A stretch of DNA of 64,000 nt from Arenimonas caeni (GTDB taxonomy: Bacteria > Pseudomonadota > Gammaproteobacteria > Xanthomonadales > Xanthomonadaceae), in contig NZ_KZ679093.1 of the NCBI RefSeq assembly GCF_003024235.1, positions 1-64,000 of the forward strand, in the 5' to 3' direction. The position numbers and the translations under genes are program-made. The notes under the pieces are model-generated. The model saw nothing but the letters and a program-made list of their open reading frames with translations. It was not told the DNA's origin and did no database searches. This document shows, piece by piece, positions 1-64,000 of this stretch (its first letter is position 1; the number at the start of each line of letters is the position of its first letter).

Positions 1-134
1 CGCGCAGGATGGACGTCAATTGAGCTCGCAGCGCCCGTGAGCTTGCCGCTGGAAACCGCGCAGTCGCGGCCCGGGACCAACGGAGGCCATCCGCAATTCA
101 TTGCCATGATTGAACTTTCACGGCTTCCGAAGCC

Positions 135-162
135 GGGGGTTCGAATCCCTCCAGGCGCGCCA
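135..162 (+). tRNA. tRNA-like 3' end (T-arm, acceptor strand, CCA); parent gene not resolved
   Basis: A five-pair T-stem (135-139 with 147-151) encloses the standard TTCGAAT loop (140-146). It is followed by a seven-base acceptor strand CAGGCGC (152-158), discriminator G159 and an encoded CCA (160-162). A complete tRNA does not fold: only three bases separate the upstream hairpin (121-134, with a CCG-like loop) from the T-stem, so anticodon stem and variable loop do not fit. The discriminator is G and no G3-U70 pair is possible, which argues against tmRNA. GCGCCCG at 31-37 could pair with six of the seven acceptor bases, but 130 nt is too long for an ordinary tRNA. It may be a relic, an attachment-site copy of a tRNA end, or an unusual tRNA. 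Confidence 0.4.
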
Positions 163-274
163 TCCCCCCTGTTGCAGACGCCTGGCCGCCGATCATGGCG
201 GCCGCCCGGCCGTCTCTGCGTATTTCCATGGGCGAGCTCCCGCCATGCCGGCGGCGCACCCTTCGGAGATGCCC

Positions 275-895
275 ATGCCCATTCGACCCTTCCTGATGCT
301 GCTGGCCGCCGCCCTGGTGTCGTCGCCGGCCACCTCGGCGGCGTTCGAGCTCGACTGCGGCACGCTTCGCGAGGTCGTCGCCGGGGCCGACGATGGGTTC
401 AGGACGTTTGCCGGCAAGCCGATTGCCCATGTCACCGCCGGCGCGATGCCCGTGCCCGATCCGGCCACCCTTGCCCGCCTGCAGGGTGAGTTCTCCCGGG
501 AGAGCTGGGAGGCCAACCGGGCACTGGGCGGGGCCGCCGCCTGCACGGTGACCCATGTCCATCGCGCCGATGACGAGGTCAGCCTGCGCCAGGAAGAGTA
601 CGCCTGCCGCTACCCGGCGCAGCATGCCCTGCCCCTCTCCCTGGGCGAGGACCTGGCCAGGTGCCTGGACAAGCCCGCGGACCCGGATGCCGACGAGAGT
701 TCGCTGGCGATCACCGTGGATGTTGTCGAGTCCGGCGAAGGCAATGCCGTCCTCCTCGTCGGCGCAGAGGCCAATCTGGCCGATGGCATGCGCCTGGTGG
801 TCTCGTGGGCGCGCTGCGAGGCGAGGGAGCCAGGCGCCTGCGACGACGATGACGACAACGGGGAGGTCCGGCACGACCGACAGTCCAGGGAATGA
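275..895 (+). CDS. Secreted hypothetical protein, coupled to the downstream metallopeptidase-like gene
   Basis: A 206-residue protein of no family I recognise. ATG 275 is chosen because GGAG at 265-268 lies six bases before it; ATG 269 would be only one base from that site. Residues 1-22 form a signal peptide (a basic start, a hydrophobic LMLLAAALV core, then an Ala-rich cleavage region). The mature part is mostly acidic, has several cysteines suited to disulfides in the periplasm, and ends in a run of five aspartates and a charged tail. Its TGA overlaps the next gene's ATG (ATGA at 892-895), so the two are probably translated together. A helper or inhibitor role for the neighbour is possible but has no direct support. 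Confidence 0.6.
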   Translation: MPIRPFLMLLAAALVSSPATSAAFELDCGTLREVVAGADDGFRTFAGKPIAHVTAGAMPVPDPATLARLQGEFSRESWEANRALGGAAACTVTHVHRADDEVSLRQEEYACRYPAQHALPLSLGEDLARCLDKPADPDADESSLAITVDVVESGEGNAVLLVGAEANLADGMRLVVSWARCEAREPGACDDDDDNGEVRHDRQSRE

Positions 896-3462
896 GCCGC
901 ATGGCCCGACGCGCGATCCCCTGCCTGTTGCTGCTTTCCCTGGCCCTGCCGCCGTCGGGCCGCGCCGACGAACCCACCAGCGAGTCGCTGTGGCGGGAAC
1001 GGCCGCCGCCGTTCCGCGTGTATGCCGAAGGCTTCGCCGGCGCGCCCCGCCCGGGCGCGGCGATCGAGACCCGGCTTGGCGTCGTGCCGTGGTTCCTGCC
1101 ACCGCTTGATCCGAGCGCCGAGCGCAAGGCGGCGCTGGAACAGGCGGCCTCCCACGCAGCGGCCCGCTTTGCCTCGGCGGGCCTTCGCGCGCCGCGCATC
1201 ACCCGCCGCGACGGCGTATTCCCGCTCTACTTCGTCCGGGACCTGGGCGCGGCGGCGGCCCAGTACGGCCCCGGCTACGGCGAAATCGGGATGACCGAGG
1301 CATTGCGAGTGGCCGAGGATGACTGGGACAGGGTCATCGCCATCGGCGAGGTGGACGGGTTCGGTCCGGACCTGGGCATCTACCCCGAGAAGGTGGCCGC
1401 CTCCGGAGCGCACGAGCTCTTCCATGGCGTACAGGCCAGCTACGCGCACTGGAGTGGCCACGACGCCACCCAGTCCCATGAGCAGAAATGGGTGACGGAA
1501 GCCCTGCCCGACGCCATCGCGCTTTGGGGCATCGAAGGCCTTGCCTTCCTCGGCAATCCTCCCTTCGATCCCCGCCGGCGATTCGCCAGCGGCAGCCAGC
1601 GCTTCGGCAAGGCGCTGGGCCTGCGGCCCTACGACTATCCGCTGGACATGCGCACGGCGCCGCCGTCGATGCCGATCTACCCGGGCGGAAAAACGGCGGA
1701 GTCTCGCCAGCAGATGGCTTCGTACATGACGAACTCGTTCTGGAGTTTCGTCTGGCAGCACAGCCTGCCCGCCGGCAAGGAATGGACGCCGATGTCGCGC
1801 GCCCTGCTGTTGCGCACGCCGGCGCGCGGCACCGCCAGCCTGCGCGAGGACAGCGTGGCCTGGACCCACCGCAGCCTGGTCGAATACCACCCGGCCTGGG
1901 TCGGTGGCCTTTATGACGCGCTGCCCGCCTTCATCGCCTGGTGGGTGGCTTACCCGGACCAGGTGATGCGCAGCCGCCGGGGCGAGTTCGCCCACCAGCG
2001 CTGGCTGGGGCATGCCTTCGTGGACGGTTGCCCGAGCTACGAGATCAACGAGGCGCAACCGGTGGTCAGCTTCAAGCTTGCCGTGCGTGAACTGGCCGCG
2101 GCCTGCGTGCGGGTGAAATGGACCGGTGCACCCGTCGGCCAGAGCGGCTGGCCGGCCGCCGCCCTTGTGGCCGTTGCCGCCGATGGCGGTGGTGAAGCCG
2201 CGCTGGACGACCTGCACGTCGGCATCCACGGCAGCGACCTGGGCAAGCCCGGCGGCTTCACCGACGCCAGCACCGGCCTGCCCGCGATCGCCTGGAGCGG
2301 GCTGTCGCTTGATCCGCTCAATCCGTCCCGCACCGAAGGCGAAACCGTCATCACCTTCACCAACGTCGCACGCGACCCCTTGGCGACCCGGCGGCGCAGC
2401 TACGACATCCAGCTCGGCGTCGGTACCGCTTCGGCCTCGGGCCAGGTCACGAAGCCGGCCGACGCAGCGCAGGCGCAGCCTGCGTCACGGGTGAGGGTCC
2501 CCGACAAACGGCGTGCCGTACCGGCCGTGGTGGCGCCTGGGAAAGGTCGGCCGCTCCAGGCCACCCCGGCACCGGCGGCTGGCAAGGATGACTGCGACAA
2601 CGCGACCATGAAGACCGCCTCGGCCACGCTGATGGGCTTCGCGTCCCGCGTGCGCGAACGGCCGGCGCCCTCGATGCAGGCGATCTGCCTGGGTGCAGTG
2701 GCGTCGCTGGACCGCGATTCGCTGCAGCCACCGCTGGTGGCGGACGTCCAACTGAAGCTGCCGATGGTGCCGGTTGGACACGCGGGTCCCCTGCCGGGCG
2801 CCGAGGTGCACGTGGACTGGCGCGACCCGGCACTCGGTGGTCGCGGGAAGGACGGCGTTAGCGCCCGCACGCGCGACGTCCGGCTGGAGGTGGAGGAGTC
2901 GACGCTGGGCTTCGTGCGCGGCCGCTACGCCGCGCGCTTCGTCGCCGCGAAGCACGGCGTGGAAGGAGAACTGGCTGGCGACTTCCTCGTGTGGCGTGCG
3001 CATGCCGACGAACTGCGGCCTCCGGGCGATCCGCTGGACATGGCCTCGAGCGACCTGCTGCTGACCTTCGCCGCCACCGGGAAGGATGTCACGCAGATGC
3101 GGGCCCAGCTGGGGCGCCGCGGCGGCGAACGTGCCGACCGGGAACCCACCGGGGATGCCGGCGGCGCTTGTTCCCTGGACTGCGATGCCCTGCGCCACGG
3201 CCAGGTGAGCGCGAGCTGCCGAAGCGCCTTGGCGGAGCTGTACGAGGCCTGCGGCGACCATGTCGCCACCGACGCCGCCGAAGTCCGCGCCCTGGCGACC
3301 TGGATGCTGCGCAACATGCCCGAGCCAATGCGGACTGAAATGGTCGGGCAGTTGGTCGACCAGATCATGGCCATGCCGAGCGCGATGCGGGAGGACTGGG
3401 CAAGGAAGCTTCGCGCCGAGCGAGACGGCAACGGGCCCGGATCACCGAAGAACCCACGCTAG
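892..3462 (+). CDS. Large secreted protein with a HELFH gluzincin-type zinc site
   Basis: An 856-residue exported protein with an N-terminal signal peptide (basic start, then CLLLLSLALPP; cleavage near residue 25). HELFH at residues 174-178 matches HExxH, and a glutamate in WVTEALPD (E203) lies 25 residues after the motif, the spacing expected for the third zinc ligand in gluzincin peptidases. The region before it reads like a peptidase domain. Residues about 380-560 look like beta-rich accessory domains, 570-730 a second globular region, and 740-856 a helical cysteine-containing tail. No named peptidase family was recognised, so zinc peptidase is an inference from the motif. The start overlaps the upstream gene by 4 nt; an in-frame ATG at 901 is an alternative. 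Confidence 0.65.
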   Translation: MSRMARRAIPCLLLLSLALPPSGRADEPTSESLWRERPPPFRVYAEGFAGAPRPGAAIETRLGVVPWFLPPLDPSAERKAALEQAASHAAARFASAGLRAPRITRRDGVFPLYFVRDLGAAAAQYGPGYGEIGMTEALRVAEDDWDRVIAIGEVDGFGPDLGIYPEKVAASGAHELFHGVQASYAHWSGHDATQSHEQKWVTEALPDAIALWGIEGLAFLGNPPFDPRRRFASGSQRFGKALGLRPYDYPLDMRTAPPSMPIYPGGKTAESRQQMASYMTNSFWSFVWQHSLPAGKEWTPMSRALLLRTPARGTASLREDSVAWTHRSLVEYHPAWVGGLYDALPAFIAWWVAYPDQVMRSRRGEFAHQRWLGHAFVDGCPSYEINEAQPVVSFKLAVRELAAACVRVKWTGAPVGQSGWPAAALVAVAADGGGEAALDDLHVGIHGSDLGKPGGFTDASTGLPAIAWSGLSLDPLNPSRTEGETVITFTNVARDPLATRRRSYDIQLGVGTASASGQVTKPADAAQAQPASRVRVPDKRRAVPAVVAPGKGRPLQATPAPAAGKDDCDNATMKTASATLMGFASRVRERPAPSMQAICLGAVASLDRDSLQPPLVADVQLKLPMVPVGHAGPLPGAEVHVDWRDPALGGRGKDGVSARTRDVRLEVEESTLGFVRGRYAARFVAAKHGVEGELAGDFLVWRAHADELRPPGDPLDMASSDLLLTFAATGKDVTQMRAQLGRRGGERADREPTGDAGGACSLDCDALRHGQVSASCRSALAELYEACGDHVATDAAEVRALATWMLRNMPEPMRTEMVGQLVDQIMAMPSAMREDWARKLRAERDGNGPGSPKNPR

Positions 3463-3661
3463 GGTCGGCCTCGGAAGACGGCCTTTACCCCGGCGTTCGT
3501 GACGGGAGCCGTCAGCATCAGCGATGTGGTCCACGTGCGGCCGGACGCCTGGAACCCTCCCCGCTGGCACCCGGCGGGCCGGCGCTGCGATTTCGTCCTT
3601 GTCCCCGCCGATGCCCAGGCACCGGCAGCGGGACGACCCCAACATCCAAAGGACGCCCCCA

Positions 3662-4420
3662 ATGAAACTCCGCACCTCCCTGCTGGCTGCCCTCTGCCTC
3701 GCCGCCCCGGCCGCCATGGCTGCCGACGGCGACTGGACCGGCTGGTATGCCGGCCTGCACGCCGGCCACGGCTCGGGCAACTCCGATGCCCGCGTCGGCG
3801 TCGACGGCCAGTGGGCCATCGAAACCCCGGCGCTGCGCGACGAGGTGGCCGACACCTGGTCCACCGACCTCGACCCCAGCGGCGCCGCCTACGGCCTGCA
3901 GTTCGGCTACCAGCACCAGTTCGCCGGCGGCTTCGTGCTCGGCGCCGAAATCGACTGGAGCAAGCTCGACCTCGACGATTCGCGCAGCACCGGCATGCAG
4001 CCGACCGTCGCCTTCCCCGCGCTGGCCTACGACTTCGGCAACGCCATCGAGCTCGACGACAAGCTCGCGCTCAAGGGCCGCTTCGGCTACGCCAGCGGCC
4101 GCCACCTGTTCTTCGCCAGCGTCGGCTGGGTGCAGGTGGACGCCACGGCGCTCGCCGCGGTGGAGAGCAACGGTGGCTACCTCAAGCTCGGCCGCCACTC
4201 GGAAACCCTCGAGGGCACCGAGTGGGGCGTGGGTTACGAGTTCGACTTCGGAAACCAGTGGTCGCTGCGCGGCGAGTACCTGGTGACCGACCTCGACACC
4301 ATGCGCTACGACACCGCCTACCTGCCGGGCAGCACCTTCACTTCGCCCGCGTACCTCGAAACGGTGCGCCAGGACGCGGACTTCGACACCTTCCGCATCG
4401 CCCTGAACTACCGCTTCTGA
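3662..4420 (+). CDS. Outer-membrane beta-barrel protein (OmpA-like barrel family)
   Basis: A 252-residue exported protein. The signal peptide ends in the textbook AMA-ADG (residues 1-20). The mature protein alternates polar and hydrophobic residues with many Tyr, Trp and Gly (for example GWYAGLHAGHG, YGLQFGYQHQF, WGVGYEFDFG) and ends in ALNYRF, the terminal aromatic signal used by BAM for barrel insertion. The length fits an eight-strand barrel. AAAGGA about 10 bases before ATG 3662 serves as ribosome site. It stands alone in a 199-bp gap after the previous gene and faces the L,D-transpeptidase convergently. Barrel class is well supported; ligand or specific role is unknown. Confidence 0.8.
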   Translation: MKLRTSLLAALCLAAPAAMAADGDWTGWYAGLHAGHGSGNSDARVGVDGQWAIETPALRDEVADTWSTDLDPSGAAYGLQFGYQHQFAGGFVLGAEIDWSKLDLDDSRSTGMQPTVAFPALAYDFGNAIELDDKLALKGRFGYASGRHLFFASVGWVQVDATALAAVESNGGYLKLGRHSETLEGTEWGVGYEFDFGNQWSLRGEYLVTDLDTMRYDTAYLPGSTFTSPAYLETVRQDADFDTFRIALNYRF

Positions 4421-4426
4421 TCCGCC

Positions 4427-4454
4427 GCCGGGGTCAGCCCTGGCTGGCCCCGGC
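4427..4454. terminator. GC-rich hairpin between convergent barrel and L,D-transpeptidase genes
   Basis: A 13-pair stem (4427-4439 with 4442-4454, one G-U pair) has a two-base loop just after the barrel gene's stop. It overlaps the 3' end of the opposite gene. There is no T-run, so intrinsic termination is plausible but not certain. Confidence 0.4.
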
Positions 4455-5123
4455 CCTGGCGCGCGCGAGCGCGCCCTGGCGGCAACCGATGAAACGCGAG
4501 CTCCCGAGCCAGTCCTCGTCGGGGTAGTAGGCGAACACCAGCTGCCCCTGCTTGAGCGTGTCGATCATCTCGCGCGCCACCTCCGGCCGCACCGCCGGGC
4601 AGCCGAAGCTGCGGCCCAGGCGGCCCTGCAGCGCCGCGGTCAGCGGATCCACGTACGGCGCCCCGTGCATCACGATCAGCCGCTCGCGGGCGGCATCGTT
4701 CACGCCCGGCTCCAGCCCGTCCATGCGAAGCGAATAGCCATTGCCGCCGTGGTAGGTCTCGGCGGTGACGAACAGGCCCAGGCTCGACTGGTGGCTGCCG
4801 TTGCGGTTGGAGAAGGTCGTGGGCAGGTTTTCGCCGCTGCCCCGGCCGTGCGCCACGTGCTCGGCGTAAAGCAGCTTGCGCCGCTCCAGGTCGAACACCC
4901 ACAGGCGCGGCTCGGTCGACGGCCGCGAATAGTCGATCACCGCCAGCCGGCTCGCCGAGGGCGCGCTCTCGGCGGCGCACTCGCGCGCTTCCAGCGCCAG
5001 CGCCAGCACCTTCGGGTCGGCCGCGGGCGCCTGCGCCTGCAGTTCGCCGAGCAGGGCCGGCTCGGCCAGCGCGGGGCCGGCCAGGGCCAGCAGGGCCCAG
5101 GCCAGGTCTCGGGTCAGGGCCAT
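4434..5123 (-). CDS. Secreted murein L,D-transpeptidase (YkuD_2-type)
   Basis: A 229-residue exported enzyme that would cross-link or trim peptidoglycan, or attach proteins to it, through a cysteine. Residues 1-21 form a signal peptide. The catalytic pattern is HGAPYVDP (H143) followed by GRSFGCPAV (C165), matching the murein L,D-transpeptidase catalytic-domain subfamily rather than canonical HGCVRLP enzymes. ATG 5123 is preferred over an in-frame ATG 21 bases upstream because AGGAGG lies seven bases before it. It follows another L,D-transpeptidase on the same strand with a 17-bp gap, so the two form an operon. Confidence 0.85.
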   Translation of the reverse strand: MALTRDLAWALLALAGPALAEPALLGELQAQAPAADPKVLALALEARECAAESAPSASRLAVIDYSRPSTEPRLWVFDLERRKLLYAEHVAHGRGSGENLPTTFSNRNGSHQSSLGLFVTAETYHGGNGYSLRMDGLEPGVNDAARERLIVMHGAPYVDPLTAALQGRLGRSFGCPAVRPEVAREMIDTLKQGQLVFAYYPDEDWLGSSRFIGCRQGALARARAGASQG

Positions 5124-5140
5124 GGTCGGCCTCCTTGGGG

Positions 5141-6193
5141 TCATTGCCCCTCCAGATGGGGGGCGAGATCAGGGTTTTCATCCCCGGCCTGCAGGACGGT
5201 CAGCGTGGTGACAGGACCCAGGGCTTCGTCGGTGACCACCAGGGTCGCGCCCGGGGCCAGCACGTCGTAGAGCCGGGCCACGAACCCGGGGTCCACCCCC
5301 AGCGCGGCCGGGGCCAGCGTGCCGGCCGGGTCGTCGCCGCCATCGCCCAGCACCCGCAGCCAGCGCCGGCGCGGGCGGTCGGGCAGGACCGGGGCGACGT
5401 CGTCGCGGACGCCATCGAGCAGCAGGTAGGCCCGGGTACCCGCCGGGGCCGTCGCACCCACCGATACCGGCGCCCGGCCGATCTCCAGGCCTTCGCGCAG
5501 CACCACCATCTGCCGGTCCGCCGTGCTCAGCACCACGGTCAGGGCGCCGGGCGGCGCCGCCCCCGGTTGCCACGAGTAGCCCGCGCTGGCCGGCGGCGGC
5601 AGCGTGAGGTCGGTGCTGCGGGTGCCCGTGGCGGCCGCCGGCGACGGCGGGAACAGCGAGGGCTCGGCCAGTATCGGCGCCACGTTGGCACGCTCAGTGA
5701 TCACCACTGTCATGCCGTGCGAGGTCACCTCGAACAGCTTCTCGGCGAAGGCCTCGGGCAGGCGCACGCAGCCATGCGAGGCCGGGTAGCCCGGCACGCG
5801 GCCCGCGTGCAGGGCGACGCCACCCCAGGTCAGGCGCTGCATGAACGGCATCGGCGCGTCGTCGTAGAGGTTGGAGTAGTGCTCGCGCTTCTTCTGCAGG
5901 ATGGTGAACACGCCGGCCGGCGTCTCGTAGCCGGGCTTGCCCGTGCTCACGGTCGACTCGCCGATGCGCACGCCGTTGCGGTACACGCTGGCGCGCTGGT
6001 CGGGCAGGCTCACCAGCACCAGCACCGGGCCGGCCGGGGCGATCTCCGGGGTCCAGTGCCAGGTGCCCGGTGCCAGGGTCGGCGGCTGGGCCAGGGCCAG
6101 CGCCGGCCAGGCCAGGCAGGCCAGCAGCCAGCCCCGCCAGCCGGGGGCGGGCGCACGGGAAACGCTTGCATGGGGCGGGTGGGATCTATACAT
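5141..6193 (-). CDS. L,D-transpeptidase (YkuD domain) with C-terminal extension
   Basis: A 350-residue exported protein with a signal peptide at residues 20-36. A YkuD domain (about 55-170) carries H129 and the active-site motif SHGCVRLP (H140, C142), so it is a likely 3-3 cross-linking or protein-attaching transpeptidase. Residues 190-350 form a second region (ALTVVLSTADRQMVVLREGLEIG onward) that resembles the beta-strands of a YkuD start but has no catalytic Cys motif; it may be a degenerate duplicate. It is the first gene of a two-gene operon with another transpeptidase. Its start lies 30 bp from the divergent rhodanese gene, so both share a short AT-rich promoter region. Confidence 0.88.
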   Translation of the reverse strand: MYRSHPPHASVSRAPAPGWRGWLLACLAWPALALAQPPTLAPGTWHWTPEIAPAGPVLVLVSLPDQRASVYRNGVRIGESTVSTGKPGYETPAGVFTILQKKREHYSNLYDDAPMPFMQRLTWGGVALHAGRVPGYPASHGCVRLPEAFAEKLFEVTSHGMTVVITERANVAPILAEPSLFPPSPAAATGTRSTDLTLPPPASAGYSWQPGAAPPGALTVVLSTADRQMVVLREGLEIGRAPVSVGATAPAGTRAYLLLDGVRDDVAPVLPDRPRRRWLRVLGDGGDDPAGTLAPAALGVDPGFVARLYDVLAPGATLVVTDEALGPVTTLTVLQAGDENPDLAPHLEGQ

Positions 6194-6207
6194 TAGCTTT
6201 GCCTAAT
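6192..6207. promoter_or_regulatory. BigR-like palindromic operator in the divergent promoter
   Basis: ATTAG (6192-6196), six bases, then CTAAT (6203-6207) form a perfect inverted repeat inside a strikingly AT-rich stretch. TAATAT (6204-6209) could be the -10 element of the rightward rhodanese promoter, so a bound repressor would block it. Similar AT-rich palindromes are bound by the persulfide-sensing ArsR-type repressor BigR. No such repressor gene is in this window; the assignment is inference. Confidence 0.45.
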
Positions 6208-6222
6208 ATTTTGGAGTCTAGC

Positions 6223-6606
6223 ATGAGAACCGTCCAGGACATGGTGGCCGAAGCCAAGGCACGGATCCGCGAAATCGGTCCCGACGAGCTGCGCCAGATG
6301 CAGGCGCGCGGGGTGCCGGTGGTGGACGTGCGCGAGCCCGGCGAGTTCGCCGAGGGCCACATCCCCGGCGCAGTGAACATCCCGCGCGGCGTGCTCGAGT
6401 TCGAGGTCGACGGCCACCCGGCGGTCAACTGCGTCAGGGACCCGGCGCTGGGCCACCGCGACCAGCCGGTCATCCTCAACTGCCGCAGCGGCGCCCGCAG
6501 CGCGATGGCGGCCGACGCCCTTCGCCAGCTCGGCTTCGCCGAACCGCTGTCGCTGGCCGGTGGCTTCATGGGCTGGGCCAACGCCGGCCTGCCGGTCGAG
6601 CGCTGA
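6223..6606 (+). CDS. Single-domain rhodanese (thiosulfate/persulfide sulfurtransferase)
   Basis: A 127-residue cytoplasmic rhodanese. The family landmarks are visible: VVDVREPGEFAEGHIPGAVNIPRG in the N-terminal half and the active-site loop CRSGAR with nucleophile C87, then SLAGGFMGWANAGLP near the end. Such enzymes carry sulfane sulfur as a Cys persulfide. ATG 6223 has GGAG nine bases upstream. It is followed after 10 bp by an OsmC-family thiol protein and preceded by a BigR-like palindrome, which suggests a sulfide or persulfide detoxification operon. The physiological donor and acceptor cannot be told from sequence. Confidence 0.9.
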   Translation: MRTVQDMVAEAKARIREIGPDELRQMQARGVPVVDVREPGEFAEGHIPGAVNIPRGVLEFEVDGHPAVNCVRDPALGHRDQPVILNCRSGARSAMAADALRQLGFAEPLSLAGGFMGWANAGLPVER

Positions 6607-6616
6607 GGAGGCCGCC

Positions 6617-7090
6617 GTGGACGACAAGCGCATCGAGGTCACCCTGCACCAGCAGGAGGGCTACGCCTTCCGCATCGAGTTCGGCGACGGCATCGACGAC
6701 CTGCTCAGCGACGAGCCGGCGCCGCTGGGCCAGGGCCAGGGCCCGAACCCGTCGAAGCTGCTGCTGGCGGCGGTGGCCAACTGCCTCGCGGCCAGCCTGA
6801 CCTTCGCCCTGCGCAAGTTCGGCAACCAGCCGGGGCCGGTCACCGCCCGCATCAGCGGCGAGATGGCGCGCAACGAGGCCGGCCGCTGGCGCATCCCGCG
6901 GGCCCGCGTCGAGATCACGCTGGCCGAGCATCCGGGCGAGCACAAGCAGTTCGAACGCGTGCTCTCGCAGTTCGAACAGTTCTGCGTCGTCACCCAGAGC
7001 GTGCGCGACGGCATCGACGTCGAGGTGGAGGTGCGCGACGTCGAAGGCCGCGTGCTGCTCGGCGACAAGAGCTTCGAAGCCGGCGCCTGA
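6617..7090 (+). CDS. OsmC-family thiol peroxidase-like protein
   Basis: A 157-residue OsmC/Ohr-fold protein. The two conserved cysteines are present: C56 in VANCLAASLTF and C123 in QFCVVTQSV, the pair that reduces organic hydroperoxides in Ohr/OsmC. The GTG start at 6617 is chosen because GAGGAG sits six bases upstream; the frame is open further upstream but would overlap the rhodanese. The tight link to a rhodanese suggests work on sulfur-derived oxidants or persulfides rather than, or besides, organic peroxides. OsmC-family membership is clear; substrate is not. Confidence 0.85.
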   Translation: MDDKRIEVTLHQQEGYAFRIEFGDGIDDLLSDEPAPLGQGQGPNPSKLLLAAVANCLAASLTFALRKFGNQPGPVTARISGEMARNEAGRWRIPRARVEITLAEHPGEHKQFERVLSQFEQFCVVTQSVRDGIDVEVEVRDVEGRVLLGDKSFEAGA

Positions 7091-7120
7091 GCGCCGGCCC
7101 CGGCCGGGCACTCAGGCGCC
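7082..7120. terminator. Inverted repeat spanning both stop codons of convergent genes
   Basis: GGCGCCTGAG (7082-7091) and CTCAGGCGCC (7111-7120) are perfect inverse copies, each containing the stop codon of one of the two converging genes. The 19 bases between are also self-complementary G+C. Probably a shared terminator hairpin, although it lacks a T-run. Confidence 0.45.
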
Positions 7121-7873
7121 CTTGCGGGCCTCGATGATTTTTTTCGCGATGGCGGCATCGCCCTGCTCCAGCAGCTCCACCGGGGTGAACTGGAAGCCGG
7201 TGAGCACCATCGCCTCGCCCACGCACCACTCGCGCTGCTCCTTGTTGAGCACGGCCGCGCCGGCGGCGACGGCGGCCAGCAGTTCGGGCGTGGGCACGGT
7301 GTCCTGGGGCTCGGGCGCGCGCCTGGCCTGCGCGGGGGCGGACGCGCCCTTTTCCGCCTCGGCCTTGAGCCAGGCGACGCGGGCCAGGGCCACGGCCAGG
7401 CGGTCGCCACCGTCCTTGAGCGCCGGCGCGGCGCTGGCCAGGGCGCCGAGCAGGGCGTCGCGCTCGACCTCCAGCGCCTTGAGTGCCTTTTCCTGCGCCG
7501 TCTGCCGGTCCTCGGCCGCCTTCACCATGCCCTCGAGCTGGAGGATTTCGCTGGCCGGGTCGAGCAGGCTTTTCGCGCCCAGCAGGCGCATCACCTTCTC
7601 GCTCAGGCGGGCGTGGATGGCGGGATCGGAGAACTTCAGGTCGCGTGCGGCGGTCTGCCAGGCCAGGGCAACCTGGCTGACGGTCTGCGCCTTTTCCGAG
7701 GGCGCCCCCGGGGCGGCTTCGTTCACCGGCGCAGTGGCCGGCGCCAGGCTGGCGTTGGCCACCTGCTGGATGGCCAGGTCCAGGCGCTCGCACAGCTCGG
7801 TCTTCTGGAAGTCGCGCGAGAGCTTGCGCAGCTCGATGCGGCAGTCGATCAGCAGGGCGCGCAGGTCTTTCAT
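7112..7873 (-). CDS. Hypothetical coiled-coil protein
   Basis: A 253-residue soluble protein I do not recognise. No signal peptide or membrane segment is visible. Residues 1-35 are a charged helix, 45-70 an Ala/Pro-rich linker, and 75-170 a long helical stretch with heptad-like Leu/Ala spacing (QLEGMVKAAEDRQTAQEKAL and following), likely a coiled coil. After a Pro-rich linker near 185-200, the last 60 residues form a compact domain (ELLAAVAAGAAVLNKEQREW and following). It converges with osmC and is separated from the LCAT-like gene behind it by 35 bp, so it may be the second gene of that unit. The codon use is typical of the window, supporting a real gene. Confidence 0.7.
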   Translation of the reverse strand: MKDLRALLIDCRIELRKLSRDFQKTELCERLDLAIQQVANASLAPATAPVNEAAPGAPSEKAQTVSQVALAWQTAARDLKFSDPAIHARLSEKVMRLLGAKSLLDPASEILQLEGMVKAAEDRQTAQEKALKALEVERDALLGALASAAPALKDGGDRLAVALARVAWLKAEAEKGASAPAQARRAPEPQDTVPTPELLAAVAAGAAVLNKEQREWCVGEAMVLTGFQFTPVELLEQGDAAIAKKIIEARKGA

Positions 7874-7908
7874 GCCGCCATTCTATGCCGGCGACAGGCC
7901 GGCTGGCG

Positions 7909-9279
7909 TCAACGGGCCAGCAGGAAGTGCAGCAGGTTGTTCTGGAAGTACGGGTTCACCGACAGCTGGTCGTGCTGCTCGCACAGGAAGAAGCTCTGGG
8001 CGAAGGGAAAGGTGTCGTAACCGGCGCCCACGCCCTCGACCAGGCCGCGGCCGAGCTGGGATTCGCGGGTCACCAGGCCGTCGCCGGGCAGCATCAGCAG
8101 GCGCTCGTAGTCCACGCCGGGCACCCGCGCCTTCACTTCCTCGGGGCGCACCACCAGCCGCTCGCCCTTCTCGTCGTGATCGAGCACGGCGCGGCCTGGG
8201 GTGAGCGTGCAGTCGCCGCCGAACACCGCCACTTCCACGCCGTGGGAGTGGATGGGCTGGTTGAGCGCCAGCTGCAGGTGCTTGCCGCGGTCGAGGTGGC
8301 GCACGAAGTACGACTGCAGCTCGGCCATCTGCAGGGCGCCGGTTTCATGGTCGGGCGCGGCCGCCAGCACCCGCTGCTCGACCTCGGGCGAGAACACGCC
8401 CCAGCGCCGGGCGCGCCAGGCGTCGGCGTCGTAGATGTCGAAATCGACGAGCTTGCCGTCGGTGCCGTAAATCACCCGGAGTTCGGGATGGGGCAGCGTT
8501 TCGAACGGCGTGGCCATGGTCACCAGCACCTCCACCGGCACGGTGCGGAAGGCGACCTTCACGCCCTTCTGCAGGCGCTCGAGGCTGATCACCGAACCCA
8601 GGTTGGGCGTGCCCAGCAGCACCATGCGGCGGATGCGGTGCGCGCCCTCGTCCCAGGGGGTGAACGTGGGCTGGTCGAGCACGTCGGTGGGCCCGTAGCG
8701 CAGGTAGTAGTTGGCGATCAGGCCACCGTTGCTGTGCGCCAGCAGGTCCACGGGCAGGTCCGGGTCGCCGTAGTCCTTGCGAATCTGCTCGACCATCGCG
8801 TGCAGCTGGCGGACGGCGTGGATGTTCTCCTTGCGCCAGTCGTAGAGCAGCACGTAGTAGCGGCGGCGGTCTTCGCCGCCGTTCACCGGCTGCCCGGGTT
8901 CGGCGCGGCGGAAGCGGCCGACCCGCTCGAGGGCGTCGATCAGCGCGCCGTAGTAGTCCACCCGCGCCACGCCGTAGAACAGGTCGCCGGGCACCAGGCC
9001 GCCACCCGCGGCCTCGACCGCGCGCACGCGCGCCAGCTCGCGGTAGTTGCTGAAGGCCAGCGTACCCAGGCCGCCCGGCCAGTACTCCTTGCCGGTCTCG
9101 CGCTCGACCAGGGTCGAGCCCATCAGGCCGTGGATGATGATCACCGGCGGCTGCGCCGGGTTGGCGGCTTCGGCCTCGTACAGGCGCGCCAGGTCCGGGC
9201 GCGCGGGCGCGCCGGAGCATGCCGCCAGCACGAGGCTGGCGAACAGCAGCCAGGGCAGCCGTTTCAGGAAGGTCTTCAT
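7909..9279 (-). CDS. LCAT/PGAP1-like alpha/beta-hydrolase lipoprotein
   Basis: A 456-residue lipoprotein with lipobox LAAC (Cys about 21) after MKTFLKRLPWLLF. The hydrolase core starts with VIIIHGLMGSTLVE (HG oxyanion region). The nucleophile elbow is LLAHSNGGLI, a GHSxG variant in which Ala replaces the first Gly. The acid and His regions lie near LPGDGLVTRESQLG. This arrangement fits the lecithin:cholesterol acyltransferase/PGAP1-type lipase family, so an envelope lipase or acyltransferase is likely. An in-frame ATG 12 bases upstream (9291) is an alternative start. Substrate unknown. Confidence 0.75.
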   Translation of the reverse strand: MKTFLKRLPWLLFASLVLAACSGAPARPDLARLYEAEAANPAQPPVIIIHGLMGSTLVERETGKEYWPGGLGTLAFSNYRELARVRAVEAAGGGLVPGDLFYGVARVDYYGALIDALERVGRFRRAEPGQPVNGGEDRRRYYVLLYDWRKENIHAVRQLHAMVEQIRKDYGDPDLPVDLLAHSNGGLIANYYLRYGPTDVLDQPTFTPWDEGAHRIRRMVLLGTPNLGSVISLERLQKGVKVAFRTVPVEVLVTMATPFETLPHPELRVIYGTDGKLVDFDIYDADAWRARRWGVFSPEVEQRVLAAAPDHETGALQMAELQSYFVRHLDRGKHLQLALNQPIHSHGVEVAVFGGDCTLTPGRAVLDHDEKGERLVVRPEEVKARVPGVDYERLLMLPGDGLVTRESQLGRGLVEGVGAGYDTFPFAQSFFLCEQHDQLSVNPYFQNNLLHFLLAR

Positions 9280-9391
9280 GGATGGCGGCATTCTCACACG
9301 CCGGGGGTGAACCCGGGCACCGCCGGAAGTCCCGGCCGCCGCCCCGCCGCGCGACGCAGGGGAGGGACGGGGGCGACGGGGCGACGCGGGT

Positions 9392-10477
9392 TCAGGCGGC
9401 AACCGACTCGTGCAGCGTCGGGTAGTCGGTATAACCCTCCGGGCCGGGGCTGTAGAGCTTGTCGGCCTGCATCTCGGCCAGCGGCGCGCCCTTGGCCAGG
9501 CGGGCCGGCAGGTCCGGGTTGGCGATGAAGGGGCGGCCGAAGGCGATCAGGTCGGCGCGGCCGGCCTGCAGGTCGGCTTCGGCGCGCCGGGCGTCGTAGT
9601 CGCCGGCCAGGATCAGGGTGCCGCTGAAGCGCTTGCGCACCTGGTCGACGAATTCGACGGGCACGGCGCCCGGGGTGGCGATCAGGCTCAGGTAGGCGAT
9701 GCCGCGGCGCGACAGCTCGTCCACCAGCGCCAGGGTCTCCTCCGCCTCGCCCTCGTAGTTGGCGGCCAGGTCGTTGAAGGCGTTGAAGGGCGAGATGCGC
9801 ACGCCCACGCGGCCGGCGCCGATGGCGGCGACGGTGGCGTCCACCAGCTCGAGCAGGAAGCGACGGCGGTTCTCGCCGCTGCCGCCGTAGGCGTCGGTGC
9901 GCTGGTTCGACTTGGGGTTGAGGAACTGGGCCAGCAGGTAGCCGTTGGCCGCGTGCAGCTCGACCAGGTCGATGCCGGCCTCGCGGGCCAGCTTTGCCGA
10001 ATGCACGTACTCGTCGCGGGTGCGGGCGAGGTCGTCGGCGCTCATCTCGCGCGGCACCGGGTGGTCCTGCATGCCCTGGGCATCAGTCCAGACCTGGCCC
10101 GCGGCGGCGATCGCCGACGGCGCGAGCAGCTCGGCGCCTTCCGGCAGGTTGGCCGGGTGGCCGATGCGGCCGGCGTGCATCAGCTGGATCGACACCCGGC
10201 CGCCGCGCGCGTGCACGGCCTTGGCCACGGCGGCCCAGCCCTGGGCCTGTTCGGCATTGAACAGGCCGGGGATGCGGGCATAGCCCAGGCCGTTGGGCGA
10301 GGGCGAGGTGCCTTCGGTGATCAGCAGGCCGGCGCCGGCGCGCTGGCCGTAATAGGTGGCCATCAGCTCGCCCGGCAGGTTGCCGGGGGCGCGCGAGCGG
10401 GTCATCGGCGCCATCACGACGTGGTTCTGGAGGGACAGGCCGGCCAGGGTGGCCGGGGACAGCAGTTTGGCGCTCAT
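9392..10477 (-). CDS. Old-yellow-enzyme-family alkene reductase (NemA-like)
   Basis: A 361-residue FMN-dependent NAD(P)H:flavin oxidoreductase that would reduce activated C=C bonds, nitroesters or nitroaromatics. Visible family marks are the N-terminal MAPMTRSRA, QLMHAGRIGH, the active-site segment ELHAANGYLLAQFLNP, YGGS with ENRRRF, and VGVRISPF; the C-terminal FGRPFIANPDLP binds FMN phosphate. ATG 10477 is preferred over an in-frame ATG 15 bases upstream because GGAG lies nine bases before it. It is transcribed alone and divergently from the I78-like gene. No NemR/TetR regulator is adjacent. Confidence 0.9.
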   Translation of the reverse strand: MSAKLLSPATLAGLSLQNHVVMAPMTRSRAPGNLPGELMATYYGQRAGAGLLITEGTSPSPNGLGYARIPGLFNAEQAQGWAAVAKAVHARGGRVSIQLMHAGRIGHPANLPEGAELLAPSAIAAAGQVWTDAQGMQDHPVPREMSADDLARTRDEYVHSAKLAREAGIDLVELHAANGYLLAQFLNPKSNQRTDAYGGSGENRRRFLLELVDATVAAIGAGRVGVRISPFNAFNDLAANYEGEAEETLALVDELSRRGIAYLSLIATPGAVPVEFVDQVRKRFSGTLILAGDYDARRAEADLQAGRADLIAFGRPFIANPDLPARLAKGAPLAEMQADKLYSPGPEGYTDYPTLHESVAA

Positions 10478-10653
10478 GGGCAAGGTCTCCATAGGGATGC
10501 ACCTAGGATGCGCGTCCCAGAAGGAGAAACAAACCAGCCAGGGCGTGACGTATCGTTGCAGTCATGGATGCTTCCGGGGTACCTGGGATCCCCGGCACAG
10601 ACGGCCACGCGCCCCTGCGTTACGCTCGGGCCATGCCTTCGAGGAGAGACCGC

Positions 10654-11022
10654 ATGTCCCTGCTCCGTCCCGCCAGCCTGGTCCTGGCCAGCCTGTTCGC
10701 CCTCGCGGCCTGCGCCACGCCGCCATCGGAAAGCACGCCGGCCGGGGAAGACCCGGCCTTCGCCCCCGCACCGCCCCCGCCTGCCATGGTGGACGAGGGC
10801 ATTCGTGAGGATCCGCCCGTGATCTGTAACCAGGAAGCCGGCCAGTGGGCCGTGGGCCAGGTCGCCGACGAGGCGCTGGTCGAGAAGGTGCGAACCGACA
10901 CCCAGTCCCAGCGGGTCCGCGTGATCAAGCCGGGAATGATGGTGACGATGGATCACCGCGAGGACCGGGTGAACATCGAAGTCGACGACGAAAACCGCGT
11001 CACGGTGGTGCGCTGCGGCTGA
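10654..11022 (+). CDS. I78-family peptidase-inhibitor lipoprotein
   Basis: A 122-residue lipoprotein with lipobox LAAC (MSLLRPASLVLASLFALAAC). After an Ala/Pro-rich linker, the C-terminal 65 residues match the inhibitor I78 (elastase-inhibitor AFLEI) family: a Cys in VICNQEAGQWAVGQ, the RVIKPGMMVTMDHREDRVN segment, and the terminal VVRCG, whose Cys should pair with the first. It may protect envelope proteins from serine proteases. ATG 10654 has GAGGAGAG upstream; the longer in-frame opening at 10564 lacks a comparable site. It ends 4 bp before the diguanylate cyclase, so the two are likely co-transcribed. Confidence 0.85.
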   Translation: MSLLRPASLVLASLFALAACATPPSESTPAGEDPAFAPAPPPPAMVDEGIREDPPVICNQEAGQWAVGQVADEALVEKVRTDTQSQRVRVIKPGMMVTMDHREDRVNIEVDDENRVTVVRCG

Positions 11023-11026
11023 GCCG

Positions 11027-12895
11027 ATGAGCCTGCTGGCCCGCCAGGTCCTGCGACGGGTTGCGCTGTGGTCGAGCCTGGCCGTCCTGGTGGCCACCGG
11101 GCTGGGTTACGCGTACGTCTATACGGTCTCGCGGGACCGGGCGCTGCTGCAGCTGCAGCGCCATGCCGAACTGCAGGGCCAGCAGGAGGAACAGGCCTTC
11201 GGCGACGCGATCGCGCACCTGGAGCTGTTCCGCGCCGAATTCCTGCGCCGCTACCGCGACAAGGCCATCGACCACGGCGCGCGCTACGACGCGATGTACC
11301 GCAGCGGCCCCGACGGCGCCATCCGGCTGGCGCCGGAATACTTCCGCGGCCTGCGCCTTGCCGACGGCCGCTACATGATCCACACCACCGGCTTCGTCGG
11401 CGCGGGCGCCGGCGAGCCCGACGCCGACCTGCGCCGCCGCTTGGTCATCGCCACCGACCTGGTCGGGCTCTACGGCCCGGCCTGGACCGGGCCCTTCGCC
11501 AACCTGCACGCCTCGCTGCCGGAAAACGCGATGGTGACGCACTGGCCCGGCGTGCCCTGGGGCCTCAATGCCCGCCCCGAGCTGGACGTGACCGCGGGCG
11601 CCGTCGTGGCGGCCACGCTGCCTGCCAACAACCCCGATCGCGAAACCGTGTGGTCCGGCATGTACTTCGACCTCACCGCCCGCCAGTGGACGGTGACGGT
11701 GCAGATGCCGGTGGATGACGAGAACGGCCGGCACCTGGTCAACCCCAGCCACGACATCCTGCTCGACGACATCCTCGCGCGCCTGCAGCGCAGCCGCATG
11801 GCCGGCGCGCGCACGCTGCTGGTGAGCGCCGAAGGCCAGCTGATCGCCGGCCCGCGCGAACTCGACGAGGGCGCGCGCGCGCACGGCGTGCTGCACGTCG
11901 ACGAACTCGCCGACCCCATGCCGCGGCGCATCCACGCCATGGCCCGCGAACACATGGAGGGCGGCCACCCGGCGCATGTGATGCGCGACGAGGAGAGCGG
12001 CGCCTTCGTCGCTTTCAGCCGGATCGCCGGGCCGGACTGGTGGCTGGCGACGATCTACGATGCCGGACAGGTGTCGGGCGCGGCGCATCGCGGCGCGGCC
12101 ATGATGCTGGCGCTGGGCGTGGGCCTGCAGCTGATCCTGCTGGTGGTGGTGGGCAGCGTGCTGGGGCGGCGCGTGGGCCAGCCGGTGCGGCAGCTGCAGG
12201 CCGCCGCCGAGCGCATCGCCCGCGGCGGCGACACCGCGCAGGCCGAAGCCAGTTTGCCGGTGGACGAAGACAGCGAAGTCGGCAGCCTCGCACGCAGCTT
12301 CCGCGAACTGGCGCGCATGGTCGAACAGCGCCGGCAGGAGCTCGAGGCGACGGTGGCCGAGCGCACCCGCGAACTCGCCGAGGCCAATTCCCGGCTCGAG
12401 CAGCTCACCCGCACCGACAGCCTGACCCTGCTGCCCAACCGCCGCGCTTTCGATGCCGACATGGAAGAGCTGCTCGCCAGCCACGGCCCGACCTCGGCGC
12501 TGGCCCTGGCCATGCTGGACGTGGACCACTTCAAGCCCTTCAACGACACGCTGGGCCACGAGGCGGGCGACCGTGCCCTGCGCGAAGTCGGCGCGGTGCT
12601 GGCCAGCCAGTCGCGCCGGGACGTGCGCTGCTATCGCATCGGCGGCGAAGAGTTCGCCATCGTCTTCACCTCGATCGCCGTGCCGCACGCCGAGCGCATC
12701 CTGCGCCGCATCCTCGAGGACGTCGCGGCGCTCGACATCGCCCATCCGGCCAGCCCGTTGGGCAAGGTGACCGTGAGCGCCGGCCTGGCCAAGCGCTACG
12801 ACGCCGAAACCGGCCTGGCCACCCTGGTGCGCACCGCCGACCGCCAGCTCTACGCGGCCAAGGCCAGCGGACGCAACCGGCTGGCCATCGGCTGA
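11027..12895 (+). CDS. Membrane diguanylate cyclase (periplasmic sensor, HAMP, GGDEF)
   Basis: A 622-residue enzyme making cyclic di-GMP. One transmembrane helix near residues 12-32, a periplasmic sensor domain of about 310 residues, a second helix near 353-378 (AAMMLALGVGLQLILLVVVG), a HAMP region (GRRVGQPVRQLQAAAERIARGG), a coiled coil and a C-terminal GGDEF domain. The active site reads GGEEF (539-543), a competent variant. The RRD before it is one residue out of register for the usual RxxD inhibitory site (a Val is found where the Asp belongs), so product inhibition may be lost. GTDSLTLLPNRR-type landmarks (RTDSLTLLPNRRAF) are intact. It starts 4 bp after the I78-like lipoprotein gene, in the same compartment as the sensor domain. 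Confidence 0.9.
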   Translation: MSLLARQVLRRVALWSSLAVLVATGLGYAYVYTVSRDRALLQLQRHAELQGQQEEQAFGDAIAHLELFRAEFLRRYRDKAIDHGARYDAMYRSGPDGAIRLAPEYFRGLRLADGRYMIHTTGFVGAGAGEPDADLRRRLVIATDLVGLYGPAWTGPFANLHASLPENAMVTHWPGVPWGLNARPELDVTAGAVVAATLPANNPDRETVWSGMYFDLTARQWTVTVQMPVDDENGRHLVNPSHDILLDDILARLQRSRMAGARTLLVSAEGQLIAGPRELDEGARAHGVLHVDELADPMPRRIHAMAREHMEGGHPAHVMRDEESGAFVAFSRIAGPDWWLATIYDAGQVSGAAHRGAAMMLALGVGLQLILLVVVGSVLGRRVGQPVRQLQAAAERIARGGDTAQAEASLPVDEDSEVGSLARSFRELARMVEQRRQELEATVAERTRELAEANSRLEQLTRTDSLTLLPNRRAFDADMEELLASHGPTSALALAMLDVDHFKPFNDTLGHEAGDRALREVGAVLASQSRRDVRCYRIGGEEFAIVFTSIAVPHAERILRRILEDVAALDIAHPASPLGKVTVSAGLAKRYDAETGLATLVRTADRQLYAAKASGRNRLAIG

Positions 12896-12904
12896 GCCGC
12901 GGGC

Positions 12905-13744
12905 TCAGTGCGAGAGCAGCACCGGCAGGCGGGCGTTGTTGAGCACGGTGCGGGTGACGCCGCCGAACACCTGCTCGCGCCAGCGCGAGTGGCTGAAGCC
13001 ACCCATCACCAGCAGGTCGGCCACGCTGCCGCGGCAGTGGTCGAGGATGGCCTCGCCGGTGCTGCGCGAACCCTTCTCCACGATCTCCACCTTGGCCTGG
13101 CAGCCATGGCGGGCGAGGTGGCGGGCGATGTCGGCCCCCGGCGCTTCGCCGTGGCCGAGCGCGGTGGCTTCGGGATTGACCACGAGGACATCCACGCGGG
13201 AGTCGCGCGGCAGCCAGGGCAGGGCGTCGTGCAGCGCGCGGCTGGCCTCGCGGCGCGGCTGCCAGGCCAGCACCACCCGGCGCGGCGGCACCATCACCTT
13301 CACGCCCTCGGGCACCATCAGCACCGGCCGGCCCGAATGCATCAGCAGCGCATCGAAGGCGGTGCCGAAGCGCGAACCGTGTTCGCCCTCCACCGGCCCG
13401 CCGAACACGCACAGGTCGGCGTAGCGCGCGTGCAGCGCCGCCACTTCCTCCGGCCAGGCCAGGGGCGAATCGACCACGCGCACCTCGTGCGCGACGTCGG
13501 CGGCGGCCAGGCGCTCGCGGGCCGCGCTGGCGGCGCGCTCGGCGCTCTGGCGCAGGGCCTCGTAGCCGGCCTGGTCCAGGCCCACGGCGGTGACGCCCCA
13601 CTCGCTGGCGAACGGCACCGGCGCATGCGCCACCGCCAGGGCGGCCACGTGCGCCTGGTGGGCGCGGGCAAGGGCCCCGGCGGCTTCGAGCGCGGCGGCA
13701 TCGGCGGCATTGCCCTGCAGGAAGACGAAAAGATCGCGGATCAT
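12905..13744 (-). CDS. Universal stress protein (tandem UspA-type)
   Basis: A 279-residue cytoplasmic protein with two Usp-like halves (about 1-145 and 150-279). The second half ends in MGGFSHSRWREQVFGGVTRT, a G-x2-G-x9-G-(S/T)-like ATP-binding pattern, and PVLL. The start is ATG 13744; an in-frame ATG 24 bases upstream is less likely. A perfect TTGAC-N4-GTCAA palindrome lies 67 bp upstream, so control by FNR/ANR under low oxygen is likely, as known for many pseudomonad Usp genes. The ligand and effect on physiology are unknown. Confidence 0.88.
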   Translation of the reverse strand: MIRDLFVFLQGNAADAAALEAAGALARAHQAHVAALAVAHAPVPFASEWGVTAVGLDQAGYEALRQSAERAASAARERLAAADVAHEVRVVDSPLAWPEEVAALHARYADLCVFGGPVEGEHGSRFGTAFDALLMHSGRPVLMVPEGVKVMVPPRRVVLAWQPRREASRALHDALPWLPRDSRVDVLVVNPEATALGHGEAPGADIARHLARHGCQAKVEIVEKGSRSTGEAILDHCRGSVADLLVMGGFSHSRWREQVFGGVTRTVLNNARLPVLLSH

Positions 13745-13810
13745 GGCCAGGCTCCTCGGTGCGCGCACGGGACGATGCGGTGCACGCTACGCCGGTGCGC
13801 CGGCGCAGCG

Positions 13811-13824
13811 TTGACGTGGGTCAA
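13811..13824. promoter_or_regulatory. FNR/ANR/CRP-family binding site upstream of usp
   Basis: TTGAC-GTGG-GTCAA is a perfect 14-bp palindrome, one substitution per arm from the FNR/ANR consensus TTGAT-N4-ATCAA. It is centred about 73 bp before the usp start, a usual place for activation. The divergent mrfA start is 81 bp away on the other side. Confidence 0.6.
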
Positions 13825-13841
13825 GCCTACCCCGGCCCGGT

Positions 13842-13858
13842 GTCTCATGCAGTGAGAC
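13842..13858. promoter_or_regulatory. Second palindrome in the usp-mrfA divergent region
   Basis: GTCTCA (13842-13847), five bases, TGAGAC (13853-13858) form a perfect inverted repeat 47 bp before mrfA ATG. It may be an operator for mrfAB; no matching regulator is known to me and it does not look like a LexA box (CTGT-N8-ACAG). Confidence 0.3.
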
Positions 13859-13904
13859 GGTGGCGGCCGCTAATGGCGGCCGGACCCTGCCACCGGAAGC
13901 CCCC

Positions 13905-16355
13905 ATGTCCCAGCATGCCCTCGCCCGCCGCGACGCCCAGGCCCTGGCGCTCGAACCCTCGGCCGGTGCCGACGCCCCGCTGGCGCCGCGCGTGCGCGAC
14001 CCGCGCCAGTTGGCCCAGCGCCTGCGCGGCAAGTACGCCGACCGGGTGACCGGCCACTTCGTGCTGCCCGCCCGCGAGGGCCGCTACGCGCCCTTGCCGG
14101 CCGACCTGCCCCGGGCCCTGGCCGCCGCCCTGCGCGGGCGCGGCATCGACCGGCTCTACAGCCACCAGGCCGAGGCCTGGGACGCCGCGCAGGCCGGCGA
14201 GAACCTGGTCGTGGTCACGCCCACCGCCTCGGGCAAGAGCCTGTGCTACACGCTGCCGGTGGTGTCGGCCGCCATGCGCCAGCAGGCCAAGGCGCTGTTC
14301 CTGTTCCCCACCAAGGCGCTGGCCCAGGACCAGGTGGCCGAACTGCTGGAACTCAACCGCGCCGGCAACCTGGGCCTGCGCTGCCACACCTTCGACGGCG
14401 ACACGCCCGGCGACGCGCGCCAGGCCATCCGCCTGCACGCCGACCTGGTGGTGTCCAACCCCGACATGCTCCACCAGGCCATCCTGCCGCACCACACCAA
14501 GTGGGCGCAGTTCTTCGAGAACCTGCGCTACGTGGTCATCGACGAAGTGCACACCTACCGCGGCGTGTTCGGCTCGCACCTGGCCAACGTGCTGCGCCGG
14601 CTGCAGCGGGTGTGCGCGTTCTACGGGGCGAAGCCGCAGTTCATCCTGTGCTCGGCCACCATCGGCAACCCGAAGGCGCATGCCGAGGCGCTGCTGGAAG
14701 CGCCGGTGCGGGCGATCACCGAGTCGGGCGCGCCGGTGGGCGAGAAGCACCTGCTGCTGTGGAACCCGCCGGTGGTGAACCCCGACCTGGGCCTGCGCGC
14801 CTCGGCGCGCTCGCAGTCCAACCGCATCGCGCGCCTGGCGATCCGGGCCGGGTTGAAGACGCTGGTGTTCGCGCAGTCGCGCACGATGGTCGAGGTGCTC
14901 ACCAAGTACCTCAAGGACGTCTTCGACCACGACCCGCGCAAGCCGCCGCGCATCCGCGCCTACCGCGGCGGGTATCTGCCGAACGAGCGCCGCGAGGCCG
15001 AACGCGCCATGCGCGCCGGCCACGTGGACGGCATCGTCAGCACCTCGGCCCTGGAACTGGGCGTGGACATCGGCGCGCTCGACGTGGTCGTGCTCAACGG
15101 CTACCCCGGTTCGGTGGCCGCCACCTGGCAGCGCGTCGGCCGCGCGGGGCGGCGCCAGCAGCCCTCGCTGGGCGTGCTGGTGGCTTCGTCCGACCCGCTC
15201 GACCAGTACCTGGTGCGGCACCCGGATTTCTTCGAGGCCGCCAACCCCGAGCACGCGCGCATCGCGCCCGACCAGCCGCTGATCCTGCTCGACCACCTGC
15301 GCTGCGCCGCCTTCGAGCTGCCCTTCCTGCGCGGCGAGCGCTACGGGCCGATGGACCCGGCGCCCTGGCTCGACGTGCTGGCCGAAACCGGCGTGCTGCA
15401 CGCCGAAGGCCAGCGCTGGGACTGGATCGCCGACAGCTACCCGGCCAACGCGGTGTCGCTGCGTTCGGTGGCCGACGGCAACTTCGTCGTGGTCGACCGC
15501 ACCGACGGCGCCCAGAAGATCATCGCCGAGGTGGACTATTCCGCCGCCGCGCTCACGCTCTACGAGGGCGCCATCCACATGGTGCAGTCGGTGCCCTTCC
15601 AGGTGGAGCGGCTCGACTGGGAGGGCCGCAAGGCCTACGTCACCCGCACGCACGTCGATTACTACACCGACGCCATCGACTACACGCGCCTGAAGGTGCT
15701 CGAGCAGTTCGACGGCGTGCGCGCCGGCGAAGGCAGCGCCCGCCACGGCGAGGTGCACGTGGTGCGGCGCGTGCCGGGCTACAAGAAGATCCGCTACTAC
15801 ACCCACGAGAACATCGGCTACGGGCCGGTGAACCTGCCCGACCAGGAAATGCACACCACCGCCGCCTGGTGGCAGCTGCCGCAGGACGCGCTCGAGCAGG
15901 CCTTCGCCTCGCGCCAGGACGCGCTCGACGCTTTCCTCGGCGCGGCGCACGCGCTGCACCTGGTGGCGACGGTGGCGGTGATGGCCGAGGCGCGCGACCT
16001 GCGCCAGGCCGTGGGCAGCGGCGACGGCGCCTGGTTCGCCCAGGCCGACGGCCGCGGCCGCGGCCAGCTGCGCGGCACTGACGGCCAGCCGGGGCATCCG
16101 GATGCGGCCGAGCGATTCACGCCCACCGTCTACCTCTACGACAACTACCCCGGCGGCATCGGCCTGAGCGAACCGCTGTGGCGGCGCCAGGCGGAACTGC
16201 TGCAGCGCGCGCGCGAACTGGTGGCCGCCTGCGACTGCCGCGCCGGCTGCCCGGCCTGCGTCGGGCCCATCCTGGCCGGCGACGAGGACAAGGCCGACGG
16301 CACGCCAAAAGCGCTGGCGGCGAAGGTACTGGGCCTGCTGGCGGAGGCGTCGTGA
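13905..16355 (+). CDS. mrfA: MrfA-type DNA-repair helicase (DEAD/DEAH with DUF1998)
   Basis: An 816-residue superfamily-2 helicase. Motif I PTASGKS (106-112), motif II DEVH (213-216), SAT in LCSATIG, and motif VI QRVGRAGRR are intact. The C-terminal DUF1998 region carries C776, C778, C782 and C785 (CDCRAGCPAC), the zinc-type cluster typical of YprA/MrfA. In Bacillus subtilis MrfA works with the exonuclease MrfB to remove mitomycin C damage independently of UvrABC. Here the next gene is an MrfB homologue overlapping by 4 nt (GTGA), which strengthens the assignment. ATG 13905 has GGAAG upstream; an in-frame ATG 45 bases earlier is less likely. Confidence 0.88.
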   Translation: MSQHALARRDAQALALEPSAGADAPLAPRVRDPRQLAQRLRGKYADRVTGHFVLPAREGRYAPLPADLPRALAAALRGRGIDRLYSHQAEAWDAAQAGENLVVVTPTASGKSLCYTLPVVSAAMRQQAKALFLFPTKALAQDQVAELLELNRAGNLGLRCHTFDGDTPGDARQAIRLHADLVVSNPDMLHQAILPHHTKWAQFFENLRYVVIDEVHTYRGVFGSHLANVLRRLQRVCAFYGAKPQFILCSATIGNPKAHAEALLEAPVRAITESGAPVGEKHLLLWNPPVVNPDLGLRASARSQSNRIARLAIRAGLKTLVFAQSRTMVEVLTKYLKDVFDHDPRKPPRIRAYRGGYLPNERREAERAMRAGHVDGIVSTSALELGVDIGALDVVVLNGYPGSVAATWQRVGRAGRRQQPSLGVLVASSDPLDQYLVRHPDFFEAANPEHARIAPDQPLILLDHLRCAAFELPFLRGERYGPMDPAPWLDVLAETGVLHAEGQRWDWIADSYPANAVSLRSVADGNFVVVDRTDGAQKIIAEVDYSAAALTLYEGAIHMVQSVPFQVERLDWEGRKAYVTRTHVDYYTDAIDYTRLKVLEQFDGVRAGEGSARHGEVHVVRRVPGYKKIRYYTHENIGYGPVNLPDQEMHTTAAWWQLPQDALEQAFASRQDALDAFLGAAHALHLVATVAVMAEARDLRQAVGSGDGAWFAQADGRGRGQLRGTDGQPGHPDAAERFTPTVYLYDNYPGGIGLSEPLWRRQAELLQRARELVAACDCRAGCPACVGPILAGDEDKADGTPKALAAKVLGLLAEAS

Positions 16356-17200
16356 GCGCGGCGCTGGCGGAGCGGCTGCGGGCGCTGCAGCGGCAGGCGG
16401 GAAAGAGCCGCCCTCTCGCCAGCCCCTCTCCCCTTGGGGAAGAGGTGGCCCGGTCGCAGCCGACTCCCCAGGTGCCCGATAACATCCGCCGCCTCCTCGG
16501 CCTTCGCACCCGCACGCTGGCGGCCGTGCCGACGCCGCGCGCATACGACCGCCACCTGCCCGGCGACGAAATCGCCCCGGGCCTGCGCTACCTCGAGTCG
16601 CGCCATGAACCGCCCGCGCTGCCGCCCGCCATCGACGCCCGCTTCGCCCGCGACTTCACCGACGTCGCCCGCGACGACGTGCTGTGCTTCGACACCGAAA
16701 CCACCGGCCTGGCCGGCGGCACCGGCACGCGCGCCTTCATGATCGGCGCCGCCGACCTCATCGACGGCCAGCTGCGCATCCGCCAGCTGCTCACCACCAC
16801 GCTGGCGGCCGAGCAGGCCATGCTCGAGACCTTCGCGCGCTGGCTGTCGCCCGCCACGGTGCTGGTGAGCTACAACGGCCGCAGCTACGACGCGCCCCTG
16901 CTCAAGGCGCGCTACCGGCTGGCGCGCCTGCCCTGCCCGGTTTCGCCGCTGGCGCACCTGGACCTGCTGCACCCCGCACGCCGCCGCTGGCGCGGCCGCT
17001 GGGAGAACTGCCGCCTGGCCACCATCGAGCATCGGGTGCTGGGCGTCGTGCGCGAAGACGACCTGCCCGGCAGCGAAGCCCCGCGCGCCTGGCGCGACTA
17101 CCTCGCCGGCGGCCCCGCCACCGACCTGCGCCGCGTGCTGGCCCACAACCACACCGACGTGCGCAGCCTCGCCGCCCTGCTCGCGCACCTGTCCGGCTGA
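16352..17200 (+). CDS. mrfB: MrfB-type DEDDh exonuclease
   Basis: A 282-residue RNase H-fold 3'-5' exonuclease. Catalytic residues of the DEDDh class are visible: D114 and E116 in FDTETTG, the Asp in SYNGRSYDAPLL, and the His and Asp in HNHTDVRSL. B. subtilis MrfB (YprB) acts with the MrfA helicase on mitomycin-type lesions. The GTG start at 16352 overlaps mrfA's TGA and opens the frame close to the expected N-terminus. The first 50 residues are low in conservation and include a short GC hairpin repeat translated as SPSPLGEE (see 16425). Two mobile-looking palindromes follow the stop. Confidence 0.85.
   Translation: MSAALAERLRALQRQAGKSRPLASPSPLGEEVARSQPTPQVPDNIRRLLGLRTRTLAAVPTPRAYDRHLPGDEIAPGLRYLESRHEPPALPPAIDARFARDFTDVARDDVLCFDTETTGLAGGTGTRAFMIGAADLIDGQLRIRQLLTTTLAAEQAMLETFARWLSPATVLVSYNGRSYDAPLLKARYRLARLPCPVSPLAHLDLLHPARRRWRGRWENCRLATIEHRVLGVVREDDLPGSEAPRAWRDYLAGGPATDLRRVLAHNHTDVRSLAALLAHLSG
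16425..16445. repeat. Short hairpin repeat embedded in mrfB
   Basis: CCTCTCCCC-TT-GGGG-A-AGAGG forms a nine-pair stem with a bulged A. Sequences of this type (translated as SPLPLGEG-like peptides) recur as dispersed repeats in many GC-rich proteobacteria. Here it is in frame within the nonconserved N-terminal part of mrfB. Repeat-family membership is from memory of the pattern, as only one copy is in the window. Confidence 0.4.
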
Positions 17201-17206
17201 ACGCAC

Positions 17207-17249
17207 GGGGTCGGAGGTAATTTTGCCCTGCAAAATTACCTCCGACCCC
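17207..17249. repeat. GGGGTCGG palindrome, copy 1
   Basis: Perfect 19-bp arms (17207-17225 and 17231-17249) with a five-base loop, starting 6 bp after the mrfB stop. The outer edge GGGGTCGG is shared with the other copies in this window. The left arm contains GGAGGT (17213-17218) followed by an in-frame TTG at 17223 that could open the downstream gene. It may terminate mrfAB transcription. Confidence 0.85.
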
Positions 17250-17266
17250 ACGCCTTTCGCGGGACC

Positions 17267-17345
17267 GGGGACGGAGGTAATTTGTGCGCATGAAGGAGCT
17301 TCGGCCTCCACGCTGACCGCAGGCGCACAAATTACCTCCGTCCCC
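17267..17345. repeat. GGGGACGG palindrome, copy 2, abutting the alkC start codon
   Basis: Perfect 23-bp arms (17267-17289 and 17323-17345) with a 33-base spacer. It shares the 13-base GG(T/A)CGGAGGTAAT part of copy 1, 17 bp away. The right arm ends exactly one base before the ATG of the next gene, so the gene has no ordinary ribosome site between arm and start. Confidence 0.85.
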
Positions 17346-18473
17346 ATGCCCGAACCCTTCAAGAACCTGATCAGCGCCGACCTGGTGCACGCCTGCGGCA
17401 AGCACCTGCGCCGGGCCTGGCCCGGGTTCGACCGCCGCGGTTTCGAGGCGCATGCACTCGACGGCCTGGACTCGCTGGAGATGAAGGCGCGCGCCATGCA
17501 CATCGCCGACGCCCTTGAGCGCACGCTGCCGGATGATTTCGATCGCGCTGCCGGCGTCATCGAAGCCGCGCTGGCGCCCCCGGCCACCGACGACCGCCTT
17601 GCCTTCGCCACCAGCGAGGCCGGCCTCGCCGGCTGGATCGGCTGGCCACTTGGCGAGTTCATCGCCCGCCGCGGCCAGGCCGAGCCGGAGCGCGCGCTGC
17701 TGGCGCTGCGCGAGCTCACCCAGCGCTTCACCAGCGAGTTCGCGGTGAGGCCGTTCCTCGTCAACCACTTCGCGCTCACCATCGATCGGCTGCGGGGCTG
17801 GAGCGACGACTCCAGTCCGCACGTGCGCCGCTGGACCAGCGAGGGCAGCCGACCGCGCCTGCCCTGGGGACTGCAGGTGAAATCGCTCATCGCCGATCCT
17901 TCGCCGACGCTGCCCCTGCTCGCCGCGCTGCAGGACGACCCCAGCGAGTACGTGCGGCGCAGCGTGGCGAACCACCTCAACGACATCGCCAAGGATCATC
18001 CGCAGGTGGTGGCGGAATGGCTGGCGCGGCACCTGCCCGGCGCCTCGCCGGAGCGCACCACGCTGCTGCGCCACGCCAGCCGCACGCTGGTCAAGCGCGG
18101 CCACCCGCAGACACTCAAGGCCTGGGGCCTGGGCGGCAAGCTCGATGGCGAAGCCACGCTTTCGGTTTCGCCAAAGCGTGTGGCCGTGGGCGATTCGCTC
18201 GCCATCAACGCCGTGCTCGTTTCCCGTTCGCGGCGCAAGCAGGCGCTGGTGGTCGACTACGTCGTGCGCCACGTCAAGGCCAACGGCGACACCTCGCCCA
18301 AGGTGTTCAAGGGCTGGATGCTGGAGCTCGGCGCCGGCGAAACGCGCCGCCTGACGAAGTCGCACTCGCTGCGGCCGATCACCACGCGCCGCTACTACCC
18401 TGGCCGGCATCGCATCGAGCTGCAGGTCAACGGCAAGGTCGTCGCCGAAACCGCCTTCACGCTGGCGAAGTAA
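17346..18473 (+). CDS. alkC: AlkC-type DNA alkylation glycosylase with Ig-like C-terminal domain
   Basis: A 375-residue base-excision repair protein of the HEAT-repeat AlkC/AlkD superfamily. Residues 1-250 are tandem alpha-helical repeats with the characteristic TSEGSRPRLPWG segment (about 161-172) and a run of YVRRSVANHLNDIAKDHP. Residues 275-375 are beta-rich (LSVSPKRVAVGDSLAINAVL onward), matching the Ig-like domain of AlkC-alpha proteins that recognise 3-methyladenine. ATG 17346 agrees with the usual family N-terminus (MPEPFKN). The frame stays open to a TTG at 17223 inside a mobile palindrome, which may be the actual ribosome entry. It lies downstream of mrfAB and overlaps the next gene by one base. 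Confidence 0.82.
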   Translation: MPEPFKNLISADLVHACGKHLRRAWPGFDRRGFEAHALDGLDSLEMKARAMHIADALERTLPDDFDRAAGVIEAALAPPATDDRLAFATSEAGLAGWIGWPLGEFIARRGQAEPERALLALRELTQRFTSEFAVRPFLVNHFALTIDRLRGWSDDSSPHVRRWTSEGSRPRLPWGLQVKSLIADPSPTLPLLAALQDDPSEYVRRSVANHLNDIAKDHPQVVAEWLARHLPGASPERTTLLRHASRTLVKRGHPQTLKAWGLGGKLDGEATLSVSPKRVAVGDSLAINAVLVSRSRRKQALVVDYVVRHVKANGDTSPKVFKGWMLELGAGETRRLTKSHSLRPITTRRYYPGRHRIELQVNGKVVAETAFTLAK

Positions 18474-19369
18474 TGCTCCAGCCCCTCTCCCGCCCCCTCC
18501 GAAGCTGGGTCCTGCGCGCCTTCCCGCGCGGGGAGAGCGGCATCGACTACGACCAGCCGGCTGGCGACCCCGGCCTGTTCCCGCCCGACGGCGCCGCCTG
18601 GCGCATCCACGCCGACTTCGCCGGCATGCTCTCGGGCGGCCTGTGCGCGCTGATGCTGCAGACCCTGCATCCGGCCGCGCTGTCGGGCGTGTGGGACCAC
18701 TCGAACTTCCGCACCGATCTGGTCGGCCGGCTGCGCCGGACCACGCACTTCGTCGCCGGCACCAGTTATGCCGCGCGCGGCGAGGCCGGGCGCCTGGTGG
18801 CGCGCGTGCGCCGCATCCACGACAAGGTGCAGGGCGTGACCGAAAGCGGCCAGCCTTATTCGGCCAACGATCCCGCGTTGCTCACCTGGGTGCACGTCAC
18901 CGAGGCCTTCGGCTTCCTGCAGGGTTACCGGCGCTTCGCCGGCCCGGTGCCGGCCGCCGACGCCGATCGCTACTACGACGAGGCGCGCGTGGTGGCCGAA
19001 ATGCTTGGTGCGCGCGACGTTCCGCGCAGCGAGCGCGAGGTGGCGGACTACTTCGCGGCCGTGCGCGGCGAGCTGGCCTTCACCAGCCGCTCGCGCGAGG
19101 TGCTGGCGGTGCTCGACACGATGTCGCTGCCGGTGCCGTTGCCGGGGCTGTCGCGCCGCGTCTTCCTCGGGGCCGGGGCCACCCTGCTGCCGGACTGGGC
19201 GCTGGACCTGTTGGGCCACGACCCGGCGCGGCGCCGCCGCGACGCCCTTGCCGCCCGCGCATTGTCGCTGGCCGGGCCACTGTTCCGGGCCGGGCTCGAC
19301 GACGGCCCGGCCCAGCACGCCTGCCGGCGCATGGGCGTGGACCCGAGCTGGGTGCGCCGCGGCTTCTGA
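18473..19369 (+). CDS. Oxygenase MpaB-family (DUF2236) protein
   Basis: A 298-residue protein of the DUF2236 family, which includes fungal MpaB and bacterial latex-clearing protein and often binds b-type heme. Recognisable parts are WRIHADFAGMLSGGLCALML, LQTLHPAALSGVWDHSNF, the RRTTHFVAGTSY segment and LLTWVHVTEAFGF. No signal peptide is obvious. ATG 18473 shares its first base with the AlkC stop (TAATG), so the two are translationally coupled although no functional link to DNA repair is known. Substrate unknown. Confidence 0.82.
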   Translation: MLQPLSRPLRSWVLRAFPRGESGIDYDQPAGDPGLFPPDGAAWRIHADFAGMLSGGLCALMLQTLHPAALSGVWDHSNFRTDLVGRLRRTTHFVAGTSYAARGEAGRLVARVRRIHDKVQGVTESGQPYSANDPALLTWVHVTEAFGFLQGYRRFAGPVPAADADRYYDEARVVAEMLGARDVPRSEREVADYFAAVRGELAFTSRSREVLAVLDTMSLPVPLPGLSRRVFLGAGATLLPDWALDLLGHDPARRRRDALAARALSLAGPLFRAGLDDGPAQHACRRMGVDPSWVRRGF

Positions 19370-19437
19370 GCCGGCCTGCGGACTTTGCCGGCACCACGGG
19401 CCGGGCTAGGCTAGCCGCAACCCAGCCGGAGACCGCC

Positions 19438-19989
19438 ATGCCCGCCGATCGCTTCCGCCTCTATTCCGAAACCGACCTGGCGCTGGTGATCGACGACATG
19501 GCGCGCCAGGCCGCCGCCCTTCTCGACGCCACGCCGACCGTGCTGCTGGGCATGCTGCGTCGCGGCGCGCCGTTGGCCGACCGCCTGCTGGCCCGCATCC
19601 GCGTGCATGCGCCCTGGGCCGAAGTGTCGCGGCTGGACCTGAAAGTGAAGCGTTACGCCGACAACCTCGAACTGCTGCACCCCGAAACCGCGCTCGAAGC
19701 GCCGACCGGCGCCGACCTGATGAACCGCCGCGTCATCGTGGTAGACGACGTGCTCTACCAGGGCTATTCGCTGATGCGCGTGTTCGAGTGGCTGGCCACC
19801 CAGAAGCCCGCCCACGTGCACGCCGCCGTGCTGGTGGACCGCCAGCGCCACCGCATGCCGGTGCGCGCCGACATCGTCGGCCTCACGCTCAAGATCGCCC
19901 CCGACGACGTCATCGAGTGCAACGTGCCGCCCTACGAATCCGACTTCGCCGTCGACCTCTGGCGCCCCGCCGAATCGCCCAAGGGCTGA
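19438..19989 (+). CDS. PyrR-like phosphoribosyltransferase
   Basis: A 183-residue type I phosphoribosyltransferase. The PRPP-binding loop VIVVDDVLYQGYSL (about 98-111) is intact and a flexible region of LKVKRYADN type precedes it. Overall layout fits PyrR/uracil phosphoribosyltransferase-like enzymes. In some gammaproteobacteria PyrR is beside pyrB/pyrC; here no pyrimidine gene is adjacent, so whether it is a regulator or a salvage enzyme is open. ATG 19438 has GGAG nine bases upstream. Confidence 0.75.
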   Translation: MPADRFRLYSETDLALVIDDMARQAAALLDATPTVLLGMLRRGAPLADRLLARIRVHAPWAEVSRLDLKVKRYADNLELLHPETALEAPTGADLMNRRVIVVDDVLYQGYSLMRVFEWLATQKPAHVHAAVLVDRQRHRMPVRADIVGLTLKIAPDDVIECNVPPYESDFAVDLWRPAESPKG

Positions 19990-20006
19990 ACTGCGGGAGG
20001 GCCTTC

Positions 20007-20816
20007 TCAGGACCTCGCGCGGACGTACAGATCCTTTCCGCCCGCCGCACTCGCCAGCTCCTTGAGCTCGAACCACTTCGGGTGCGCCTTGAACAGCTCG
20101 CTGAGCTTGCGGTGCCCGTACAGGCGCGGGTCGAAGTCTGAGCGCAGCTTGTTGAGGTAGCTGCCGACCGCGCCAAGCTGCGCCCAGCCCTCCTCGTCGC
20201 CGGCTTCTTCGATGGCCTGGTTGAGCAGTTTGCGTGGGGCCTGCTGCGGTGACTTGGGTTTCTCCGCCGGCGCCGCCGATTTGGCGGCCGACTTGGCCGG
20301 CGCCTTCCCGGCCGCCTTCGCAGGCTCCGGTTTTTCGACCTCGGTGGCTTCCTGGCGCAGCACCTCGGTGTAGATGAACTTGTCGCAGGCCTGCACGAAC
20401 GGATCAGGCGTCTTGCGCTCGCCGAAGCCATAGACCGTCAGCCCCGCCTCGCGCAGCCGCTGCGCCAGCCGGGTGAAGTCGCTGTCGCTCGACACCAGGC
20501 AGAAGCCGTCGAAGCGCCCCGTGTACATCAGGTCCATCGCGTCGATGATCAGCGAACTGTCGGTGGCGTTCTTGCCCGAGGTATAGGCGAACTGCTGCAC
20601 CGGGTGGATCGAGTGCTTGAGCAGCACCTGCTTCCAGCCCTGCAGCCGCTGCGAGGTGAAATCGCCATAGATGCGCTTGACGCTGGCGACGCCGAACTTC
20701 GCCACCTCGGCCAGCAAACCCTCGATCACCGAAGGCTGGGCGTTGTCGGCATCGATCAGGACCGCCAGATGGGCGGCGTCTGCATCCTGGGTGGAGCGGA
20801 CGTCATTCTTGGCCAT
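20007..20816 (-). CDS. NYN-domain ribonuclease-like protein with LOTUS/OST-HTH domain
   Basis: A 269-residue two-domain protein. Residues 15-160 form an NYN (LabA/DUF88, PIN-like) domain with acidic sites in LIDADN (D22, D24), D86 and SSDSDF (D111, D113), the pattern of a metal-dependent RNase. A Lys/Ala/Pro linker (about 160-190) leads to a LOTUS/OST-HTH winged helix (about 195-269), which binds RNA or G-quadruplexes in eukaryotic MARF1 and TDRD proteins. ATG 20816 is favoured because AGGAGG is 10 bases before it; the ATG nine bases upstream leaves only one base. The target RNA is unknown. It is next to an EVE-HNH nuclease gene, 33 bp away on the same strand. Confidence 0.85.
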   Translation of the reverse strand: MAKNDVRSTQDADAAHLAVLIDADNAQPSVIEGLLAEVAKFGVASVKRIYGDFTSQRLQGWKQVLLKHSIHPVQQFAYTSGKNATDSSLIIDAMDLMYTGRFDGFCLVSSDSDFTRLAQRLREAGLTVYGFGERKTPDPFVQACDKFIYTEVLRQEATEVEKPEPAKAAGKAPAKSAAKSAAPAEKPKSPQQAPRKLLNQAIEEAGDEEGWAQLGAVGSYLNKLRSDFDPRLYGHRKLSELFKAHPKWFELKELASAAGGKDLYVRARS

Positions 20817-20849
20817 TGGCTGCATGCCTCCTGTCGCGGCGAAGCGGTG

Positions 20850-21830
20850 CTAGTTCCGGTTACGTGATTCCAGGAACACGAAGTTTCGATGGAATTCGAG
20901 GTACTTCTTTTGCATTGAAGTAAACGAACCAACGTTGATCTTGGTATCCGTAGCAAGCCCCATCTTACCCAGGGAGGGTTTGTGTGCTACCGGTGAAACG
21001 AGCACGTCGCCGTTGTCCTTGAAGCTGATGAAGCCCCGGTCGAACAGATGATCCATGCTCGGCGTCAGCAACAAGCCGTTTTCGCCGTCGAGTCGCTCGC
21101 TGTTCGATGCATCCCGCCAGGGTTTGCAGTGGCTTGCTCTCAGGTGCTCGATCCTGTCGACCAAGGTTATCCGGCAGCGATGCTCACGCTTGAGCACATT
21201 CTCCTTGAACTTCCCTTGCCCGCGTCGGGCAAGGATTACTGCCAACCTGTCGGTCTCCGGGATGGACTTGTTGTTCTGCACTTCCGCGATCTGGTGCGCC
21301 TCCCATTCCACCAGTCCCACGGCGTCCGCGCGCAGACCCGCTGCGTCTTGCTGGAAGCTTGCCCGAACCAGATTGCGTGCGGCCTGGTCCATCAGACCAA
21401 GGAGGACGTTGGCGAAGGCTTCCGTAACCTCTGTCAGGTATACACCCTGCAGCCCCTTTCCATTGAACTGCAATGGCGCGTACTTCTCAGGAAGTACTTT
21501 GCCAATCAACTCCATGTGGTCCGCCGGGCGGGGCTGGACCATGAGTTCCACGAAGCCAACGTCCACCCGCCAACCCACCTTGTTCCAGTAGGCGCCGGCA
21601 TTCTGGAACTCGAGCGGCTTGGGGGCTTCGTAGGCATGCGAACGCGCTATGCCAATGGCCCTTATGCGCGTGTCGCAAAACGAGAACACGACATCCCCTG
21701 GCGCTACTTCCCTCATGAACTCATAGAAGGGGTTCCGATTGCCATTGGCATTTACCTTGGGCGACCAGAGGTAGTTTCCCCCTACTTCGTGGGCATACGT
21801 CTGGTTCTGGTTTACCCACCAATAGCGCAT
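20850..21830 (-). CDS. EVE-HNH endonuclease, putative modification-dependent (type IV) restriction enzyme
   Basis: A 326-residue protein. The N-terminal 150 residues match the EVE/PUA-like modified-base reader of EVE-HNH enzymes (MRYWWVNQNQTY, LWSPKVNANG, APGDVVFSF, AIGIARS). Residues about 210-275 form an HNH nuclease of the HNH_2 type with H229, H234, N251 and H261 visible. Known relatives such as VcaM4I cut DNA carrying modified cytosine, so defence against modified phage DNA is likely. Its third codon positions contain many more A and T than the flanking genes, a sign of recent transfer. Start 21830 fits the family's MRYWWVNQ; a longer in-frame start exists at 21869. No methyltransferase is adjacent, as expected for type IV. 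Confidence 0.82.
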   Translation of the reverse strand: MRYWWVNQNQTYAHEVGGNYLWSPKVNANGNRNPFYEFMREVAPGDVVFSFCDTRIRAIGIARSHAYEAPKPLEFQNAGAYWNKVGWRVDVGFVELMVQPRPADHMELIGKVLPEKYAPLQFNGKGLQGVYLTEVTEAFANVLLGLMDQAARNLVRASFQQDAAGLRADAVGLVEWEAHQIAEVQNNKSIPETDRLAVILARRGQGKFKENVLKREHRCRITLVDRIEHLRASHCKPWRDASNSERLDGENGLLLTPSMDHLFDRGFISFKDNGDVLVSPVAHKPSLGKMGLATDTKINVGSFTSMQKKYLEFHRNFVFLESRNRN

Positions 21831-21930
21831 GGCTCGGATCCGGCGACGCGGCCGCTCCAGGATAACCATGGCGGGCCGGGCAGGGCCAGGAGGAGGGAGG
21901 TTCGCTTGCCAGGCACAAGTCGGTCCTAAA

Positions 21931-21949
21931 GGCCCTCCTGCAGAGGGCC
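21931..21949 (-). terminator. Terminator-like hairpin downstream of 21966-22424
   Basis: GGCCCTC and GAGGGCC (seven pairs, five-base loop) lie 17 bp after the minus-strand gene's stop and are followed on that strand by TTTA. Weak intrinsic terminator. Confidence 0.4.
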
Positions 21950-21965
21950 GGGTGAGCAGGCGGAG

Positions 21966-22424
21966 TCAGTCCTGCCCGTCGTCGACAACTCGCGCACCGG
22001 TACTGGCGACGGCGGCGTGGGCGGCGGCGTGCTTGGCGGGCGAGGGCGAGGCGATGACGAGCAGCAGCTTGCCGTCCTGCACGAGCTCGCGGTAGCGGGC
22101 GCGCACGTCGTCGGTGGCGTGGTCGCCGCCGAGGGCGCGGAACCAGCCGGCGATGTTGCTGCCGAGCAGGCTGATCAGGCCCGCGCCGGCGACACTGACG
22201 CCCAGCGTGGGCACGGTGATCGCCGACAGGCCGGCCAGCAGGCCGCGCACGTGGCCCTGGGCGTCCGAGTCGCTGGCTCTGGGGTCGAGTTCGAGTTCGA
22301 TGTCGTGGCGCGCCACCAGGGCGATGTCTTCGTCGGCCACGCCGGCGGCGCGGGCCGCGGCCACGGCGTCTTCCAGCGCGGCCAGGTCGTCGAGGGCGAA
22401 GACGCTGCGGTGTTGTTCGCTCAT
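21966..22424 (-). CDS. Hypothetical stress-type protein with Gly-rich hydrophobic segment
   Basis: A 152-residue protein I do not recognise with confidence. It opens with an Ala-rich helical domain (LAALEDAVAAARAAGVADEDIAL) resembling the fold of heat-shock YflT/DUF1269-type proteins, has a Gly/Ala/Leu-rich stretch (LSAITVPTLGVSVAGAGLIS, about 66-90) long enough to insert in a membrane, and a C-terminal alpha/beta part that could be a second copy of the first fold. ATG 22424 has GGAGG six bases upstream. It follows the BON gene on the same strand with a hairpin between, so co-transcription is partial at most. The pairing with a BON protein suggests envelope or osmotic stress, as inference. 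Confidence 0.65.
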   Translation of the reverse strand: MSEQHRSVFALDDLAALEDAVAAARAAGVADEDIALVARHDIELELDPRASDSDAQGHVRGLLAGLSAITVPTLGVSVAGAGLISLLGSNIAGWFRALGGDHATDDVRARYRELVQDGKLLLVIASPSPAKHAAAHAAVASTGARVVDDGQD

Positions 22425-22458
22425 CGGTGTCCTCCGGGTTGCCTTGGCTCCAACGGAA

Positions 22459-22484
22459 ACGGCCGGGCCCGGAGGCCCGGCCGT
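22459..22484 (-). terminator. Intrinsic terminator of the BON gene
   Basis: An 11-pair GC stem (22459-22469 with 22474-22484) with a four-base loop, 36 bp after the BON stop; on the minus strand it is followed by TTTCCGTT. Confidence 0.6.
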
Positions 22485-22519
22485 CGCCGTCCACTCTGAC
22501 ATGGATGGCGCCGTGGCGC

Positions 22520-23140
22520 TTACTTGCGGACGACCCGCAGTTCGGTGGCCACCACGCTGCGCACGCCGCGGGTTTCCTGCGCCAGCTCGATGGCCTTGAT
22601 GCGGGCCTCGAGGCTCGGGGCGGTGCCGCTCAGGGTGACCACGTTGGCCTTCACGTCGACATTGATGTCGGTGCCCTTCACCTGGTCGTCGGCCAGCAGC
22701 TTGGACTTGACCTTGGTGGTGATCCAGGCGTCGTCGATGCCGTCGCCGGCCTCGTCCAGGCCCTCGCGGACCTCACCCGACAGGGTCGCGGTGTTGGCGT
22801 CCTGGCGCTTCTCGCTGCCGGGCGTGGCCACCACAAGGTTGTTCTTGATCAGCACCACGTTCTCGGCCTGGCCGGCCAGCTCGCTGGCGGCCAGCTTGGC
22901 GGCCAGGCTGTCGGCGCCGCCCTCGAGCGTGACCACGCCGTTGTGGGTGGTGACATTTATGTCGAAGCCCTTGGTGCGATCGTCGGCCAGCAGCTTGGTC
23001 TTCACCGAGGCGGTGATGGCGGCATCGGTGGCCACCTGGCTGGCGGTGCGCTCGGGCTTGTGGTCGTCGGCCAGCACGGGGGCGCTGCCGAGGGCCAGGG
23101 CGATGGTGGTGGCGAGCAGGGACGTCTTGATGGCGTTCAT
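22520..23140 (-). CDS. Periplasmic protein with two BON domains (OsmY-like)
   Basis: A 206-residue exported protein with a clear signal peptide (MNAIKTSLLATTIALALGS, cleavage after VLA). Two BON domains follow, about residues 35-110 and 125-206, each with the ITxxVKxKLLADD...INVxxxNGVVTLxG pattern. OsmY in E. coli is induced by osmotic and stationary stress and helps fold envelope proteins. ATG 23140 has AAGGAG seven bases before it. It is read leftward from the 330-bp gap that also holds the toxin-antitoxin promoter. Confidence 0.85.
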   Translation of the reverse strand: MNAIKTSLLATTIALALGSAPVLADDHKPERTASQVATDAAITASVKTKLLADDRTKGFDINVTTHNGVVTLEGGADSLAAKLAASELAGQAENVVLIKNNLVVATPGSEKRQDANTATLSGEVREGLDEAGDGIDDAWITTKVKSKLLADDQVKGTDINVDVKANVVTLSGTAPSLEARIKAIELAQETRGVRSVVATELRVVRK

Positions 23141-23410
23141 GGGGTTCTTCTCCTTGCGAACGTTGGGGGGTTCGGCCCCGGGGGCCTGGCCCGACGGCGC
23201 GATCGGGGGATCGCCAGCACGTCCGTCGAACGTGGGCCGAGGTTGGCCAGCCTTTTCGCAACAAAAACTGAAGCGGTTGTTTGAAAAGCGTTCCGCGGCA
23301 GGCATCGGATCGCCGGTTTTTCCCCGCCCCACAATGGCTTGCACAAACATGAACGGTCCCGGGTGGATTTCCGCACGGCGGCCGGCGGCGGCCGCCGCGC
23401 CGGCGAGGAC
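23141..23410. other. Gene-free gap with leftward BON promoter region
   Basis: The stretch between the BON start and the toxin-antitoxin promoter holds no open frame I would trust. On the minus strand GGAAC near 23292-23296 followed after about 17 bases by TTCAGTT loosely resembles an extracytoplasmic sigma-factor promoter, consistent with an envelope-stress protein, but the match is weak. Nothing else is evident. Confidence 0.3.
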
Positions 23411-23413
23411 GCG

Positions 23414-23462
23414 TTGAATTACTCCACAAGTGGAGTAGTCTGTCCTTGCACTCCACATGGAG
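23414..23462 (+). promoter_or_regulatory. Toxin-antitoxin promoter with two operator half-palindromes
   Basis: TTGAAT (23414-23419) and TAGTCT (23436-23441) are a possible -35/-10 pair with 16-bp spacing. A perfect palindrome TACTCCAC-AA-GTGGAGTA (23420-23437) fills the spacer. A shorter copy CTCCA-CA-TGGAG (23451-23462) overlaps the ribosome site. The shared CTCCA/TGGAG core and positions fit autorepression by the Xre-type antitoxin. Confidence 0.65.
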
Positions 23463-23471
23463 GAGGTCGTC

Positions 23472-23876
23472 ATGGCCCAGCGCCAACCCCGCCCCACCCC
23501 CGAGGCGCCACGGCCCGAACTCGGCGGCCCGGCGCTGCGCGCGTACTTCGCCATCACCGAGGCCTGGGGCCTGAAGAACGCCGAAGCCCGGCGCCTGCTC
23601 GGCGACCCGCCCGAGTCCACCTGGTACAAGTGGAAGAAGCTGCGCGACGGCCAGCCCGGCCGCGACGTGCTCGAGCGCATCAGCTACGTGCTGGGCATCT
23701 ACAAGGCCCTGCAGATCCTCTTCCCCGACCCGACCCGCGCCGACGCCTGGCTGCGCAAGCCCAACAGCGCACTGCCCTTCGGCGGCGGCTCGGCGCTCGA
23801 TCGCATGCTGTCGGGCAACGTCGCCGACCTGTACGTCGTGCGCAGCTACCTCGACGCCCAGCGCGGCTGGCAATGA
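23472..23876 (+). CDS. Xre/MbcA/ParS-family antitoxin
   Basis: A 134-residue antitoxin. The N-terminal half is an Xre-like helix-turn-helix (AITEAWGLKNAEARRLLGD, STWYKWKKL) and the C-terminal half is the DUF2384 toxin-binding domain (ERISYVLGIYKALQILFPDP, DAWLRKPNSALPFGGGSALDRML). Antitoxins of this family neutralise RES-domain NAD-degrading toxins and repress their own operon. ATG 23472 has GGAGGAGG four to six bases upstream; an in-frame ATG at 23457 lies inside the operator. The stop overlaps the toxin start (ATGA), usual for coupled toxin-antitoxin expression. Confidence 0.9.
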   Translation: MAQRQPRPTPEAPRPELGGPALRAYFAITEAWGLKNAEARRLLGDPPESTWYKWKKLRDGQPGRDVLERISYVLGIYKALQILFPDPTRADAWLRKPNSALPFGGGSALDRMLSGNVADLYVVRSYLDAQRGWQ

Positions 23877-24556
23877 AGGCGCCACGCCTGGCCCGCGTCG
23901 ACTGGCCAGAGGCCTGGCGCCTCGTGCCCAGTCGCTTCCCGCCGCAGGGTGTGTTCGACCGCATCGCCCGGCCCGAGGACCTCGAGGCGCTGTACCTGCT
24001 CGAGTCGCTGACCAACCCGCGCCTGCGCGAGGAGCTGGGGCAGCTGCAGCTGGTGCCGAGGGCGCGGCGGGTCAGTGGCCCGGGCACGCAGCCGGTCATG
24101 GCCGCCTTCACCCACCTCAATCCGGCCGGCAGCCGGTTCAGCGATGGCAGCTACGGCGTGTTCTACGCCGCGCGCACGCTCGACACCGCCATCGCCGAAA
24201 CCATGCACCACCGCGCCGCCTTCATGGCCGCCACCAACGAGCCGGCGATGAACATCGAGATGCGCTGCTACCGCACCGCCATCCGCGCCCGCCTGCACGA
24301 CCTGCGCCGCGGCTGGCAGGCCATGCTGCGCCCCGACGACTACGGCCCGCCGCAGGCGCTTGCGCGCACGCTGCGCACCGAAGGTTCCGACGGGGTCGTC
24401 TATCCCAGCGTTCGCCACGCCGGCGGGCAGTGCGTGGGCGTGTTCCACCCGGACGTGGTCGCGCCCTGCGTGCAGGCGCGGCACCTGGTCTATTACTGGG
24501 ACGGCCAGCGCATCCTGCCCGACTACGCCATCGCCACGCGCTCCAGCCTGGCCTAG
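23873..24556 (+). CDS. RES-domain toxin (NAD-degrading, MbcT-like)
   Basis: A 227-residue RES-domain protein. The family's Arg-Glu-Ser landmarks are visible: R21 in LVPSRF, RFSDGSYGVFYAARTLDTAIAET with its Glu, and SDGVVYPSVRHAGGQCVGVF with its Ser. Characterised members (MbcT, ParT) degrade NAD+ or ADP-ribosylate PRPP synthetase. It starts within the antitoxin stop. Its TAG shares the CTAG tetramer with the stop of the convergent sensor gene, leaving no intergenic space. Confidence 0.9.
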   Translation: MKAPRLARVDWPEAWRLVPSRFPPQGVFDRIARPEDLEALYLLESLTNPRLREELGQLQLVPRARRVSGPGTQPVMAAFTHLNPAGSRFSDGSYGVFYAARTLDTAIAETMHHRAAFMAATNEPAMNIEMRCYRTAIRARLHDLRRGWQAMLRPDDYGPPQALARTLRTEGSDGVVYPSVRHAGGQCVGVFHPDVVAPCVQARHLVYYWDGQRILPDYAIATRSSLA

Positions 24557-26142
24557 TGCCGGAACCCCGCCACGAACCGCACCAGATGCCGGTGCGTGTG
24601 TACCTGTGGCTCGAGGAGGTACTCACCCTGCACCGCCACCACCCGGTCCTTGATGCCGGGCACCGGCTCGAGTGCCGGCAAGTGCTGGGCGTAGGGCGAG
24701 AACTCCAGGTCCAGCGTCAGCGCGACCCGGTGGCCACCCTCGCCCGGGCCGACCTCCAGCGCCAGCACCAGGCGGCGCACCACGTCCAGTCGCACCGCCT
24801 CGCGCACGGCGGCCTGGCAGATGCGGTAGACGGTGGTGCGGGCGTCCTCGCCCAACGCGTCCACGTCGCCTTCGAAGCGCGGCTCGAAGACCACGCCGCT
24901 GTCTTCCAGCATCTCGCGCAGCGGGCCGGTTTCCAGCGCCTGGCGCAGGCCGTGGCTGTCGAGCTGGGGCGGGCGCAGCTGGCGCAGCGCGCGCCGCAGG
25001 CTGTCCTGGATCTCGCGCACCTGCTCGCGCAGCGACTCGAGCAGGCGCGTGCCCTGCTCGTCGCGCACGTCGCGGAAGGCCAGGCTGATGCGCGTGCCCA
25101 GGGCGTGGATGGCGTGGCCCAGTTCGTACTCGAGCTCGCTGGCCAGTTCGCGCTGGCCCTGTTCCTCCAGCCGCACCAGGCGCTGGCCCACCTCGCCCAG
25201 TTCGGCCGCCAGCGCTTCGAGCTCGCGGGTCTTTACGGCCAGCTCGGCGTGCCGCTCGGCCAGGGCGAGGTGGCTCTGGCGCAGCGCGGTGCTGGCGGCG
25301 CCCAGCACCAGCGCGCCGCCGCCCACCACGGCCAGCACCAGCTGCAGCATGGTGACGTTGACCGACAGGAAGCCGGCCTGCACCAGGCCCTGCACCACCA
25401 GGCCGAGCATCGTCATGCCCAGCGCGCCGCCGGCCCAGCCCTGGCGGAAACCGAGGAAGAACAGCGGCGCGAACGCCAGCAGCAGCACGTACGTCGCCAG
25501 GTCGGCGTAGGCCTGAAGCACCAGGAACATCGCCATCGCCGCCAGCAGCACCAGGCCCAGGTCGCGCAGCAGGCCCAGGTGGCGCGAGCGCCGTAGCCCG
25601 CCGTGCGCCACCGCCACCAGCAGCGGCGCCAGCACCAGCTGGCCGATCAGGTCGCCGTACATGAAGGCGAACATGCTGGCCAGCGAGTCGGCCGTGCTCA
25701 TCGGGTAGGTGACCAGGAACATCCACAGCAGCGGCGAAACGCCCGCGGCGCCGAGCAGGCCGGCCAGCAGGAACAGCAGCATGCGGGTGGGCGAGTCCGG
25801 CGGCGGACCCGGCCGGCTGCCGCGCAGCAGGTACACGATCGCGGCATACACCAGCCAGGGCGCCACGCAGACGGCCAGGAAGGTGGGGGTGAAAAGGGCG
25901 TAGCCCAGCAGCACCGACTTGATCGCCTGGCCGATCACCTCGGCCAGGGCCAGCCAGCCCCAGCGCCGGCTCGGGGTGAGCCACAGCAGGGCCAGGCGCA
26001 GGCCGGCGGGCAGGAACCACAGCTGGGCCGAAAGCTGCTCCAGGGCCAGCCAGGCCAGCAGGGCCAGCAGCGAAAACAGGGCCCACCGGCCGTTCCGGCC
26101 GGGACCTGCGTCCTGCAGCAATGCCAGTGGCTGCCAAGCCAT
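24553..26142 (-). CDS. MASE1-type membrane sensor with degenerate histidine-kinase core
   Basis: A 529-residue membrane protein. Residues 22-285 hold about eight hydrophobic helices of MASE1 type. A coiled coil (290-330) leads to a NarX-like dimerisation segment ASELEYELGHAI (334-345) in which the phospho-accepting His of the usual ELHDxLG is Glu (E338). The later N-box region (RICQAAVREAVRLD, near 460) lacks the usual Asn, and no GxG ATP-lid is clear. It is therefore probably a signalling pseudokinase. No response regulator is next to it. ATG 26142 is chosen as the first start before the first helix; an upstream in-frame start exists at 26235. Confidence 0.75.
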   Translation of the reverse strand: MAWQPLALLQDAGPGRNGRWALFSLLALLAWLALEQLSAQLWFLPAGLRLALLWLTPSRRWGWLALAEVIGQAIKSVLLGYALFTPTFLAVCVAPWLVYAAIVYLLRGSRPGPPPDSPTRMLLFLLAGLLGAAGVSPLLWMFLVTYPMSTADSLASMFAFMYGDLIGQLVLAPLLVAVAHGGLRRSRHLGLLRDLGLVLLAAMAMFLVLQAYADLATYVLLLAFAPLFFLGFRQGWAGGALGMTMLGLVVQGLVQAGFLSVNVTMLQLVLAVVGGGALVLGAASTALRQSHLALAERHAELAVKTRELEALAAELGEVGQRLVRLEEQGQRELASELEYELGHAIHALGTRISLAFRDVRDEQGTRLLESLREQVREIQDSLRRALRQLRPPQLDSHGLRQALETGPLREMLEDSGVVFEPRFEGDVDALGEDARTTVYRICQAAVREAVRLDVVRRLVLALEVGPGEGGHRVALTLDLEFSPYAQHLPALEPVPGIKDRVVAVQGEYLLEPQVHTHRHLVRFVAGFRH

Positions 26143-26301
26143 GTAGAGCCCATTCCCCCGCCGGTCGTCCCGGCCCGGCCATGCTAACCGACGGGAAGGC
26201 GGCGGCGGCCCGCCGGGGTGCAACTTCACTTGCATGCGCGGGGGCCGATATAATCGCGGGCCTCGTATCCACAGGGCCCCGGCCCGCCGTCAGGACTCCC
26301 C

Positions 26302-26817
26302 GTGCGCAACCACGATCTGGTTTTCCTCAAGCATTTCTCGATGGTCATCGCCTTCCTGGTGGCCCTGACGCTCGCGTTGATCCTGCTGGGCGTGTACATC
26401 AACAGCCAGCAGGAGCCGGAGCCGAACCCGGTCGCCGAAGCCGCCATGGCCCAGCGCGTGCGCCCGGTCGGCGCCGTCTACGCCGGCTCCACCGGTGCCG
26501 CCGCCCAGGCCGCCGCTGCCGCCCAGGCGGCCGCCGCCTCGGCCGGGCAGGTGGCCTACGACGGCACGCTCGACGGCAAGGTCATCTACGACGCGCTCTG
26601 CAGCGCCTGCCACACCTCGGGTGCAGCCGGCGCGCCGAAGCTGGTCAAGGCCGAGTGGACCGCCCGCATCGCCCAGGGCATGGACACCGTCAACCGCCAC
26701 GCCATCGACGGCTTCACCGGCGCGGCCGGCGTGATGCCCGCCAAGGGCGGCAACCCGAACCTGAGCGACGAGCAGGTCGTGGCCACCGTGCAGTGGATGG
26801 TCGACAACCTGAAGTAA
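26302..26817 (+). CDS. Membrane-anchored cytochrome c5-type protein
   Basis: A 171-residue electron-transfer protein. A transmembrane anchor (about 14-34), an Ala-rich linker and a class I cytochrome c domain follow. Heme binding is shown by CSACH (about 99-103) and the distal Met in GVMPAKGGNPNLSD. The GTG start at 26302 gives the only frame. It would pass electrons between the bc1 complex and terminal oxidases or act in another periplasmic chain. It ends in a good terminator before the nuclease gene. Confidence 0.9.
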   Translation: MRNHDLVFLKHFSMVIAFLVALTLALILLGVYINSQQEPEPNPVAEAAMAQRVRPVGAVYAGSTGAAAQAAAAAQAAAASAGQVAYDGTLDGKVIYDALCSACHTSGAAGAPKLVKAEWTARIAQGMDTVNRHAIDGFTGAAGVMPAKGGNPNLSDEQVVATVQWMVDNLK

Positions 26818-26839
26818 GCTTGGTCCCACGCCCTTGCTC

Positions 26840-26865
26840 AAGACGCCGCCTCCGGGCGGCGTCTT
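26840..26865 (+). terminator. Intrinsic terminator after the cytochrome gene
   Basis: AAGACGCCGCC (26840-26850), four-base loop, and its exact complement (26855-26865), followed by CGTTT. It lies between the cytochrome stop and the next start, 17 bp away. Confidence 0.75.
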
Positions 26866-26882
26866 CGTTTCCGGAGAACCGA

Positions 26883-28649
26883 ATGCGCCGTCCGCTCCTG
26901 CTCCTGCCCCTGGTCCTGGCCGCCTGCACGCAGCCGGCGGCCGATCCGTCCGGCGTCCTGCCCGCGGAAGGCGGCCTGGTCGCCATCGCGACGGTGCAGG
27001 GCAGCGGCCAGCGCAGTCCGCTGGAAGGCCGCCGGGTCACGGTCGAAGGCGTGGTGGTGGCGCCATTTGGCGGGCTCGGCGGCGTGTTCCTGCAGTCGCT
27101 TTCCCCGGATGCCGACCCGGCCACGTCCGAGGGCCTGTTCCTGCCCCGGGAGCGCGACGCCGAGCCCCGGCTCAAGGTGGGCGACACGGTGCGCGTTTCC
27201 GGCACCGTGCTCGAACAGGGCGACGACGGCGCCACGCTCACCGCCATCGAAGCCAGCCAGGTCGACCTGCTCGGCCGGGCCGAAGTGGCCCCGCTGTTGC
27301 TGGAAAGCGCGCCGCCCAGCCCCGGCGACTGGGAGCGCTACGAAGGCATGCTGGTCCGCATCGCCGTTCCGCTCACCGTCACCGGCAACGAAGACCTGTC
27401 CCGCTACGGCGAGCTGCGGGTGAGCTTCGGCGGCCGGCTGTACGCGCCCACCGAACTGGCGCCGCCGGGCCCGGCCGCCCAGGGCATCGCCGCCGAGAAC
27501 GCGCGCCTGATGCTGCGCCTCGATGACGGCCGCACCACCCGCGACCCCGACAAGCTGTGGTTCCTGCCCGGCAAGCACCTGAACGACGACGCGCCGCTGC
27601 GCGTGGGCAGCGTGCTCAACGGCGTCACCGGCGTGCTCGAGCAGCGCTTCGGCAGCTACCGGCTGCAGCTCGCCGAGCCCATCGCCGGCATCGAACAGGC
27701 GCCGCGCCCGGCGCCGCCGCAGGTACCCGGCGACCGCCGGATCGCCGGCTTCAACATGCTCAACCTGTTCAACGGCGACGGCCGCGGCGGCGGTTTCCCG
27801 ACCCCGCGCGGCGCCGCCACCGAGGCCGACTACCTGCGCCAGCAGGCCAAGCTGGTGGCCACCGTGCAGGCGATGGATCCGGACCTGGCCGCGCTGATGG
27901 AGATCGAGAACGACGGCTATGGCCCGGACTCCTCGATCGCGCGCTTCGTGGCCGCGCTCAACGCCGCCGGCCCGCACGACGACTGGGCCTTCGTCGACAC
28001 CGGCAGCGGCCCGGGCGACAACCCGATCCGGGTCGGCATCCTCTACCGCGCCAGCCGCTTCACCCCGGTCGGCCGGCCGGCCACGCTGGCCGACGGCCCC
28101 TTCCGCGACCGCAGCCGGGTACCGCTGGCCCAGGCCTTCCGCGCCGGGCGCGGGCCGGTGTTCGTGGTGGTGGCCAACCACTTCAAGTCCAAGGGCGGCT
28201 GCGCCGAGGCCCAAAACGGCGACGCCGACCAGGACGACGGCCAGGCCTGCTTCAACGCCACCCGCGTCGAGTCGGCCCGCCTGCTGCACGCGTGGCTGGG
28301 CAAGGACCCCACCGGCACCCGCCCGGCCGGCCACCTGCTGATCGGCGACTTCAACGCCTACGCCCAGGAAGACCCGCTGCGCCTGCTGCGCAGCGAGGGC
28401 TGGCAGGACGCCTTCACGCGCATGAAGCTCGAGCGTCCCTATTCCTTCGTGTTCCAGGGCCAGTCCGGGCGGCTCGACCACGCCCTGCTCGACGCCGGCC
28501 TGGCCGAACGCCTGCGCGGAGCGGCGGAATGGCATGTTAACGCGGACGAAGCCGGCACGTTCGGCTATCAATCGGAGAAGTTCGGCCGGTCGCCCTGGCG
28601 CGCCTCCGACCACGACCCGCTGCTGCTGGGCCTCGACCTGGCCCGCTAG
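26883..28649 (+). CDS. Extracellular endonuclease/exonuclease/phosphatase-family nuclease (lipoprotein)
   Basis: A 588-residue protein with lipobox LAAC (MRRPLLLLPLVLAAC). Residues 30-270 form OB-like/lamin-type beta domains (EGVVVAPFGGLGGVFLQS, VGDTVRVSGTV). Residues 290-588 are an EEP catalytic domain with FNMLNLFN, ALMEIENDGYG, ANHFKSKGG, LIGDFNAY and the terminal SDHDPLLLGLD. This architecture is that of ExeM/XynX-type secreted nucleases used in DNA turnover in biofilms. It starts 17 bp after a terminator and so likely has its own promoter in or before the cytochrome gene. Confidence 0.88.
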   Translation: MRRPLLLLPLVLAACTQPAADPSGVLPAEGGLVAIATVQGSGQRSPLEGRRVTVEGVVVAPFGGLGGVFLQSLSPDADPATSEGLFLPRERDAEPRLKVGDTVRVSGTVLEQGDDGATLTAIEASQVDLLGRAEVAPLLLESAPPSPGDWERYEGMLVRIAVPLTVTGNEDLSRYGELRVSFGGRLYAPTELAPPGPAAQGIAAENARLMLRLDDGRTTRDPDKLWFLPGKHLNDDAPLRVGSVLNGVTGVLEQRFGSYRLQLAEPIAGIEQAPRPAPPQVPGDRRIAGFNMLNLFNGDGRGGGFPTPRGAATEADYLRQQAKLVATVQAMDPDLAALMEIENDGYGPDSSIARFVAALNAAGPHDDWAFVDTGSGPGDNPIRVGILYRASRFTPVGRPATLADGPFRDRSRVPLAQAFRAGRGPVFVVVANHFKSKGGCAEAQNGDADQDDGQACFNATRVESARLLHAWLGKDPTGTRPAGHLLIGDFNAYAQEDPLRLLRSEGWQDAFTRMKLERPYSFVFQGQSGRLDHALLDAGLAERLRGAAEWHVNADEAGTFGYQSEKFGRSPWRASDHDPLLLGLDLAR

Positions 28650-28665
28650 GGGATATCATCCGCGG

Positions 28666-29337
28666 ATGGACGCCCTGCCCGCCTTCCCCACCGACTCCGG
28701 CCCGCTGCTGATTCCCGGCCCGGCCGGCCAGCTCGAGCTGATGGTGGACCTGCCCGAGGAAGGGCAGGAGCGCGCCGGCGTGGCCGTCATCTGCCACCCC
28801 AACCCGCCCGAGGGCGGCACCCTGCACAACAAGGTCGTCACCATGGCCGCGCGCGCGGTCAGCGAACTGGGCGTGGCGGCGGTGCGCTTCAACTTCCGCG
28901 GCGTCGGCAAGTCCGAGGGCAGCTGGGACGAAGGCCGCGGCGAAATCCTCGACCTGCTGGCCGTGGCCAACTGGGTGCGCAAGGTGCGCCCCGGCGACGA
29001 CCTGTGGCTGGCCGGCTTTTCCTTCGGCTCCTGGGTCGCCCTGCAGGGCGCGCGCCAGCTGCCGGTGACGCAGATGATCTCGCTGGCGCCGCCGGTGGGC
29101 TTCCGCGACTTCTCCGGCGTGCAGCCGCCCACCTGCCCCTGGCTGGTGGTGATGCCCGACGCCGACGAGGTGGTGGATCCGCGCAAGGTCTACGACTGGA
29201 TCGACACGCTCGAGCGCAAGCCGACGCTGGTGAAGATGCCCGACACCAGCCACTTCTTCCACCGGCGGCTGATGGACCTGCGCGGCGCGATCAAGAACGG
29301 CGTGCGCAAGCACCTGCCGCCGCCGCGCCATGGCTGA
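28666..29337 (+). CDS. Alpha/beta hydrolase (COG2945-type)
   Basis: A 223-residue soluble hydrolase. CHPNPPEGGTLHNKVV near residue 43 and the nucleophile elbow GFSFGSWVAL (about 118-127) are the family's signatures, with an acidic residue in VVMPDADEVVDP and a His in DTSHFFHRRL completing the triad. Substrate is unknown. It starts 16 bp after the nuclease stop and overlaps the ZapE gene by 8 bp. Confidence 0.85.
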   Translation: MDALPAFPTDSGPLLIPGPAGQLELMVDLPEEGQERAGVAVICHPNPPEGGTLHNKVVTMAARAVSELGVAAVRFNFRGVGKSEGSWDEGRGEILDLLAVANWVRKVRPGDDLWLAGFSFGSWVALQGARQLPVTQMISLAPPVGFRDFSGVQPPTCPWLVVMPDADEVVDPRKVYDWIDTLERKPTLVKMPDTSHFFHRRLMDLRGAIKNGVRKHLPPPRHG

Positions 29338-30433
29338 AGCCACGGCGGCCCGGCCGCCGTCGCAGGCCTATGCCGCCGGCGTGGCCGGCGGCCGCTGGCA
29401 GCACGACCCGGCCCAGCAACCGGCGCTGGCCGAACTCGACCGCATCCATCGCGAGCTGCTCGCGCGCAAGTCGACGCCCGCCTGGAAGCGCCTGTTCAGC
29501 CGCGGCCAGCGTGACGTGCGCGGCCTGTACCTGTGGGGCGGCGTCGGCCGCGGCAAGACCTTCCTCAACGACCTGCTCTTCGACCAGCTCGGCGATCTGC
29601 CGCGCCGACGCTGGCACTTCCACCGCTTCATGGTCGAGGTGCACGCGCGCATCCAGGCCCTGCCCGCCGACACCGCCGACACCGTGGCGGTGGTGGCCGA
29701 CGCGCTGGCCGAGGAACTGCGGCTGCTGGTGCTCGACGAGTTCATCGTTTCCGACATCGCCGACGCGATGATCCTCGGGCGCCTGCTCGAGCGCCTGTTC
29801 GCGCGCGGCGTGGTGCTGGTCACCACCTCCAACACCGAGCCCAGGCACCTGTACCGGGACGGCCTGCAGCGCGCGCGCTTCCTGCCGGCGATCGCGCTGC
29901 TGGAAACGCACTGCGTGGTGCACTTCCTCGACAGCCCGCAGGACTACCGCCTGCGCCAGCTCACCCGCGCGGAAACCTATCTCACGCCGCTCGGCGCGGA
30001 CGCCGAGCGCGGCCTGGCCGAGCACTTCGAACGCCTTGCCGCCGACTGCCCGCGCGAAGACGGGCCGCTGGTGGTCAACGGCCGGCCGATCGCGGTGCGG
30101 GCGCTGGCCGAAGGCATCGCCTGGTTCGATTTCGCGGCCCTGTGCGAAGGCCCGCGCGCCGCCGCCGACTACATCGAGATCGCCCGCGACTTCCACACCG
30201 TGCTGGTGTCGAACGTGCCGGTGCTCGACGTGACCGCCGACAACGCCGCGCGCCGCTTCGTGCACCTGGTGGACGAGCTCTACGACCGCAACGTGAACCT
30301 GCTGCTCAGCGCCGCCGCCGAGCCGGTGTGGCTCTACGCCGGCGACAAGCTGCGCCAGGACTTCGAACGCACCGCCTCGCGCCTGATCGAGATGCGCAGC
30401 GCCGAATACCTGGCCCGCGAACACCGGCCCTGA
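29330..30433 (+). CDS. zapE: Cell division protein ZapE (AFG1-like ATPase)
   Basis: A 367-residue AAA-type ATPase. Walker A GGVGRGKT (70-77), Walker B LLVLDEF, and the sensor TTSNTEPRHLYRDGLQRARF are intact. Length and layout match ZapE, which modulates Z-ring stability during late division. ATG 29330 lies 8 bp inside the preceding hydrolase gene, so expression is coupled. Confidence 0.92.
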   Translation: MAEATAARPPSQAYAAGVAGGRWQHDPAQQPALAELDRIHRELLARKSTPAWKRLFSRGQRDVRGLYLWGGVGRGKTFLNDLLFDQLGDLPRRRWHFHRFMVEVHARIQALPADTADTVAVVADALAEELRLLVLDEFIVSDIADAMILGRLLERLFARGVVLVTTSNTEPRHLYRDGLQRARFLPAIALLETHCVVHFLDSPQDYRLRQLTRAETYLTPLGADAERGLAEHFERLAADCPREDGPLVVNGRPIAVRALAEGIAWFDFAALCEGPRAAADYIEIARDFHTVLVSNVPVLDVTADNAARRFVHLVDELYDRNVNLLLSAAAEPVWLYAGDKLRQDFERTASRLIEMRSAEYLAREHRP

Positions 30434-30448
30434 GCCGGGCCGGCGGGT

Positions 30449-30958
30449 TCAGCGGCACATCGCGTCGATGAAACCGTCGCCGTCGTCGTCGCGGTCGCCG
30501 ACCGTGGTGACGTCGCAGTCCTCGTCGTTGCCCTGGGCGTCGCAGATCTCGGTGCGGCCGGGATTGCGGTCGGGGTCGGCATCGTCGCAGTCGTCGCCGC
30601 CGCAGGCGATGGCGGCATGGCCGTCGCGATCGGCGTCGGGCACGTCGCAGACACCGACGCGGCAGCGGTCTTCCTGCTCCAGGCAGTTCTCACCATCGCG
30701 GCAGGGCGGGCTGCCGGCCACGCAGCCGCGGCGGTCGGCGTTGGCCGCCTGCGGCGCGCAGCGCTCGGCGCCGTTGCAGAACACGCCGTCGCTGCACTGG
30801 CTGTCGCGGGTGCACTTGTCCTGGCCGGCGATGCGCACCACCGGGGCGCGGTCGCCGCTGTCGCCGCTGCCCACGCGCACGCGCACGGGATCCTGGGCGA
30901 CAGCGGCGCCCGCGAAGGAGGCAAGCACGAACGCGACGGCGAAGAAATGGCGGCTCAT
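30449..30958 (-). CDS. Secreted protein with MopE-type metal-binding motif (second of pair)
   Basis: A 169-residue exported protein. The signal peptide ends AAVAQ near residue 22. Cys-rich segments (CTRDSQCSDGVFCNGAERC, then CRDGENCLEQEDRC) resemble the spaced cysteines of myxobacterial and MopE-related surface proteins. The C-terminal part has an Asp-rich motif DADRDGHAAIACGGDDCDD followed by EICDAQGNDEDCD, the putative metal-binding MopE motif, and ends in a third Asp-rich run (GDRDDDGDGF). Calcium or copper binding at the cell surface is an inference. Its start overlaps the stop of the preceding gene (ATGA). Confidence 0.75.
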   Translation of the reverse strand: MSRHFFAVAFVLASFAGAAVAQDPVRVRVGSGDSGDRAPVVRIAGQDKCTRDSQCSDGVFCNGAERCAPQAANADRRGCVAGSPPCRDGENCLEQEDRCRVGVCDVPDADRDGHAAIACGGDDCDDADPDRNPGRTEICDAQGNDEDCDVTTVGDRDDDGDGFIDAMCR

Positions 30959-31542
30959 GGACAAGTCCCCAGGCTGGGATTGCGGGCGCGGTCGGCGTCG
31001 TCGCAATCGCGGTCGTTGAGCGAAAGATTGGAGAGCGCCTGGCCCACCGGGCAGGTGGCCACCGGATAGCGGGCATCGCCGAAGCCGTCGCCGTCCTGGT
31101 CGCGCCAGACGGTCCAGGTCACGCCCTCGTCCACCTCGCCGTCGCAGTTGTCGTCCTTGAAGTTGCACACCTCCACCTGGTTGGGGTGCACGCTGCGGTC
31201 GCGGTCGTCGCAGTCGGCCGGCTGTCGGCGGTAGTCGCGCCGGTTCTGCGGCACCACCGCGGGCGGACGCCGCGCGGCCTCGGCCTCGCGCTCGGCCTGC
31301 AGGCGCAGCTTGCGCAACTGCTCGTAGTCCATGCCGCCGCGCACGCCGAGCTGGCGCTGGAAGTTCCCGGCGGGTTGCACCACGCCGGTGGCGGGCACAC
31401 GGACCTTCGAGGCGACCTCGGGTCGCAGCGTCCGTGGCGTGGAAGGTGGCGGAGCCTGGTTGCCTGGCTTGGATTCCTGGGCCGGCGTGGCGGCGCCGAG
31501 ACAGGACAAGGTTGCGGCCAGGACGAGCGCGGACAGTCTCAT
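30955..31542 (-). CDS. Secreted protein with MopE-type metal-binding motif (first of pair)
   Basis: A 195-residue exported protein with signal peptide residues 1-22 (MRLSALVLAATLSCLGA). A Pro-rich and charged middle (LRKLRLQAEREAEAARRPP) leads to ADCDDRDRSVHPNQVEVCNF and KDDNCDGEVDEG, the MopE-type motif also seen in the next gene, then DQDGDGFGDARYPVATCP and a second DRDCDDADRARNPS half-motif. It has fewer cysteines than its partner. The pair is co-transcribed (start at 31542, 4-nt overlap). No transporter or sortase is adjacent. Confidence 0.75.
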   Translation of the reverse strand: MRLSALVLAATLSCLGAATPAQESKPGNQAPPPSTPRTLRPEVASKVRVPATGVVQPAGNFQRQLGVRGGMDYEQLRKLRLQAEREAEAARRPPAVVPQNRRDYRRQPADCDDRDRSVHPNQVEVCNFKDDNCDGEVDEGVTWTVWRDQDGDGFGDARYPVATCPVGQALSNLSLNDRDCDDADRARNPSLGTCP

Positions 31543-31629
31543 GGCATTCCCCTGCGAAGGCGGGCGACGCGGCCGGGGCCGCGCCTGGCTGCATGCTAGC
31601 ATCGGCCAACGCCTCGAAGGGGATCCGAA

Positions 31630-32931
31630 ATGCGCCGCTTGCTGCTGGTTTCAGCCCTCGCCGCCGCGCTCTGCGGCCCCGCCTTCGCCCAGGCGCCCGA
31701 TGCCGGGGCGCTGGCGGCCGCCGTCGATGCCGACGTGCTGGCCTGGCGCCGCGACATCCACCAGAACCCGGAGCTGGGCAACCGCGAGGTGCGCACCTCG
31801 GCCCTGGTGGCCGGGCACCTGAGGGCATTGGGTTTCGAGGACGTGCGCACCGGCATCGCCACCACCGGCGTCACCGCCGTGCTGCGCGGCGGCAAGCCCG
31901 GCCCGCGCATCGCCCTGCGCGCCGACATGGACGCACTGCCGGTGACCGAACGCACCGGCCTGCCCTTCGCCTCGAAGGCCACGGCCGAGTTCCGCGGCGA
32001 AACCGTCGGCGTGATGCACGCCTGCGGCCACGATGCCCACACCGCCATCCTGATGGGCGTGGCGCAGGCGCTTTCGACGGTCCGCGAGGACCTGTCCGGC
32101 GAGATCCTCTTCATCTTCCAGCCGGCCGAGGAAGGCCCGCCGGACGGCGAGGAAGGCGGCGCGGAGGAAATGCTCAGGCAGGGCATCTTCGAGCGCTTCA
32201 AGCCCGAGGCGGTGTTCGGCCTGCACGTGTTCAGCACGCTCAACGCCGGCACGGTGGGTTACCGCAGCGGGCCGCTGATGGCGGCGTCGGACCGCTTCAA
32301 CATCGTCATCAAGGGCCGGCAGACGCACGGCTCGCGGCCCTGGGGCGGCGTCGACCCGATCGTCGCCGCGGCCGACGTCATCGGCACGGCGCAGACCATC
32401 GTCAGCCGGCGCCAGAATATTTCGAAGCAGCCGGTGGTGGTGAGCTTCGGCGCCATCAAGGGCGGCATCCGCTACAACATCATCCCGGACGAAGTGGAGC
32501 TGGTGGGCACCATCCGCACCTTCGACGAGGGCATGCGCCAGCAGGTCTTCGCCGACCTCAGGAACGTGGCCGAGAAGGTCGCCGCCGCCCACGGTGCCAC
32601 CACCGTCGCCCAGGTGCCCGATACCAAGGGCAACCCGGTGACGGTGAACCACCCGGCGCTGACCGCGCGCATGGTGCCCAGCCTCGAGAAGGCCGTCGGC
32701 GCCGCCAACGTGGTGGAGATGGACCTGAACATGGGCGCCGAGGACTTCAGCTACTACGCCCGCGAAGTGCCCGGCTTCTTTTTCTTCGTCGGCGCCACCC
32801 CGCCCGGACAGGACCCGCTCAAGGCCCCGTCCAACCACTCGCCCGAGTTCTTCCTCGACGAGCAGGCCCTGAAGGTGGGCACCCGCGCCATGCTCCAGGT
32901 CGCCCTCGACTACCTCCACGAGATCGACTGA
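31630..32931 (+). CDS. Secreted M20-family amidohydrolase (hippurate/IAA-amino-acid hydrolase type)
   Basis: A 433-residue metallo-amidohydrolase with a signal peptide (cleavage after AFA, residue 20). Metal ligands of the M20D group are visible in HACGHDAHTA, FQPAEEGPP and the late NHSPEF. RADMDALPV and MGAEDFSYYA are also typical. It would release an amino acid from an N-acyl or N-aroyl conjugate in the periplasm. The stop codon falls inside a half-copy of the GGGGTCAG repeat. Confidence 0.88.
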   Translation: MRRLLLVSALAAALCGPAFAQAPDAGALAAAVDADVLAWRRDIHQNPELGNREVRTSALVAGHLRALGFEDVRTGIATTGVTAVLRGGKPGPRIALRADMDALPVTERTGLPFASKATAEFRGETVGVMHACGHDAHTAILMGVAQALSTVREDLSGEILFIFQPAEEGPPDGEEGGAEEMLRQGIFERFKPEAVFGLHVFSTLNAGTVGYRSGPLMAASDRFNIVIKGRQTHGSRPWGGVDPIVAAADVIGTAQTIVSRRQNISKQPVVVSFGAIKGGIRYNIIPDEVELVGTIRTFDEGMRQQVFADLRNVAEKVAAAHGATTVAQVPDTKGNPVTVNHPALTARMVPSLEKAVGAANVVEMDLNMGAEDFSYYAREVPGFFFFVGATPPGQDPLKAPSNHSPEFFLDEQALKVGTRAMLQVALDYLHEID

Positions 32932-32940
32932 CCCCATTTT
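32928..32940. repeat. Solitary right end of the GGGGTCAG palindrome family
   Basis: CTGACCCCATTTT matches the outer right edge of the copies at 36787 and 48221, but no left arm is nearby. It overlaps the stop codon of the M20 gene. Probably the remnant of a decayed copy. Confidence 0.5.
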
Positions 32941-32980
32941 CTGTTTGACCTGGCGTGGGGGAGCACACTATCTTGGGGTC

Positions 32981-33162
32981 GTCGGTCCCGGGTGCCACAA
33001 GCACTTGGGTTAATAGGGAAGCCGGTGGGAATCCGGCACTGCCCCGCAGCGGTATGTGGAAACGACCGCCGTCATGAGCACTGGGACCCCGGGTCCCGGG
33101 AAGCGACGGCCAGTAGGAGAGGCGCCCGCGCCTCGCGTCCACGAGTCCGAAGACCTGCCGAC
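32981..33162 (+). promoter_or_regulatory. Adenosylcobalamin riboswitch
   Basis: Class hallmark sequences occur in order: GGTGCCAC, GGGAAGCCGGTG, GAATCCGGCACTG, CCCCGCAGCGGTA (33011-33053, the B12 box) and CCGAAGACCTGCCG near the 3' end. Outer stem P1 can form between GTCGG (32981-32985) and CCGAC (33158-33162). It lies 230 bp before nrdA. Such switches shut off B12-independent ribonucleotide reductase when B12 is present. Confidence 0.92.
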
Positions 33163-33392
33163 AGCCGCGCGCATGCACGCCGCGCGGTGACCGGCCCATG
33201 GGTCTCCGGGGGGAGACGGCGCCGGTGTCGTGGCGCCGCGTCCCGCCGGCTGCGACACCCGTTCTGCATCCTCCCGTAGTCCCGACGCCCGCGGGGGCGT
33301 GGTCGCGAGGGCGCATCGCGCCGTCGTCCCGTTCCCGTGCGCCGCCTTCCGAGGGAGGGGCGGCGGCCGTGCGCCATGCACCGGAGAACGCC
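33163..33392 (+). other. Expression platform / leader between riboswitch and nrdA
   Basis: The 230-bp leader contains two strong hairpins: CCGCGCG (33165-33171) with CGCGCGG (33181-33187), and GTCTCC (33202-33207) with GGAGAC (33212-33217). Neither has a T-run, so Rho-dependent or translational control is more likely than intrinsic termination. The ribosome site GGAG is nine bases before the nrdA start. No trustworthy gene lies here. Confidence 0.5.
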
Positions 33393-35774
33393 ATGAACCA
33401 GGAAAGCCCCGTCGCCGTCGCCGCCGAGGACGACGCGCCGCAGTTCGCCCTCACCCCGCCCGCGCACGCCTCGGGCATGACCGTCACCAAGCGCAACGGC
33501 CGCCGCGAGCCGGTGGACCTCAACAAGATCCTGCGTGCCGTGCAGCGCCACTGCGACGGCCTGCACGCGGTGGACCCGATGCGCGTGGCCACGCGCACCA
33601 TCTCGGGCCTGTACGACGGCGCCAGCACCCGCGAGCTCGACGAGCTCTCGATCCGCACCGCCGCCCTGCTCACCGCCGAGGAGCCCGAGTACGGGCGGCT
33701 GGCCGCGCGCCTGCTGGCCGAGTGCATCGGCAAGGAAGTGGCGGGCCAGGAGATCCACGCGTTCTCGCAGTCGGTGGCCCGCGGGCATGAGCTGGGCCTG
33801 GTCGGCGACCGCCTGCTGGGCTTCGTGCAGGCGAACGCCCGCAAGCTCAACGACGCCCTCGACGCGTCGCTCGACCGCCGCTTCGACTACTTCGGCCTGC
33901 GCACGCTCTACGACCGCTACCTGCTGCGCCATCCCACCGCGCGCACCGTCATCGAGACCCCGCAGCAGTTCTTCCTGCGCATCGCCTGCGCGCTCAGCGA
34001 GGACGTCCCCGGGGCGCTGGCGCTGTACCGGCGCATGGCCTGCCTGGACTACCTGCCCAGCTCGCCCACCCTGTTCAACGCCGGCACCACCCACGAGCAG
34101 CTCTCGAGCTGCTTCCTGCTCGACTCGCCCCAGGACACGCTCGAGTCGATCTACCGCAAGTACGCCGACGTGGCGATGCTGAGCAAGTTCAGCGGCGGCA
34201 TCGGCGTGTCCTTCACCCGCGTGCGCTCGCGCGGCTCGCTGATCCGCAGCACCAACGGCCACTCCAACGGCATCGTGCCCTGGCTCAAGACGCTCGACGC
34301 CTCGGTGGCCGCGGTCAACCAGGGCGGGAAGCGCAAGGGCGCGGCCTGCGTCTACCTCGAGCCCTGGCACGCCGACATCGAGGAATTCCTCGAACTGCGC
34401 GACAACACCGGCGACGAGGCGCGACGCACCCACAACCTCAACTTCGCGCACTGGGTGCCGGACCTTTTCATGCGGCGGGTGGAAGCCGACGGCCCGTGGT
34501 CGCTGTTCGACCCGAAGGCCGTGCCGCAGTTCACCGACCTGTACGGCAACGCCTTCGAGGTCGCCTACGAACAGGCAGAGGCCGCCGGGCGCGCGGTGAA
34601 GACGATCCGGGCGCGCGACCTGTACGCGCGGATGATGCGAACGCTGGCCCAGACCGGCAACGGCTGGATGACCTTCAAGGACAAGTGCAACCGCGCCAGC
34701 AACCAGACCGCCCGGCCCGGCAACGTCATCCACCTGTCGAACCTGTGCACCGAGATCCTCGAGGTCACCTCCGACGAGGAGACCGCGGTGTGCAACCTGG
34801 GCTCGATCAACCTCGGCCAGCACCTGGGCGAAGACGGCTTCGACTTCGAAAAGCTCGCCGAGACCGTGCGGCTGGCGGTGCGCCAGCTCGACCGGGTGAT
34901 CGACCTGAATTTCTATCCGATCGAAACCGCCCGTCGCGGCAACCTGCGCTGGCGGCCGGTGGGGCTGGGCTGCATGGGCCTGCAGGACGTGTTCTTCCGC
35001 CTGCGTCTGCCCTTCGACGCGCCCGAGGCGCGCGCGCTTTCGGCGCGCATCGCCGAGGAGATCTATTTCCACGCGCTCGAGGCGAGCTGCGAACTGGCGC
35101 AGGAGCGCGGCCGGCACCCGAACTTCGAGGAAACCCGCGCCGCGCGCGGCGAACTGCAGTTCGAGGCCTGGGGCGTCCAGCCGGCCGACCCGGCGCGCTG
35201 GGAAGCGCTGCGCCAGCGCATCATGGCGCACGGCCTGCGCAATTCGCTGCTGGTGGCCATCGCGCCCACCGCCACCATCGCCTCGATCGCCGGCTGCTAC
35301 GAGTGCATCGAACCGCAGGTGAGCAACCTGTTCAAGCGCGAGACGCTGTCGGGCGACTTCCTGCAGGTGAACCGGTACCTGGTCGGCGAGCTCAAGCAGC
35401 TGGGCCTGTGGACGCCGGAACTGCGCGACCGCATCAAGCTGGCCGAGGGTTCGGTGCAGGGCATCACCGGGATCCCGGCGCCGCTGCGGGCCGTGTACCG
35501 CACCGTCTGGGAGATCCCGATGCGCTCGCTGATCGACATGGCGGCCGGTCGCGGCGCCTTCATCGACCAGAGCCAGTCGCTGAACCTGTTCATGGAGAGT
35601 CCGAACATCGGCGCGCTTTCGTCCATGTACATGCACGCCTGGAAGCAGGGCCTGAAGACCACCTACTACCTGCGCTCCCGCCCCGCCACCCGCATCGCCA
35701 AGGCCACCGTCGACGCGTCGGCCGCCGTGGCCTGCTCGCTCGAGAACCCCGAAACCTGCGAGGCCTGCCAGTAA
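33393..35774 (+). CDS. nrdA: Class I ribonucleoside-diphosphate reductase, alpha subunit
   Basis: A 793-residue catalytic subunit making dNDPs. An N-terminal ATP-cone (about 30-120) binds the activity effector. Redox pair C240 (SSCFLLD) and C467 (AVCNLGSI), substrate-site N450-C452-E454 (SNLCTEI), the TTYYLR radical-path tyrosines and the C-terminal CEAC (C789, C792) swinging thiols are all present. ATG 33393 follows GGAG. It overlaps nrdB by one base and is under a B12 riboswitch. Confidence 0.95.
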   Translation: MNQESPVAVAAEDDAPQFALTPPAHASGMTVTKRNGRREPVDLNKILRAVQRHCDGLHAVDPMRVATRTISGLYDGASTRELDELSIRTAALLTAEEPEYGRLAARLLAECIGKEVAGQEIHAFSQSVARGHELGLVGDRLLGFVQANARKLNDALDASLDRRFDYFGLRTLYDRYLLRHPTARTVIETPQQFFLRIACALSEDVPGALALYRRMACLDYLPSSPTLFNAGTTHEQLSSCFLLDSPQDTLESIYRKYADVAMLSKFSGGIGVSFTRVRSRGSLIRSTNGHSNGIVPWLKTLDASVAAVNQGGKRKGAACVYLEPWHADIEEFLELRDNTGDEARRTHNLNFAHWVPDLFMRRVEADGPWSLFDPKAVPQFTDLYGNAFEVAYEQAEAAGRAVKTIRARDLYARMMRTLAQTGNGWMTFKDKCNRASNQTARPGNVIHLSNLCTEILEVTSDEETAVCNLGSINLGQHLGEDGFDFEKLAETVRLAVRQLDRVIDLNFYPIETARRGNLRWRPVGLGCMGLQDVFFRLRLPFDAPEARALSARIAEEIYFHALEASCELAQERGRHPNFEETRAARGELQFEAWGVQPADPARWEALRQRIMAHGLRNSLLVAIAPTATIASIAGCYECIEPQVSNLFKRETLSGDFLQVNRYLVGELKQLGLWTPELRDRIKLAEGSVQGITGIPAPLRAVYRTVWEIPMRSLIDMAAGRGAFIDQSQSLNLFMESPNIGALSSMYMHAWKQGLKTTYYLRSRPATRIAKATVDASAAVACSLENPETCEACQ

Positions 35775-36784
35775 TGGACACCACGAAACTGCTCGACCCC
35801 GGGTTCAACCTGACGCTGCGGCCGATGCGTTACCCGAAGTTCTACGAGATGTACCGCGATGCCATCCGCAACACCTGGACGGTGGAGGAGGTGGACTTCT
35901 CGCTCGACACCAACGACCTGGCCAACAAGATCGGCCCGGCCGAACGGCACCTGGTGGAGCGGCTGGTGGCGTTCTTCGCCACCGGCGATTCGATCGTCGC
36001 CAACAACCTGGTGCTCAACCTCTACCAGCACATCAATGCCCCGGAGGCGCGGCTGTTCCTTTCCCGCCAGCTCTACGAGGAGGCGCTGCACGTGCAGTTC
36101 TACCTCACCCTGCTCGACACCTACCTGCCCGAGCCGGCCGCGCGCGCCAGGGCCTTCGCGGCGATCGAGAACATCCCCTCGATCCGCAAGAAGGCCGAGT
36201 TCTGCTTCCGGTGGATGGACAGCGTGCAGGAACTGCAGCGGCTCGAGACGCCGGCGCAGCGACGGCGTTTCCTGCTCAACCTGGTGTGTTTCGCCGCCTG
36301 CATCGAGGGGCTGTTCTTCTTCGGCGCCTTCGCCTACGTCTACTACCTGCGCTCGCGCGGCCTGCTCCATGGCCTGGCCGGCGGCACCAACTGGGTGTTC
36401 CGCGACGAGAGCGGGCACATGGCCTTCGCCTTCGAGGTCATCCGCACGGTGCGCGAGGAGGAGCCCGGGCTCTTCGACGACGAGCTTAAGGCCGACGTGG
36501 TGAAGATGCTCGAGGAGGCCGTCGACTGCGAGCAGGCCTTCGCCGAGGACGTGCTCAGCGGCGGCGTGGCCGGCCTGTCCCCCCGCGACATGCGCCAGTA
36601 CCTGGAATACGTGGCCGACCAGCGCCTGGCCCAGCTCGGCCTGCCCAAGCGCTTCGGCGCCCGCAACCCCTTCCCGTTCATGGATCTGCAGGACGTGCAG
36701 GAGCTGGCCAACTTCTTCGAACGCCGGGTTTCGGCCTACCAGGTCGGCATCCAGGGCGAAGTCGCCTTCGACGCCACCTTCTAG
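35774..36784 (+). CDS. nrdB: Class I ribonucleoside-diphosphate reductase, beta subunit
   Basis: A 336-residue diiron radical subunit. Metal ligands are seen in FFATGDS (D72), EEALHVQFY (E103, H106), CIEGLFFFG and DESGHMAF, and the radical tyrosine is Y110, at the spacing found in E. coli NrdB. It is therefore a Tyr-radical type, not the Tyr-less chlamydial variant. The start codon overlaps the nrdA stop (TAATG). A palindrome 2 bp after its stop probably ends the operon. Confidence 0.95.
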   Translation: MDTTKLLDPGFNLTLRPMRYPKFYEMYRDAIRNTWTVEEVDFSLDTNDLANKIGPAERHLVERLVAFFATGDSIVANNLVLNLYQHINAPEARLFLSRQLYEEALHVQFYLTLLDTYLPEPAARARAFAAIENIPSIRKKAEFCFRWMDSVQELQRLETPAQRRRFLLNLVCFAACIEGLFFFGAFAYVYYLRSRGLLHGLAGGTNWVFRDESGHMAFAFEVIRTVREEEPGLFDDELKADVVKMLEEAVDCEQAFAEDVLSGGVAGLSPRDMRQYLEYVADQRLAQLGLPKRFGARNPFPFMDLQDVQELANFFERRVSAYQVGIQGEVAFDATF

Positions 36785-36786
36785 GG

Positions 36787-36843
36787 AAAATGGGGTCAGG
36801 GCACATACTTGTCTTGAACAAATATGTGCTCGGACCCCATTTT
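36787..36843. repeat. GGGGTCAG palindrome, copy 3
   Basis: AAAATGGGGTC and its exact complement bound the element, with three mismatched bases, then seven more paired bases (GCACATA/TATGTGC) around a 15-base loop. It begins 2 bp after the nrdB stop and ends in T5, so it probably terminates nrdAB. Confidence 0.8.
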
Positions 36844-36882
36844 TGGAGTGACCGCTCGGGGGCAGGCCGTAGAATGGCGGGC

Positions 36883-37710
36883 ATGAGTTCCCCTGAAGCC
36901 AGCCAGCTCGGCAAGCCCACCGCCTACGGGTCGGATTACGACCCGGGCCTGTTGTTTCCCATTCCCCGCGCCCAGGCACGGGCCGCGCTCGGCCTGGGCG
37001 AGGACCTGCCCTTCGTCGGCGCGGATTTGTGGAACGCCTACGAACTGAGCTGGCTCGACGGCCGCGGCAAGCCGCGCGTGGCGCTGGCCGAGCTGCGGGT
37101 GCCGGCGGCCTCGCCGAACCTGGTCGAGTCCAAGAGCCTCAAGCTCTACCTCGGCAGCTACGCCATGGCCCGCTTCACCGACACCGACGCCCTGCGGGCC
37201 CAGCTGGTGGCCGACCTGAGCGCCGCCGCCGGCGCCCCGGTCAGCGTGGTGCTGACCCCGGCCGGGTCGAACAACGTGGCCCTGATCGAGAACCTCGAGG
37301 GCGACGTGATCGACGACCTGCCCATCGAGGTCAGCCACTACGGCCCGCCGCGCCCCGACTTCCTCTCGGCCGACCCGGAACTGAAGGCCGACGAAGTGCT
37401 GGTCTCGCACCTGCTCAGGTCCAACTGCCCGGTCACCGGCCAGCCGGACTGGGCCAGCGTGCAGATCCGCTACGCCGGCCCGCGCATCGCCCGCGACGGC
37501 CTGCTGCGCTACCTGGTGAGCTACCGCCAGCACAGCGACTTCCACGAAAGCTGCGTCGAGCGCATCTTCATGGACATCCTCGGCCGGTGCGCGCCGACCC
37601 GGCTGGCGGTGTACGCTCGCTACACCCGCCGCGGCGGCCTGGACATCAACCCGTTCCGGGCCACCCCGGGCCTGCCCTTGCCGGGCAACCCGCGCACCAA
37701 CCGCCAGTAG
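36883..37710 (+). CDS. queF: NADPH-dependent 7-cyano-7-deazaguanine reductase (queuosine synthesis)
   Basis: A 275-residue enzyme reducing preQ0 to preQ1. The substrate-binding LVESKSLKLYL motif lies in the N-terminal half and the catalytic Cys in SNCPVTGQPDWASV in the second half, as in the long (YqcD/E. coli-type) two-domain enzymes. QSDFHESCVERIFMDI (here RQHSDFHESCVERIF) supplies further conserved residues. ATG 36883 gives the usual MSS start; ATG 36874 is the alternative. No other queuosine gene is nearby. Confidence 0.93.
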   Translation: MSSPEASQLGKPTAYGSDYDPGLLFPIPRAQARAALGLGEDLPFVGADLWNAYELSWLDGRGKPRVALAELRVPAASPNLVESKSLKLYLGSYAMARFTDTDALRAQLVADLSAAAGAPVSVVLTPAGSNNVALIENLEGDVIDDLPIEVSHYGPPRPDFLSADPELKADEVLVSHLLRSNCPVTGQPDWASVQIRYAGPRIARDGLLRYLVSYRQHSDFHESCVERIFMDILGRCAPTRLAVYARYTRRGGLDINPFRATPGLPLPGNPRTNRQ

Positions 37711-37733
37711 CCGCCCGACCCGCCGGAGAGCCC

Positions 37734-38216
37734 ATGCGCCCGAGCCTGCCCGCCGTCGCCCTGCTTTCGATCCTGCTGCTGGCCGCCTGCGGCGGCGAGC
37801 CGGCCCCGGACGCCACCGGCGGCACGCCGGCCGAAGCCGTCGAGGTTGCCGAGGAGGCCGCGCCCGAAGAGCCGCCCATGCCCAGCGGTGATTTCCGTGT
37901 GGTGGCGGTGGAGCTGGGCACCACGCTCGACGAGGACGGCCGCGTGGCCGCCCCGCGCGACGTGTTCGCACCGGGCGACACCATCCACGCCGCGGTCGTG
38001 GGCGTGGGCACCAGCCCGGGCCTGACCCTGTCGGCGCGCTGGCTGGCGGCCGACGGCACCGAGCTGGCCAAGGCCGGCCAGAGCCTGGCGCCCGAGGCGC
38101 CCACCGTCGCCACCTTCACGGTGTCCAAACCCGATGCCTGGCCCACCGGCGCCTACCGCGTCGAGGTGGCGATCAACGAACGGGTCGTCGAGACCCGCGC
38201 CTTCGAGGTGCGATAG
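37734..38216 (+). CDS. Lipoprotein of unknown function
   Basis: A 160-residue lipoprotein (lipobox LAAC, MRPSLPAVALLSILLLAAC). A Pro/Glu-rich linker (about 25-50) precedes a compact beta-sandwich-like domain (DFRVVAVELGTTLDEDGRVA, PGDTIHAAVVGVG, VATFTVSKPDAWPTGAYRVE). The pattern resembles small periplasmic Ig-like domains that end in GxYxVxV. GGAGAG precedes ATG 37734. It lies 23 bp after queF and may be co-transcribed. Confidence 0.75.
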   Translation: MRPSLPAVALLSILLLAACGGEPAPDATGGTPAEAVEVAEEAAPEEPPMPSGDFRVVAVELGTTLDEDGRVAAPRDVFAPGDTIHAAVVGVGTSPGLTLSARWLAADGTELAKAGQSLAPEAPTVATFTVSKPDAWPTGAYRVEVAINERVVETRAFEVR

Positions 38217-38250
38217 CGCGCCGGCACCCCGGCGCGTCACGCGACGCGTC

Positions 38251-38643
38251 ATGTCCAGGCACCCCTGCATCCAATGTGGCGCCTGCTGCGCCACCTTCCG
38301 CGTGTCCCTCCACTGGTCGGAAGCGCAGCCCGACAACCCCGACGGGCCGCCCGCCGAGATGGTGGTGCCGCTGCGACGGCACGAACTGGCCATGCGCGGC
38401 ACCGAGGGCGCCAACCCGCGCTGCGTGGCCCTGCGCGGCACGGTGGGCGTGGACGGCCACTGCGGCATCTACCCCAATCGACCGAACGTCTGCCGGCAGG
38501 TGGAGCCGAGCTGGGAGTTCGGCCGCCACTGCCCGCAGTGCGACAAGGGCCGCATCGCCCACGGCCTGCCGCCGCTGACGCCGGAGGACTGGCCGCCGCC
38601 GCCCGTCGCGCCGACGGGCGAAGACCCTACGCACGCGCATTGA
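38251..38643 (+). CDS. YkgJ-family cysteine-cluster protein
   Basis: A 130-residue soluble protein with the YkgJ/CxxCxxCC signature: CIQCGACC near the start, then single conserved cysteines in RCVAL, HCGIYPNRPNVCR and HCPQCDK. These should bind zinc or an iron-sulfur cluster. ATG 38251 gives the standard MSRHPCIQCG start. Function is unknown in the family. Confidence 0.85.
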   Translation: MSRHPCIQCGACCATFRVSLHWSEAQPDNPDGPPAEMVVPLRRHELAMRGTEGANPRCVALRGTVGVDGHCGIYPNRPNVCRQVEPSWEFGRHCPQCDKGRIAHGLPPLTPEDWPPPPVAPTGEDPTHAH

Positions 38644-38699
38644 GCGTGCCGGGGCCGCGCTTTCCCCGGGGGGGCGCAGCGGCGACAATGCAGGGCTGA

Positions 38700-40940
<2,241 letters not shown>

Positions 40941-40955
40941 GAGCAGTTTTTGCCT

Positions 40956-40985
40956 CGGATCAACACGGATAGACACGGATAGGGC
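40956..40985. repeat. Three imperfect 10-bp units
   Basis: CGGATCAACA, CGGATAGACA and CGGATAGGGC follow one another after the icd stop. Similar AACACGGAT strings recur in Lysobacterales intergenic DNA as degenerate repeats. With only three units here, no function is proposed. Confidence 0.4.
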
Positions 40986-41002
40986 AAAAGCGAGGCCGCA
41001 AA

Positions 41003-41043
41003 GGGGACAGGTACATTTTCCGCAGGAAAATGTACCTGTCCCC
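41003..41043. repeat. GGGGACAG palindrome, copy 4
   Basis: Perfect 19-bp arms (41003-41021, 41025-41043) around GCA, 62 bp after the icd stop, immediately followed by the icd/katG terminator. The outer edge GGGGACAG matches the family. Confidence 0.85.
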
Positions 41044-41050
41044 AAAATGA

Positions 41051-41086
41051 AAAACCCCGCCCGGTCGCGAGACCGGGCGGGGTTTT
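41051..41086. terminator. Bidirectional intrinsic terminator between icd and katG
   Basis: A perfect 16-bp stem (41051-41066 with 41071-41086) with a GCGA loop, A4 on one side and T4 on the other, so it can stop both icd and katG transcripts. It ends 12 bp before the katG stop. Confidence 0.9.
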
Positions 41087-41098
41087 CATTTGCGCGGA

Positions 41099-43450
<2,352 letters not shown>

Positions 43451-43504
43451 TTAACGGCGCCGCGTGCTAGCCTCGGGCACTTTGCCGAACCCCTGGAGAC
43501 CTCC

Positions 43505-44419
43505 ATGCGCCCGATCGCCATTCCCAGCGCCCTCGCCGTCGCCCTGAGCCTTGTCCTGGCCGGCTGCCAGCCGGCGCAGGACGCCGTGCCGGCCGCCGAC
43601 CCGGCCGCGACGGCCGAGGCCGCCGCCGAACCGGCCGCCGACGCCGACCGCGATGCCCTGGCCGACCCCATCGAGGCCGTACTGGCCGGCGACTGGCGCG
43701 ATCCGGCCAACGTGGCCCGCGATGCCTGGCGCCACCCGCGCGAGACCCTGGCCTTCTTCGAGGTCGGCGCGAGCCAGCGCATCGTCGAGATTTCCCCGGG
43801 CGGCGGCTGGTACACCGAGATCCTGGCGCCGCTGCCGCGCGAAAAGGGCAGCTACGTGGGCGTGGTCAACGACCCGGCCAGGTCCGCCAACGAGCGCGCC
43901 CGCGACTACTACGCCAATGCCAACGCCAAGCTGCGCGAGAAGCTGGCGGCGCGCCCGGACGTGTACGGCGGCGCCACCCTGGTGGAGATCGACCCGGCGG
44001 CGCCGGTGATCGGCGAGCCGGGTTCGGCCGACGTCGTGCTGACCTTCCGCAACGTCCACAACTGGGTGATGGCCGGCACCGAAGCGACGATGTTCCAGGC
44101 TTTCTACGACGTGCTGGCGCCGGGCGGCGTGCTGGGCGTGGTCGAGCACCGCGCCGCGCCCGGCAAGACCCTGGCGGAAGTGAAGACCTCGGGCTACCTG
44201 CCGGAGGACTACGTGGTCGGCCTGGCCGAGGCCGCCGGTTTCGTGCTCGAGGAAAAGAGCGAGATCAACGCCAACCCGGCCGACACCCGCGACCACCCGA
44301 ACGGCGTGTGGACCCTGCCGCCCTCGAACAATCACGATGAAGCCGACCGCGCCAAGTATGAAGCCATCGGCGAGAGCGACCGCATGACCCTGCGCTTCGT
44401 GAAGCCGCAGGCGCAGTAA
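43505..44419 (+). CDS. Lipoprotein SAM-dependent methyltransferase-like protein (COG4798 type)
   Basis: A 304-residue protein with lipobox LAGC (C21) and an Ala/Pro-rich linker to about residue 55. A class I methyltransferase fold follows: motif I IVEISPGGGWYTEIL, an acidic motif II near GSYVGVVND, motif post-II SADVVLTFRNVHNW and the GGVLGVVEHR strand. It is puzzling because SAM is cytosolic while the lipobox sends the protein to the envelope; relatives with signal peptides are common in this family and their reaction is unknown. GGAG precedes ATG 43505. Confidence 0.85.
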   Translation: MRPIAIPSALAVALSLVLAGCQPAQDAVPAADPAATAEAAAEPAADADRDALADPIEAVLAGDWRDPANVARDAWRHPRETLAFFEVGASQRIVEISPGGGWYTEILAPLPREKGSYVGVVNDPARSANERARDYYANANAKLREKLAARPDVYGGATLVEIDPAAPVIGEPGSADVVLTFRNVHNWVMAGTEATMFQAFYDVLAPGGVLGVVEHRAAPGKTLAEVKTSGYLPEDYVVGLAEAAGFVLEEKSEINANPADTRDHPNGVWTLPPSNNHDEADRAKYEAIGESDRMTLRFVKPQAQ

Positions 44420-44445
44420 GCCCCCTCGGGCCCTGGTGTTGAATG

Positions 44446-44471
44446 AAAAGAGGCCCCTCGGGGCCTCTTTT
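44446..44471. terminator. Bidirectional intrinsic terminator
   Basis: AAAAGAGGCCCC-TC-GGGGCCTCTTTT, a 12-bp perfect stem, then TCTTTT, between the convergent methyltransferase and amidohydrolase genes. Confidence 0.9.
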
Positions 44472-44501
44472 CTTTTCCTGCAGGGGGCCTTGCGTCCCCG
44501 C

Positions 44502-45809
44502 TCAGCGCGCGTCCTTCTCCACGACGCCGCCCTTGATCACCACCGGGATGGCCTCGAGCAGGCTCACGTCCGCGGTCGGATCACCCGGCACCGCCACGAA
44601 ATCGGCCCAGCGGCCCGGTTCGGCCACGCCCACGTCCTTGCGGCCCAGCGCCTCGGCGGAGTTCACGGTGGCGGCCTGGATCGCCTGCAGCGGCGTCATG
44701 CCGTAGCGCACCATCCACGCGAACTGGCGGCCGTTGTCGCCATGGCGGTGCACGCCGGAGTCGGTGCCGTAGACCATGCGCACGCCCGCGGCGTTGGCGC
44801 GCCGGAAGCCCTCGCGCTGCAGCTCGGCGATCTCGCGGTCCTTGCGCAGGTTGTCCTCGAGGACGCCGTTCCGGCGGCCCTCGGCCTGCGTGTACTCGGT
44901 GTTGTAGATGTCCATCGACAGGAAGGTGCCGTGCTTCTTCGCCAGCGCGATGCCCTCGTCGTCGATCAGGCTGGCGTGCTCGATGGTGTCCACGCCGGCG
45001 CGGATGGCGGCCTTGATGCCCGAGGTGCCATGCGCGTGCGCGGCCACCCTCAGGCCCCACTGGTGGGCTTCCTCGACCACGGCGCGCATCTCGTCCTCGC
45101 GCATCTGCTGCTGGCCGGGTTCGGTGTTGCGCGAGAACACGCCGCCGGTGGCGCAGATCTTGATCACCTGCGCGCCATGCTTGCGGATCTCGCGCACGCG
45201 CTTGCGGGCTTCGTCCGGGCTGTCGGCGTTGTACGGGCTCTTGGCGTCGAACGAGGGCGGGAAATAGGTGGCATCGCAGTGGCCGCCGGTGGCGCCGAAG
45301 CTCGGGCCGGCCGAGACGATGCGCGGGCCGCGGATCTTGCCCTCGTCCACGGCCTGGCGCAGGCCCACGTCGTTCCAGGCGTCGGCGCCGACGTTGCGCA
45401 CGGTGGTGAAGCCGGCGTCCAGCGTTTCGCCGGCGTGCTTCACGGCCAGCATGGACCAGAAGCGGTCGGTGTACTGCAGGTGGGTGTAGCCGCCGTAGCT
45501 CGGGTCGGAATCGAGATGGGTGTGCATGTCGATCAGGCCCGGCAGCAGGCTCATGCCGCCCAGGTCGATGACGCGTTCGCCCGGCGCGGGCTCGCCGCCG
45601 GGGGTGATGGCGGCGATGCGGCCGTTCTCGACGCGGATGGCCGGATTCTCGATCCACTTGCCGGTGCGCACGTCGAGCAGGCGCGCGGCGCGGATCAGCG
45701 CGTTGCCGTCGCCGGGCGCCGGCGTCACTGCCGCCTGCGGCGAGGAAGCCGCGAACGCGGCGGCAAGGGAAACAGCCAGCAGGGCCGGGGCCAGCACACG
45801 CAGGGACAT
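44502..45809 (-). CDS. Secreted metal-dependent amidohydrolase (Xaa-Pro dipeptidase-like)
   Basis: A 435-residue exported amidohydrolase-superfamily enzyme. Signal peptide near residues 1-26. Metal-binding positions: DMHTHLD, KICATGG (carboxylated Lys), HAHGTSG, IEHASL and YGTDSGVH. Sequence order matches the Xaa-Pro dipeptidase/imidazolonepropionase-like secreted amidohydrolases. It starts 38 bp after the ABC exporter stop on the same strand, so may share its transcript. Substrate unknown. Confidence 0.87.
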   Translation of the reverse strand: MSLRVLAPALLAVSLAAAFAASSPQAAVTPAPGDGNALIRAARLLDVRTGKWIENPAIRVENGRIAAITPGGEPAPGERVIDLGGMSLLPGLIDMHTHLDSDPSYGGYTHLQYTDRFWSMLAVKHAGETLDAGFTTVRNVGADAWNDVGLRQAVDEGKIRGPRIVSAGPSFGATGGHCDATYFPPSFDAKSPYNADSPDEARKRVREIRKHGAQVIKICATGGVFSRNTEPGQQQMREDEMRAVVEEAHQWGLRVAAHAHGTSGIKAAIRAGVDTIEHASLIDDEGIALAKKHGTFLSMDIYNTEYTQAEGRRNGVLEDNLRKDREIAELQREGFRRANAAGVRMVYGTDSGVHRHGDNGRQFAWMVRYGMTPLQAIQAATVNSAEALGRKDVGVAEPGRWADFVAVPGDPTADVSLLEAIPVVIKGGVVEKDAR

Positions 45810-45847
45810 GGCAACTCTCTATGGTCGGGTTTTATCGAGTGTAGCTT

Positions 45848-47605
<1,758 letters not shown>

Positions 47606-47668
47606 GGGGACTCCTGGAACAAGGGCGGGCACCGGGCAGCATCTTCCCATGGGGCGTAGACTGCATGG

Positions 47669-48214
47669 ATGCTGATCGCATTCAACAAGCCCTACGGCGT
47701 GCTCTGCCAGTTCACCGACAAGACCGTGCCGCCGCGCCCCACCCTCGCCGGCTTCGAGCTGCCCGAGGGCGTCTACGCCGCCGGCCGGCTCGACCAGGAC
47801 TCCGAAGGGCTGTTGCTGCTGTCCGACGACGGCCCGCTGATCGCCCGCATCAGTTCGCCGAAGTTCCACTGGCCCAAGACCTATCTGGCCCAGGTGGAAG
47901 GCGAGGCCAGCGAGGAGCAGGTCGCCGCGCTGCGCCAGGGCGTGCAGCTCAAGGACGGCCCGACCCGCCCGGCCAAGGCCCAGAAACTGGTCGGCGCGCC
48001 GGACTGGCTGTGGCCGCGCGATCCGCCGGTGCGCCACCGCAAGTCGGTGCCCGACAGCTGGATCGAGCTGACCATCACCGAGGGCCGCAACCGCCAGGTG
48101 CGCCGCATGACCGCCGCGGTCGGCCTGCCCACCCTGCGCCTGCTGCGCATCGCCATCGGCCCGCACCGCCTCGAGGGCCTGCGCCCCGGCCAGTGGCGCC
48201 AGGAACCCCTCTGA
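47669..48214 (+). CDS. rluE: 23S rRNA pseudouridine synthase RluE-type
   Basis: A 181-residue RsuA/RluB/E/F-family pseudouridine synthase without an S4 domain. The catalytic Asp lies in GRLDQDSEGLLLLS (about 41-54), and KTYLAQVEG and EGRNRQVRRM are the other conserved motifs. Size and lack of S4 match RluE, which modifies U2457 of 23S rRNA. GGGG palindrome copy 5 begins 6 bp after its stop. Confidence 0.88.
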   Translation: MLIAFNKPYGVLCQFTDKTVPPRPTLAGFELPEGVYAAGRLDQDSEGLLLLSDDGPLIARISSPKFHWPKTYLAQVEGEASEEQVAALRQGVQLKDGPTRPAKAQKLVGAPDWLWPRDPPVRHRKSVPDSWIELTITEGRNRQVRRMTAAVGLPTLRLLRIAIGPHRLEGLRPGQWRQEPL

Positions 48215-48220
48215 CCCGAG

Positions 48221-48273
48221 AATGGGGCCAGGGCACCTGGGCGCTTTGGGCGTTAATGTTCCCTGACCCCATT
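48221..48273. repeat. GGGGCCAG palindrome, copy 5
   Basis: AATGGGGCCAGGG (48221-48233) and CCCTGACCCCATT (48261-48273) are inverse copies with one C-A mismatch around a 27-base interior. Ends in T5. Lies between rluE and the next gene, whose GGAGGT ribosome site begins 7 bp later. Confidence 0.75.
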
Positions 48274-48290
48274 TTTCACGGAGGTGGGTG

Positions 48291-49049
48291 ATGGCGTTTC
48301 CGGACCATTTCTCCGGCCATGCGGCGGACTATGCCGCGGCCCGTCCCACCTACCCGCGCGAGCTGTTCCAGTGGCTGGCCGACCAGTGCCGGCACCACGA
48401 CCTGGCCTGGGACGTGGGCTGCGGCAACGGCCAGGCCAGCGTCGCGCTCACGCACTGGTTCAGCCGCGTGCACGCCAGCGATGCCAGCGCCGAGCAGATC
48501 GCCCGGGCGCCGCAGAACCCGCGCATCGTCTGGCGCGTGGAAACGGCCGAGCACTGCACGCTTCGCACCCACACCGTCGACCTGGTCACCGCCGCGCAGT
48601 GTTACCACTGGTTCAACCAGGAGCGCTTCAACAACGAGGCGCTGCGCGTGCTCAGGCCGGGTGGCCTGTGCGCGGTCTGGTGCTACGGCATCTCGCACGT
48701 CGGGCCCGGGGTCGACGAAGTCTTCAACGAGCTCCACAACGAACTGCTCGCGCCGTACTGGCCGCACGAGCGCCGCCATATCGAGGATGGCTATCGCCAC
48801 CTGCCCTTCCATTTCGATGCGCTCGGCGAGATCCCGCACCTGGAGATGACCGAGAACTGGACCCTCGACCAGTACCTGGCCTACCTGCGCACCTGGTCGG
48901 CCAGCCAGCTCTACCTCAAGGACAAGGGGCAGGATCCCGTGGACCTGCTGCGCGAACGCTTCGCCGAGGCCTGGGGCGACCCCGCCACCGTGCGCGAAGT
49001 ACGCTGGCCCCTGTCCATCCGCGCCGGTCGCTCGCCGCCGGCCGACTGA
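48291..49049 (+). CDS. Class I SAM-dependent methyltransferase
   Basis: A 252-residue soluble methyltransferase. Motif I WDVGCGNGQASVAL, an acidic ASDASAEQI motif II, LVTAAQCYHWFNQERF and EALRVLRPGGLCAVWCYG are those of the trans-aconitate/methyltransf_11-like family. ATG 48291 has GGAGGT five bases upstream. A 35-bp gap leads to the DUF885 gene. Substrate unknown. Confidence 0.88.
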   Translation: MAFPDHFSGHAADYAAARPTYPRELFQWLADQCRHHDLAWDVGCGNGQASVALTHWFSRVHASDASAEQIARAPQNPRIVWRVETAEHCTLRTHTVDLVTAAQCYHWFNQERFNNEALRVLRPGGLCAVWCYGISHVGPGVDEVFNELHNELLAPYWPHERRHIEDGYRHLPFHFDALGEIPHLEMTENWTLDQYLAYLRTWSASQLYLKDKGQDPVDLLRERFAEAWGDPATVREVRWPLSIRAGRSPPAD

Positions 49050-49084
49050 AGCACCGAAGCACCCGACACCCCATGGAGTCCCGC

Positions 49085-50884
<1,800 letters not shown>

Positions 50885-50891
50885 AAGAAAC

Positions 50892-50917
50892 GGGGTCGGA
50901 CCCTTGGGTCCGACCCC
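50892..50917. repeat. GGGGTCGG palindrome, copy 6a
   Basis: Perfect 12-bp arms around TT, 7 bp after the DUF885 stop. Short and immediately followed by copy 6b. Confidence 0.8.
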
Positions 50918-50924
50918 CGCGAAT

Positions 50925-51000
50925 GGGGTCAGACCCCTTTTCGCGCCGATGAATCTCCGGCCAGCCCCTTTTCGCCGTGCGCGAAAAGGGGTCTGACCCC
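50925..51000. repeat. GGGGTCAG palindrome, copy 6b
   Basis: Perfect 22-bp arms (50925-50946, 50979-51000) with a 32-base spacer. Each arm begins with GGGGTC-A-GACCCC, itself a palindrome, so alternative cruciforms are possible. It ends 5 bp before the stop of the convergent H1-like gene. Confidence 0.85.
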
Positions 51001-51005
51001 GGCCC

Positions 51006-51476
51006 TTACTTCGCGGCCTTCTTCGCCGCAGCCTTTTTGGCGGCCGGCTTCTTGGCGACGGCAGCCTTCTTCACCGGCGCAGCCTTCTTCACCGGCGCAA
51101 CCTTCTTGGCGGCGGCCTTCTTCGCCGGCGCGGCCTTCTTGGCAGTGGCCTTCTTCGCGGTGGCCTTCTTGGCGGCGACCGCGGTGGACTTCTTGGCCGG
51201 CGCGGCGGCGGCCTTCTTGCGCTTGTTCACCGCGTAGACCGCGGCGCCCACGGCCGCCAGCGCGGCCGCGGTGACGGCCGTGCCGACCGGGTGCTTCTTC
51301 ACCGCACGCACCGCGGCCGACGACCCCTTCTTCACCGCCGCCACGCCGGCGCCGGCACTCACCAGGGCACCGGCCTTCTTGGCCAGGTCGGCCTGGTCCC
51401 AGGCTTTCTTCGCCTTGGCGCCGGTATCACCCAGCTTGGCCATGGCGGTCGAAACAATCTTGCTCGTCTTGCTCAT
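51006..51476 (-). CDS. Histone H1-like membrane-anchored protein
   Basis: A 156-residue basic protein. Residues 1-60 are amphipathic (KAKKAWDQADLAKKAGALVS). Residues about 68-88 (HPVGTAVTAAALAAVGAAVYAV) are a transmembrane helix, and the last 65 residues are near-pure Lys/Ala/Pro repeats of KKAAPAKKAAAKK type, like AlgP/H1 tails. It resembles ElaB/YqjD-type membrane proteins that tether ribosomes or DNA, but with an H1-like tail. ATG 51476 has GGAGAAG upstream. Repeat-coded Lys is almost all AAG. Confidence 0.75.
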   Translation of the reverse strand: MSKTSKIVSTAMAKLGDTGAKAKKAWDQADLAKKAGALVSAGAGVAAVKKGSSAAVRAVKKHPVGTAVTAAALAAVGAAVYAVNKRKKAAAAPAKKSTAVAAKKATAKKATAKKAAPAKKAAAKKVAPVKKAAPVKKAAVAKKPAAKKAAAKKAAK

Positions 51477-51571
51477 GAGGCTTCTCCGGAGAGGTTGCGG
51501 ATGTCCGACGGGCTTGCGTGACCAGACTAACTCCAAACCGCTGAACGTGGCGAAGCCCGTGCGCAGGACGC

Positions 51572-54052
51572 TCAGGTCCCGCGCGGCTTGGCGCGGTGGG
51601 TGGCGGTGGCCGTCCACGGGTCGTCCGGCCAGGGGTGGCGCGGGTAGCGACCCTTCATTTCCTTCTTCACTTCCGGGTAGGTGTTGGCCCAGAAGCTGCG
51701 CAGATCCTGGGTGACCTGCAGCGGCTTGCCGCCCGGCGAGAGCAGGTGCAGCAGCACCGGCACGCGGCCGTCGCCGATGCGCGGGGTGTCGGCCAGGCCG
51801 AACAGTTCCTGCAGCTTCACCGCCAGCACCGGCGGCTGGCCGTGCTGGTAGGTGACGGGCCGGTCCTGGCCGGAGGGCACGGTGATGCGCCGCGGCGCCA
51901 GCACGTCGAGCTTCTGGCGCAGGGCCCAGTCCATGCCGGACTTGAGCGCCTCGCCCAGCTCTTCCTCGGACAGGGCGTCGAGCCGGGTCTTGCCGCTGAA
52001 GGCCGGCCGCAGCCACTGGTCGCGGGTGGCGAGCAGCTGTTCGTCGGACAGGTCGGGCAGGCCCAGTTCGGGCAGCCACTCGCGCAGGCAGCGCACGCGC
52101 TCGCGCCACTGGCGCAGGCCCTCGGTCCAGGGCAGGGCGTCGAGGCCGAGCTCGCCCACCGCATCGGCCAGCGCCTGCGCGGCCAGCGCCGGGTCGGGCC
52201 GGCCGGCGGGTCTGGACTCGAGCGTGATGCGGTCGAACCGGCGCTCGCGCCGGCTCACCAGCGCGCGCGCCTCGCCGTCCCAGCGCACCACGTCGCCCTC
52301 GAAGAAGCGGTCGGGGAACTCGCGCTCGAGCCAGGCCTCGTCCACCGGCGCGGCCCGCAGCAGCAGCGAGTCGCGGGCATCGAAGCGCAGCTCGCTGGCC
52401 ACCAGCCAGGGCTCGCCGAACAGGGCGGTGTCGTCGAAGAGCTTGGCCATGCGGCCATTGGCCAGCTGGTAGCGACGCGGGTCGGTGGGGTGCTGGCGGG
52501 CGATTCGGTCGGGGAAGGCGTGCGCGAGCAGGTCGCCGAGGCGGTGCGCGGGCGCTTCCGCGGGCGGCGCCGCATCGCAGCGCAGGCGTCGCCGCCACTG
52601 CTTCGAGGCCGCGTCCACCGCCGCCAGCGCGCTGCGGTTGGCATTGCCCGGCGCGCGCCCGGCCCGGAACGCGGCCAGGGCCTGCCAGCGCGCGGCCAGG
52701 GCGTCGCTGCGTTCGCGCAGCACGTCGCGGGCTTCCACCAGCGCGGCCAGGTCGCAGGCCAGCGCCAGGTCGGCCGGCGTGCGCGCGGCGCGCAGCATCG
52801 CGGCCAGGCGCGGGTGCGTGCCCAGCTCGAGCAGACCGCGGCCGAAGGCAGTGATGCGCTGGCCGTCGTCGAGCGCGCCCAGGCGCTGCAGCAGTTCGCG
52901 CGCGGCGGCCAGCGCGCCGCCGGGCGGGGCATCGACGAAGCGCAGCTTCGCATCGCCCCAGGCGGCGAGCTCGAGCGCCAGCGAGGCCAGCTCGACCTGC
53001 GCGATCTCGGGCGTGCGCATGGGTTCCAGGCGCTGGCTCTGCGGCCACAGGCGATAGGCCCAGCCCTCGGCGACGCGGCCGGCGCGGCCGGCGCGCTGGT
53101 CGGCCGAGGCCTGCGAAATCGCCACGGTTTCAAGCCGCGAGAAGCCGGAGTTGGGGTCGTAGCGCGGCTCGCGGGCCAGGCCCAGGTCGATCACCACGCG
53201 CACGCCGGGCAGGGTGACCGAACTCTCGGCGACGTTGGTGGCGAGGATGACGCGGCGGCGGCCGGCGGCGTCGGGGCTGAGCGCGGCCGACTGCTGGTCG
53301 ACCGGAAGGTCGCCGTGCAGGGGCAGCAGCACGGCGGCGTCCTGCAGCGAAAGCCCTGCGATCGCATCGGCGATTTCCCGCTGGCCCGGCAGGAACACCA
53401 GCACGTCGCCCGGATGCTTTTGCAGCGCCTCGGCCAGGCAGCGCCGCAGCTGCGGCAGCCAGGCCTCGTCGCGGCGCGCAGGGAAGTGCGACACCTGCAC
53501 CGGCCAGGCGCGGCCGGCGCTGGTCAGGCGCGGCGCGTCGATCAAGCGCGCCAGGGATTCGCCGTCGAGCGTGGCCGACATCACGACGATGCGCAGGTCC
53601 TCGCGCAGCTGCGCCTGCACGTCCAGCGCCAGCGCCAGGCCCAGGTCGCCGGCCAGGTGGCGCTCGTGGAATTCGTCGAAGACGATCGCCGCCACGCCTT
53701 CAAGCGTCGGGTCGTCCTGGATCATGCGGGTGAGGATGCCTTCGGTGACGACCTCGACCCGGGTGCGCGCCGAGACCTTCGACTCGAAGCGGATGCGGTA
53801 GCCCACGGTCTCGCCCGGCTGCTCGCCGAGCTGCCGGGCCATGAAGCCGGCGGCGGCGCGTGCGGCCACGCGGCGCGGCTCGAGCATCAGGATCCGGCCG
53901 TCGCCGCGCCAGGGCGCGCCCAGCAGCGCCAGTGGCACCTGGGTGGTCTTGCCGGCGCCGGGCGGCGCTTCGAGCACCAGGCGCGAGCGCGCCTCGAGGC
54001 TTTGCAATACCTCGGGCAGCAGCGGCTGGATGGGGAAGTCGGGCCTCGTCAC
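51572..54052 (-). CDS. hrpB: ATP-dependent helicase HrpB
   Basis: An 826-residue DEAH-type RNA helicase. Motif I GAGKTT, motif II DEFH, motif III SATLDGE, QRAGRAGR motif VI, HrpB-specific C-terminal domain ending LLHLLSPGGKPLQVTQDL and FWANTYPEVKKEMKGRYPRH. GTG start at 54052. Role in mRNA metabolism is not well defined. Confidence 0.93.
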   Translation of the reverse strand: MTRPDFPIQPLLPEVLQSLEARSRLVLEAPPGAGKTTQVPLALLGAPWRGDGRILMLEPRRVAARAAAGFMARQLGEQPGETVGYRIRFESKVSARTRVEVVTEGILTRMIQDDPTLEGVAAIVFDEFHERHLAGDLGLALALDVQAQLREDLRIVVMSATLDGESLARLIDAPRLTSAGRAWPVQVSHFPARRDEAWLPQLRRCLAEALQKHPGDVLVFLPGQREIADAIAGLSLQDAAVLLPLHGDLPVDQQSAALSPDAAGRRRVILATNVAESSVTLPGVRVVIDLGLAREPRYDPNSGFSRLETVAISQASADQRAGRAGRVAEGWAYRLWPQSQRLEPMRTPEIAQVELASLALELAAWGDAKLRFVDAPPGGALAAARELLQRLGALDDGQRITAFGRGLLELGTHPRLAAMLRAARTPADLALACDLAALVEARDVLRERSDALAARWQALAAFRAGRAPGNANRSALAAVDAASKQWRRRLRCDAAPPAEAPAHRLGDLLAHAFPDRIARQHPTDPRRYQLANGRMAKLFDDTALFGEPWLVASELRFDARDSLLLRAAPVDEAWLEREFPDRFFEGDVVRWDGEARALVSRRERRFDRITLESRPAGRPDPALAAQALADAVGELGLDALPWTEGLRQWRERVRCLREWLPELGLPDLSDEQLLATRDQWLRPAFSGKTRLDALSEEELGEALKSGMDWALRQKLDVLAPRRITVPSGQDRPVTYQHGQPPVLAVKLQELFGLADTPRIGDGRVPVLLHLLSPGGKPLQVTQDLRSFWANTYPEVKKEMKGRYPRHPWPDDPWTATATHRAKPRGT

Positions 54053-54082
54053 GGCGCGCAGTGTAGCCGCCCGCCGCAGGGC

Positions 54083-55120
54083 TCAGCTGTTCGCGCCGGC
54101 CGCCATCGCCGTGCAGGCCTGCTGCAGGCGACTGATCGCCGGCCGCATCGCGCGCCCGCGGCCGCGCACCAGCAGCACGCCTGCCACGCCCGACGCCTCG
54201 TCCACCCAGGGCGTGAAGCCGAAGGCGCCGGGGCTGGACGTGCGCGTCGGGCGGCCACGTGCATCGCGCGCCTCGACCCATTGGCCCAGGCCATAGCCCA
54301 TGCCGTCGGCGGTGTCGGGCCGCTTGCCGATGGCCAGGCCCACGGTGCGGTCGCGCGCCATGAATTCGATCGTGCGCGGCGAGAGGAAAGGCCGGCCGGC
54401 GTGGCGGCCGTCGGCGAGCACCATGTCCACGACCTTGCCGTAGTCGGCCAGGGTCGAACGCGCGCCGCCGGCGATGCGCGGGTTGGGGTTGCGTACGTAG
54501 CCGGCACGGCGCGCCATCGCCCGCCAGTCGCTGCCGCCGAGGCCCAGCGGGCGGACCATCTCGCGCTTGAACAGGGCGTCCCAGGTGAGGCCCGTGGCGC
54601 GCTCGGCCATCGCGCCGGCCACCTGCATGCCGTTGCCGCCGTAGGCGAACACGGTGCCCGGCGGTGCATCGACGCCCTCGGCGAGGATCTCGCGCGCGCA
54701 AGCCTGCAGTTCGCCGCGACGCCGGGACAGGCAGGGCGCGGGCCCGGCGGCCAGTCCGCTGGTGTGCGAGAGCAGCTGCTCGAGCGTGATGGCGTGCGTG
54801 GCCGCCGGCGCGTCGGGGAAGTGCTCGCCGACGCGGCTGTTCCAGCGCAGCGCGCCGGCTTCGACCACGCGCGCCAGCGTGAGCGCCGCCAGCCACTTGC
54901 TGGCGGACGCGATCGGCACGCGGGTCGCATCGTCATTGGCGCCGGCGTGCCAGCGTCGCGCCGGACCGTTGGCGGTGGACAGGCGCAGCGAGGCGCCGTC
55001 GAGGCCGTGGGCGGCCACCAGCGGCTGCAGGGCGTCCCGCGCCGGGTCGGCGCAGGCGGCCCGGGGCGCGGCGGGGGTGGCGAGCAGCAGGCAGAGTGCG
55101 AGGGCGGCGAGGGTCTTCAT
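54083..55120 (-). CDS. Secreted serine beta-lactamase-like hydrolase
   Basis: A 345-residue exported beta-lactamase-fold (class C/esterase-type) enzyme. SxxK is SASK (IASASKWLAA), followed by LLSHTSGL and a YxN-region variant FAYGGNGMQV. Signal peptide residues 1-20. It is more likely an esterase or peptidase than a beta-lactamase, as in most such proteins. ATG 55120 begins the mature signal sequence; it diverges from tatD. Confidence 0.82.
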   Translation of the reverse strand: MKTLAALALCLLLATPAAPRAACADPARDALQPLVAAHGLDGASLRLSTANGPARRWHAGANDDATRVPIASASKWLAALTLARVVEAGALRWNSRVGEHFPDAPAATHAITLEQLLSHTSGLAAGPAPCLSRRRGELQACAREILAEGVDAPPGTVFAYGGNGMQVAGAMAERATGLTWDALFKREMVRPLGLGGSDWRAMARRAGYVRNPNPRIAGGARSTLADYGKVVDMVLADGRHAGRPFLSPRTIEFMARDRTVGLAIGKRPDTADGMGYGLGQWVEARDARGRPTRTSSPGAFGFTPWVDEASGVAGVLLVRGRGRAMRPAISRLQQACTAMAAGANS

Positions 55121-55196
55121 GCCTGCCTCAACGCCCGGGTCTGCGCGACGTTGACCGCGGGGCGATAAAATCCCGGCCTTTGCCGGCGGAGACCGC

Positions 55197-55982
55197 ATGG
55201 ACCTGATCGACATCGGCGCCAACCTGGGCCACGAAAGCTTCGACCACGACCTCGACGCCGTGCTGGCGCGGGCGCGCGCGGCCGGCGTGAACCGGCTGGT
55301 GGTCACCGGCGCCAGCCGGGCCGGTTCGGTGCGGGCGCTTGAGCTGGCCAAGGCGCACCCGGGCATGCTCTGGGCGACGGCGGGCGTACATCCGCACCAT
55401 GCGGTGGAGTGCACGGCCGAGGCGATCGCCGAGCTGCGCGCGCTGCAGGCCGAGCCCGAGGTGGTGGCCGGCGGCGAGTGCGGGCTCGACTACCACCGCG
55501 ATTTTTCGCCGCGTCCGGCGCAGCGCACCGCGTTCGAGCGCCAGCTGGAGCTGGCGACGGAAACCGGGCTGCCGTTGTTCCTGCACCAGCGCGACGCGCA
55601 CGGCGATTTCATGGCGATCATGCGCGAGTTCGAGGGCAGGCTGGGCCCGGTCGTGGTGCACTGCTTCACCGGCACGCGCGAGGAGTGCTACGACTACCTC
55701 GACCGCGACTGGCACATCGGCATCACCGGCTGGCTGTGCGACGAGCGCCGCGGCAGGCACCTGCGCGAGTTCGTGAAGGACATCCCGGCGCATCGCCTGA
55801 TGATCGAGACCGACGCGCCCTACCTGCTGCCGCGCACCGTGCGCCCGATGCCCAGCCACCGGCGCAACGAGCCGATGTACCTGGCGCACATCGTCGAAGA
55901 GCTGGCCCGCGACCGCGGCGAGCCGGTGGAAGTGACCGCCGCCGCCGCCACCGCCACCGCCGCCACCTTCTTCAGCCTCTGA
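55197..55982 (+). CDS. tatD: TatD-family metal-dependent DNase
   Basis: A 261-residue TIM-barrel hydrolase. Family motifs: DIGANLGHESF, GVHPHH, GECGLDYHRDF, LHQRDAH, VHCFTGT, ETDAPYLLPR. TatD is a 3'-5' exonuclease acting on single-stranded DNA and RNA. Normally the first motif is DTHCHL-like; here the two first-ligand histidines are replaced (IGANLGH), as in TatD proper. Followed by palindrome copy 7. Confidence 0.93.
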   Translation: MDLIDIGANLGHESFDHDLDAVLARARAAGVNRLVVTGASRAGSVRALELAKAHPGMLWATAGVHPHHAVECTAEAIAELRALQAEPEVVAGGECGLDYHRDFSPRPAQRTAFERQLELATETGLPLFLHQRDAHGDFMAIMREFEGRLGPVVVHCFTGTREECYDYLDRDWHIGITGWLCDERRGRHLREFVKDIPAHRLMIETDAPYLLPRTVRPMPSHRRNEPMYLAHIVEELARDRGEPVEVTAAAATATAATFFSL

Positions 55983-55989
55983 CAAGAAA

Positions 55990-56035
55990 GGGGGTCAGGT
56001 TCACTTCCGCAGATGCGGAAGTGAACCTGACCCCC
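55990..56035. repeat. GGGGGTCAG palindrome, copy 7
   Basis: Perfect 22-bp arms (55990-56011, 56014-56035) around GA, 8 bp after tatD's stop and followed by TTCTTTTT. It probably terminates tatD and, on the other strand (TTTCTT), the convergent gene. Confidence 0.88.
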
Positions 56036-56042
56036 TTCTTTT

Positions 56043-57353
56043 TCATTCGTCGTCGACGGGGAGGCCGTGCCGACGGCCGTAGTCGAGGGCCTGGTCGCGC
56101 ACGCGCTCATTGAGTTCCTTCATGCGCTGGCGGTTGAACTTGCGGCAGTCGCTGCCTGCGCGGCCGGAGGGACACGCATCGAGGGCTTCCTGGATCGCCC
56201 GGGCTTCGCCCTGCCAGGCCGGCAGCTGGTTCCCGAAGGTCATCGCCTCGACCAGGCCCTGGCCGGTGAAGGCGGTGACGAAGCGGTAGTCGCTGCTGTC
56301 CACGCTCTGTTCGGCCGGGCCGATCTCCACGAGGTCGAACACCAGGTCGCCGCCGTCGAGGTCGCCGCCTTCCCAGCGCGTGCGGTGCACCAGTCGGTTG
56401 GCGCGGATGCGGGTGTCCTTGAACACGCCGACGCCGGCGCCCAGGAAGGGCATTTGCGTGGCGATCGAACTGGGGCGCCGGCTCACCCACATCTGCAGCA
56501 TGATGCCGTCGCCCTTGCCGCGGATGCCCTGCACGTTGCCACCGGGGCCCTCGCCCAGGGTTTGCGGCGTGCGCGGGATCGAGGCCAGGAAATCGCGGTG
56601 CAGGCTCATGTCCCGGAACCAGCCGAAGGCCGAACCCAGGTCGTCGCCCAGCAGCAGGCAGGCCGGGCCGATCTCCTGGTGCTTGCCGCAGATGAAGGTG
56701 TCGCCGTCGGCCTGGCGCACCGCGAAGTGCACCTCGCCCTGGGCGAAGTTGCCGCCGCCGGGCATCCAGTTGCCCATCAACCCGGGCAGGAACAGCTGGC
56801 TGTTGTCGGCGCTGTTGACGAAGTAGGTAATCTCGCCGAGCCCTTCGGACGAATCGATGAGCTGGCGGATCATCAGGTCGAAGCGGTAACTCCCCATCTC
56901 CGACTCGGGGTTGGGCGGGAACCGGCTGTTGGCCGCGAAGGTGGCCTCCACCTGCCGGCGCATCTCCGCCAGCCGCTCTTCTTCGGCCAGGTCGATGAAG
57001 GTCTCGCCGTGCGCAATCCAGGCGTCCTCGGTGCCCGACTCCACCACCGGGATCGGCGGCAGGTCAAAGGGATTGGGCGGCACGCCGAACTTCTCGATCT
57101 CCTCGCCGGCCAGTGCACGCGCCTCCGGGCTGCCCGACTCGACGATGGGCAGGTTGGGCGCGAACGGGTCGCTGGCCGAGGCCGGCGGCGGCATCGTCAT
57201 CTCGCCGGCGGCGCGAGCCTCGTCGCTGCCCGACTCCACCACCTCGGGCGGCGGGAAGGAGAACGGATTGGGCAGCACGCCGGTGGCCGCCAGCGCCACG
57301 CCGGCGACCACCACCGCGCCGACAACGGCGAACGTGACGCCGCGCCGGCTCAT
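56043..57353 (-). CDS. Membrane-anchored hypothetical protein with three VESG repeats
   Basis: A 436-residue protein of unknown family. A signal anchor (residues 7-28) is followed by three copies of a 14-residue repeat (VVESGSDEARAAGE, IVESGSPEARALAGEE, VVESGTEDAWIAHGE) each preceded by Pro-rich spacer. The main domain (about 130-436) has conserved-looking FRxDLMIRQ, GEVHFAVRQADGDTF and GKHQEIGPACLLLG segments and two late cysteines. It follows the OmpA gene with a 4-nt overlap, so the two are expressed together and may act in one envelope complex. Function unknown. Confidence 0.78.
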   Translation of the reverse strand: MSRRGVTFAVVGAVVVAGVALAATGVLPNPFSFPPPEVVESGSDEARAAGEMTMPPPASASDPFAPNLPIVESGSPEARALAGEEIEKFGVPPNPFDLPPIPVVESGTEDAWIAHGETFIDLAEEERLAEMRRQVEATFAANSRFPPNPESEMGSYRFDLMIRQLIDSSEGLGEITYFVNSADNSQLFLPGLMGNWMPGGGNFAQGEVHFAVRQADGDTFICGKHQEIGPACLLLGDDLGSAFGWFRDMSLHRDFLASIPRTPQTLGEGPGGNVQGIRGKGDGIMLQMWVSRRPSSIATQMPFLGAGVGVFKDTRIRANRLVHRTRWEGGDLDGGDLVFDLVEIGPAEQSVDSSDYRFVTAFTGQGLVEAMTFGNQLPAWQGEARAIQEALDACPSGRAGSDCRKFNRQRMKELNERVRDQALDYGRRHGLPVDDE

Positions 57354-58468
57354 TGCTTCACCAGCTCGACGCGCCGGTTGAGCGCGCGGCCGGCCTCGCT
57401 GGTGTTGGGCGCCACCGGCTCGCTGGCGCCGGCGCCGCGCGAGCGCAGGCGGCGATCGGGCACGCGGTGCTCGATCACCAGGGCCGAGCGCACCGCCAGC
57501 GCGCGCTCCTCGCTCAGGCGCTGGTTGGCGGCGGCGTTGCCGACCGAATCGGTGTGGCCGACGATCTCGAGCCTGAGCGAGGGATCACGCCGCAACAGTT
57601 CGGCCACCTGCGCCAGCGCATCGGCCGACTCCGGCTTGAGCGTCGCCTTGCCGGTGTCGAAGTAGATGCCGTCCAGCCGCACCACGCCGGCCGCCGCCAG
57701 TTCCGCCGCCAGCTCGTCGGCGCTCACGCCGGCCTGGCCGGTCTGCATCGCCTCGCCCTCGACCACGTAGACCCAGCTGCGCTGCTTGTTCACCATCACC
57801 GCCACGCTCACCGCGCTGGCGCCCACCCGGCCTTCGGCGGCGAGGTAGCGGAAGTCGCCGCCGACGCCGATGTTCATGTCGGCCACGCGATACCAGTTCG
57901 ATTCGCGGGTGCCGGTGCCGCCGCATTCACCGCGGCCTGCGCACTGGTGCACGACGCGCAGGCCCTGGCCGCGCAGCGCCTGCTCGTAGTTGCGCAGGAT
58001 CTCGAGCGTGGAGCGGCCCGACGGGTTGTCGTAGATCGTCTTGGTGACGCGGCCTTCCACCTGGCGGCTGCGCAGGTCGCCGTTGCTCTCCCTGCCCACC
58101 ACGAACGCATAGCCGTCGAAGGCCAGCACCTTTTCCTCGCGCTGGCTCGAGCCGGCGTAGGGCAGCACGCGGAAGGCCGGGCCGGACGCTGCCTGGCCGC
58201 CCGCGGCGGGTGCCGACTGCACGACGCGGCCGCGGGAATCGACGTACTCGACGTCCTCGCCGCGTCGCCGGGCCTCGGCGGCGCAGCGATCGTCGCCCAG
58301 CGCGCAGCGGGTGGCGCGGCGCACCTCGCGGTCCACCGCGCGTTCGACTTCCGATTGCACCGCGCGTTCGGCGGTTCGCTTGAGCGATCGCCCGATGTCC
58401 TGGGCGGCGGCGGGGGCCGCCAGCGCCAGCAGGACGGCAAGGCAGGACAGACGGTGGCTCAGGCTCAT
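57350..58468 (-). CDS. OmpA-family peptidoglycan-binding protein (DUF4892-like N-terminus)
   Basis: A 372-residue secreted protein. Signal peptide ends AAAQ (22). A middle region (100-235) has DUF4892-like RVTKTIYDNPSGRSTLEILRNYEQAL. The C-terminal 110 residues are an OmpA domain: IYFDTGKATLKPESADAL, IVGHTDSVGNAAANQRLSEERA, and NRRVELV. OmpA domains hold peptidoglycan, so the protein links envelope layers. First gene of a two-gene unit. Confidence 0.9.
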   Translation of the reverse strand: MSLSHRLSCLAVLLALAAPAAAQDIGRSLKRTAERAVQSEVERAVDREVRRATRCALGDDRCAAEARRRGEDVEYVDSRGRVVQSAPAAGGQAASGPAFRVLPYAGSSQREEKVLAFDGYAFVVGRESNGDLRSRQVEGRVTKTIYDNPSGRSTLEILRNYEQALRGQGLRVVHQCAGRGECGGTGTRESNWYRVADMNIGVGGDFRYLAAEGRVGASAVSVAVMVNKQRSWVYVVEGEAMQTGQAGVSADELAAELAAAGVVRLDGIYFDTGKATLKPESADALAQVAELLRRDPSLRLEIVGHTDSVGNAAANQRLSEERALAVRSALVIEHRVPDRRLRSRGAGASEPVAPNTSEAGRALNRRVELVKQ

Positions 58469-58551
58469 CGACGGGCTCCGGGGTGGGCGCCGGGGGGGCG
58501 CGTGTCACCGGAAATACACGCAATCCGGGGCCGGATCGCGCCAACCCGCCT

Positions 58552-59319
58552 TCAGCTGCGCAGGCCGACGCCCCGGGAGAGCAGGCGCAGGGCGAGCGCG
58601 CCCAGCGCGAGCACGAAGAACAGCATCAGGCCATAGGCCGTCGCTATCGGAACGTCGCTCTGGCCAAGCAGTCCATATCGGAAGGCGTTGACCATGTAGA
58701 AGATCGGGTTGAGGTGGGTCGCCGCCTCGGCCCAGCCCGGCAGGAGCTTCACCGAGTAGAACACGCCGCCCAGGTAGGTCAGCGGGGTGAGGATGAAGGT
58801 CGGCACGATGGCGATGTCGTCGAACTTCCTGGCGTACACCGCGTTCACGAAGCCCGCCAGCGAGAAGATGACCGCGCCCAGCAGCACCGTCGTCAGCGTC
58901 ACCAGTGGGTGCGGGATGCGCACGGTGGTGAAGAACATGGCGATGCCCAGCACGATCGCGCCCACCATCAGCCCGCGCAGCACGCCGCCGGCGACATAGC
59001 CGCCCAGGATCACCCAGTTGGGCATCGGGCTGACCAGCATCTCCTCGATGTGGCGGCCGAACTTGGCGCCGAAGAAGCTCGAGCTGATGTTGCCGTAGGC
59101 GTTCTGGATGATCGACATCATCACCAGGCCCGGCACGATGAAATCCATGTAGCCGACGCCGTCCATCGGCCCGATCCGAGAACCGATCAGGCTGCCGAAG
59201 ATCAGGAAGTAGAGCGTCATCGTGATCGCCGGCGGCACCAGGGTCTGGCCCCAGATGCGCAGGATGCGGGCCACCTCGCGCCGGGCGATGGTGTAGAGCG
59301 CGACCAGGTTCGGGCTCAC
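58552..59319 (-). CDS. yadH: ABC-2 transporter permease (YadH-type)
   Basis: A 255-residue integral membrane protein with six helices. GTG start at 59319 overlaps the ATPase stop (GTGA). IGPMDGVGYMDFIVPGLVMM, NPIFYMVNAFRYG and the YadH-like GGVFYSVKLLPGW segments match the family. Substrate unknown. Confidence 0.85.
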   Translation of the reverse strand: MSPNLVALYTIARREVARILRIWGQTLVPPAITMTLYFLIFGSLIGSRIGPMDGVGYMDFIVPGLVMMSIIQNAYGNISSSFFGAKFGRHIEEMLVSPMPNWVILGGYVAGGVLRGLMVGAIVLGIAMFFTTVRIPHPLVTLTTVLLGAVIFSLAGFVNAVYARKFDDIAIVPTFILTPLTYLGGVFYSVKLLPGWAEAATHLNPIFYMVNAFRYGLLGQSDVPIATAYGLMLFFVLALGALALRLLSRGVGLRS

Positions 59320-60251
59320 GACTTCACCTCCGGCCTGGCCGTCATGCGCACGAACAGCTCCTCGAGCCGGTTGGACTTGGTGCGCATCGAACGCACCCTG
59401 ATGCCGGCGGCGTCGAGCGCGGCGAAAACCCGGTTGAGCTCCATCTCGCGCGGCATCTCCAGGTCGATGGTGTGGTCGTCTTCGGCCAGCAGGGTGGCGC
59501 CGGCGATCTCCGGCAGCCGTGCCGGCAGCTGGCCGTCCACGTCGAGCAGGAAGCCTTCGACGTCGAGCTTGGCCAGCAGCGACTTCATCGGGCCCTGCTC
59601 GATGATGCGGCCGTGGTCGATGATCGCCAGGTTGCGGCACAGGCTCTCGGCTTCCTCCAGGTAGTGCGTGGTGAGGATGACCGTGGTGCCGGCGGCGTTG
59701 ACCTCCTTGAGCGTCTTCCACATGCCGCGGCGGATCTCGATGTCCACGCCCGCGGTGGGCTCGTCGAGGATGAGCAGCTTCGGCCGCGTCATCATCGCGC
59801 GGGCGATCATCAGCCGGCGCTTCATGCCGCCCGAAAGCGTGCGCGACATCTTGCGCGCCTTGTCCCACAGCTGCGCCTTCTTCAGCTCCTCCTCCGCGCG
59901 CACCAGCGCCTCTTCGCGCTCGATGCCGTAGAAGCCGGCGTAGTTGACCAGGATGTCGAGCGGCTGCTCGAACATGTTGAAGTTGATCTCCTGCGGCACC
60001 AGGCCGATCAGGCGCATGGCCTCGGAGCGGCGGGCGTGCAGGTCGATGCCGAACACCGACACGTCACCCGAGGTCTTGTTCACCAGCGAGCTGACGATGC
60101 CGATCAGGGTGGACTTGCCGGCGCCGTTGGGTCCGAGCAGGGCGTAGAAGTCGCCGGGCGCGACGCTCAGCGAAACGCCCTTGAGCGCCTCGACGCCGTT
60201 GTCGTAGGTCTTGCGGAGATCGCGGATCTCCAGCGCGGGTTGGGTCTGCAT
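59316..60251 (-). CDS. yadG: ABC transporter ATP-binding protein (YadG-type)
   Basis: A 311-residue ATPase. Walker A LLGPNGAGKSTLIG, Q-loop VPQE, signature LSGGMKRRL, Walker B LLILDEPTAGVD. A C-terminal domain of about 90 residues follows, as in YadG. ATG 60251 fits. A TATAAT -10 lies 48 bp upstream. Confidence 0.9.
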   Translation of the reverse strand: MQTQPALEIRDLRKTYDNGVEALKGVSLSVAPGDFYALLGPNGAGKSTLIGIVSSLVNKTSGDVSVFGIDLHARRSEAMRLIGLVPQEINFNMFEQPLDILVNYAGFYGIEREEALVRAEEELKKAQLWDKARKMSRTLSGGMKRRLMIARAMMTRPKLLILDEPTAGVDIEIRRGMWKTLKEVNAAGTTVILTTHYLEEAESLCRNLAIIDHGRIIEQGPMKSLLAKLDVEGFLLDVDGQLPARLPEIAGATLLAEDDHTIDLEMPREMELNRVFAALDAAGIRVRSMRTKSNRLEELFVRMTARPEVKS

Positions 60252-60299
60252 GGTGCTCCTGGGACCGTGCCGACGCTGCGCCGGCCGGACGGGGGCCTT

Positions 60300-60305
60300 A
60301 TTATA
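60300..60305 (-). promoter_or_regulatory. Perfect -10 box of the yadGH promoter
   Basis: TATAAT on the minus strand in otherwise GC-rich DNA, about 48 bp before the yadG start. No good -35 is seen 17 bp upstream. Confidence 0.5.
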
Positions 60306-60373
60306 GGGTCCTCGCCGCACCCGGCCCCGGGACCGCGGCCGGTACACTGCATCCCGTTCCCGGAGCCCATCGC

Positions 60374-61126
60374 TTGGCCATCGTGCATTTTCCCCTTCGG
60401 CTGGTCGGCAGCCACATGCTGGCGCCCAGCGTCCGCCACCTCGCCTTCGCGCGGGACGACGGCCAGCCGCTCGATTTCATCCCCGGCCAGTTCATCCAGG
60501 TGCATTTCAAGTACCCGGACGGCACCCCGACCAAGCGCAGCTACTCGCTGGCCACCATGCACGACCATGCGCTGGGGCCGGGCGAAGCGGTGGAGATCGC
60601 CGTAAGCTTCGTGGCCGGCGGCGCCGCCACCGCGCTGTTCGAGGCGCTCGACGAAGGCCAGCAGATCGAGGCTTCCGGCCCCTATGGCCGCTTCTGCCTG
60701 ATGCCCGGCGACGCCAACCGCCGCTACCTGCTGGTGGCCACCGGCACCGGCGTCACGCCCTATCGCGCGATGCTGCCGCGCCTGGCCTCGTTGATCCGCG
60801 AGCGCGGCGTGGAAGTAGTGCTGCTGTTCGGCTGCCGCACGCCGGCCGAGCAGCTCTACCACGACGACTTCCTGGCCTTCGCGGCCGAACACCCGGGCTT
60901 CCGTTACGTCAACTGCTTCAGCCGGGAATTGCCCGCATCGCCGCGCCCCGACGACCGAAGTGGTTACGTGCAGGACGCGCTGGCCGGCTTCGCACCTTCG
61001 GCCGAGGGCGACATCGCCTACCTGTGCGGCAACCCGAACATGGTCGACGCCTGCTTCGAGGCCCTCAAGACCGCCGGCCTGCCGGTGCCGCACATCCGCC
61101 GCGAGAAGTACGTCTCGAGCAAGTAA
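60374..61126 (+). CDS. fpr: Ferredoxin/flavodoxin-NADP+ reductase
   Basis: A 250-residue FAD enzyme. RSYSLA (FAD), GTGVTPYRAML (NADP) and CGNPNMV are the family's motifs. It exchanges electrons between NADPH and ferredoxin or flavodoxin. The TTG start at 60374 gives MAIVHFPL; GTG 60383 is possible. Transcribed divergently from yadGH. Confidence 0.88.
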   Translation: MAIVHFPLRLVGSHMLAPSVRHLAFARDDGQPLDFIPGQFIQVHFKYPDGTPTKRSYSLATMHDHALGPGEAVEIAVSFVAGGAATALFEALDEGQQIEASGPYGRFCLMPGDANRRYLLVATGTGVTPYRAMLPRLASLIRERGVEVVLLFGCRTPAEQLYHDDFLAFAAEHPGFRYVNCFSRELPASPRPDDRSGYVQDALAGFAPSAEGDIAYLCGNPNMVDACFEALKTAGLPVPHIRREKYVSSK

Positions 61127-61200
61127 TCGGCACGGTCACATTCCGGGCGCCCGGGGCGTCTGTCATCCTGTGGGCCGGTTTGGCCCGGATGGGAGACACC

Positions 61201-62648
61201 ATGAAACCCTTGTTCCTGATGCTGGCTGCGGGCCTGTTGGCCGCGCCCGGCGCCGAGGCCCGGCGCATCGGCCAGCTTGAGTTCACGCCCTGCGAGCTGG
61301 CCCAGCCAGGCACCGGCGCCACCCTCAGGCTCGAATGCGCCACGCTCGAGGTGCCCGAGGACCCCACCCGCCCCGAGGGGCGCAGGCTGAAGCTGAAGGT
61401 TGGCCTGGCGCCGGCGCGCGCCGCCGAGCCGGCGCCCGACCCGGTGGTCTTCTTCGCCGGCGGCCCGGGGCAATCGGCCACCGAAAGCTGGGCGGGCGTG
61501 GACGCCGGTTTTTCCCGCATCCGCGCCAAGCGCCACGTGGTCTTCGTCGACCAGCGCGGCACCGGAGACGGGCACCGCCTGGCCTGCGCCCTGCCCGACC
61601 CGCAGGGCGGGGCCATGCCCGACAGCGCCCAGCTGCGGCAGATGGCCAGCGACTGCCTGGCCTCCCTCGACGCCGACGTGGCGCAGTACACCACCTCGGT
61701 GGCGGTGAAGGACATCGAGGCCCTGCGCCTGGCGCTGGGTGCGCCGACCCTGAACCTCTACGGCGGCTCCTACGGCACCCGCGTGGCCCAGGAATACGCC
61801 CGCCAGTACCCGCAGGCCGTGCGCAGCATCATCCTCGATGGCGTGGTGCCGCCCGGCCTGGCGCTGGGCAGCGAACACGGCATCAACCTCGAGGCCGCGC
61901 TCAAGGCCATCCTCGGCCGATGCAGCGGCGACGACGCCTGCCGCGCCGCCTTCGGCGACCCCTACCGCACGCTCTACGGCCTGCGCGACCGCGTGCGCGC
62001 CACGCCGCAGACGGTGGCCGCGCGCGACCCGCGCACCTGGGCCCCGCGCGAACTGCGCCTGGACGAGGCCGCGGTGGTGTCGATCGCCCGGCTGTTCGCC
62101 TACGCTCCGGAAACCGCCGCCCTGATGCCGCTGCTGCTGCACGAGGCGGCCTCCGGCCGGCCGGAGGCGCTGGTGGCGCAGGCGGCGCTGGTCTACGACT
62201 CGCTTTCGGCGCAGATCAACCACGGCATGCAGCTGTCGGTGACCTGCGCCGAGGACGCCCCGCGCCTGTCCCGCCGCGAGCAGGACGAGGCGCTGATCCT
62301 GGGCAATGCCATCACCGGCGTGCTGCTCGACCAGTGCGAGGTCTGGCCCAAGGGTCCGGTGTCGCCCGGTTTCCACGAGCCGCTGCGCACCGACACCCCC
62401 ACCCTGCTGCTCTCGGGCGAGCTCGACCCGGTCACGCCGCCACGCTACGCCGAACAGGTGCTGGCCGACCTCGGCAAGGCCGCCCACCTGGTCGGCAAGG
62501 GCCAGGGCCACATCCTGCTCAACCGCGGCTGCACGCCGCGCCTGGCGGCGGAGTTCATCGACAAGCTCGACCCCGAAGGCCTCGACGCCGGCTGCCTGGA
62601 CGTGCTCGGCCCGACGCCCTTCTTCCTCGACCACAACGGAGCCACGCC

Positions 62649-62652
<4 letters not shown>
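61201..62652 (+). CDS. Secreted S33-family alpha/beta hydrolase (TAP-like)
   Basis: A 483-residue exported hydrolase with a signal peptide (1-20). FAGGPGQSATES (oxyanion), DQRGTGDG, GGSYGTRVAQEYA (nucleophile Ser), LLSGELDPVTP (Asp) and GQGHILLNRGC (His) give the full triad of prolyl-iminopeptidase/tripeptidyl-type enzymes, with a TAP-like C-terminus. Its stop overlaps the ABC ATPase start, which ties it to the exporter. Confidence 0.85.
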
Positions 62653-63379
<727 letters not shown>

Positions 63380-63383
<4 letters not shown>

Positions 63384-64000
63384 GCGCCGCGATCACCGTT
63401 TTCCTGAAGGAAGTCACCGAGAACCTGCGCGACCGCAAGACCGTCTTCAACGCGCTGGTGATGGGCCCGCTGCTGGGGCCGCTCTTCTTCGCGATGATGA
63501 TGAGCTTCGTCATCAGCCGGCAGCTCGACATCGCCGAGAAGCCGCTGAAGGTCCCGGTGGTGGGCGCCGAACACGCCCCCGGCCTGGTCGGCTGGCTCGA
63601 GCGCCAGGGCGTGCAGGTCGAGCCGGCGCCGTTCGACCCGGAGGAGGCCCTGCGCAGGCGCGAGAGCGAGGCCGTGCTGGTGGTGCCGGCCGACTTCGGC
63701 ACGCGCTGGCGCGCCGGCGAAACCGCGCAGGTGCAGGTGCTGCAGGACAGCTCGCACCAGGACGGACGCGGGCCGGTGCGGCGGCTGACCGGGCTGCTCG
63801 AGTCCTACTCGCGCCAGCAGGCGGCGCTGCGCGTGAGCGCACGCGGCATGCACCCTTCGCTGCTGTCGCCGGTGGCGGTGGCCGAGCGCGACATCGCCAG
63901 CACGCAGCAGCGCGCCGGCCAGCTGCTCGGCTTCCTGCCCTACCTGCTCGTGCTTGGCGCCTTCCTGGGCGGCATGTACCTGGCCATCGACACCACCGCC
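63380..64000 (+). CDS. natB: ABC-2 permease (NatB-type), 3' end outside window
   Basis: 207 codons are visible and the frame is open at the window end. A first helix (NALVMGPLLGPLFFAMMMSFVI), a periplasmic domain and a second helix (LGFLPYLLVLGAFLGGMYLA) are seen, the layout of NatB/ABC-2 permeases. It overlaps natA by 4 nt. Confidence 0.85.

Follow-up and report, generated by a model that had tools for sequence, protein, structure and literature searches.

A probably imported EVE-HNH nuclease gene of Arenimonas caeni and a CCWGG-containing -10-like element that recurs upstream of its relatives in Lysobacteraceae

Introduction

How can a nuclease that is predicted to cut DNA with modified cytosines reside in a genome that probably methylates its own cytosines? 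The question is raised by a solitary EVE-HNH gene in a stretch of 64,000 nucleotides from Arenimonas caeni, here called the window. It is only partly understood how type IV enzymes can pass from host to host and leave a methylated genome uncut. The portion of PMC3874153 available here treats their compatibility with resident methyltransferases, and names Dcm of E. coli K12 as compatible with McrA, McrBC and Mrr. One locus with demonstrated promoter methylation was found, in the accessible text of PMC8989522. In the following, the enzyme, the region upstream of its gene, the methyltransferases of its hosts and the origin of the gene are considered in turn. The features are listed in Table 1.

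Table 1. Coordinates and basis of the features in the window and in related loci
Feature	Position	Strand	Basis or remark
EVE-HNH endonuclease CDS, 326 aa	20850..21830	-	ORF, Pfam, phmmer, GC3, residue alignment
Domain limits in the EVE-HNH enzyme	EVE ~1-147, HNH ~188-326 (residues)		alignment to VcaM4I
-10-like element TATCCTGG, containing CCTGG (CCWGG)	21857..21864	-	starts 34 nt before ATG; putative function
Intergenic region upstream of EVE-HNH	21831..21965	-	three CCWGG sites (21857, 21886, 21909)
NYN + OST-HTH/LOTUS gene	20007..20825	-	24 bp downstream of EVE-HNH gene; neighbour, not counted as part of enzyme system
Phosphoribosyltransferase-domain gene	19438..19989	+	anchor of variable neighbourhood; domain search and comparison
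Gene of unknown family, alternative start 22502	21966..22424	-	anchor on other side
BON-domain gene	22520..23140	-	anchor
Xre antitoxin (23457-23876) and RES toxin (23873-24556)	23457..24556	+	domain search; not part of import
SRA-HNH alleles	L152:6734-7735 and L155:8813-9814		same insertion, two close species

Results and Discussion

The gene encodes a predicted modification-dependent enzyme

The open reading frame starts with an ATG at 21830. A second in-frame ATG is located at 21869, and matches to homologs begin only at the ATG at 21830. Were translation to begin at 21869 instead, the TATCCTGG motif would lie within the gene. A simple gene finder trained on the window left the ORF uncalled. 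The Pfam model HNH_2 scored above its cut-off (29.7 versus 21 bits), and the EVE model remained below its own (13.8 bits, cut-off 23). PADLOC assigned the protein to HNH restriction families. By means of phmmer, VcaM4I of Vibrio campbellii (PDB 6yex) was matched across residues 1-320 with an E-value of 7.1e-77.

The two proteins share domain order, length and 135 of 307 aligned residues (44%); the window enzyme has an insertion of nine residues in the linker. Residue roles were taken from the portion of PMC7897488 that was available. All eight pocket positions checked (Q10, T11, E15, W22, S23, P24, W82, Y130) and all four HNH positions checked (H224, N241, D250, D254) are the same as in VcaM4I. 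Non-matching is F132 of VcaM4I, which corresponds to T133, so that identity holds at 12 of the 13 pocket and catalytic positions checked. This exchange argues against the assignment, as a VcaM4I double variant including a change of F132 was impaired according to that text. The same source reports that VcaM4I digests 5hmC DNA faster than 5mC DNA and restricts T4gt, and states that there are no data on the sequence specificity of its EVE domain.

No methyltransferase was found among the immediate neighbours scanned, and the gene is thus solitary. The earlier note had proposed a modification-dependent type IV enzyme, which is supported by the homology to VcaM4I and the kept residues. We are highly confident in the prediction of a solitary, modification-dependent type IV EVE-HNH enzyme. 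Judging from the kept residues, the EVE domain would take up a flipped modified cytosine in its pocket, and cleavage of the DNA would fall to the HNH domain, as was shown for VcaM4I. The predicted target is virus DNA with modified cytosines, with 5mC or 5hmC as putative substrates. On its own, the protein is an already known kind of enzyme.

A -10-like element overlapping CCWGG recurs upstream of EVE-HNH genes

A Dcm-type site (CCWGG) overlaps the -10-like element TATCCTGG, which may serve as a -10 element. The three CCWGG sites upstream of the gene were also considered for their number, which was rejected as remarkable: at least three occur in 8.4% of 135-bp windows and upstream of 4 of 55 genes, and shuffles gave P 0.067. 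As the number is unremarkable, only the overlap with the -10 stood out among the upstream CCWGG features.

The upstream regions of 98 EVE-HNH genes were compared, 27 from Lysobacteraceae and 71 from other or unassigned taxa. Two of the records (L115 and L116) derive from MAGs and bear the title Bordetella parapertussis; only their EVE-HNH genes and upstreams were used. Between positions -40 and -18, CCTGG was the commonest 5-mer in the 98 upstreams (16 upstreams versus 3 in a control zone), and CCWGG ranked first of 32 palindromic pentamers (22 versus 5 in the control zone). The motif TANCCTGG occurred between -45 and -15 in 11 of the 27 Lysobacteraceae upstreams and in 2 of 305 background upstreams (Fisher p 8e-12). 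This background was restricted to genes with strong GC3 bias, and a scan of low-GC3 genes was then run to cover the rest. Between -50 and -15 the motif was present in 12 of 27, whereas 2000 shuffled sets gave a mean of 0.07 and a maximum of 2. It is absent from the remaining 15 and from all 71 upstreams of the other group. That group contains one member of the window's genus (L071) and one that seems to belong to it (L092), and the family count may therefore be written as 12/29. The sequence around TANCCTGG is only 0.29 identical on average and 0.44 at most, and the motif needs at least eight changes on the tree.

In many upstreams, a G-rich stretch resembling a ribosome-binding site was seen by eye between motif and ATG. 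The best -35 match averages 3.25 of six positions compared to 2.64 in shuffles (P 0.008), with only 3/6 in the window. In the upstream region of the window's gene, a simple consensus scan gave no sigma-70 promoter.

In order to cover further genes, 888,885 bases of Lysobacteraceae DNA were considered, which contain 39 copies of TANCCTGG, 17 of them outside called genes. Eight of these 17 have a called gene at most 70 nt downstream: one EVE-HNH gene (L199), SRA-HNH genes (three copies, L152 and L155), two PDC-S41 genes (L164, L170) and two ORFs (L156, L188) that run antisense to conserved genes. One further intergenic copy precedes the EVE-HNH gene of L240. The PDC-S41 (SLFN-g3 helicase) genes are phage-defence candidates (L164:4148-6133 and L170:10121-12097, both on the minus strand), with TATCCTGG beginning 29 and 35 nt upstream of the called starts. 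Fourteen SRA-HNH loci were found, and the motif precedes 4 of the 12 genes with a readable upstream (G014, G012, G188, G054), a count that includes both G014 and G012 although these share one insertion. In G188 and G054 it lies merely 12-13 nt before the likely ATG.

In the wider scan, none of 255 genes with a GC3 of at least 0.82 had the motif. Among 358 low-GC3 genes, a set that may also include uncounted EVE-HNH genes lacking the motif, 11 hits were obtained, and 8 of these are EVE-HNH genes by their coordinates. The other three are the L164 PDC-S41 gene, the gene of an HNH enzyme in L257, whose start is preceded by TAACCTGG at a distance of about 30 nt, and an ORF in L156 (1090-3591), which gave no Pfam match and runs antisense to a conserved gene. 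Of the eight further copies among the 17 outside called genes, four (L102: 2956, 4282, 4873, 7330) are found upstream of the EVE-HNH gene of Lysobacter enzymogenes within a stretch of about 5 kb; the immediate upstream of that gene is devoid of the motif.

Methyltransferases in genomes with EVE-HNH genes

The genome of the window (G000) encodes two C5 methyltransferases. The first, on contig C7, is adjoined by Vsr and an EcoRII-C nuclease, with an integrase near. A gene in its vicinity is, as we take it, rpoD, and the EcoRII-group context presumably implies methylation of CCWGG or CCNGG. The EcoRII-C and Vsr neighbours point to CCWGG as the putative specificity, and the genome thus probably makes CmCWGG.

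The region of C7 around this system (L197/L198, 42000-80000), which is outside the window, is a defence island with the integrase, the EcoRII-C/Vsr/C5-methyltransferase genes, an SNF2 helicase, an MzaB-like ATPase and an HNH protein. The second C5 methyltransferase, together with a GHKL-type ATPase, follows about 18 kb further along.

The distribution of methyltransferases was determined for 297 family genomes. C5 methyltransferases (PF00145) were found in 5 of 24 genomes with a full-length EVE-HNH gene and in 142 of 273 without (p 0.005). Dcm-like enzymes, defined by at least 60% identity to the EcoRII-type enzyme of G000, were not depleted (3/24 versus 25/273, p 0.48), whereas genomes with only other C5 enzymes were (2/24 versus 117/273, p 0.0008; relatedness is ignored in this comparison). 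The control family PF02384 occurred in 18/24 and 188/273 genomes, respectively (p 0.65). Within the genus, C5 methyltransferases were not depleted (3/8 versus 5/19). The three genomes that combine EVE-HNH with a Dcm-like methyltransferase (G000, G202, G217) all have the motif, compared to 9 of 22 others that were read, and in all three Vsr adjoins the Dcm-like gene.

Methylation may gate the promoter

We propose that the EVE-HNH promoter would use TATCCTGG, with its CCWGG site, as the -10 element, and that Dcm- or EcoRII-type methylation of this site would repress transcription. The nuclease would then be off in a host that makes CmCWGG, of which the window's genome is probably one, and on in a host devoid of CmCWGG. 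Host methylation may in this way silence the enzyme before it attacks host DNA. Both the promoter function of TATCCTGG and its silencing are putative, and for methylation gating we see a chance that comes close to even and falls slightly short of it.

A precedent is given by Birkholz et al., who, in the part of PMC8989522 at hand, describe a Dcm-related methyltransferase (M.PcaRCI) that silences an HNH modification-dependent nuclease (PcaRCII) of Pectobacterium carotovorum via CCTGG over a predicted extended -10. Judged from that part, both cases have in common an HNH nuclease gene, CCTGG over a -10 (putative in the window) and a co-resident Dcm-related methyltransferase (here on contig C7, with its predicted specificity). 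PcaRCII differs in its N-terminal domain, and silencing has been demonstrated there, whereas for the window gene it is proposed. Furthermore, in contrast to the single locus described for PcaRCII, the element recurs here in 12 of 27 upstreams of one gene family. A literature search that covered the minority of full texts gave no recurrent CCWGG over a -10 before type IV genes besides PMC8989522, and a 2026 review (PMC13076061) makes no mention of PcaRCII or Birkholz. The recurrent -10/CCWGG element therefore appears to be new.

The main alternative is an ordinary imported EVE-HNH gene, in which TANCCTGG is a preferred -10 form or the site of a shared regulator and the CCWGG overlap has no regulatory effect; this is a serious possibility, held at somewhat below even confidence. 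The evidence divides between the two explanations. Three further upstreams contain TANNCTGG without CCWGG, and the -10 alone may therefore be what has been retained. In addition, a Dcm-like methyltransferase is absent from the genomes of 9 of the 12 motif carriers, and the motif also precedes PDC-S41 genes. Gating is further disfavoured by the 15 of 27 Lysobacteraceae upstreams and the 71 of 71 others that lack the motif, by the missing sigma-70 call and the poor -35 match of the window, by the undiminished C5 methyltransferases within the genus, by the second C5 methyltransferase of G000, and by a family test that ignores relatedness. On the other hand, conservation does not stop at the -10 hexamer but includes the GG with which CCTGG is complete, 12 of 15 copies of TANNCTGG carry the C that makes CCWGG, and the silencing of PcaRCII, as described in the available part of PMC8989522, is a tested precedent; all three speak against a plain -10 or regulator site.

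If methylation gating holds, it would explain how the window's genome can keep an EcoRII-type system together with a 5mC-sensing nuclease. The statement in full, which joins the enzyme, its import and the gated promoter, likewise stands only just on the doubtful side of balanced. Extended to the family, it would mean that solitary mobile nucleases of Lysobacteraceae (EVE-HNH, SRA-HNH, one other HNH enzyme and the PDC-S41 candidates) repeatedly gained TANCCTGG as a self-tolerance switch that is off in Dcm-methylating hosts and permits spread among, and coexistence with, EcoRII/Dcm-type systems. We regard this extension as tentative, with the balance tilting against it. If true, CCWGG over the -10 of separately acquired nucleases would turn a single case into a family-wide rule, and such nucleases could be recognised from their promoters.

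The EVE-HNH gene was probably imported

The GC3 of the EVE-HNH gene is 0.724, compared to a mean of 0.934 (sd 0.024, minimum 0.856) for the 55 other called genes of the window. The lower third-position bias that the earlier note had claimed was thus recovered along the window, where a GC3 equal to that of the neighbours did not occur. All eight genus genomes with a full-length copy have a lower GC3 in EVE-HNH (0.64-0.79) than in gyrB (0.77-0.92). Enough flanking sequence was available for 75 named loci, and in 60 of them the EVE-HNH gene is GC-poorer than its surroundings; the mean difference is -4.2 points, with a slope of 0.49 on flank GC. Genes of this kind are thus normally GC-poorer than their host.

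Full-length copies are present in 8 of 27 genus genomes and in 24 of 297 family genomes. The 19 genus genomes without one (some of the genomes are incomplete) speak against universal conservation. The nearest relative by gyrB (G009, 95%) lacks the gene at this site: the matches to the NYN gene and to the next gene lie at most 64 bp apart. Because of the empty site in the nearest relative and the patchy distribution in genus and family, the gene looks imported; together with its GC3, these findings uphold the proposed foreign origin, and horizontal acquisition is assumed with good confidence.

Phage or plasmid as the present carrier was considered and rejected. Two phage records matched, over 43% of the protein. 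Plasmids gave 80 matching records, 16 of them over at least 80% of the protein and every one below 60% identity. Four viral contigs contain EVE-HNH relatives with 45-48% identity.

In G023, a relative in the genus, the neighbourhood likewise contains an EVE-HNH gene. It is the sister of the window's gene in a 97-row tree (support 100/96), and the two are 67% identical, which lies within the 50-95% identity of neighbouring genes between both genomes. It could thus be assumed that an ancestral gene was present in the common ancestor of both species and was lost in the lineages between them. This we consider unlikely. In the gyrB tree (gyrB was used because 8 of the 27 genomes, G023 included, gave no rpoB match), several lineages that lack the gene at this place fall between the two hosts. 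Moreover, the same codon is used at 0.44 of the identical residues, with 0.39 expected from independent choice. Silent sites have therefore largely turned over, yet both genes keep a GC3 (0.65-0.72) far below that of the neighbours in G023 (0.90-0.96), and this is hard to square with long residence. In our reading, related genes from a pool of lower GC arrived separately in the two hosts.

The neighbourhood is plastic

Regions from 19 other genus genomes were compared with that of the window. The neighbourhood around the phosphoribosyltransferase gene was seen in 12 of these 20 genomes, G015 having part of it only. EVE-HNH is present in two of the 12 (G000, G023), SRA-HNH in two (G012, G014) and neither in eight, two of which (G007, G017) have a contig end beside NYN that leaves one side unseen. 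Six genus genomes carry EVE-HNH elsewhere, and the locus comparison covered five of them, that is, all except G026. In G011 and G004 the gene is on another contig than the neighbourhood, and no window gene was found beside it in G002, G019 and G020.

The neighbourhood is therefore plastic, with other modification-dependent nucleases in related species. The small defence hotspot that had been suspected at 20-24.6 kb stands insofar as different nucleases lie between shared anchors in 4 of the 12 neighbourhoods; as one imported island it does not, since GC3 is strongly aberrant in the EVE-HNH gene only (NYN-LOTUS 0.888, Xre 0.950, RES 0.938). In the portion of PMC12707154 considered, the immigration control region of enteric bacteria likewise has variable restriction genes between shared anchors. 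Compared to that region, the neighbourhood here is small, holds single nuclease genes, and varies in non-defence genes too.

The NYN-LOTUS gene beside EVE-HNH and the toxin-antitoxin pair close by were both confirmed by domain search. The Xre/RES pair was rejected as part of the import; its GC3 is host-like and it is present in 4 of 12 neighbourhoods. A role of NYN-LOTUS as a defence gene could not be sustained: it is found in 18 of 27 genus genomes, it has no PADLOC hit, and none of 80 named EVE-HNH loci, of which some are short, contains a homolog. For the last reason, a joint system with EVE-HNH was rejected as well. That the EVE-HNH enzyme would be no phage-restriction enzyme at all, with another substrate or as a partner of the NYN-LOTUS protein, is very improbable: the common strand, the spacing of 24 bp and the SRA-HNH gene just downstream of NYN on the same strand in G012 and G014 are in its favour, and it is opposed by those 80 loci, by NYN genes that adjoin neither nuclease in relatives such as G009 and G005, and by the 5mC/5hmC pocket, in which every tested residue of the eight is kept. 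EVE-HNH appears a single time in PMC7641849, which contains no mention of NYN or LOTUS.

In G012 and G014, another HNH enzyme is encoded between NYN and the phosphoribosyltransferase gene; the corresponding gap in G005 measures about 50 bp. The profile of this second enzyme matches VcaM4I in its HNH half (E 9.4e-42) and ScoMcrA in its N-terminal part (E 0.0012). A structure model of low confidence (mean pLDDT 57.6) gave TagI as first match, followed by VcaM4I and many SRA domains. The second nuclease can thus be described as SRA-HNH-like: as in TagI and ScoMcrA, its N-terminal half resembles SRA, and its sensor domain accordingly differs from the EVE domain of the window enzyme, as far as a model of that confidence allows. 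Its GC3 is 0.67-0.68. Both species have the same junctions. In 150-bp blocks the gene is 0.69-0.81 identical between them, compared to 0.82-0.98 for the flanking blocks, save one short block at 0.73. The same codon is used at 0.54 of the shared residues, compared to 0.94 in gyrB. Since the alleles are far more diverged than most of their flanks and differ at silent sites too, the restriction gene was probably exchanged allelically in place.

Farther along the window, a cobalamin riboswitch (RF00174, 107.7 bits) is located at 32966-33176 on the plus strand. Two minor observations concern the neighbourhood of the EVE-HNH gene. A gene for an M64-family peptidase (L154:7128-8531), with look-alikes in L152:4422-5903 and L153:5563-7020, is located between NYN and the BON-side genes and is absent from the window. 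In the window, a GGCCCTC/GAGGGCC hairpin followed by TTT (21928-21950, minus strand) was noticed by eye and went unreported in a simple scan; it is absent from the gap sequence of G009 and is perhaps the terminator of the gene at 21966.
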